In this document: piece by piece, positions 1-22,785 of the stretch
Layout: each line of letters starts with the position of its first letter
How positions within the stretch are numbered: the stretch's first letter is position 1
DNA from: a virus
Virus record (IMG/VR): IMGVR_UViG_3300025138_000394
Coordinates: 1-22,785 of that record
Length of the DNA: 22,785 bases
Reading direction: 5' to 3' (one strand)
The notes under the pieces: generated by a model
The model's database searches: none
What the model saw: the letters and a program-made list of their open reading frames with translations, nothing else
What the model was told of the DNA's origin: nothing
Program-made: the position numbers and the translations under genes

Positions 1-183
1 GCTAGAGACACAAGTAATCCTATAGAACTTAATTTATGGGCTGATACAGCAGATACAGAATCGACTGCTTCACAAGGAAATGTCTATGATGTTGATTTTG
101 ATGATACTGGATTTACGATAAAAAATAATTTTACTCCATTCAACGCAAACTTACAGAATTATATATATATGGCATTTAAATAA
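1..183 (+). CDS. C-terminal end of a phage tail/fibre-type protein (5' end outside window)
   Basis: The reading frame is open from base 1 to a TAA at 181-183 and gives the last 60 residues of a larger protein. The piece is acidic and rich in Asp, Asn and Thr, and ends in NYIYMAFK. From memory of the family, an ending of the form YIYMAF/YIYMAI is common at the C-terminus of large virion proteins (tail fibre or receptor-binding type) in phages of marine bacteria. The lysis cassette follows directly, which fits the end of a late structural operon. The exact function cannot be set from this fragment, and the start lies outside the window. Confidence 0.6.
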   Translation, partial: ARDTSNPIELNLWADTADTESTASQGNVYDVDFDDTGFTIKNNFTPFNANLQNYIYMAFK

Positions 184-200
184 ATGAGATGGATGATGGG

Positions 201-344
201 ATGAAGATATTCGGATTGTATTCAGCAAACATATTTGCTTTAGCCTTTAGTGTAAGCGAAATAAACAGCATACTTCAAATGCTTGTAATGGGAGCAACCT
301 TAACCTTTACAGTTATACAAATTTATAGAGCACTAAAGAAATGA
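201..344 (+). CDS. Small hydrophobic membrane protein, 47 aa
   Basis: This short frame begins [18 protein letters not shown] and contains one or two hydrophobic stretches, ending in the basic tail YRALKK. Its TGA overlaps the ATG of the next gene (ATGA at 341-344), the usual sign of translational coupling. It sits between a tail gene and the endolysin, so a lysis role (holin- or antiholin-like) is possible, but no family is recognised. Two ATGs just upstream (184 and 193) run into a stop at once, so 201 is the only workable start. Confidence 0.55.
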
Positions 345-736
345 AGATGCCTACAAACGGAGCAGCCAAAGACATAAGACATTTTTCAGGAAGTTTACTG
401 GTGTTCTTTTTAGTTGTTTTGATATTGTTATATCTGTCAAAATATCAAATTCCTGAAGAAAACGCACAGATAGTAAATACTCTAATCGGAATGATTGCCG
501 CAAGTATAGCGATGGTTATAGCGAGTATCACAGGTAGAAATGGTGATGAATTAGATTCTGCTAAAAAGAAGATAAGCAATCTAGAGACTAAAATAGATAT
601 GCTTGTACAAGCTAAAGATACATTAGAAGATATGCTTATTAAGGTGCAAGATGACACTATAGATAGATTATTGATTAATAAGTCTATCGATTATGATACT
701 TGTAAAAAATGTAATTGCAAAAAAGATGGAGCTTAA
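341..736 (+). CDS. Two-TM membrane protein with coiled-coil tail (holin-like candidate)
   Basis: This 131-residue protein has a short N-terminal segment, a strong hydrophobic segment at about residues 17-33 ([15 protein letters not shown]) and a second at about 46-65 ([15 protein letters not shown]). A charged heptad-like helix follows (about 70-115), ending in a Cys/Lys-rich tail (CKKCNCKK). The gene is coupled to the small membrane gene upstream by ATGA and overlaps the start of the M15 endolysin by 11 bases. Context suggests a holin or lysis accessory protein in the inner membrane. A second ATG at 347 is an alternative start. No named family is recognised. Confidence 0.7.
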
Positions 737-1085
737 ATATTTCAAATATGAAGAATTTGCATCCCCAGATGTTCCTCACTCTGGTGAGTATATGGATACT
801 GATTTTCTTTCAATGCTCGACCACGCACGTCACATTGCAGGGATTCCCTTTAAGATCAACTCAGGATATAGAACTATCGAACATAACGACAAGGTTGGAG
901 GAAAACCAAACTCAAGCCATATTGTGGGAAAGGCAGTTGATATCGCAATACAGGGTTCAAGAGAAAGATGGCTTATCCTTGAAGCCCTTATTCACGCAGG
1001 GTTCACAAGGTTTGGTATTGCCAACACTTTCATCCACGTTGATTCAGATGACCACAAAGATGCAAACGTTATCTGGACGTATTAG
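726..1085 (+). CDS. M15-family peptidase endolysin (peptidoglycan-cleaving)
   Basis: The 119-residue protein matches small M15 (Peptidase_M15_3, D-Ala-D-Ala carboxypeptidase-like) phage enzymes. Visible features are SGYRT (46-50), the zinc-binding [10 protein letters not shown] block with His65 and Asp72, and FIHVD with third ligand His104 followed by Asp106. These are the expected zinc and catalytic positions, so the enzyme should cut peptide bridges in peptidoglycan to release progeny. The frame is open upstream to 693, but the ATG at 726 gives [11 protein letters not shown], matching the start of the paralogue at 2248. Neighbours are membrane proteins and a holin, as in a lysis cassette. 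Confidence 0.9.
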
Positions 1086-1111
1086 TGCAACAGTAGGAAA
1101 TACATTGATAA

Positions 1112-1303
1112 ATGAGTGAAATAAAAGTGAAGTCCAATGGACTTAGAAACGAATTAAAGGAGATACGCAAAAGTATCGACAAACTAACTGAAGTGTTACT
1201 ACTTCAACAAACAAACATACAAAATGAGATTAACAACAGTATTACTTGTTGCAACGATGCTGAGTTGTGCAAGTGTAAAAGAAAAGAACCTAGCAAGGTT
1301 TAA
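1112..1303 (+). CDS. Small coiled-coil protein, 63 aa, hypothetical
   Basis: The protein starts MSEIKVKSNGLRNELKEIRK and is a likely single amphipathic helix (about residues 8-40, Leu/Ile at heptad spacing), then a Cys/Lys-rich tail with CCNDAELCKCKRK. No membrane segment is seen, so it is not an obvious inner-membrane spanin. Its last 80 bases overlap the lipoprotein frame that starts at 1224; the odd Cys-rich tail may be a by-product of that overlap. It lies between endolysin and holin, so a lysis accessory role is possible but not shown. Confidence 0.6.
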   Translation: MSEIKVKSNGLRNELKEIRKSIDKLTEVLLLQQTNIQNEINNSITCCNDAELCKCKRKEPSKV

Positions 1304-1391
1304 AGAAATAACTAAAGATATTTGTATAGATAATGCGAACGAGGTTAAATTAGCGCAAATTCTGTATAATGAGATAGTAAATGTCAGGTAA
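1224..1391 (+). CDS. Short lipoprotein embedded in overlapping frames (spanin-like candidate)
   Basis: The 55-residue frame begins MRLTTVLLVATMLSC, a basic-hydrophobic signal peptide with a lipobox-like ending (L-S-C, Cys15), followed by a charged 40-residue mature part. Cleavage and lipidation at Cys15 would place it in the outer membrane. It overlaps the coiled-coil gene (1112-1303) by 80 bases and the holin gene start (1381) by 11 bases; the three use three different frames. Small lysis lipoproteins nested in neighbours are known as Rz1-type spanins, and its place between endolysin and holin fits. No proline-rich region or homology to a named spanin is seen, so the role is an inference. 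Confidence 0.55.
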   Translation: MRLTTVLLVATMLSCASVKEKNLARFKEITKDICIDNANEVKLAQILYNEIVNVR

Positions 1392-1794
1392 GAAGAAATT
1401 CAAAGATACAAAAGTAGGCTCTTTCCTACTTCAAAAGATCCCTAAAGTTGTAGGAGCAATAGCACAAGACACTCCTGTGGGGAGTGTCATAGAGGCGATT
1501 ATTGGAGGTTCTGATATGAGTTCTGAGGATAAAGATGTAGCACTAGAGAAACTACGCCTAGAGAGAGCTGAGATGGATGGAGTGACCCGAAGATGGGTCG
1601 CTGACAGCAGAAGTGGTTGGCTCGCACAAAACGTGCGGCCATTAACGCTGGTGTTTTTAACTGTCAGTTATGTTGTTGGATGGTATCTAGGTTATCCTTT
1701 AGATTCTATTACAGGCTTATTAACTATTGTAATTGGTGGCTATTTTGGCAGCCGTGGAGTCGAAAAGGTGTTTGGTAATAAGATGCATCAGTAA
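1381..1794 (+). CDS. Holin of the 3TM gene-transfer-release type
   Basis: The 137-residue protein has a basic N-terminus, a weakly hydrophobic segment (about 22-42), a charged stretch with LEKLRLERAEMD, then WLAQNVRPLTLVFLTV leading into a membrane segment (about 87-104) and a second (about 109-123) ending GGYFGSRGVEKVFG. The W-(L)-(x)-N-(V/I)-RP-L motif before the first clear membrane helix, and the Y-F-G-x-R-x-x-E-K ending, are what I know from the family called Holin of 3TMs, for gene-transfer release. It would form membrane lesions letting the endolysin out. Its stop overlaps the next gene by one base. Confidence 0.85.
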   Translation: MSGKKKFKDTKVGSFLLQKIPKVVGAIAQDTPVGSVIEAIIGGSDMSSEDKDVALEKLRLERAEMDGVTRRWVADSRSGWLAQNVRPLTLVFLTVSYVVGWYLGYPLDSITGLLTIVIGGYFGSRGVEKVFGNKMHQ

Positions 1795-1928
1795 TGGCTC
1801 GCAATATAGAATCAGCATTTAAGAAGAGAACTAAAGTAAAGCGGCCTGGAGTGCACGCTAAATCCAAAACAAGCGTGCTTAAGTGCTCTAAGAACTACAC
1901 TAAGAAGTATCGAGGTCAAGGTAGATAG
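1794..1928 (+). CDS. Small highly basic conserved phage protein, 44 aa
   Basis: The ATG shares its A with the holin stop (taATG). The product, starting MARNIESAFKKRTKVKRPGV and ending KKYRGQGR, is strongly basic with many Lys, Arg, Ser and Thr and almost no hydrophobic residues. Similar short proteins with KRPGVH and a Y-x-GQGR ending are familiar to me from Bacteroidota phages, always uncharacterised. The charge suggests nucleic-acid or ribosome binding; nothing more can be said. It is the last gene of the late block before a 319-base gap. Confidence 0.65.
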   Translation: MARNIESAFKKRTKVKRPGVHAKSKTSVLKCSKNYTKKYRGQGR

Positions 1929-1983
1929 GCTATCATATGTGTTGCACTTAGGCTATAGTGTTAACTAAGTATTAGTAACCTTG

Positions 1984-2012
1984 TTAAACACAGTACATAT
2001 TTAAACGCAGTA
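1984..2012 (+). repeat. Two copies of the TTAAACGCAGTA motif family
   Basis: TTAAACACAGTA (1984-1995) and TTAAACGCAGTA (2001-2012) lie 17 bp apart start to start. The second is identical to most units of the array at 12267-12490, where a 17-bp spacing also occurs (12462 to 12479). This shows the motif is dispersed and not a local tandem artefact. Confidence 0.85.
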
Positions 2013-2019
2013 TATAAAT

Positions 2020-2059
2020 GTCCCAACGTCCCTTACCCTTTAAGGGTGGGACTAGGGAC
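2020..2059 (+). terminator. GC-rich hairpin, possible terminator of the late operon
   Basis: An interrupted stem pairs GTCCC (2020-2024) with GGGAC (2055-2059), TCCC with GGGA, and ACCC with GGGT around a TTTAA loop. A run of five T follows at 2064-2068. The mismatched bulges and short T run make it a weaker candidate than the other terminators in the window, but it lies directly after the lysis operon. Confidence 0.5.
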
Positions 2060-2079
2060 AGAACTTTTTGTATATAATT

Positions 2080-2123
2080 AAAAGAAAGAAAAAGAAAAGA
2101 GTAAAAGAAAAAGAAAGAAAAAG
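2080..2123 (+). other. Polypurine tract
   Basis: Forty-four bases consist only of A and G apart from one T at 2102, in AAAGAAAG-like blocks, and are followed by CCCCC. There is no coding frame. The tract could be an untranslated leader, a flexible/bent DNA segment or simple-sequence drift. Confidence 0.7.
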
Positions 2124-2192
2124 CCCCCTAGAAAAACAAACTTTCAATGCTATCTGATCCAACAATATCTCTATTGAAGTTTGGTAGCTTTT

Positions 2193-2214
2193 AACGTAGA
2201 TCTACTGCTACGTT
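2193..2214 (+). promoter_or_regulatory. Short inverted repeat next to promoter (operator-like)
   Basis: AACGTAG (2193-2199) pairs with CTACGTT (2208-2214), and the left arm contains the start of a perfect 10-bp palindrome GTAGATCTAC (2196-2205). It ends one base before the TTG of the promoter at 2215, so a bound protein would touch the RNA polymerase site. Confidence 0.45.
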
Positions 2215-2244
2215 TTGCAAATGTATAAAAAATTATTATATTGC
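2215..2244 (+). promoter_or_regulatory. Promoter for the second M15-like gene
   Basis: TTG at 2215-2217, a 19-base spacer and TATATTGC at 2237-2244 fit the Bacteroidota vegetative promoter plan (-33 TTG, -7 TAnnTTTG) with TTGC in place of TTTG. The start codon at 2248 is only three bases beyond the -7 element, so the transcript would be leaderless or nearly so. Confidence 0.5.
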
Positions 2245-2247
2245 AAT

Positions 2248-2613
2248 ATGGAATTAAGACATTTTCTTATTACAGAATTTGATAGTCCAGACAGGCCAGG
2301 GTCTGGTGAGAAGTATATGGATAGAGATTTTTTGCGTATGATAGATGCAGCGGCTCATCTTTGTAAGCTTCAATTCTTAATAGTGTCTGGTTATAGAACT
2401 AGGTTCCAAAATGATCGATGGGATGATTCTAGTGTAAGCAGCCACCTTATAGGTAAGGCTGCGATAATACGCTGCGATAATTCTAAGAAACGATACAAAA
2501 TGATATCTTCTTTAATGGAAGTTGGATTTAGTAGAATAGCTGTATCTAGGGATCAGAAGACTATATATGTAGACAACGATGATCAAAAACCAGATATGAT
2601 TTGGTTATATTAA
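2248..2613 (+). CDS. M15-like protein with lost zinc ligands (inactive endolysin paralogue)
   Basis: The 121-residue product aligns along its whole length with the endolysin at 726: MEL, the SPDxPxSGE block, YMDxDFLxM, SGYRT, SSHxxGKA, VDxDDxK and a final IW-x-Y are shared. His66 is kept, but the zinc-binding Asp is Ile73 and the third ligand His is Tyr107, so it should not bind zinc normally or hydrolyse peptidoglycan. The frame is open upstream to an in-frame ATG at 2221, but 2248 matches the paralogue's start. The gene has its own promoter and terminator and is not in the lysis operon. It is intact, with no frameshift, which suggests a kept function such as peptidoglycan binding or lysis control (inference). 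Confidence 0.85.
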   Translation: MELRHFLITEFDSPDRPGSGEKYMDRDFLRMIDAAAHLCKLQFLIVSGYRTRFQNDRWDDSSVSSHLIGKAAIIRCDNSKKRYKMISSLMEVGFSRIAVSRDQKTIYVDNDDQKPDMIWLY

Positions 2614-2680
2614 TAATATAGTATATATTTGTTTTGAATTTAACATATTGTTTCAATTTTATTAGTTAATTTGGTTGAGA

Positions 2681-2708
2681 GGGCTGTAGAGATACAGCTC
2701 TTTTTTTT
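2681..2708 (+). terminator. Rho-independent terminator
   Basis: GGGCTGTA (2681-2688) pairs with TACAGCTC (2693-2700) around GAGA, with one G-T pair, and is followed by eight T (2701-2708). It closes the unit holding the inactive M15-like gene. Confidence 0.85.
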
Positions 2709-2717
2709 GTTAATTAT

Positions 2718-2747
2718 TTGTTTAGTTAATTATTTTTTATAACTTGC
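2718..2747 (+). promoter_or_regulatory. Promoter of the replication/recombination operon
   Basis: TTG at 2718-2720, a 19-base spacer and TAACTTGC at 2740-2747 match the layout of the promoter at 2215. It sits just after a terminator and 18 bases before the first early gene, so it probably drives the block that starts with the gene at 2765. Confidence 0.5.
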
Positions 2748-2764
2748 ACAAAAATTTAACTAAT

Positions 2765-2956
2765 ATGAAGAACACACTTAGACCATTTTACAATCAGACC
2801 GATTACTACAAGGCGAGGATTGAGGCACTAACCAAATACAATGCAGAAAAGCAGGATGAGATAGATAGATTGATATCTTATGTTGTTGAGCTTTGTGATC
2901 AGAAATGCCCTGAAGAATACAAGCAAGTTGTATTAAGAGAAATTACTAAATACTAA
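2765..2956 (+). CDS. Small hypothetical early protein, 63 aa
   Basis: The protein starts MKNTLRPFYNQTDYYKARIE and is mostly helical and charged, with a likely coiled segment (about residues 14-45). No family is recognised. The frame can be extended to a TTG at 2744, but that lies inside the promoter -7 element, so the ATG at 2765 is chosen. It is first in the early operon and is followed by the ERF gene after three bases. Confidence 0.6.
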   Translation: MKNTLRPFYNQTDYYKARIEALTKYNAEKQDEIDRLISYVVELCDQKCPEEYKQVVLREITKY

Positions 2957-2959
2957 TTT

Positions 2960-3538
2960 ATGAATATTACACAAAAACTATTAATGATCCAGACGGAGCT
3001 TAAAGCTCCTAAGAACCAAAGGAACGCCTTTGGTAAGTACAATTACAGATCTGCCGAGGATATCTTGGAAGCTGTTAAACCATTAGCTATGAAGCACGAA
3101 GCTGTGCTTAAGATGAATGATGAGATTAAAGAAGTTGGAGGAGTCTTATTTATTGAGTCTACCGCTAAACTTATTGATTTAAAGGACCCTACTATGCAAA
3201 TTGAGTCAAATGCTCAAGCCATTATAGACTTTGATGCTAAAGGAATGCAACAACCCCAGAGAACTGGAGCTGCTTCTAGCTACGCTAAAAAGTATGCTAT
3301 AGGTAACTTATTACTTATAGATGATACTAAAGATGCTGATGCTACTAATGATCACAGCAAGTCTAGTCCTGGCAAGCTAGCCTTAGTCAAAGACTCCTCT
3401 GAATATAAAAAGGTAGTATCTTACCTTGATGGAGGGGGCAACGTTGCTGCTGTTATGAGAAAATACACTATTAATAACGATCTATTGAGAGATCTTAAAT
3501 ACAAAAAAGGAACAAATGACAACACCAAAATCAATTAG
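2960..3538 (+). CDS. ERF-family single-strand DNA annealing protein
   Basis: The 192-residue protein carries the ERF signature: an N-terminal helix MNITQKLLMIQTELKAPK, then the conserved FGKYNYRSAEDILEAVKPL (about 24-42), a beta-rich middle and GAASSYAKKYAIGNLLLIDD (about 103-122), followed by the usual acidic DTKDAD. ERF proteins anneal complementary single strands during recombination and phage replication. The likely partner is the exonuclease VIII-like nuclease at 7938, giving an exonuclease-annealase pair, though 4.4 kb apart. The C-terminal 60 residues are variable, as usual in the family. Confidence 0.9.
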   Translation: MNITQKLLMIQTELKAPKNQRNAFGKYNYRSAEDILEAVKPLAMKHEAVLKMNDEIKEVGGVLFIESTAKLIDLKDPTMQIESNAQAIIDFDAKGMQQPQRTGAASSYAKKYAIGNLLLIDDTKDADATNDHSKSSPGKLALVKDSSEYKKVVSYLDGGGNVAAVMRKYTINNDLLRDLKYKKGTNDNTKIN

Positions 3539-3689
3539 AGCGAAGGTTCTTCGTGTAAGAGTAAGAGCAGATGAAATGGCAACACTAAAACAAATAGCAA
3601 AGGATAACGATACAACCGTTTCTGACTATGTAAGAAGAAGCCTAAAGCACAAAATTAGCATTACCACACAAAAATTAATCACTAATTAA
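3516..3689 (+). CDS. Ribbon-helix-helix (Arc/CopG-like) DNA-binding protein
   Basis: This 57-residue frame overlaps the end of the ERF gene by 23 bases in another frame. It reads a basic strand (KVLRVRVRADE) followed by two helices (MATLKQIAKDN and TVSDYVRRSLKHK), the strand-helix-helix plan of Arc/MetJ/CopG repressors, where paired strands enter the DNA major groove. It would act as a dimeric regulator, perhaps of the early operon or the palindromes seen in the window (inference). The size and the VSDYVRRSL pattern are typical of the family. Confidence 0.75.
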   Translation: MTTPKSIRAKVLRVRVRADEMATLKQIAKDNDTTVSDYVRRSLKHKISITTQKLITN

Positions 3690-3696
3690 ATAAATT

Positions 3697-3981
3697 ATGA
3701 GCACAAAAATTAAACAAAAGTATTTCGGAAACCTTCAATTAGACAACCTAAAGGTTGCTTCTAAAGAGATCCCAGGAAAAGTAGAGAAAACCGACCAATA
3801 CGGTCATCAAATTAAAGTAAAAGCTCAAGTTTGGGAAGATGACGGAATCACTATCGATATCTGGGATAATAAGAATAAGAAGTCTTACAAGCTTGGCAGG
3901 CTTATTTTAGATAAAGACTACGTCCAACCTCAAGCTGAGTCAGTAGAAGCCGAAATTGAAACAGGCGGACTTGATTTTTAG
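3697..3981 (+). CDS. Small protein with acidic C-terminal tail, SSB-like candidate
   Basis: The 94-residue protein is beta-rich (YFGNLQLDNLKVASKE, QIKVKAQVWEDDGITIDIWD) and basic at first, then has an acidic tail (about 80-94) ending GGLDF. A basic beta domain with an acidic tail closing in an aromatic residue is the plan of phage and bacterial single-strand binding proteins, whose tip recruits partners. It lies directly after the annealase and RHH genes and before a helicase-like ATPase, which fits. No OB-fold family can be confirmed by eye, so SSB is an inference. Confidence 0.6.
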   Translation: MSTKIKQKYFGNLQLDNLKVASKEIPGKVEKTDQYGHQIKVKAQVWEDDGITIDIWDNKNKKSYKLGRLILDKDYVQPQAESVEAEIETGGLDF

Positions 3982-3999
3982 TCAATAATGTTTAAATAA

Positions 4000-4029
4000 A
4001 AGGGAAGTCGAAAGTCTTCCCTTTTTTTT
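4000..4029 (+). terminator. Rho-independent terminator within the early block
   Basis: AAGGGAAG (4000-4007) pairs with CTTCCCTT (4016-4023) around an eight-base loop and runs into T at 4022-4029. The next gene starts 16 bases later with no clear promoter between, so it may act as a partial terminator that lets some transcripts through and lowers expression downstream. Confidence 0.85.
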
Positions 4030-4044
4030 GCTAAACCAAATTAG

Positions 4045-4494
4045 ATGAACCAAATTTACAGAAGCCTAGATCACTTAACGTATAGGCTAAAACAAAACAG
4101 CATCAAGCCCTCCAATAAAGATAGGCAGGCCTTAAACGAACTAATCAAACAATTAAACCACAACGAAGTTATTGAAGAGTACAGAAGTAGATTTCTGTAT
4201 AGATTTGTGACTTGGGCGTTTGTCCAGGTCTTCAATCTAAGGATTGGAGACAATAAGGTTACTTTAGACTTCTTGGTCCATAGTGTTATATCTAAGATAG
4301 ATCAAATAGCCCAAACAGATAAATCTATGTGGGAACAGACATTAGCTGTTGATCTATTTTGTATGAATCCTAATGGGGATTCAATACAAGAACACGAAGG
4401 ATTCATTAAACAATTAATTGATAGTATTATAAAGAACAATACAAGACCAAATGCCATATCAAGAATTAGAGCTAGATCACAGCAAGAAGTTTGA
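4045..4494 (+). CDS. Hypothetical protein, 149 aa, in replication block
   Basis: The product is mostly helical and starts MNQIYRSLDHLTYRLKQNSI, with a Trp/Phe-rich middle (FLYRFVTWAFVQVFNLRIGD, about 51-70) and a basic end (SRIRARSQQEV). No family is recognised. It follows a terminator by 16 bases, and its last 44 bases overlap the start of the ATPase gene in another frame, so the two are likely made together. A replication accessory or helicase-loader role would fit the position but is not shown by sequence. Confidence 0.7.
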   Translation: MNQIYRSLDHLTYRLKQNSIKPSNKDRQALNELIKQLNHNEVIEEYRSRFLYRFVTWAFVQVFNLRIGDNKVTLDFLVHSVISKIDQIAQTDKSMWEQTLAVDLFCMNPNGDSIQEHEGFIKQLIDSIIKNNTRPNAISRIRARSQQEV

Positions 4495-5275
4495 GAAAAT
4501 TCTTAAGGATTCTTATATGGATCCTAAAGAGAAGGTTAAATACCCTCCTGTGGCGATTTCTATGGGGTCTAGAGGAGGTTTAGAGGACTTTCCTATATGT
4601 ATAGGAACCTACGGTAATTTCAGCTTCATACAGGCTCCCCCAAAGAGTCGTAAAACATTCTTAGTTTCTTTACTTACTAGTGCTTACTTATCTGGATCTA
4701 ATGAATATATTGATAAGATGAAAGGTCATAACGATGGCAAGGTAACTATTCACTATGATACTGAGCAGGGATCGTATCACGCTCAAAGGGTTTTTAATAG
4801 AACGCACAGAATGGCTGATCAAACAGATAGCTATAAAACACATTCGTTAAGAGAGTACAGTCCTCAAGATAGACTTGAGTTTATAGATTGGCATATCAAT
4901 AGAGTTAGCAATTTAGGCTTAGTCATTATAGATGGTATAGCTGACTTGGTTAATGATGTTAACGATATTAATGCTAGTAACGAATTGATCCAGTACCTGA
5001 TGAAATGGACCAAGGAATTACAAATTCACATTATAACAGTTATCCATTCTAATTTCAATTCTACTAAACCTACTGGCCATTTGGGGTCTTTCCTTGAAAA
5101 GAAGAGTGAAACACAAATATCAGTAAAGGTAGATGAGGAAGATGATAACTTGACCGTAGTGAACTGTATGAGAAGTAGAGGCCAACCATTCGATAAATTC
5201 AGTTTTACCATAAAGAATGGATATCCTTATATACAAGGACAAATAGATCTTCCTAGTGAAATAAATAATTTTTAA
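4451..5275 (+). CDS. RecA-fold/AAA_25-type ATPase (RepA-like helicase candidate)
   Basis: The 274-residue protein has a P-loop variant at residues 62-69 (APPKSRKT, followed by FLVSLL), a Walker B-like LVIIDGIADL with Asp161, and a later sensor region ITVIHSNFNS (about 195-204). The KSRKT P-loop without the first glycines is what I associate with AAA_25/RepA-like ATPases of Bacteroidota phages and plasmids. The likely role is ATP-driven DNA unwinding or recombination in phage replication. The start overlaps the upstream gene by 44 bases; the ATG at 4451 gives a natural N-terminus. RusA follows after three bases. Confidence 0.8.
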   Translation: MPYQELELDHSKKFEKILKDSYMDPKEKVKYPPVAISMGSRGGLEDFPICIGTYGNFSFIQAPPKSRKTFLVSLLTSAYLSGSNEYIDKMKGHNDGKVTIHYDTEQGSYHAQRVFNRTHRMADQTDSYKTHSLREYSPQDRLEFIDWHINRVSNLGLVIIDGIADLVNDVNDINASNELIQYLMKWTKELQIHIITVIHSNFNSTKPTGHLGSFLEKKSETQISVKVDEEDDNLTVVNCMRSRGQPFDKFSFTIKNGYPYIQGQIDLPSEINNF

Positions 5276-5278
5276 CAT

Positions 5279-5692
5279 ATGAAGGAACTTATTTTTACCC
5301 TTAACACTAGAGCCCAACCTCACCAATCATTTAGGATTGGGAGGAATGGGATCAAGTACAAACCAAAGAAAATTGTTGATTACCAGAAGTATATTATTGC
5401 ATTAGTTTCGGAACAGTTACCCGATAATTTCGTTATAATAGAAGCGGGAACACCAATTTTTGTGGAATATATTGAATATAGTTACGCATATCCTAAGGCT
5501 ACACCTAAGAAAAGAAGGATAGGTCAGACACCTAAAACAACAAAGCCAGACTTACAGGATAACCTCAACAAAGCATTCTTTGATGCTTTGGAGGGGCTCA
5601 TTTATGAACAGGATCAAAACATTGTAGAGATAAAACAAATGAAGAAGTACTACAGCGATTCTGACTGCATAAAGGTAAAATTTGTTTATTAA
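5279..5692 (+). CDS. rusA: RusA-family Holliday junction resolvase
   Basis: The 137-residue product carries the RusA signature: TKPDLQDNLNKAFFDALEGL (about 88-107) with Asp91, Asn95 and Asp102, then YEQDQNIVEIKQMKKYY with Asp112 and a Lys-rich strand. RusA dimers use these acidic residues with magnesium to cut four-way junctions formed during recombination and replication. The length is typical (about 120-140). One acidic position of the usual DD pair appears as Gln-Asp here, while Glu110 is nearby. The gene fits the recombination set around it. Confidence 0.88.
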   Translation: MKELIFTLNTRAQPHQSFRIGRNGIKYKPKKIVDYQKYIIALVSEQLPDNFVIIEAGTPIFVEYIEYSYAYPKATPKKRRIGQTPKTTKPDLQDNLNKAFFDALEGLIYEQDQNIVEIKQMKKYYSDSDCIKVKFVY

Positions 5693-5719
5693 ATAACAAT
5701 ATCTTAAATTTATAACAAA

Positions 5720-5836
5720 ATGAGGAGATTATTAAAAAATACATTAATTAGAATGACTTGTTTAACAGTATCCGTAATATGGAGTATAGTGTTTTTTACG
5801 GTTGCAATAAAAATATTTGATAGATTATGGGAATAG
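5720..5836 (+). CDS. Small single-TM protein, 38 aa
   Basis: The frame reads a basic N-terminus (MRRLLKNTLIRM) and one hydrophobic helix (about residues 13-30, SVIWSIVFFTVAIKI), ending DRLWE. That is a plausible inner-membrane peptide with its N-terminus inside. It overlaps the next gene by 10 bases. No family is recognised; small membrane proteins in phage early regions often act on host functions, but nothing specific can be claimed. Confidence 0.5.
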   Translation: MRRLLKNTLIRMTCLTVSVIWSIVFFTVAIKIFDRLWE

Positions 5837-5979
5837 ATTTTGAATGGATAATGGGATTCGCTTTTGGTGTAGATTATCTTACAGACATTGATGTGCAAGG
5901 AGGGGAGGACTTAGAGACTATTAATATTATTAGAATCCAGATTGGATTCTTTGCTCTTTATATCCCTATGCAAGTCTAG
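5827..5979 (+). CDS. Small hypothetical protein, 50 aa
   Basis: The product starts MGIDFEWIMGFAFGVDYLTD and ends IIRIQIGFFALYIPMQV. The pattern, a Trp/Phe-rich start, an acidic middle and a beta-like hydrophobic end, resembles short proteins I associate with flavobacterial phages, always of unknown role. It overlaps the gene before by 10 bases and its TAG shares a G with the GTG of the sigma-like gene, so it belongs to the same transcript. Confidence 0.55.
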   Translation: MGIDFEWIMGFAFGVDYLTDIDVQGGEDLETINIIRIQIGFFALYIPMQV

Positions 5980-6551
5980 TGTTAGAAGACCTTGGTAGAA
6001 AACACGAACTTTGGGTGGCTATGGCATTAAATATAGGAGTGCCACCCTCCTTTGCCGAGGATCTGATCCAGGAGATGTATCTTCGGTTGCATAAATATGT
6101 TAAAGACGAAAGCAAAGTTTACTATAAAGATACTGGCACAATCAATAGGTTTTACATATGGACTACCATAAGAAATATGTGGATGAGTGTAAGGACTTAT
6201 AAATCTAAGAATGGTACTATTTATTTAGAAGATCTGTCTGATTACTCGTCAGATTTTTTACATATAAATAACCAGGTAACATACGATGTGAAAGAGATGG
6301 AGGCTATATCAGCTCACGACAGATTATTTGATAAAGTAATAAAATGCGTAGATAGCTGGGATTATTGGTATGATAAAAAGCTATTTGGTTTATACTACTT
6401 AAGCGATATGTCTATGAGAGATATAGCTAACAAAACAAACATATCACTAACCTCAATCTTTAATAGTTGTAAAAATTATAAAACAAAGATAAAGAATGAA
6501 ATCCTGGAGGATTGGGAGGATTTTAAAAACGGAGATTTTGATAAAATTTAA
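5979..6551 (+). CDS. Sigma-70/ECF-like RNA polymerase sigma factor
   Basis: The 190-residue protein has a region-2-like helical part (about 10-80, with AEDLIQEMYLRLHKYV and FYIWTTIRNMWMSVR) and a C-terminal helix-turn-helix of region-4 type (about 133-175, FGLYYLSDMSMRDIANKT). This is the two-domain plan of ECF-type sigma factors; region 4 reads the -35 side and region 2 the -10 side. In phages such proteins commonly redirect host polymerase to middle or late genes. The start is GTG, sharing its G with the preceding TAG; the first internal ATG would cut into the region-2 domain, so GTG is preferred. Confidence 0.75.
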   Translation: MLEDLGRKHELWVAMALNIGVPPSFAEDLIQEMYLRLHKYVKDESKVYYKDTGTINRFYIWTTIRNMWMSVRTYKSKNGTIYLEDLSDYSSDFLHINNQVTYDVKEMEAISAHDRLFDKVIKCVDSWDYWYDKKLFGLYYLSDMSMRDIANKTNISLTSIFNSCKNYKTKIKNEILEDWEDFKNGDFDKI

Positions 6552-6553
6552 TT

Positions 6554-6973
6554 ATGGAAGCACCTAAAGATAAGAGAACTAAAGCTTATAAGGAATGGGT
6601 TAAGAATTATGAAGAGTCCTCAAAAGGACTCGGTGATACAGTAGAGAAGATTACTAAGGCTACAGGTATAAAGAAAGTGGTAGAGAAATTCGCCAATGGA
6701 AAGGATTGTGGATGTGATGATCGAAAAGAACGACTTAATAAATTAATTCCTTATCATAAACCCAACTGTTTAACGGAGGATGAATTTAAATATTTAGATG
6801 CTTTCTTTAGAGATGGCAGACCTCCTAAGGTCAATACCATTGTTCAGCAAGAAATAATAGATATATACAATAGGGTATTTGATGACAATAAAAAGCCTGG
6901 GGGGTGCAGTCCTTGTTTTGTGACTGATGTTTTAAATAAATTAGATAATATCTATAATGAATATTTGGGATAA
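6554..6973 (+). CDS. Conserved phage protein with CxC/CxxC motifs, 139 aa
   Basis: The product starts MEAPKDKRTKAYKEWVKNYE, contains KGLGDTVEKITKATGIKK (about 24-41), DCGCDDRKERLNKLIPY (about 52-68) and GGCSPCFVTDVLNKL (about 117-131). The four Cys in CxC and CxxC pairs may bind zinc. I recognise the GLGDTxEKxTxxTGI and CGCDxRKExLNKL patterns as recurring in Bacteroidota phages without known function. It directly follows the sigma-like gene and overlaps the next by 17 bases, so a role in transcription or DNA metabolism is possible but unproven. Confidence 0.7.
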   Translation: MEAPKDKRTKAYKEWVKNYEESSKGLGDTVEKITKATGIKKVVEKFANGKDCGCDDRKERLNKLIPYHKPNCLTEDEFKYLDAFFRDGRPPKVNTIVQQEIIDIYNRVFDDNKKPGGCSPCFVTDVLNKLDNIYNEYLG

Positions 6974-7388
6974 CATAACCCTAAAAACTCTTAAGGATTA
7001 TAATGAATATGATCTATTCGGCCAGATTAAGCTCTCCAATTATATAGATCTAGTTAAATCAGAAGATGAGATGAGTAGATGGGACTGTTATTCAGCTCAT
7101 TTTAATCATAGAATAGAACTTAAATGTAGGGGTAAACACTACGATACTCTACTGATAGAGAAGTCTAAGTATGACTATATGGTAGATAAGGCCCACGAGA
7201 ACCTAGAGATACCTATGTATATATGTTCAACTCCGAAAGGTATTTATTGTTTTAATCTACTTAGGATTAAGCCTAATTGGATTATAGAAAAACATAACAA
7301 GACAACGCAATTTGATAACAATAAAAAGATAGAGAAAGTAATTGGGAATTTATCTATTCACGATAAACATTGCCATTCATATTTATAA
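6957..7388 (+). CDS. PD-(D/E)XK-like small nuclease candidate
   Basis: The 143-residue protein has RIELKCRGKHYDTLLIEKSK (about 52-71), in which E-x-K (IELKCR) and the following LIEKSKYD look like the core strand and helix of PD-(D/E)XK nucleases; an Asp upstream (SRWDCYS) could supply the first acidic residue. IYICSTP-like and GIYCFNL segments give further beta strands. Similar small proteins occur in Bacteroidota phage replication blocks. DNA cutting during recombination or host DNA breakdown is a fair guess. It overlaps the previous gene by 17 bases. Confidence 0.55.
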   Translation: MNIWDNITLKTLKDYNEYDLFGQIKLSNYIDLVKSEDEMSRWDCYSAHFNHRIELKCRGKHYDTLLIEKSKYDYMVDKAHENLEIPMYICSTPKGIYCFNLLRIKPNWIIEKHNKTTQFDNNKKIEKVIGNLSIHDKHCHSYL

Positions 7389-7391
7389 ATT

Positions 7392-7646
7392 ATGGGAGAT
7401 TCAGTAAGCAAGTATTTTTTAGACAGAGAAGAGTATACCACTAATACAACAGCCAGGAGGGATCCGGTTAAAACGGATCCTATTGTTGAAGAGGTGAAGG
7501 AGATTATGGATAAACGCAGTCAGCGTGGGATTAAAGAGTATGGAACGACCTTACACGATAATCCAGATGGATTCTATACTTGGTTAAAAGAACTCCAGGA
7601 GGAGCTGCTTGATGCAGCTCTATATATACAGAAGTTAAGGAAATAG
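7392..7646 (+). CDS. MazG-like all-alpha NTP pyrophosphohydrolase candidate
   Basis: The 84-residue product has RGIKEYGTTLHDNPDGFYTW (about 45-64) and LKELQEELLDAALYIQKLRK (about 65-84). The E-E-L-x-D-A-A-L-Y segment resembles the metal-binding helix of MazG/dUTPase-like all-alpha pyrophosphohydrolases, which clear nucleotides or alarmones. The protein is shorter than full MazG domains and lacks the usual paired ExxE motif in full, so the catalytic role is uncertain. A near-match to the TTAAACGCAGTA motif lies inside the gene at 7511-7520. Confidence 0.5.
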   Translation: MGDSVSKYFLDREEYTTNTTARRDPVKTDPIVEEVKEIMDKRSQRGIKEYGTTLHDNPDGFYTWLKELQEELLDAALYIQKLRK

Positions 7647-7648
7647 AG

Positions 7649-7897
7649 ATGAATATTAGAGACAGAATACAAAAGATAGTAAGTTACAGAACCTGGTCTA
7701 TTCAGAAGAAAGTAGATGCTTTGTTGGAGATTGATTGCAATCTCTACACAAACCTAGGGACAGATTCTACTGCTACTGAACGAAATGATGTTAAATCCAT
7801 TAGCAAGTTAATATACAAATCTATATCTAACATCAGCCCAATAGACGGATACCTATTAAAAGCTTGGTACGAAGAAAAACCTAAATCTATTTCGTAG
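7649..7897 (+). CDS. Hypothetical protein, 82 aa
   Basis: The product starts MNIRDRIQKIVSYRTWSIQK and is predicted helical, with NLYTNLGTDSTATERNDVKS (about 32-51) as its most distinctive part. The TWSIxKKVDxLLExD...YTNLGTDST pattern recurs, in my memory, in phage replication regions but has no assigned function. It follows the MazG-like gene by two bases and is the last gene before the promoter-like site at 7891-7921. Confidence 0.6.
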   Translation: MNIRDRIQKIVSYRTWSIQKKVDALLEIDCNLYTNLGTDSTATERNDVKSISKLIYKSISNISPIDGYLLKAWYEEKPKSIS

Positions 7898-7921
7898 TTA
7901 ACAAAATGTTTATTATCTTGC
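7891..7921 (+). promoter_or_regulatory. Possible promoter of the exonuclease operon
   Basis: TATCTTGC at 7914-7921 matches the -7 form seen at 2237 and 2740 (TAnnTTGC). The -33 side is only TTC (7891-7893) with a 20-base spacer, so it is weaker. It lies 16 bases before the start codon at 7938 in one of the few gaps of the early block. Confidence 0.35.
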
Positions 7922-7937
7922 TTGAAAATAAAAATAT

Positions 7938-8738
7938 ATGAGCAACGATACAATAACATTGCTAGACGGAATAAGCTGGAATAAGGACGAGCTTATGTCC
8001 AATATGGATTCGGATCCATTTTACTTTGGCCACTTAAGCAAAGCGGCTTTATCTTCATCCACCTGTAAACACCTGCTAAAGTCTTCTATATCATACTACC
8101 AATCTTTAACAACAAAAAGCAAACAAACTGATGCTTTATTGCAGGGGAGTATTTTTCATATGCTTACTTTAGAACCAGACAAGCTTGACCAGCGGTATGA
8201 ATTTTTTGATGCCCCGTCTCAGAATAAAGCCTTTAAGGAACGTGCTGAAGAATCCGATAAGGAAGTTGTGTTGCTAAAGCACTTCTATATTATGAGGGCA
8301 TTGAAAAAGAAGTCTCTAGACAGGTGTGAATATGCTTCTAGCTTATTACAGGGAGGTCTAGAGGAAGTGCCATCTATAGGTCTTATAAATGGGATACCTT
8401 TTAGGGGTAAGGCTGACTACTTAAAAAACAATCATATAGTAGACCTCAAGACTGCCGCATCATTAGACTATTGGAATCCTAGATATAAAAGCAAATATAA
8501 TTATGATATCCAACCATATATATACAGAGAGCTATTTAATGTAGAGAGATTTACTTTCTTAGTTGTAGAAAAGTTTACTGGTAGAATTGGAGTATACGAA
8601 GCCTCTGAAGAGTGCTTCGAGTCTGGAGAAGAAAAAGTCCGCATTTGTACGGACAGATATAAGGAAGACTTCTTAGGAAAGTCTGACAAAGAAATAGAGT
8701 CTGTTATATTTAATAGGTATATACACGGAACTGTATAA
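7938..8738 (+). CDS. Exonuclease VIII-like PD-(D/E)XK nuclease
   Basis: The 266-residue product has the layout of the PDDEXK exodeoxyribonuclease VIII-like family: GSIFHMLTLEP (about 70-80, His74), Glu142/Glu143, GIPFRGKADYL with Asp160, IVDLKTAAS with Asp169 and Lys171, and YDIQPYIYRELF with Gln192 and Tyr196. These are the motifs that bind magnesium and cut DNA. Such enzymes resect double-strand ends to give substrate for annealases, so the ERF protein at 2960 is the natural partner. The stop overlaps the next ATG by one base. Confidence 0.88.
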   Translation: MSNDTITLLDGISWNKDELMSNMDSDPFYFGHLSKAALSSSTCKHLLKSSISYYQSLTTKSKQTDALLQGSIFHMLTLEPDKLDQRYEFFDAPSQNKAFKERAEESDKEVVLLKHFYIMRALKKKSLDRCEYASSLLQGGLEEVPSIGLINGIPFRGKADYLKNNHIVDLKTAASLDYWNPRYKSKYNYDIQPYIYRELFNVERFTFLVVEKFTGRIGVYEASEECFESGEEKVRICTDRYKEDFLGKSDKEIESVIFNRYIHGTV

Positions 8739-8992
8739 TGACTAAAGAAGAGTATGACTTTGAGGTCTTAAATTATTATTACCTTGCTCTGGTTGATTTA
8801 TTGATGGGTGTTACTTATCAAGAAGTATTTAATCAGATGAAGGACTTTGAATCTTTAGAGTTGTATGAAGCTTGTGATGGGGTCAATAAAGCTTTAATAG
8901 AAGCTGATCGTTGTACCTTAAAAGAAATACAATTAGAAGTTAATAGAGTAGAATTAGAACTAGAAAGACAAAAAGACATATATGAAAACTGA
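8738..8992 (+). CDS. Hypothetical acidic helical protein, 84 aa
   Basis: The protein starts MTKEEYDFEVLNYYYLALVD and ends in a charged helix (EIQLEVNRVELELERQKDIY). It is acidic and likely all helical. No family is recognised. It is coupled to the exonuclease gene by taATG and overlaps the DnaA-like gene by 11 bases, so it is made with both and could be a small partner of either. Confidence 0.65.
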   Translation: MTKEEYDFEVLNYYYLALVDLLMGVTYQEVFNQMKDFESLELYEACDGVNKALIEADRCTLKEIQLEVNRVELELERQKDIYEN

Positions 8993-9395
8993 AGAGATAA
9001 AACAATTAGTTGAAATAGAAACTAAGATGAATTTAAGCCATCACTCAAGGATAAGAGATAGAGTGTATGCTAGAGCCGTTTACTTTAAATTATGTAAGGA
9101 GCATACCTTGTTTCCTTTAAGTGTTATTGGGAAAACTGTTGGTAAACATCACGCAAGTGTAATTCACGGCCTCAAAATATTTAATGAGATAATCTGTAAT
9201 TATGAAACAGAAAACGGATTCTATGAAATATATATTAAACTAGATAAGCTTTTGCAAAAATCAAACAATATTAGGGAAAAAGATATGTATCCTGAGCATT
9301 TCTATAGAAAAAAGTATGTTGGTCTAATACTAGATTATCGTGTGTTATTAAACGAGAACAGGAATTTAAAAAAGGAGTTATGTTCGAAGTCATAG
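8982..9395 (+). CDS. DnaA domain IV-like DNA-binding protein
   Basis: Residues about 22-68 (RIRDRVYARAVYFKLCKEHT followed by LFPLSVIGKTVGKHHASVIHGLK) match the DNA-binding domain IV of DnaA, where the helix-turn-helix ends in a signature close to GxxxxRxHTTVxHA; here it reads GKTVGKHHASVIHG. The ATPase part of DnaA is absent; a helical tail (about 105-137) follows. It could recognise a phage origin or compete for host DnaA sites. No clear cluster of DnaA boxes (TTATNCACA) was seen nearby. Confidence 0.75.
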   Translation: MKTEEIKQLVEIETKMNLSHHSRIRDRVYARAVYFKLCKEHTLFPLSVIGKTVGKHHASVIHGLKIFNEIICNYETENGFYEIYIKLDKLLQKSNNIREKDMYPEHFYRKKYVGLILDYRVLLNENRNLKKELCSKS

Positions 9396-9451
9396 CTATG
9401 GTTTTTCTGATAGGTATAATAGTTTTACTAGTGATGTTATTTATAGATTAA
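9380..9451 (+). CDS. Tiny membrane peptide, 23 aa
   Basis: MFEVIAMVFLIGIIVLLVML followed by FID is almost wholly hydrophobic, one membrane helix. It has one of the best Shine-Dalgarno sites in the window (AAAGGAG directly before the ATG), overlaps the end of the DnaA-like gene by 16 bases, and its TAA overlaps the ATG of the next gene. The site and tight coupling support translation despite the size. Function unknown. Confidence 0.5.
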   Translation: MFEVIAMVFLIGIIVLLVMLFID

Positions 9452-9615
9452 TGTCAAATATAAAAAGATATTTGTGGTGGAATGATAGATTAGATCTTCC
9501 TCAAGTGAATCCAAAATATTTAACTGAAACTAATCTTTGGGATTCAACCTTATTAAAAGAGAACAATCCAAAGCTATGGGTAAAAAGATTAGAAGAAAGC
9601 ATAAGGAACAAATAG
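9451..9615 (+). CDS. Hypothetical protein, 54 aa
   Basis: The ATG shares its A with the stop of the tiny membrane peptide. The product starts MSNIKRYLWWNDRLDLPQVN and is rich in Trp, Asn and Leu, ending in a basic helix (KLWVKRLEESIRNK). No family is recognised. It overlaps the next gene by 40 bases in another frame, which fits the dense packing of this block. Confidence 0.5.
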   Translation: MSNIKRYLWWNDRLDLPQVNPKYLTETNLWDSTLLKENNPKLWVKRLEESIRNK

Positions 9616-9857
9616 ATTATTCGCTTATCAACCAAAAGAATGCTGACTGGTGCATAAATAATGGATACAGAGTTTATGTTATAGGAGTAGATAGCGTTCC
9701 GTATAATAAAAAAAACAAGCTGTTTACTACCTTTAATATTGTGATTCAAAGGGGAGTAGAGTATAAAACATCTAGTGGGATTTATACAAAGATAGGAGCA
9801 TCCAATAAGATCTGGGAGATCTATGGATGGTTATACGATAAACACGCTGATAGATAA
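9576..9857 (+). CDS. Hypothetical protein, 93 aa
   Basis: The ATG at 9576 gives MGKKIRRKHKEQIDYSLINQ, a basic start, then a beta-rich body (GYRVYVIGVDSVPYNKKNKL, TTFNIVIQRGVEYKTSSG) and IWEIYGWLYDKHADR. A TTG at 9537 in frame would extend it but lies deep in the previous gene. No family is recognised. It is the last gene before the packaging block. Confidence 0.6.
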   Translation: MGKKIRRKHKEQIDYSLINQKNADWCINNGYRVYVIGVDSVPYNKKNKLFTTFNIVIQRGVEYKTSSGIYTKIGASNKIWEIYGWLYDKHADR

Positions 9858-9871
9858 TCAGTTATATTACT

Positions 9872-10297
9872 ATGGGTAGAAAGCCGAAAGAGTTTAAGTA
9901 CATTAAGAAGAATGATGGTCGTAGGAATAATGGCAGGAAGAAGGGAGACAGTAAGAATTATCCTAAGAAAATAAATGCAACTCCCGCTGCAATAAATGAG
10001 GCCAAGAAAGATAGAATGGGTATCTATGCTTTGAATGCTATGCAAGAAGTCTTTGGCTCTGAAGAAGAGGCTTGGGCCGAGTTAGCGAAGCAAGCCAAGT
10101 CCTCTTTCGCCCATATGAAATTACTCTTTGAATATAAGTATGGCAAGCCTACAGAAAGTGTAGACTATACTAGCGGAGGTCAAAAGCTAGACATACCGAT
10201 CACAAACATATTTGCTGGAACTCAGCAGGCCCCTGAGATAGATAACACAATAGATATAACACCAGAAGATAATGAACAAGAAGAGACAGATCAATGA
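9872..10297 (+). CDS. Candidate small terminase subunit
   Basis: The 141-residue protein starts MGRKPKEFKYIKKNDGRRNN with a strongly basic tail (about 1-35), then a helical domain (about 45-100, ALNAMQEVFGSEEEAWAELA and SSFAHMKLLFEYKYGKPTES), and an acidic end. AW-x-x-LA followed by xxLLFEYxYGKP is a pattern I associate with small terminase-like proteins of Bacteroidota phages. It lies 756 bases upstream of the large terminase in the same operon. A DNA-recognition role in packaging is likely, but not certain without homology searches. Confidence 0.6.
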   Translation: MGRKPKEFKYIKKNDGRRNNGRKKGDSKNYPKKINATPAAINEAKKDRMGIYALNAMQEVFGSEEEAWAELAKQAKSSFAHMKLLFEYKYGKPTESVDYTSGGQKLDIPITNIFAGTQQAPEIDNTIDITPEDNEQEETDQ

Positions 10298-10418
10298 TCC
10301 AAAAGACTTTCCAAAGGACTTTTGGAATTACCTTGTGAATCCAATACTAGGCTATTATGTAAAGCCAGCTACATTGTCTCCAAGGGGAGTACTTAATCCA
10401 AAAGAATCTCGGAAGTAA
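10272..10418 (+). CDS. Small hypothetical protein, 48 aa
   Basis: The frame overlaps the end of the small terminase candidate by 26 bases and reads MNKKRQINDPKDFPKDFWNY, then VNPILGYYVKPATLSPRGVL and a basic end. It is rich in Pro and aromatic residues. Its TAA is one base from the ATG of the methylase gene, so it is likely translated with its neighbours. No family is recognised. Confidence 0.5.
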   Translation: MNKKRQINDPKDFPKDFWNYLVNPILGYYVKPATLSPRGVLNPKESRK

Positions 10419-10419
10419 T

Positions 10420-11076
10420 ATGAAGGTATTAGTTGCTTGTGAAGAGAGTCAGGCAGTGACCAAAGAATTTAGGGCTTTAGGCCACGAAGCCTATTCTTGT
10501 GATATACTTCCCTGTAGTGGTGGACACCCTGAATGGCATATCCAAGGGGATGCATTACAGGAGGCTAACTCTGGAAGGTATGATCTAATGGTTGCCCATC
10601 CTCCTTGTACTTATTTAGCTGTAAGTGGCAATAGGTGGTTGTATAATAAAGATGGCTCAAAGAATGAAGAGCGGTGGGAGAATAGAAACAAAGCATTATT
10701 CTTTGTCAAGCAATTGATGGATGCGCCTATAAGATATATAGCTATTGAAAATCCTATAAGTGTTATTTCATCACAAATAAGAAAACCTAATCAGGTTGTT
10801 CAGCCTTATATGTTTGGGGATGAGGCTAAGAAAACAACTTGTCTTTGGACTAAGAATTTACCTCTATTGACCGCAACCAAGATTGTATCTCAGGGTGAAT
10901 TTGTGGAGTGGACAGACAAGAAAGGAAAGGTAAAGAGAATGGCTAAATGGTATGATGACGCTAGAGGGAGTAAAGATAGAGCAAAGTTAAGAAGTAAGAC
11001 GTTTCCAGGTATAGCAAAAGCAATAGCTACCCAATACTCACAATACATATTAAATGACTCCACAGTTACACGATAA
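10420..11076 (+). CDS. C5-cytosine DNA methylase-like protein (orphan)
   Basis: The 218-residue protein starts MKVLVACEESQAVTKEFRAL followed by GHEAYSCDILP, a cofactor-binding start of C5-methyltransferase type. AHPPCTYLAVSG (about 59-70) carries the Pro-Cys motif with the likely catalytic Cys63, and IAIENPIS (about 107-114) is the ENV-like motif VI. It is shorter than host enzymes and lacks an obvious target-recognition domain; such short forms are common in phages. No restriction gene is beside it, so it may protect phage DNA from host enzymes or mark it for packaging. It overlaps the large terminase gene by 23 bases. Confidence 0.75.
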   Translation: MKVLVACEESQAVTKEFRALGHEAYSCDILPCSGGHPEWHIQGDALQEANSGRYDLMVAHPPCTYLAVSGNRWLYNKDGSKNEERWENRNKALFFVKQLMDAPIRYIAIENPISVISSQIRKPNQVVQPYMFGDEAKKTTCLWTKNLPLLTATKIVSQGEFVEWTDKKGKVKRMAKWYDDARGSKDRAKLRSKTFPGIAKAIATQYSQYILNDSTVTR

Positions 11077-12262
11077 ATACCAGGCTTTAGGAAATGACAC
11101 CCGTTACTTTGTAGTGACGGGTGGTAGGGGATCCGGTAAGTCCTTTGCAGTAAATACCTTCCTAGCTTTCCTTACGATGGAGAAGGGTCATAAGATTCTG
11201 TTCGCTAGGTATACGATGGTCTCTGCTGCTACTTCTATTATACCAGAGTTCTTGGAGAAGCTTGAGCTGTTCGGTATCGCTAAACACTTTAGGATAACTA
11301 AGGATGAGATCTTAAACACAGCCACAGGGAGCTCAATAATATTTAAAGGTATCAAGACCAGCAGCGGTAACCAAACCGCTGCCTTGAAGTCTCTACAGGG
11401 TATTACAACGTTCGTACTTGATGAAGCAGAGGAGCTTATAGATGAAGATAGTTTTGATAAGATAGATCAGTCTGTAAGGGAAAAGAATAAACAGAATAGG
11501 TGTATGCTAATCCTCAATCCAACCACAAAGGAGCATTGGATATACCAGAGGTTCTTTGCAGCCAAAAGAGTAGAAGCTGGATCGAATGCTTGGAAGGATA
11601 ACGTAACATACATTCACACTAGTTATATGGACAACAAAGATAATCTATCTAATTCTTTTGTTGAGCAGGTAGAGATGATGCGTAAGAAGAACCCAAGGAA
11701 GTATCTGCACCAGATAATGGGTGGGTGGATTGACAAGGCTGAAGGTGTGGTGATCACCAACTGGAGGACTGGCCAATTCAAAGACTACCATCAAATTGTA
11801 TACGGACAAGATTACGGATTCTCTACAGACCCCACAACGCTCGTCAGATGCTCTGTAGACACTGAACATAGGATTATGTGGGTCCAGGAGTGTTTCGTTA
11901 AGCCTGGGCTATCTACAAAAGAAATAGGCGAAAGGAATATAAGGCACGCCTTAGACTCTATAATTATAACAGACAACAATGAGCCTAGGATGATCCAGGA
12001 GCTCAGGGAGGTTTATGGCTGTAATGTAAAAGGAGCGAAGAAAGGTAAAGGGTCTATCCTTTCAGGGATAGCCCTGATGCAAGACTACGAACTTATAGTA
12101 GATGCTAAGTCAGAGAACATAATCAAGGAGCTGAATAACTATGTATGGCACGCTCGTAATGAGCGGCCAATAGACAAATGGAATCACTGTATCGATGCAA
12201 TGAGATATGCACTTCAGTTTGCGGAGGTCAATGCCAAGCGTGGTACTTATGTGATTCGGTAG
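11054..12262 (+). CDS. terL: Large terminase subunit
   Basis: The 402-residue protein has both terminase domains. The ATPase part shows Walker A GGRGSGKS (23-30), Walker B TFVLDEAEE (119-127) and the coupling motif LILNP (152-156). The nuclease part shows GQDYGF with Asp253, IITDNNEP with Asp307 and CIDAMRYAL with Asp381, the expected RNase H-like acidic triad. It belongs to the Terminase_3/PBSX-like type and drives genome packaging into proheads. It follows the candidate small subunit. Unusually, no portal or capsid gene follows; a repeat array begins five bases after the stop. Confidence 0.95.
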   Translation: MTPQLHDKYQALGNDTRYFVVTGGRGSGKSFAVNTFLAFLTMEKGHKILFARYTMVSAATSIIPEFLEKLELFGIAKHFRITKDEILNTATGSSIIFKGIKTSSGNQTAALKSLQGITTFVLDEAEELIDEDSFDKIDQSVREKNKQNRCMLILNPTTKEHWIYQRFFAAKRVEAGSNAWKDNVTYIHTSYMDNKDNLSNSFVEQVEMMRKKNPRKYLHQIMGGWIDKAEGVVITNWRTGQFKDYHQIVYGQDYGFSTDPTTLVRCSVDTEHRIMWVQECFVKPGLSTKEIGERNIRHALDSIIITDNNEPRMIQELREVYGCNVKGAKKGKGSILSGIALMQDYELIVDAKSENIIKELNNYVWHARNERPIDKWNHCIDAMRYALQFAEVNAKRGTYVIR

Positions 12263-12266
12263 ATTA

Positions 12267-12490
12267 TTAAACGCAGTAGGGGTAGATTCTTAAACGCAGT
12301 GGCCCCGAAATCATTAAACGCAGTAGGCCCAGGAACTCGCACCTGGATTCTTAAACGCAGTAGGTCCAGGAACCAGGATCCAGGCTCTTAAACGCAGTAG
12401 GTCCAGGAACCAGGATCCAGGCTCTTAAACGCAGTAGGTCCAGGAACCAGGATCCAGGCTCTTAAACGCAGTACCCCCTTAAACGCAGTA
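12267..12490 (+). repeat. Eight-copy array of TTAAACGCAGTA, partly with 37-bp period
   Basis: Copies start at 12267, 12290, 12314, 12351, 12388, 12425, 12462 and 12479. Seven are exact; the one at 12290 ends in G. Spacings are 23, 24, 37, 37, 37, 37 and 17 bp. In the 37-bp units the filler (GGTCCAGGAACC... GGATCCAGGCTC) is itself repeated, so two or more whole units are identical. The copy at 12314 is followed by a small hairpin (CCAGG...CCTGG). There is no CRISPR-like pattern, because the fillers are the same. Iterons for a DNA-binding protein, a packaging or replication site, or a recombination boundary are possible. Confidence 0.92.
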
Positions 12491-12671
12491 CCCCCCGCAA
12501 ATCCACTATTTAGATTCATTATTGATAAGGGTTTAGGTTTGGATATATTCAAAATCTTTCGTAAATACCGCGCGCCCGTTCCTATTATATATAGTTTAGA
12601 ATTCATTTTGTAAAGATCCCCCACCCACAATTAAAAAAAAAGTAGGGGGGGTACTTGATTTTTATTTTTAT
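12491..12671 (+). other. Non-coding spacer between repeat array and cassette promoter
   Basis: No credible gene is seen. The stretch holds a GC-rich patch (CCGCGCGCCCG near 12570), an A/T-rich patch, and an imperfect inverted arrangement of C-rich (CCCCCACCC near 12620) and G-rich (G7 near 12644-12650) tracts around a run of nine A. Any hairpin formed by these tracts lacks a clean T run. Confidence 0.6.
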
Positions 12672-12704
12672 TTGTTTTATGTGTTCATAAAATGTTTATA
12701 TTTG
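12672..12704 (+). promoter_or_regulatory. Consensus Bacteroidota promoter of the cassette
   Basis: TATATTTG at 12697-12704 is an exact TAnnTTTG -7 element, with TTG at 12672-12674 and a 22-base spacer. It is closer to the host consensus than the TTGC-type sites of the phage early block, and lies 24 bases before the first start codon of the cassette. Confidence 0.65.
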
Positions 12705-12711
12705 TATAAAC
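12694..12711 (+). promoter_or_regulatory. Palindrome over the -7 element (operator-like)
   Basis: GTTTATA (12694-12700), TTTG, TATAAAC (12705-12711) is a perfect 7-bp inverted repeat centred on the -7 element. A wider pair, AAATGTTT and AAACATTT, lies around it. A repressor bound here would block transcription of the cassette. Confidence 0.55.
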
Positions 12712-12728
12712 TTTAAAACATTTACACA

Positions 12729-12812
12729 ATGAAACTATTTATTAACCTTTATCTATTTGCTTTCGGTTTTTATATCGTCGGGCATTTTATCAATTATTTT
12801 ATTAACCTTTAA
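12729..12812 (+). CDS. Tiny membrane peptide or leader, 27 aa
   Basis: MKLFINLYLFAFGFYIVGHF followed by INYFINL is a single hydrophobic, Phe/Tyr-rich segment. It is the first frame after the cassette promoter and has the same A-rich ACACA/ACAAA leader before ATG as the genes after it, which supports translation. It could be a membrane peptide or a leader influencing the next gene. No family is recognised. Confidence 0.45.
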   Translation: MKLFINLYLFAFGFYIVGHFINYFINL

Positions 12813-12822
12813 TTATTACAAA

Positions 12823-13173
12823 ATGGAAACTTTAAACTATTACGAATTACTAGAAAAGACAAAAGGCGGAAAAATCTTTTCCCTTACTTATTCGCGCGCT
12901 GACAAATCATTGGGCGCGGGAAAATTTAGATTTGGCGTTAAATCTTATTTAAAAGGTGGATCTTTAAAATATGATCCGATCAAGGCTAAAAATTTGGTTT
13001 TGTTTAATATGTCAAAAAAACAATATCGCACCATCAAATTTGAGCGGATTATATCCGCAAAAATTGACGGGGTAGAATATAAATTTTTCAATGATACATT
13101 TGCAAACTCAATGGAGCGTATCGACAAAGCAATTAAAAACATTAATAAATTAAATAAAATAATTAACAGATGA
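12823..13173 (+). CDS. SH3-like beta-barrel protein (DUF2693-like)
   Basis: The 116-residue product starts METLNYYELLEKTKGGKIFS and contains KIFSLTYSRADKSLGAGKFR, GVKSYLKGG, KNLVLFNMSKKQYRTIKFER and IISAKIDGVEY. The series kIFsvty...GkxRxxxxxGVkxxxkGG...Lvxxxdxxkxxyrtixxdriisxk is what I know from the Bacteroidota SH3 beta-barrel fold family near DUF2693. Its role is unknown. The frame extends upstream to 12757 but overlaps the tiny peptide; the ATG at 12823 with the ACAAA leader is chosen. Its codons include CGC, CGG and CGT for Arg, unlike most of the window. Confidence 0.75.
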   Translation: METLNYYELLEKTKGGKIFSLTYSRADKSLGAGKFRFGVKSYLKGGSLKYDPIKAKNLVLFNMSKKQYRTIKFERIISAKIDGVEYKFFNDTFANSMERIDKAIKNINKLNKIINR

Positions 13174-13391
13174 AAACACAAAAAAAATTTTATTGGAGTC
13201 CGCAAACTATAGATTTTTTTCAGCTATTAAAAAATAGTGAAGGAAATGAAAAAATGAAAGAAAGTATATCAATTTTTATTCATAATGAATGCGATTTAGA
13301 AGACAATGAAACATTTGAAGACTTGATAGATGATTTGATTTTTCAAGTTGAAAACACAACTTTAGAAGAAATAGAAAATTTAAAAAAATAA
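13170..13391 (+). CDS. Hypothetical acidic protein, 73 aa
   Basis: The ATG overlaps the stop of the SH3-like gene (ATGA). The product starts MKTQKKFYWSPQTIDFFQLL and is strongly acidic in its second half (CDLEDNETFEDLIDDLIFQV, TTLEEIENL). It is likely helical. No family is recognised. It is translationally coupled to its neighbour and belongs to the cassette operon. Confidence 0.6.
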   Translation: MKTQKKFYWSPQTIDFFQLLKNSEGNEKMKESISIFIHNECDLEDNETFEDLIDDLIFQVENTTLEEIENLKK

Positions 13392-13395
13392 TAAT

Positions 13396-13533
13396 ATGAG
13401 TAATGAAATGTTAATAAAAATTTACGATGAATTAATAGTTTTATATGATTTTTATAATGATTTAAATGATGAAGATGGATTAAGAAATGTAAATCATATT
13501 TTAAATGAATTAAATAAAAATATAAAAGAATAA
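13396..13533 (+). CDS. Small hypothetical protein, 45 aa
   Basis: MSNEMLIKIYDELIVLYDFY continues NDLNDEDGLRNVNHILNELN and ends KNIKE. It is a short acidic helical protein, very AT-rich. It lies four bases after the gene before and five before the next, in the same operon. Even spacing and the A-rich start region support it; no family is recognised. Confidence 0.5.
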   Translation: MSNEMLIKIYDELIVLYDFYNDLNDEDGLRNVNHILNELNKNIKE

Positions 13534-13538
13534 ACAAA

Positions 13539-13763
13539 ATGAAAACTAGAAAACAAAACGAAACATTTTTTGGTGATGGGTATATTTTAGAATATACTTT
13601 AATTCAAACCAAATGGGCGGGTGATAATGATACCCCGCCCGCGGAAGATTGGGAAATTGAAAACGTATCAATTCAAAAAGAAAATCACGAACATTTTGAT
13701 TTACCTATTGAATTTGTAGAGCGGTTTAATATTAACGACAAATTAATTAATTATGATTACTAA
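13539..13763 (+). CDS. Hypothetical protein, 74 aa
   Basis: The product starts MKTRKQNETFFGDGYILEYT and is likely beta-rich at first (YILEYTLIQTKWAGDNDTPP) then acidic (HFDLPIEFVERFNINDKLIN). It has the ACAAAATG start context of the cassette. It overlaps the GP88-like gene by 11 bases, so the two are probably made together. No family is recognised. Confidence 0.6.
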   Translation: MKTRKQNETFFGDGYILEYTLIQTKWAGDNDTPPAEDWEIENVSIQKENHEHFDLPIEFVERFNINDKLINYDY

Positions 13764-14517
13764 TTATAAAATACCCGCGCGCCTATTAAGCGCGGGTATA
13801 TCAAACGCGAAGACAAAGAAAAACGAATTAAAAACCTTTATACTTTATTTGGCACCCTATACACAAAACTACAAAGGTGTTAACATATGCCCAAAGGCTT
13901 CAAAAGGATGCGCGGCAGCTTGTTTATTTACAGCGGGGCGGGGTGCGTTTAATAACGTACAAAACGCCCGTATTAATAAAACAAACTTTTACATTGAAAA
14001 CAAAAGTTTATTTATTAAAAAGTTAGCGGGTGAAATAATCAAAGAAACTGCAAAGGCTAAGAAGAAAGGCGAAAAAATTGCCTTTCGTTTAAATGGTACG
14101 TCTGATATTGATTTCATTTACTTACTTGAAAAATACGCGGGTTTAAATATTAAAGACCTAAGCCCGCACGCGGTCTTTTATGATTATACTAAGATCATTG
14201 GCAAAGTAAAAAAGTATCTTAATCATCCTAATTATTATTTAACCTTTTCACGGGCGGAAGATAACGAAACAGAAACAATGCAAGCCCTACAAATGGGCGC
14301 TAATGTTTCCGCGGTCTTTTCCCTGGATCTACCAGGAACCTGGAGCGGGTTCAAGGTTGTGGACGGTGACGTGAGCGATTTAGTAATGCTGACCGCCAAA
14401 AACAGCATCTTAGGTTTACGGGCAAAAGGTAAGGCCCGCAAAGATGACAGCGGATTTACAATTAATAGCAATAAACTAAACACAAAACAAAATGAGCAAA
14501 TCAAAGCAACAGTTTGA
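13753..14517 (+). CDS. GP88/DUF7227-like phage protein with Cys cluster
   Basis: The 254-residue protein shows the hallmarks I know from the Gene product 88 / DUF7227 group: an N-terminal NAKTKKNE followed by LYLAPY, a Cys cluster VNICPKASKGCAAACLFTAG (Cys46, Cys53, Cys57; C-x6-C-x3-C), RGAFNNVQNARINKT, FRLNGTSDIDF (about 111-121), VFYDYTK (about 141-147) and YLTFSRAED (about 162-170). The three Cys could hold zinc or an iron-sulfur cluster; the reaction is unknown. All seven Arg codons are CGN, with none AGA or AGG, against the AGA/AGG preference of the flanking phage genes. It is the largest gene of the cassette. Confidence 0.8.
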   Translation: MITNYKIPARLLSAGISNAKTKKNELKTFILYLAPYTQNYKGVNICPKASKGCAAACLFTAGRGAFNNVQNARINKTNFYIENKSLFIKKLAGEIIKETAKAKKKGEKIAFRLNGTSDIDFIYLLEKYAGLNIKDLSPHAVFYDYTKIIGKVKKYLNHPNYYLTFSRAEDNETETMQALQMGANVSAVFSLDLPGTWSGFKVVDGDVSDLVMLTAKNSILGLRAKGKARKDDSGFTINSNKLNTKQNEQIKATV

Positions 14518-14683
14518 ACACTACAGAAAACAAAGCAAAGAAATAAAAAAGCTTTATCCAATTAGAAAAGCTTTATCTATAATTGAATATGATATAACCG
14601 ACCCCGCGGAATATTACATAACAGATAACAAAACATTCTATAAAAGAATTAAACAAACCGAATTTATAAACCTAACAAAATGA
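14492..14683 (+). CDS. Small hypothetical basic protein, 63 aa
   Basis: The frame starts inside the end of the GP88-like gene (26-base overlap) with the ACAAAATG context shared by the cassette genes, which decides this start. The product begins MSKSKQQFEHYRKQSKEIKK, is Lys/Tyr-rich and contains ITDPAEYYITDNKTFYKRIK. It overlaps the next gene by four bases (ATGA). No family is recognised; the basic start suggests nucleic-acid contact. Confidence 0.55.
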   Translation: MSKSKQQFEHYRKQSKEIKKLYPIRKALSIIEYDITDPAEYYITDNKTFYKRIKQTEFINLTK

Positions 14684-14886
14684 AGATACAAGAAACAATA
14701 CACGAAGAAGTAAACATTTGCGGGCTTATGCTCCCACAAAAAGAAGTTAATAACATATATGTTGACTTTGAAACAAATGACAAACTATATAGATTTGATT
14801 TAAAGCCTACCGACTTTTTAGAATGGTTTGACAATGAAAGTATTAAACAAATAAAAGACTATATAAATAAAAAGTATTGCACTTAA
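14680..14886 (+). CDS. Hypothetical protein, 68 aa, last cassette gene
   Basis: The product starts MKIQETIHEEVNICGLMLPQ and contains YVDFETNDKLYRFDLKPTDF and a basic end (INKKYCT). It is coupled to the gene before by ATGA. A strong terminator follows 25 bases after its stop, closing the operon. No family is recognised. Confidence 0.6.
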   Translation: MKIQETIHEEVNICGLMLPQKEVNNIYVDFETNDKLYRFDLKPTDFLEWFDNESIKQIKDYINKKYCT

Positions 14887-14911
14887 TATAATAATTGAAT
14901 AAATTTATAAC

Positions 14912-14940
14912 AGCCTGATTTTTAATCGGGCTTTTTTTTT
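14912..14940 (+). terminator. Rho-independent terminator of the cassette operon
   Basis: AGCCTGATT (14912-14920) pairs with AATCGGGCT (14924-14932) around TTT, with one G-T pair, and ends in nine T (14932-14940). It is the strongest terminator in the window and shows that the cassette is transcribed as one closed unit. Confidence 0.9.
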
Positions 14941-14986
14941 GGGTATACTCGCGCCTTAAAACGAATCAACCAAACCGAAAACCTTA

Positions 14987-15040
14987 TTAAACATAGGCCC
15001 AGGAGCCCCTCAGAGGGCTTCTAAGGGCCTTAAACATAGG
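14987..15040 (+). repeat. TTAAACATAGG direct repeats flanking a hairpin
   Basis: TTAAACATAGG occurs at 14987-14997 and 15030-15040. Between them AGGCCC (14995-15000) pairs with GGGCCT (15025-15030), and GAGCCC pairs with GGGCTTC with one bulge around a short loop. The first copy runs on as GGCCCAGGAGCCCC, close to the array copy at 12314 (GGCCCAGGAACTCG). So the right side of the cassette carries a diverged relative of the left-side repeats. Confidence 0.75.
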
Positions 15041-15088
15041 AGCTGGACCTTACCCCCGCCCGGATATTTGCGGCCCGCTAAGGAAAGG

Positions 15089-15186
15089 AACGTAAAACGG
15101 GCCAAATCCGTTATAGTATATTGACTTTTATAAAATCAACGTAAAACGGGCCCGAATGGATATAGTATATCCGGTTTAATAAAATC
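15089..15186 (+). repeat. 49-bp tandem repeat with palindrome
   Basis: AACGTAAAACGGGCC occurs at 15089-15103 and 15138-15152, and the following sequence also repeats (TATAGTATAT, then TTnATAAAATCAA), giving two 49-bp units. The second contains the perfect inverted repeat GGATATA-G-TATATCC (15158-15172); the first has a degenerate form. Two matching sites 49 bp apart upstream of the tail operon look like paired operator or activator sites. Confidence 0.75.
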
Positions 15187-15403
15187 AAGCGGTTTAGAAA
15201 ACTGTGTCAAGAGAAGTAAACCTTAAGATAAAAACATAGTTAACCCAAAGCCTCTATATTAATTCTCAGTATAAATATTGAATTGTCATTGTTGTTCGTT
15301 TAATCTCTCACAATTCCAATTATATATTAATATAACCATTTTTTTCACCTTTTGTTTTATTTTTACTTATGGTACAATTAACCTGCATATTGGTTATATT
15401 AGT

Positions 15404-16108
15404 ATGAAGCAATTTAAGATAGACATCCCCAAGTCGCTACGAGGGATTCCTCTAAAGGAATACCAAAGGTTTTTTAAAGTATCAGAAGATAATAAAGAAG
15501 CCAAAGATCCAGAATTCTTAAACCTTAAGATGTTAGAGATCTTTTGCGGCTTAAGCTTAAAGGAGGCTTATAATATGAAATTGACTGATTTTAGCTTTAT
15601 AATTAATCACCTTAATGAGTTATTTAAGCAAGAGACACCTATGATTAATAAGTTCTCCTTAAAGGACCCAAAAGGGGATGAGGTAGAGTTTGGTTTTATA
15701 CCTAGGCTTGATGATATATCCCTAGGAGAGTTTGTTGACTTAGACACCTATGTTTCAGACTGGAGTGATATGCACAAAGCTATGGCAGTATTATATAGGC
15801 CAATAACCTTTGATAAGAGGGGTATGTATCTTATAGAGGATTATGAAAGCTCAGATAAATACTCAGAGGTAATGAAAGATATGCCTATTGATATAGCAAT
15901 CGGAGCTGTTGTTTTTTTTTATCGTTTAGGGAAAGAACTGTCAATTTATTTAACGGGTTATTTGAAGGAGCAGATGAAGAAGGAGGACTCGGAGCTGAGG
16001 CAAGCTTTGGACGAAAATGGGGTTGGTATCAATCAATTTATGCAATCGCTAAAGGAGACCTCCTCAAATTTGAAGAAGTTGCACAACTCAAGGTTACACA
16101 AGCCTTAA
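15404..16108 (+). CDS. Tail assembly chaperone, unshifted product (G-like)
   Basis: The 234-residue product starts MKQFKIDIPKSLRGIPLKEY with a helical body (FLNLKMLEIFCGLSLKEAYN), a beta-rich part (NKFSLKDPKGDEVEFGFIPR) and a helical region ending in FFYRLGKELSIYLTGYLKEQ. This build, and its place just upstream of tail completion and tape-measure genes, fits the tail assembly chaperones of Bacteroidota phages, which coat the tape measure during tail building, as lambda G does. The frame is open from 15278, but ATG 15404 fits the family start. A T9 run at 15912-15920 allows a -1 shift into a second conserved domain. Confidence 0.75.
   Translation: MKQFKIDIPKSLRGIPLKEYQRFFKVSEDNKEAKDPEFLNLKMLEIFCGLSLKEAYNMKLTDFSFIINHLNELFKQETPMINKFSLKDPKGDEVEFGFIPRLDDISLGEFVDLDTYVSDWSDMHKAMAVLYRPITFDKRGMYLIEDYESSDKYSEVMKDMPIDIAIGAVVFFYRLGKELSIYLTGYLKEQMKKEDSELRQALDENGVGINQFMQSLKETSSNLKKLHNSRLHKP
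15913..15919 (+). promoter_or_regulatory. Putative -1 frameshift slippery heptamer (T TTT TTT)
   Basis: The chaperone frame reads GTT GTT TTT TTT TAT here, so 15913-15919 is a perfect X XXY YYZ heptamer of seven T within a run of nine T. The -1 frame becomes open only at 15892 (a TGA lies at 15889-15891) and stays open to 16173, so the site is placed just where a shift would work. Slippage by RNA polymerase on T9 is an alternative mechanism. Confidence 0.7.
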
Positions 16109-16173
16109 CCTGGTTAGAGTTTGAGAAAGAGAAGAATCAATTAGAGGCTGCTGCTATTAAAAACATAAAATGA
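15919..16173 (+). CDS. Frameshift domain of tail assembly chaperone (T-like)
   Basis: In the -1 frame after the T run there are 84 open codons with no start codon of their own at the front, ending at a TGA that overlaps the next gene's ATG. The second half (GRKWGWYQSIYAIAKGDLLK, then FEEVAQLKVTQALTWLEFEK and an EKNQLEAA tail) is the kind of C-terminal domain seen in tail chaperone fusions. A -1 shift would give a 256-residue G-T fusion (172 + 84). This arrangement parallels lambda gpG/gpGT. Real protein products have not been shown here. Confidence 0.75.
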   Translation, partial: LSFRERTVNLFNGLFEGADEEGGLGAEASFGRKWGWYQSIYAIAKGDLLKFEEVAQLKVTQALTWLEFEKEKNQLEAAAIKNIK

Positions 16174-16637
16174 AAGAAATATACGATTTATTAGATAAGA
16201 TTAAAGATAGGCTTAGAGCTAACAATATAACTAATACTGTCACCTTTGGTGATATAATGGAAGTAGATTTAACTAAGACTACTATATTCCCTTTGTCTCA
16301 TATTATGTTGGGTAATGTTAACTTTAGTGAGAACATAATGACTGCTGAAATTAGTGTTTTATCTATGGATATTATAGACAAGAACAAAACCCAAAGTACG
16401 TTTGATTCTTTTTATGGTAATGACAATTTACAAGATGTATTTAATACTCAATTAGCCGTAATAAACGACTTACAAAGCCATCTAAGGAGGTCTGATCTAT
16501 TCGATACAGCTAACTTTAGAGTGGCTGGAGATCCGCTTGCAGAACCGTTCCAAGATCGTTTTGAGAATGAATTAGCTGGATGGACCGCAACCTTTGCTAT
16601 AGAACTAAGTAATAATAACTTTAATATTTGTGAATAG
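16170..16637 (+). CDS. Tail completion/connector-type protein, 155 aa
   Basis: The product starts MKEIYDLLDKIKDRLRANNI, followed by a beta-rich body (FGDIMEVDLTKTTIFPLSHI, ENIMTAEISVLSMDIIDKNK), a helical middle and a final beta segment (LAGWTATFAIELSNNNFNIC). The N-terminal helix plus mixed beta core, and the position between chaperone and gp10-like protein, suit a tail terminator or connector protein. Its start overlaps the chaperone frameshift stop by four bases. Family assignment is by context and pattern only. Confidence 0.6.
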   Translation: MKEIYDLLDKIKDRLRANNITNTVTFGDIMEVDLTKTTIFPLSHIMLGNVNFSENIMTAEISVLSMDIIDKNKTQSTFDSFYGNDNLQDVFNTQLAVINDLQSHLRRSDLFDTANFRVAGDPLAEPFQDRFENELAGWTATFAIELSNNNFNICE

Positions 16638-17091
16638 GAATAACCTCAGAGTAGTAATGGAAAAATATGGCCCAAAGATAAAAGAGGCCATAAAACAATA
16701 TATGGAGGAACAAGATAAAAATGTTACTGGTCAAACAGCAGCAAGTATATATTCTAACGTATTTGAAACGGTAGACTCTATAGGAATCGCAATAGCAGGT
16801 AATACCTCTTTTGCTGTTATGCACACCGGAAGAAAACCTAATTCAAAAGCCCCTCGTTACCAAACAATTAAAAAATGGATGGATAATAAAGGAAGTTTTA
16901 AGGGATCCAAGACGTTAAAGTCAGCATATGCCATTGCTAGGTCCATAGGTAGAAGGGGAATTAAAGGAAAAAACATATCATATGAAGCTTCACTTAGAAT
17001 AATGAATGCATTACTTAGAGATTCATCAGCAGCATATATTAAAGATATAGAATCACACTTTAAAAAGTCAACAAGCAAGAATGTCAACTAA
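16630..17091 (+). CDS. HK97 gp10-like tail completion protein
   Basis: The 153-residue product starts MNRNNLRVVMEKYGPKIKEA, has SIYSNVFETVDSIGIAIAGN (beta hairpin, about 40-59) and MHTGRKPNSKAPRYQTIKKW (about 64-83), then a basic GRRGIKGKN segment and a helical end. An HTGRxP..KxPxxxIxKW segment after a beta hairpin is typical of gp10-like neck/tail completion proteins that join head and tail. A GTG start (16630) is chosen because NLRVVMEKYG resembles family N-termini; ATG 16657 is the alternative. It overlaps both neighbours. Confidence 0.7.
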   Translation: MNRNNLRVVMEKYGPKIKEAIKQYMEEQDKNVTGQTAASIYSNVFETVDSIGIAIAGNTSFAVMHTGRKPNSKAPRYQTIKKWMDNKGSFKGSKTLKSAYAIARSIGRRGIKGKNISYEASLRIMNALLRDSSAAYIKDIESHFKKSTSKNVN

Positions 17092-17647
17092 GATAAACGT
17101 AAGAAGTCCCTTCTATAAAAAATACTCAGCTACTAATTTAAGGTATGTTGATCTTACTGTATACGTTTATTCTGGAACAAAAACAACAGACAAGGGGACA
17201 GCTAAATACAAATTAAGAAAATATCCGACTGGAACTAATAATTATGTGATATTTCAGCTTTCCGAAATAATAAGAGACTACATAAAACCAGAATCTACAA
17301 CGCCATTAAACGATAATATAAATTATGTTAAGTGGGTGCAGGTAGAAGATGAAACCGTACCAAATTTTGTTCCTGACTCTTCAGATATAACAGGATTTGC
17401 AGTAGCTCAAAATGGAACGATAACATTTCCTACTTCAGCTTCTGGGAATCAAGTTATTAATTCAATTAATTTTGTAGATGTAGACAATCCCTCTACAGGA
17501 ACGTCTCTACCTAGTTATAACGCTAATGACGGAACAGACCCTATACCAAGGACCGCAAGAGTAAATATAAAGATCCCTAGTGGGTTTTTTGGTTCCTTAG
17601 ACCAAAACGCATTAGTAATTGTAACCACTGATCAACCACCATCATAA
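17081..17647 (+). CDS. Virion structural protein with duplicated N-terminal domain
   Basis: The 188-residue product starts MSTKINVRSPFYKKYSATNL and carries YVYSGTKTTDKG (about 28-39), a beta strand YVIFQLSEIIRDYI and YVKWVQVE (about 81-88). The first 88 residues match the next gene closely, including an identical VYSGTKTTDKG. The second half (Ser/Thr/Asn-rich, FPTSASGNQV and similar) is not found in the neighbour. It is likely a tail surface or baseplate component. It overlaps the previous gene by 11 bases and is separated from its paralogue by one base. Confidence 0.65.
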   Translation: MSTKINVRSPFYKKYSATNLRYVDLTVYVYSGTKTTDKGTAKYKLRKYPTGTNNYVIFQLSEIIRDYIKPESTTPLNDNINYVKWVQVEDETVPNFVPDSSDITGFAVAQNGTITFPTSASGNQVINSINFVDVDNPSTGTSLPSYNANDGTDPIPRTARVNIKIPSGFFGSLDQNALVIVTTDQPPS

Positions 17648-17648
17648 T

Positions 17649-17936
17649 ATGCCAGAAGTCAAAGCAAACGTACGAAGCCCTTTTTTCTTAAAGTATACTC
17701 AATCGGGTATGACTAATACTAAGATAGAAATATATGTTTACTCTGGGACCAAGACAACTGATAAGGGGTCTATTTTGGCTACGCTAAATAAAGCTCCACT
17801 TCCTGGAGATAACTATGTGATCTTTGAAATATCAGATATAGTGAGAGAATACCTAACAAAAACAATAGCAACACCATTAAACAATAATAAAAGTTATATA
17901 AAATGGATTCAGGTAGAATCCACAATATCTACATAA
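17649..17936 (+). CDS. Structural protein paralogue, N-terminal half of a split gene
   Basis: The 95-residue product starts MPEVKANVRSPFFLKYTQSG and is a paralogue of the first 88 residues of the preceding protein (NVRSPF, IYVYSGTKTTDKG, NYVIFEISDIVREYL, YIKWIQVE). It stops at TAA 17934-17936, and the frame then continues, after ATT, into the ATG of the next gene without changing phase. In related phages, as I remember, this N-terminal domain and the DGYGYF domain occur in one protein, so this may be a gene split by a single stop. Confidence 0.65.
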   Translation: MPEVKANVRSPFFLKYTQSGMTNTKIEIYVYSGTKTTDKGSILATLNKAPLPGDNYVIFEISDIVREYLTKTIATPLNNNKSYIKWIQVESTIST

Positions 17937-17939
17937 ATT

Positions 17940-18698
17940 ATGGCAACAGCATATTATTTAGCCTTTGATGGCTACGGATATTTTAGTGAAGGGGCACAGC
18001 CTGAGCTTAGTAGAAATGCTCTTATATCTTCTGACTATGTATATACTCCAGACGGCACATCTATAGAGATTCCCTTCTTTACAGAGGACGATATAGAAAT
18101 AACATATACAGTTAATGGATCGGCTACAACAGTGGACTTAGCTTCAGATTTTGACAATACGGCTGCAAGTGCCGTTAAGTACGTCACATTTGCTCCTAAT
18201 ACTAATAATTCACCATATGTTATAAGTGTATATAATAATGGCCAAACTAGCTTGTTAAAGAGTATAAACCTAGTTCCTGTATGTGAACCTAAGTATACTC
18301 CTTTAAAATGTCAATTTATAAATAAATATGGGGTAATACAAGCAGCTTACTTCTTTCTAAGATCAGCGGAGCTTTTGCAGATAGAAGATAGTGTCTTTAG
18401 AAAAAACATAATAAGTTCGTCAGCCACATATGATGTTAGTGAAGGTCAAACACAAAGGTTTGATGTAAGGTCTCAAACAACGCTGTCAGTAAATACCGGG
18501 TATGTAGATGAAGATTTTAATAAAACTATAGAGGAAATGTTTTTATCTGAAGACTGTTGGATAACGTACGAAGGTAGTACATTATCTGTGGTCCCCAAAA
18601 CAAAGCAACTCGAATATAAAACACACTTAAACAACAAATTAATAAACTATACAATACAATTTGATTTCGCATCTGAAACTATAAATGCCGTAAGATAA
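17940..18698 (+). CDS. Tail structural protein, C-terminal part of the split gene
   Basis: The 252-residue product starts MATAYYLAFDGYGYFSEGAQ, then PELSRNALISSDYVYTPDGT. It is beta-rich, with a middle KCQFINKYGVIQAAYFFLRS and an end EYKTHLNNKLINYTIQFDFA. It is in the same frame as the gene before, separated by one TAA and one codon, so it could be translated by re-initiation at ATG 17940 or by read-through. Likely a tail or baseplate component. It overlaps the 808-residue gene by one base. Confidence 0.65.
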   Translation: MATAYYLAFDGYGYFSEGAQPELSRNALISSDYVYTPDGTSIEIPFFTEDDIEITYTVNGSATTVDLASDFDNTAASAVKYVTFAPNTNNSPYVISVYNNGQTSLLKSINLVPVCEPKYTPLKCQFINKYGVIQAAYFFLRSAELLQIEDSVFRKNIISSSATYDVSEGQTQRFDVRSQTTLSVNTGYVDEDFNKTIEEMFLSEDCWITYEGSTLSVVPKTKQLEYKTHLNNKLINYTIQFDFASETINAVR

Positions 18699-21124
18699 TG
18701 ATATCAGCTCAATTATATATTTATGACCCAGTAAAACCAGATAGCACATCTGCTGATAGCTATAAGGAGGTTGAATTCTTTGATTTTGAGTCAATAGAGC
18801 TGGTTCAAGTTAAGCAAGATATAAGGGACATAAATAAAGTATTTGCAGATTTTTCTAGGACATTCACTGTTCCTGCTAGTAAAAATAATAATCAAATATT
18901 TAAACACTTCTATAATCCAAATATATATAGAGATCAAGATCCTGAAGGACTAAACCAACAAGGGGCTGGAACCCCTTTTGATATAAGGAAAAGAATAGAT
19001 GCTGAATTACATATAAACTATAGTCTATTTAAAAAGGGAAGAGTTCAATTGCAATCAACACAAATGAGAGGAAATAAGCCCTACTCATATACTTTAATCT
19101 TTTTTGGTAGTACAATAAAATTAACAGAAACTCTAGGAGATAAAACATTAGATACTCTATCAGCTTTACAAGCTGTAAAGATACCTTATACGGCTGCTAA
19201 TATTGCTAGTCTTATGCAAAACGCCACAGATGTTTCTATTGCCTCTAGCAATGATTGTGAAGATGGAATAGTAGTTCCCTTAATAACATCGACAAGTAGA
19301 TTAGTATACAATTCCGTAGATAATACTTTAGATAATAACTTATTTCCACACGGAAATCAAAAGGGAATAGATTTTAGAGATTTAAAGCCAGCATTAAGGG
19401 TTCACGCTATAATTTTAGCAATTCAAAAACAATATCCTAATATATCATTTAGTCAAGATTTCTTTACTCTTGCAAAAACCACTAGAGCTGGAACTGCATA
19501 TTACAACAACCCTACATATGCCGAATTATTTATTTGGCTTAATAGACATAAAGGTCAAATACCTTTAGATATTACAGAAAAGCAAATATTAAGCTTTACA
19601 CGTCCTGTAGGTAGTGATGAAAGATATATGAAATTAGATGCACCTTTTCATCAAGGAAATGGAATACAGGTTATAGAAGATACTAGTAAAACCGAATTTT
19701 TTATAGGAGTAGACATAACAGCTCCATCTTCAACTAGTATGTATAATTTTGTTATTAAAAGAGATGGACAAGAATTTCAGAGATTTGATGGATTATTTGG
19801 AAATAAAAGTCCCGTAAGAGTTGAATCAAAAGCTGTTATAACATCATTAAGTCCGTTAACTTTCGATAGTATTGCTAGTTCAGAAATATTAGGTGCAAAC
19901 GCTCCAGAGGCTCCTTCTGGAAATTACACTTTTTATATTGAGTCAGCCTCCGCAGGTCAATTTGATTTTAGGTTTACTATAAAAAAGAGAAAACCTGCTG
20001 ATGTAGAATTTTTTGGTGCGATTAAAACAACTAGAGCTATAGCATATAATGGAACAATAACAGTTGACACAGACCTACAATTAAACCCATCGGGTCTTTT
20101 GCCTAACAATATGAAAATAATAGACTTTCTAGGTGGTCTGTTTAAAATGTTTAACTTAACAGTTATAGAGGGAACTGGAGGTCAATTAAAAATAGACACT
20201 CTAGATAATTTCTATAATTCAGGAGCTAGTCTAGATATAACAAAATATGTTGATAACACGGAATCTACAGTATCATCAGCTCTTCCTTATTCAGAAGTAG
20301 AATTTAGATATGAAGGTTTAGATACTGTTTTTGCCGAACAATTTGGTGAAAGAGAAGGTAGAACTTGGGGAACTTCTATATACCCTGGTAATAGTGTTAC
20401 TGCTAATAATAATCAATTATTAAACATAGGAGAAAAGTATGAGGTACTTGTTCCTTTCGAACACCATCAGTTTAACAGATTATTTGATCAAGATAACGAA
20501 ACCGTTGAAAGTAATAAAACATCTATTCAATGGGGGTATGCTGTTGATGGATCCTTTAATGCTTACTTAGGTAAGCCTTTGTTATTTTATGCTCCTAAAC
20601 AATCAGGAGCAGGAATAAATCCTATAGAACTTGTCGCTGGAGGATCATCTTCAACCCTGTCTCAATACCACATTCCTTCTAACAGTGTGCAAGTCACGGA
20701 GACAATGGCTACTAAGGATTCGGATTCTGAACCAACTCCAAACATACATTTTTATAGAGAAACAAATGAATATGCTTTTCCGGTTTCCTTCCTTCGTACT
20801 TTATTTTTAGAATATTATGAAAATTACATTAAACAGACTTTTGACATAAGTCGCAGACTATTTCAAATTAAAGCTATTTTACCTGCTAATATATTAAGAG
20901 AAATATCTTTAGCAGATAGCTTAACTATATTTGACACTGAATATAGAATAAATAAAATAACATCAAATTTAGGTGATGGAAGAACAAATTTTGAGTTGTT
21001 AAATAAAACAGTAGATGAGCTACTTACGGATAACGTAAGAGATTTAGCTGCTAATGTTTCTGGCAGTTTAGTAACCGCAGATAATTCAATAGTTACGGCT
21101 GATTTAAGCCAACAAATAACGTAA
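18698..21124 (+). CDS. Large tail/baseplate structural protein, 808 aa
   Basis: The product starts MISAQLYIYDPVKPDSTSAD and has FESIELVQVKQDIRDINKVF (about 29-48), FADFSRTFTVPASKNNNQIF and FKHFYNPNIY, then FKKGRVQLQSTQMRGNKPYS and long beta-rich stretches; the end is Ser/Thr/Asp-rich. The DIRDIxKVFxDFSRTFTVPASKxNNxIFKHFYN pattern recurs in flavobacterial siphophages and is usually named tail or baseplate protein. It likely forms the tail tip or hub. It is followed by a small gene and the tape measure. No catalytic motif is visible. Confidence 0.7.
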   Translation: MISAQLYIYDPVKPDSTSADSYKEVEFFDFESIELVQVKQDIRDINKVFADFSRTFTVPASKNNNQIFKHFYNPNIYRDQDPEGLNQQGAGTPFDIRKRIDAELHINYSLFKKGRVQLQSTQMRGNKPYSYTLIFFGSTIKLTETLGDKTLDTLSALQAVKIPYTAANIASLMQNATDVSIASSNDCEDGIVVPLITSTSRLVYNSVDNTLDNNLFPHGNQKGIDFRDLKPALRVHAIILAIQKQYPNISFSQDFFTLAKTTRAGTAYYNNPTYAELFIWLNRHKGQIPLDITEKQILSFTRPVGSDERYMKLDAPFHQGNGIQVIEDTSKTEFFIGVDITAPSSTSMYNFVIKRDGQEFQRFDGLFGNKSPVRVESKAVITSLSPLTFDSIASSEILGANAPEAPSGNYTFYIESASAGQFDFRFTIKKRKPADVEFFGAIKTTRAIAYNGTITVDTDLQLNPSGLLPNNMKIIDFLGGLFKMFNLTVIEGTGGQLKIDTLDNFYNSGASLDITKYVDNTESTVSSALPYSEVEFRYEGLDTVFAEQFGEREGRTWGTSIYPGNSVTANNNQLLNIGEKYEVLVPFEHHQFNRLFDQDNETVESNKTSIQWGYAVDGSFNAYLGKPLLFYAPKQSGAGINPIELVAGGSSSTLSQYHIPSNSVQVTETMATKDSDSEPTPNIHFYRETNEYAFPVSFLRTLFLEYYENYIKQTFDISRRLFQIKAILPANILREISLADSLTIFDTEYRINKITSNLGDGRTNFELLNKTVDELLTDNVRDLAANVSGSLVTADNSIVTADLSQQIT

Positions 21125-21128
21125 TAAT

Positions 21129-21278
21129 ATGATAAAGCAAGTTATAGAGGGGTTGAAACTTATGGACTATTATGATGCAAACGAATTAATTCAATTTGCA
21201 AAGGGAAGTCATAAAGCTCCACAAACATTTAAAGAAATGAGAGAAACAGTTAAACGTAGAAAATATGGCAGACAATAG
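21129..21278 (+). CDS. Small hypothetical protein, 49 aa
   Basis: The frame starts MIKQVIEGLKLMDYYDANEL and ends in a basic helix (MRETVKRRKYGRQ). It lies four bases after the large tail gene and its last 14 bases overlap the tape-measure start in another frame. Sized and placed like small tail accessory genes; no family is recognised. Confidence 0.5.
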   Translation: MIKQVIEGLKLMDYYDANELIQFAKGSHKAPQTFKEMRETVKRRKYGRQ

Positions 21279-22785
21279 GATACAGTTTACTTTTCAGATA
21301 AATGATGCAGGTAAAGCCAAAGTCAAAGGATTAACCCAAGACTTTGTAAGCTTAGATACTGCTATTAATAAAGTCAACGTTGATTTGAAAAGGCAGGCTG
21401 CTGAGATGAACAACACTGGCAAATCTACAAATAATATGGTAGATAAGACTGGTCTTGCTGGAGCAACACTTGTTGAACTTAGTAGGACTATATCTGACTC
21501 TAACTATGGATTCACAGCGATGGCTAACAACATTAGTCAATTATCAACTCTATTTATTACTCTTATAGCCACAACAGGTGGTTTAGGGAATGGGTTAAGA
21601 GAGCTAAAGAAAGCCTTTATGGGCCCTTTAGGACTTATTGTAATATTTAATATTGCTGTAGCCGCTTTTGAACGTTTAGCAATGAAAGCTAAATCCACAA
21701 AAAAAGAATTAGATAATTTGAAAGGAGGTCTTGGAAGTGTATCTGGAGATTTAGAGACTTTTATCAAACTAATTGATAGAGGGAACCTAAGTAGTAGAGA
21801 CCTTGATGAATCATTAATAGCATTAAAAAAAACATATCCAGAGCTTAATATAGAAATAGGTGAAAATGGCAGGCTAACAAAGGAGTCTAGAATACAAATA
21901 GAAGAAAAAATAAAAAAAGTAAGAGAGCTAGCTAAAGCTCAAGCTATCCAGAAGGAGTTACAGAAGACATTTTCAGATCGAGTGAAATTAGAATTAAAGC
22001 AAGAAGAGGACATCGCAGAGTTAAGAAAGGAAGTTGCAGAAGGTAGAAAAAAAGAATTTAGGGATTTATTATATGAAACCAAAACCGGGTTAGGTGTATA
22101 TACAGATTCCCTTAAAGAAAGAATCCAAGCAGTTAAAGATGCAAATGAAGAAGAATTTGATCTGTTTGACAGAAGAGAAACAAGCCTTCTTAAGAAATTA
22201 GAAGATACAAACGGTTCTATTGCTGGAGCTTTTGGAGGGAAAGATGACCCTTTTGTTCTTGCTAATGAAATAAGAGCAAAATCATTTAAAGATCTTGGTG
22301 AAGAAATAGAAATAACAACGGAAAAAATAAAGCGGAGTGATATTAGAAGAGTGAGAAGTTCAAAAGAATCTGCTGTTAATATTTTGGCCGCTTCAGCAGA
22401 ACTAACAAGTGGATTATCTGAACTTTTTGGACAACAAACAGAAGCTGGTAAGGCTTTTGCTGTAATGACAGCGACATTCGATACTTATGTTGCAGCAAAC
22501 AGAACATTGTCTGATCCATATTTTATAGGGAGACCTTATGAAAGATTTATAGCTACAGCCGCGATTATTGTAACAGGTCTTGCTAATGTTAAAAATATTT
22601 TAACGGCAGATAAAAACGGCCCTAGAGGTTCCTCAACAAGTGCAGCAGGAGTAGGATCATCTCAAGCCCCAATATTTAACGTAGTAGGGAACTCGGGAAT
22701 AGATCAATTAGGTCAAGCTATAAGGGGTACAAGAAATCAACAAACAATTGCAATAGTATCAGATAGAGAAATACTAGAAGCTCAA
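21265..22785 (+). CDS. Tail tape-measure protein (3' end outside window)
   Basis: The frame starts MADNRIQFTFQINDAGKAKV and is open to the window edge, 507 codons. It has an N-terminal domain, hydrophobic segments (STLFITLIATTGGLGNGLRE; GPLGLIVIFNIAVAAFERLA), a long charged coiled coil (about 190-310) and a C-terminal part with TAAIIVTGLANVKNIL and NVVGNSGIDQLGQAIRGTRN. This is the tape-measure layout: helical rods and membrane segments with a typical GLANVxxI and NVVGxS end. The C-terminal motifs suggest the gene ends soon after the edge, so the protein is short for a tape measure. Confidence 0.8.
   Translation, partial: MADNRIQFTFQINDAGKAKVKGLTQDFVSLDTAINKVNVDLKRQAAEMNNTGKSTNNMVDKTGLAGATLVELSRTISDSNYGFTAMANNISQLSTLFITLIATTGGLGNGLRELKKAFMGPLGLIVIFNIAVAAFERLAMKAKSTKKELDNLKGGLGSVSGDLETFIKLIDRGNLSSRDLDESLIALKKTYPELNIEIGENGRLTKESRIQIEEKIKKVRELAKAQAIQKELQKTFSDRVKLELKQEEDIAELRKEVAEGRKKEFRDLLYETKTGLGVYTDSLKERIQAVKDANEEEFDLFDRRETSLLKKLEDTNGSIAGAFGGKDDPFVLANEIRAKSFKDLGEEIEITTEKIKRSDIRRVRSSKESAVNILAASAELTSGLSELFGQQTEAGKAFAVMTATFDTYVAANRTLSDPYFIGRPYERFIATAAIIVTGLANVKNILTADKNGPRGSSTSAAGVGSSQAPIFNVVGNSGIDQLGQAIRGTRNQQTIAIVSDREILEAQ

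Follow-up and report, generated by a model that had tools for sequence, protein, structure and literature searches.

What is the function of the short direct repeats that lie immediately behind the terminase large subunit (TerL) gene of this uncultured phage? The window analysed here is an entire IMG/VR virus record of 22,785 bases, classed as linear. Its genes include ERF, AAA_25, RusA, sigma-like, PDDEXK exonuclease-like and DnaA-IV-like genes, a probable terminase small subunit (TerS), TerL, an accessory block containing GP88, and late genes. An initial annotation had described the repeats as iteron-like and had considered a replication origin, a packaging start site, a recombination boundary or sites for a phage regulator. 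We tentatively favour another reading, in which the array is a directional, protein-bound boundary at operon 3' ends that would stop or insulate transcription.

The array in the window

The main array (12267..12490, + strand) contains eight copies of TTAAACGCAGT(A/G) with linkers of 11, 12, 25, 25, 25, 25 and 5 nt. Exact copies of TTAAACGCAGTA start at 12267, 12314, 12351, 12388, 12425, 12462 and 12479. The remaining copy, at 12290, is the one-base variant TTAAACGCAGTG and is the only one of the eight to end in G. A base-by-base check agrees with the eight copies and the spacings of 23, 24, 37, 37, 37, 37 and 17 bp given initially. The repeated filler reported in the 37-bp units is recovered by TRF as a 37-bp period with 4.3 copies and 93% matches, and TRF also detects a 17-bp period. 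The array is not assembly noise, because near relatives carry it with one 37-bp unit, although the exact number of four 37-bp steps in the window is based on a single contig. A minor pair at 1984..2012 (+ strand), between the end of the lysis genes and the first early gene, consists of TTAAACACAGTA at 1984, 5 nt and TTAAACGCAGTA at 2001. It confirms the second site with 17-bp spacing, lies 10.3 kb from the main array and has a counterpart at the corresponding position of G001 and G005. With up to two mismatches, the window has 16 motif matches versus a mean of 2.8 in shuffled sequence, and none of 100 shuffles reaches 16. Copies with no more than one mismatch number ten, and every one of them is on the + strand. 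A degenerate pair of TTAAACATAGG at 14987 and 15030 was considered as a right-hand boundary and rejected, as such a copy is found there in just 4 of 30 genomes.

The TerL gene (11054..12262, + strand; Pfam PF04466/PF17288, PHROG phrog_2) ends with the stop codon TAG at 12260-12262. The array does follow this stop directly, but after four bases rather than the five first stated. Just upstream of TerL is the probable TerS gene (9872..10297, + strand), whose product is a candidate array binder. In the window it has no Pfam or NCBIfam match, and it has N- and C-terminal motifs in common with the protein at the same place in L087, L088 and Nonlabens phage P12024L. A TerS-like protein occurs in 30 of 31 genomes, G028 being the exception. 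The protein with DnaA domain IV-like features (8982..9395, + strand; Pfam PF08299) was also considered. It is present in 31 of 31 genomes and would be a weak candidate binder, since its alignment has no invariant column while the motif is almost invariant.

About 180 bp after the array, a promoter-like site of Bacteroidetes type for the accessory genes was read from the sequence at 12671..12704 (+ strand; TTTG, 22 nt, TATATTTG). The accessory block (12729..14886, + strand) follows, includes the GP88 gene at 13753-14517 and is absent from the array-less relatives. Directly after the promoter-like site is a 27-codon hydrophobic ORF (12729-12812), the start of which recurs, by eye, in several relatives. 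The stretches 15089-15188 and 15340-15376 hold a 49-bp element (AACGTAAAACGG...AATAAAATCA) that occurs twice, then a leader and a late-promoter-like GTTNTATTTT...TATGGTACA; a late gene of phrog_32199 type (15404..16108, + strand) comes next. The promoter-like part recurs upstream of the late gene in most relatives.

Several familiar classes do not describe the array. It has no GC-rich hairpin with T-run of its own, as expected for an intrinsic terminator. A structured RNA element was rejected (z-score 0.69, no Rfam match, linkers unpaired), and so were hairpins formed by the linkers, which have no clear pairing excess at any register. A CRISPR array would come with cas genes and with regular, unique spacers between repeats of some 23-50 bp. 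Here, the core is 12 bp, the linkers are irregular and no cas match was found among the window proteins searched.

Conservation among related phages

A TerL search of viral contigs gave 130 stretches, of which 80 loci were kept. A search by array pattern, ignoring TerL, gave at least 119 stretches, and among the matches listed nearly every sufficiently long locus has this TerL beside the array. A second form of the motif, TTAAACATAGTA, with AT for GC at positions 7-8, was found in at least 120 stretches. Among the AT-form matches listed, 30 records were searched for TerL. Seven were positive, and these are seven of the eight that reach 22 kb or more; the remaining long record, G043, carries what appears to be a chance coding repeat. 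The 22 shorter records, none longer than about 21 kb, are fragments that yielded no TerL. In one large subclade, and in a few others, the AT form predominates. Arrays that mix the two forms are common, so both are probably accepted by a single reader. Positions 7-8 are almost always GC or AT, with AC or GT in 5 of 550 and 4 of 497 copies.

At least two motif copies lie within 700 bp of TerL in 229 of 245 related loci (those whose TerL could be aligned across more than 330 residues), and these 229 represent 136 distinct TerL sequences. Of the other 16 loci, nine break off within 300 bp downstream, and in L103, L138, L297 and L301 the array overlaps the stop or is farther off. True absence is confined to L086-L088, the most distant of the 245. 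Close relatives keep the motif; its absence from them had been named initially as a refuting condition, and this refutation fails. The GC-form array was found in no stretch of a bacterial and archaeal genome collection (84,980 species). Among known phages, the window had no megablast match and the array no distant blastn match. The nearest cultured TerL is that of Nonlabens phage P12024L/S (50.6%), and the TerL region of P12024L has no array. From this seawater phage and the promoter style, the phages are predicted to be marine with flavobacterial hosts. In the literature, searches for the motif strings returned no paper with a related title, and those for terminase-linked repeats, iterons and intergenic repeats returned no title match. 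All array-bearing relatives are metagenome contigs with mechanical ORFs as gene calls, and many loci are close relatives or overlap; counts were deduplicated by sequence or clustered where stated. Removed before counting were L001-L008 (window duplicates), L252 (P12024L) and L099, a contig of 193 kb whose 12-bp tandem repeat was considered unrelated; L254 was left out of the linker-parity scan count only.

Orientation, spacing and gene context

The motif is oriented almost exclusively one way. There are 262 forward and 3 reverse copies in 31 records, and 445 and 10 in 40 near-complete records; records were turned to the majority strand before counting, and TerL is then forward in 31 of 31. The 40 near-complete records carry 95 arrays, one to four per genome (just one in 12 of the 40), and 92 of these arrays have genes on both sides. 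Arrays are not limited to TerL; the other genes that have one at the 3' end belong to the accessory, lysis and structural groups. The first copy abuts an ORF stop codon in 57 of 114 non-redundant arrays, compared with 6 of 114 for the second copy, 7 of 114 for the last and 286 of 5700 (5%) at random, where an ORF of at least 30 codons had to end between -10 and +4 of the motif start. At the commonest offset (27), the motif's own TAA, inside TTAAAC, is the stop codon of the upstream gene. Gene calls give the same picture (47 of 92 arrays anchored, versus 5.6 expected).

Some observations on placement count against the boundary reading. Half of the arrays have no detectable stop codon at the first copy, and of gaps of at least 300 bp, 44 have an array and 85 do not. 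In 17 genomes chosen out of the 31, ORFs contain 30 + strand copies versus 3.5 expected from synonymous-codon shuffles. Many of these are shared by descent, and the excess is not predicted by a 3'-end role. In L009/L126, a minus-strand small gene lies between the TerL stop and the array while array orientation is kept, which also speaks against this reading. L020, L026 and L029 have a plus-strand small gene in that place, and the array is otherwise little changed. In many relatives TerL itself contains single + strand copies, 223/220 and 866 bp before the gene end, and these recur in several clades.

Linkers between neighbouring copies follow an unusual rule. Odd lengths account for 252 of the 274 distinct linkers in which no further copy is hidden, for 81 of 95 after clustering and for six of seven in the window. 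Two collection scans, which permitted every linker length of 5-35 or 3-33, gave 72 odd to 13 even and 94 odd to 10 even exact-match pairs among the matches listed. After clustering, again among the matches listed, the ratios are 36 to 11 (p=3.5e-4) and 35 to 9 (p=1.1e-4). The preference depends on distance: odd and even linkers number 254 and 29 at 13-60 bp, 10 and 8 at 61-200 bp, 17 and 9 at 201-700 bp, 56 and 29 at 701-2000 bp, and 53 and 49 at 2-6 kb. The leftover odd excess up to 2 kb may reflect shared descent. Helical phasing was rejected, because linkers of 5, 7, 9, 11, 13, 15 and 17 nt all occur. As the spacing has no helical phase, no cooperative geometry on double-stranded DNA is implied. 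Odd linkers are not accounted for by the boundary reading and count against it; they are a sharp regularity that every mechanism must account for.

Downstream of the arrays, several elements are enriched. A terminator-like hairpin with T-run overlaps the last copy or follows within 122 nt in 56 of 292 distinct arrays; five shuffles gave 9-13 of 292, and control stretches 14 of 273. By the criterion used, this is just 19% of arrays, which again weighs against the boundary reading. Within 250 bp after an array lie 17 of 17 triple TTAAC repeats with 11-bp steps in the 40 genomes (0.5 expected), 9 of 10 TTTAGAATNATTCTAAA-like palindromes (0.2 expected) and 66 of 965 TAnnTTTG elements (18.2 expected). 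The TTAAC repeats often end at a TAnnTTTG element (for example in G009, G010, G013, G014, G031 and G056), and the palindrome lies about 10-28 bp after arrays in G021, G004, G020 and others. The distance from array to TTAAC repeats is loose (31-244 bp), while that to the stop codon is tight. We take the palindrome to resemble a Fur/Irr-type box (a literature search on the Fur box gave no match) and the TTAAC repeats to resemble Pho-box-type operators or promoters of phage accessory genes. PMC10976474 gives the cyanobacterial Pho-box consensus as PyTTAAPyPyT/A and describes binding of PhoB to phage promoters; it also warns that Pho boxes predicted in phages are unreliable.

The arrays are tied to accessory genes. 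In array-less P12024L, TerL is followed directly by the homologue of the late gene at 15404, and in L087 and L088 one small gene lies between; all three are also without an accessory block. Where the array is present, TerL and the late gene are 2.6-5.8 kb apart, with accessory genes between them (29 genomes; G008 is cut there and was not counted). The number of arrays in the block rises with its length (Spearman 0.78, n=29; the genomes are related, which makes the p-value optimistic). The 900 bp ahead of the late gene were free of the motif in all 30 genomes examined. The boundary between accessory and late genes carries no array, so an array is not present at every operon end, another point against the boundary reading. 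In the window and many relatives, other elements (the 49-bp repeat and leader) occupy this place.

A proposed boundary role, its alternatives and known systems

The conserved motif has one orientation, a fixed upstream stop codon, promoter-type elements at loose distances downstream, several unphased independent sites and a number that scales with accessory length. For these reasons a polar boundary seems more likely to us than an operator, a single replication origin or a packaging site. The array would comprise several sites of about 12-17 bp, with the core TTAAAC(GC or AT)AGTR, usually then GG or CC, each bound by a sequence-specific, probably phage-encoded protein. Action on DNA rather than RNA is presumed. 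The bound array may act as a polar roadblock or terminator for polymerases arriving from the upstream operon and would shield the next, separately promoted accessory unit from them. The main array would close the TerL operon, and accessory or structural units farther on would be closed by the additional arrays. A second effect may be the stalling of replication forks, which has been proposed for oriR of phage SPP1. If the polar boundary holds, lytic phages could attach independently regulated cargo without read-through. In any case, the array defines a widespread, probably marine lineage of uncultured phages, marks their hypervariable accessory region and ties that region to operon ends.

The main rival, possible but unlikely in our estimate, is a replication element of the SPP1 oriL/oriR type. 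Initiator-bound iterons of the array on the TerL side would fire replication or stall a fork, and so cause the switch to concatemers. The array does consist of direct repeats of one short motif in the same orientation, which supports the iteron-like form recognised initially. The second site 10.3 kb away fits as well, and so does the gene content of the phage, with an ERF recombinase, a RusA resolvase, a PDDEXK exonuclease-like protein and an AAA_25 ATPase. However, a genome has up to four arrays, their number tied to accessory length; the spacing has no helical phase, and the DnaA-IV-like protein no invariant column. No AT-rich unwinding element specific to arrays was found (64-74% AT per 50 bp, versus 67-71% in other gaps). 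The check on GC skew proposed for a replication start gave no switch at the array in nine genomes, where skew is positive almost throughout, a result that is uninformative if replication is unidirectional. The occurrence of arrays at several places weakens the proposal of a single replication origin.

We consider a pac or cosB-like packaging site, recognised by the small terminase, improbable. The constant place 3' of TerL in most loci, the strict linkage to one TerL clade and the widespread TerS-like protein all agree with it. A packaging site should be unique in a genome and near the terminase genes, whereas arrays recur at the 3' ends of unrelated genes, which weakens the packaging start put forward earlier. 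Contig starts cluster 0.4-4.7 kb ahead of ERF in 18 of the 30 records that carry this gene, away from the array, though only hypervariable tail-fibre genes may be behind this. Exact end repeats of 82-127 bases in 4 of 31 records (G008, G013, G024 and G028) have their ends at different places and are compatible with circularly closed, permuted genomes. Both the replication-origin and packaging-site readings are weaker than the polar boundary.

That the array is a set of operators for the promoter of the accessory gene behind it is doubtful, and we rank this after packaging. Promoter-type elements do cluster within 250 bp downstream, but their distance is loose, the fixed neighbour is the upstream stop codon, and some gene-end arrays precede a terminator-like hairpin instead. 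Still less credible to us is a recombination joint, in which homology islands serve ERF-type annealing to swap accessory cassettes and have no other function. In 20 near-relative loci, TerL and array are 91-97% conserved while the next kb aligns over only 6-42%, which supports the recombination-boundary context suggested earlier. Copy number also varies: G019 carries TerL and array at both ends (first and last ~1.4 kb), 94.8% identical over 1318 bp, with 3 versus 4 copies, and is probably two strains joined. This joint nevertheless predicts neither a near-invariant core across TerL proteins of ~60% identity, nor co-orientation, nor odd linkers. Least probable, and very unlikely, is a machine that reads the array while moving one way along DNA or RNA in two-nucleotide steps; one orientation would then be expected, odd spacing would let a copy be met in phase in either register, and arrays would be two-register stop or unloading signals, like stop codons in every reading frame.

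Among known systems, polar terminator and fork-barrier arrays such as the rDNA Sal boxes bound by TTF-I, or Tus-Ter, likewise have several copies in one orientation at the 3' ends of transcription units. Unlike the phage array, they are eukaryotic or chromosomal and have a known binder, and we claim no homology. The cosB R sites of lambda are multiple TerS sites near terminase genes, and the phage array resembles them and SPP1 pac in being multiple and close to terminase genes. SPP1 pac differs in overlapping the start of the TerS gene (PMC6316719), whereas the present array follows TerL and recurs elsewhere. SPP1 oriR combines direct repeats with an AT-rich region to which gp38 binds, and it belongs to a moron segment within the late genes. 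The distance to oriL is ~13 kb, and concatemer formation is proposed to be triggered when forks stall at gp38-oriR (PMC6316719). By this account, such arrays can also serve replication. The phage resembles this Bacillus phage in having direct repeats in a moron segment among packaging and late genes, a second site ~10-13 kb off and recombination genes whose products would process forks that stall. In SPP1 the initiator is known and an AT-rich unwinding element is present. Neither was found for the present arrays, of which up to four occur per genome and half are stop-anchored. MacGregor 2015 (PMC4679880) describes intergenic TAACTGA direct repeats, of unknown function, in Beggiatoaceae, Cyanobacteria and some Bacteroidetes. 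These repeats are also short and oriented, and some overlap the stop codon of the upstream gene. They are cellular 7-mers, mostly upstream of start codons in that account, while the array described here is a phage 12-mer with variable linkers, anchored at stop codons.

Follow-up and report, generated by a model that had tools for sequence, protein, structure and literature searches.

How does a gene whose two coding parts lie in different reading frames on either side of a run of nine thymidines give rise to its products, and is it the ribosome or the RNA polymerase that changes the frame? This question is raised by a locus in a virus record from IMG/VR, whose full 22,785 bases are referred to as the window. 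The T9 tract (15912–15920) is located inside a 0-frame ORF on the plus strand, which starts with an ATG at 15404, comprises 234 codons and ends with its stop codon at 16108. The 0-frame codons across 15908–15922 read GTT GTT TTT TTT TAT, and the tract harbors the in-phase ribosomal heptamer T TTT TTT at 15913–15919. The −1 frame is open between stops from 15892 onwards, with its last sense nucleotide at 16170 and a TGA stop codon at 16171–16173. A −1 transition after F172 joins the N-domain of 172 amino acids (15404–15919), which is common to the short and the long product, to an 84 amino acid C-domain (15919–16170) with the pattern GxKWGWYQSIYAIAxGD...LTWLxFEKEKN. The resulting protein of 256 amino acids compares with 234 amino acids for the unshifted form, in which a TAC-like domain with homologues in other phages is followed by a 62-codon 0-frame tail. 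The run, its codon phasing, the heptamer, the opening of the −1 frame at 15892 and both product sizes were found as described in the original prediction, which had proposed a programmed −1 frameshift in a tail assembly chaperone (TAC) gene. Insertion of one U into the mRNA would yield an identical 256 amino acid protein. Hence, join-spanning peptides alone would not discriminate between a ribosomal shift and a U insertion. The −1 stop codon overlaps the ATG of the following gene (ATGA, 16170–16173), which fits a translated −1 frame. This gene (16170–16637, plus strand) encodes a 155 amino acid protein of unknown function belonging to phrog_30964.

Searches with both halves of the gene retrieved hundreds of viral contigs and two cultured phages, and the loci were scanned with profiles of both domains. 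The C-domain was in the −1 frame in 492 of 492 loci holding both domains, and in none of them were the domains fused. A T count that would fuse the two frames was likewise looked for and occurred in 0 relatives. As some contigs had been fetched more than once, distinct tract contexts were counted separately (n = 345). T9 was present in 315 of these, including locus L442, T10 in 29 and T12 in one, while T7 or T8 occurred in none of the 345, even though seven Ts would suffice for a ribosomal heptamer. All T10 and T12 variants kept the −1 relation. The N-domains of the sample fall into 113 or more lineages with less than 72% identity, and the sample extends to the Nonlabens phage P12024L at approx. 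25% identity. On a tree with 339 tips and 75.9 substitutions per site in all, 14 changes of the tract state were inferred, none of them to a length below nine. In a clade of three loci (L336, L388 and L396) the 3′ T of the core was lost and an extra 5′ T was present, so that the run still comprised nine Ts. Being a single event, this compensation is only suggestive.

The only cultured homologues found were those of the Nonlabens phages P12024L and P12024S, and a nucleotide search in distant mode gave no match to cultured phages. Bacterial genomes contained almost no copies (2 loci), and prophages were therefore not useful for the comparison. The tract is carried by many marine phages, most of them uncultured, which form a large group with kinship to a cultured phage that infects a marine member of the Bacteroidota. 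ORFs 40/41 of P12024L and ORFs 38/39 of P12024S share the T9 tract and the −1 frame with the window gene at 25–30% identity. In contrast to the arrangement proposed here, they are annotated as two hypothetical proteins, and they differ from the window gene in a 0-frame tail of only approx. 25 codons and in their position. In both phages (P12024L: L111 9353–11255) the gene directly follows the gene of the terminase large subunit without a portal or capsid gene in between; the order of the structural genes in P12024L and P12024S is thus unusual. In the window, approx. 3 kb with Gp88 and small ORFs (12263–15403) separate the terminase from the tract gene.

Homopolymers are generally error-prone, which would speak for a sequencing error, a pseudogene or a T run that undergoes phase variation through slippage during replication. 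However, the same frame relation recurred in all 492 loci from many assemblies without a single fused case, the T10 and T12 variants retained it, and both cultured relatives carry T9. This explanation is accordingly extremely improbable, and the T9 arrangement is neither chance nor a sequencing error.

To follow the reading frame under selection, we compared the positions of substitutions in close pairs. Upstream of the tract, 61–71% of the substitutions were at the third 0-frame position. Beyond approx. 90 nt downstream, 47–69% were at the second position of the 0-frame codons, corresponding to the third position in the −1 frame, and the mixed zone in between was constrained in both frames. 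This switch in the phase of constraint demonstrates that the −1 frame is translated as a continuation. The two-ORF annotation of P12024L and P12024S would agree with a separate protein that has its own start codon in the −1 frame. In the window, however, no ATG-, GTG- or TTG-started ORF of at least 60 amino acids was listed in this frame, as originally predicted, and the relatives display no conserved start. An ATG, GTG or TTG before the conserved WGW was absent in 192 of 308 relatives, and ATG was found in only 16. A separate start would also fail to explain the invariant tract and is very unlikely. The constraint switch, the missing start codons and the conserved frame relation together exclude, or make very unlikely, both a separate start and an error, pseudogene or phase variation. 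Judged from the sequences, the frame transition is almost certainly programmed, and comparison of the relatives shows that it is ancient and coupled to a T run never shorter than nine. In this respect the original prediction was borne out, since frame, tract and −1-frame peptide are conserved in hundreds of relatives.

The gene probably encodes a TAC that is extended in a G/GT-like manner. This assignment is based on the matches to phrog_166 and to the HK97 fold, on the frameshift itself and on neighbors taken to be tail genes. The family phrog_166 ('tail protein') matched 17 of 76 relatives over residues approx. 10–78 with a best E-value of 1.2e-4, and it also matches P2 gpE. The AlphaFold2 model of the N-domain was confident (mean pLDDT 94.7). 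A Foldseek search with this model against the PDB gave no significant match. When the Foldseek list was re-aligned, the HK97 TAC (2ob9) ranked second by Z (3.7 over 69 residues, rmsd 3.7), a Z value that is below the level for a safe fold claim. Matches of helical structures to the long helix in the 0-frame tail were meaningless and were discarded. Direct alignment to HK97 gp13 and P2 gpE with hhalign, searches of the N- and C-domains for named Pfam and NCBIfam families and a profile search of PDB sequences revealed nothing relevant. Six ORFs, spanning about 5 kb, separate the tract gene from a tape-measure-like ORF (21265–22785, plus strand), which is cut by the window end, matches only the unnamed family phrog_30292 and was classified by its sequence character. 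Among the neighbors, none of which belongs to a named family, no profile library identified a major tail protein or a tape measure gene, by which the usual TAC position beside the tape measure could have been recognized. The TAC function claimed in the original prediction thus stands as probable, with weak homology complemented by a location among presumed tail genes.

Which machinery changes the frame at the tract? Two features speak rather for the insertion of a U by RNA polymerase, namely the strict minimum of nine Ts and a T that is never replaced at a doubly silent site. In 331 of 331 sequences, the second Phe codon of the tract had a T as its third base. A T to C exchange at this position is silent in the 0 frame (Phe) as well as in the −1 frame (Leu; TTA or TTG in 308 of 312 T9 sequences). 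Control columns of conserved Phe in the same gene contained TTC in 18–38%, with at least 38–65 state changes each on the same tree. In E. coli, U_UUU_UUC and U_UUU_UUU fall into the same efficient class of ribosomal motifs, and a heptamer without a stimulator yields no more than approx. ten times the background of 0.055% (PMC4066793). Slippage of E. coli RNA polymerase is favored on poly(T) (PMC6260861), and many bacterial genomes show selection against slippage from an A/T run length of nine (PMC1088944). In 345 of 345 contexts, the transition site has the kind of conserved A/T run, roughly nine or longer, that is expected for transcriptional slippage. Polymerase slippage as the main route is about an even proposition or marginally better.

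The unvarying −1 direction and the precedent of all characterized TACs lean the other way, towards ribosomal −1 frameshifting; to our knowledge, the other characterized TACs are ribosomal. Programmed ribosomal frameshifting alone would occur at T TTT TTT, similar to lambda G/GT and P2 E/E+E′, with the extra two Ts being kept by amino acid constraint and a fine-tuned G:GT ratio. An in-phase X XXY YYZ heptamer was indeed present in every relative. Any T9 run includes T TTT TTT in phase, so that all members could use ribosomal slippage. The −1 direction in 492 of 492 loci counts against polymerase slippage. According to Antonov et al., direction is conserved under ribosomal frameshifting and often not under transcriptional realignment; both directions were seen in slippage families of IS elements, and freedom of direction is not obligatory (PMC3711429). 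Furthermore, P2-like TACs use T runs ribosomally (PMC3931495), and neighboring bases modulate ribosomal slippage (PMC4066793). The outer two Ts of the tract are also constrained by the encoded amino acids, which are V, L, I or F before and Leu or Phe in the −1 frame after the core. The ratio-sensitive role of a chaperone could itself freeze the motif. Three observations argue against ribosomes as the only players: the lack of T7 and T8, the lack of TTC in the second Phe codon of 331 sequences, although it is silent in both frames and allowed by the motif rules, and the failure to find a stimulator. No RNA fold was detected downstream or upstream of the tract (mean z −0.23 to 0.03; downstream −0.23), and a Shine-Dalgarno-like sequence was present in only 45 of 343 relatives. 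Such a 3′ structure or upstream Shine-Dalgarno sequence is common in −1 programmed ribosomal frameshifting and not obligatory. We regard ribosomal frameshifting on its own as a credible reading that falls somewhat short of an even chance. Alternatively, ribosome and polymerase might both act at the same tract, and the sum of both events would set the ratio. The tract satisfies both sets of rules, and some IS clusters are suspected to combine the two processes in a similar way (PMC4066793); we consider such a joint action conceivable but rather unlikely. It overlaps with polymerase slippage as the main route and with purely ribosomal frameshifting, and the likelihoods of the three are not exclusive. 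The original prediction had mentioned that a pure T run could also allow polymerase slippage, and the comparative data make the polymerase at least as likely as the ribosome.

Homopolymer runs elsewhere were counted in 609 flanking genes from 201 related loci and compared with synonymous shuffles. T9 was observed once compared to 6.9 expected cases, T8 twice compared to 13.2, and T10 or longer 0 times compared to about 2. A9 occurred 5 times instead of 26, and A10 or longer 0 times instead of about 19. The number of T7 runs was also reduced (18 versus 58 expected), an avoidance that is predicted by ribosomal and transcriptional mechanisms alike. As long runs are avoided elsewhere, the conserved tract stands out. 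Avoidance of long A/T runs suggests that homopolymer slippage is costly in the hosts of these phages. In the third frame, a TAG stop codon is located just 3′ of the window tract (15927–15929), and nearly all relatives have such a stop 6–9 nt after the run (at a distance of no more than 9 nt in 340 of 344, compared to 47% at control positions). Polymerase slippage would give access to this frame as well, and its early closure counts in favor of the polymerase. A U8 mRNA of the tract gene would end at 174 amino acids. The third-frame stop may limit the products of U8 and U11 mRNAs, or may simply follow from the overlapping codons.

Taken together, a two-product TAC gene with polymerase slippage as leading mechanism is the overall explanation that we slightly favor. 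The gene would produce a 234 amino acid short form and a minor 256 amino acid form, the latter consisting of residues 1–172 followed by the 84-residue C-domain of the −1 frame. RNA polymerase would slip on the T9 template and add one U, and a fraction of the mRNAs would then carry both frames fused. Some ribosomal −1 slippage might occur at the same site. In function, the short form presumably corresponds to lambda G, and the long form to GT.

The proposed gene resembles lambda G/GT (HK97 gp13/14) in the combination of a short protein with a minor, −1 extended form, whose C-domain is encoded in an overlapping frame. The lambda slippery site is GGGAAAG, in contrast to the T9 tract. The N-terminal approx. 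75 residues match the fold of the HK97 TAC weakly, whereas similarity to the gp13 sequence is not detectable. Moreover, the N-domain is larger than in the lambda and HK97 proteins and contains a beta insert, the 0-frame tail is long, and the gene does not adjoin the tape-measure-like ORF. In phage P2, the FETUD operon contains a −1 transition at a T run in its TAC gene (E/E+E′), and the phrog_166 match is a further common feature. The P2 tract is T6G, and its relatives carry T7G or T7C, with −1 translational frameshifting (PMC3931495). These P2-like tracts are variable and shorter, whereas the tract described here is never below T9. Thermus dnaX (A9), Shigella mxiE and some IS transposases share a conserved A/T run of approx. 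nine or more, in which an insertion opens an overlapping ORF (PMC1088944). Unlike the present probable tail gene, they are not phage tail genes. The tract gene also differs from these genes in its strict −1 direction. A probable fold relative of 191 amino acids (BFVD match R9VW65), which was considered as an outgroup, is encoded by Flavobacterium phage 6H (L337 9500–10927, minus strand). It ends with ...RCFFYSTR at a T TTT TTC site, and a TAC-like C-terminal peptide (...TPLWEILIRMYDITKRSLDEEAAYKKLEKK) follows downstream in the −1 frame; a −1 shift at the T TTT TTC site meets a TAG at once.

Frameshifted tail chaperones are a textbook example of ribosomal recoding. It is an evenly balanced proposition that, in this lineage of mostly uncultured phages, slippage of RNA polymerase on an obligatory T9 run takes the place of ribosomal frameshifting in setting the ratio of the TAC forms. 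If true, no earlier tail chaperone would be known whose decoding takes place during transcription, and the ratio of the assembly proteins would be set at this step. The papers searched contained no report linking transcriptional slippage with tail chaperones. What is new is the strictness with which an uncultured lineage keeps nine or more Ts, together with a possible transcriptional recoding that can be tested. Frozen at this length in 113 lineages below 72% identity, the site provides a natural test of ribosomal versus transcriptional recoding. Furthermore, the tract helps to find and correctly annotate the gene, which is now split into 'hypothetical proteins' in this phage group.

Apart from the tract gene, the window contains two Peptidase_M15_3-like ORFs on the plus strand. 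The first (693–1085) matched with an E-value of 8e-17, while the match of the second (2215–2613) was weak and below the cut-off (E 1.2e-4). The second ORF reads SSHLIGKAAII at a site where the first differs and, by its sequence, looks like a degenerate endolysin paralogue that has lost the zinc-site Asp.
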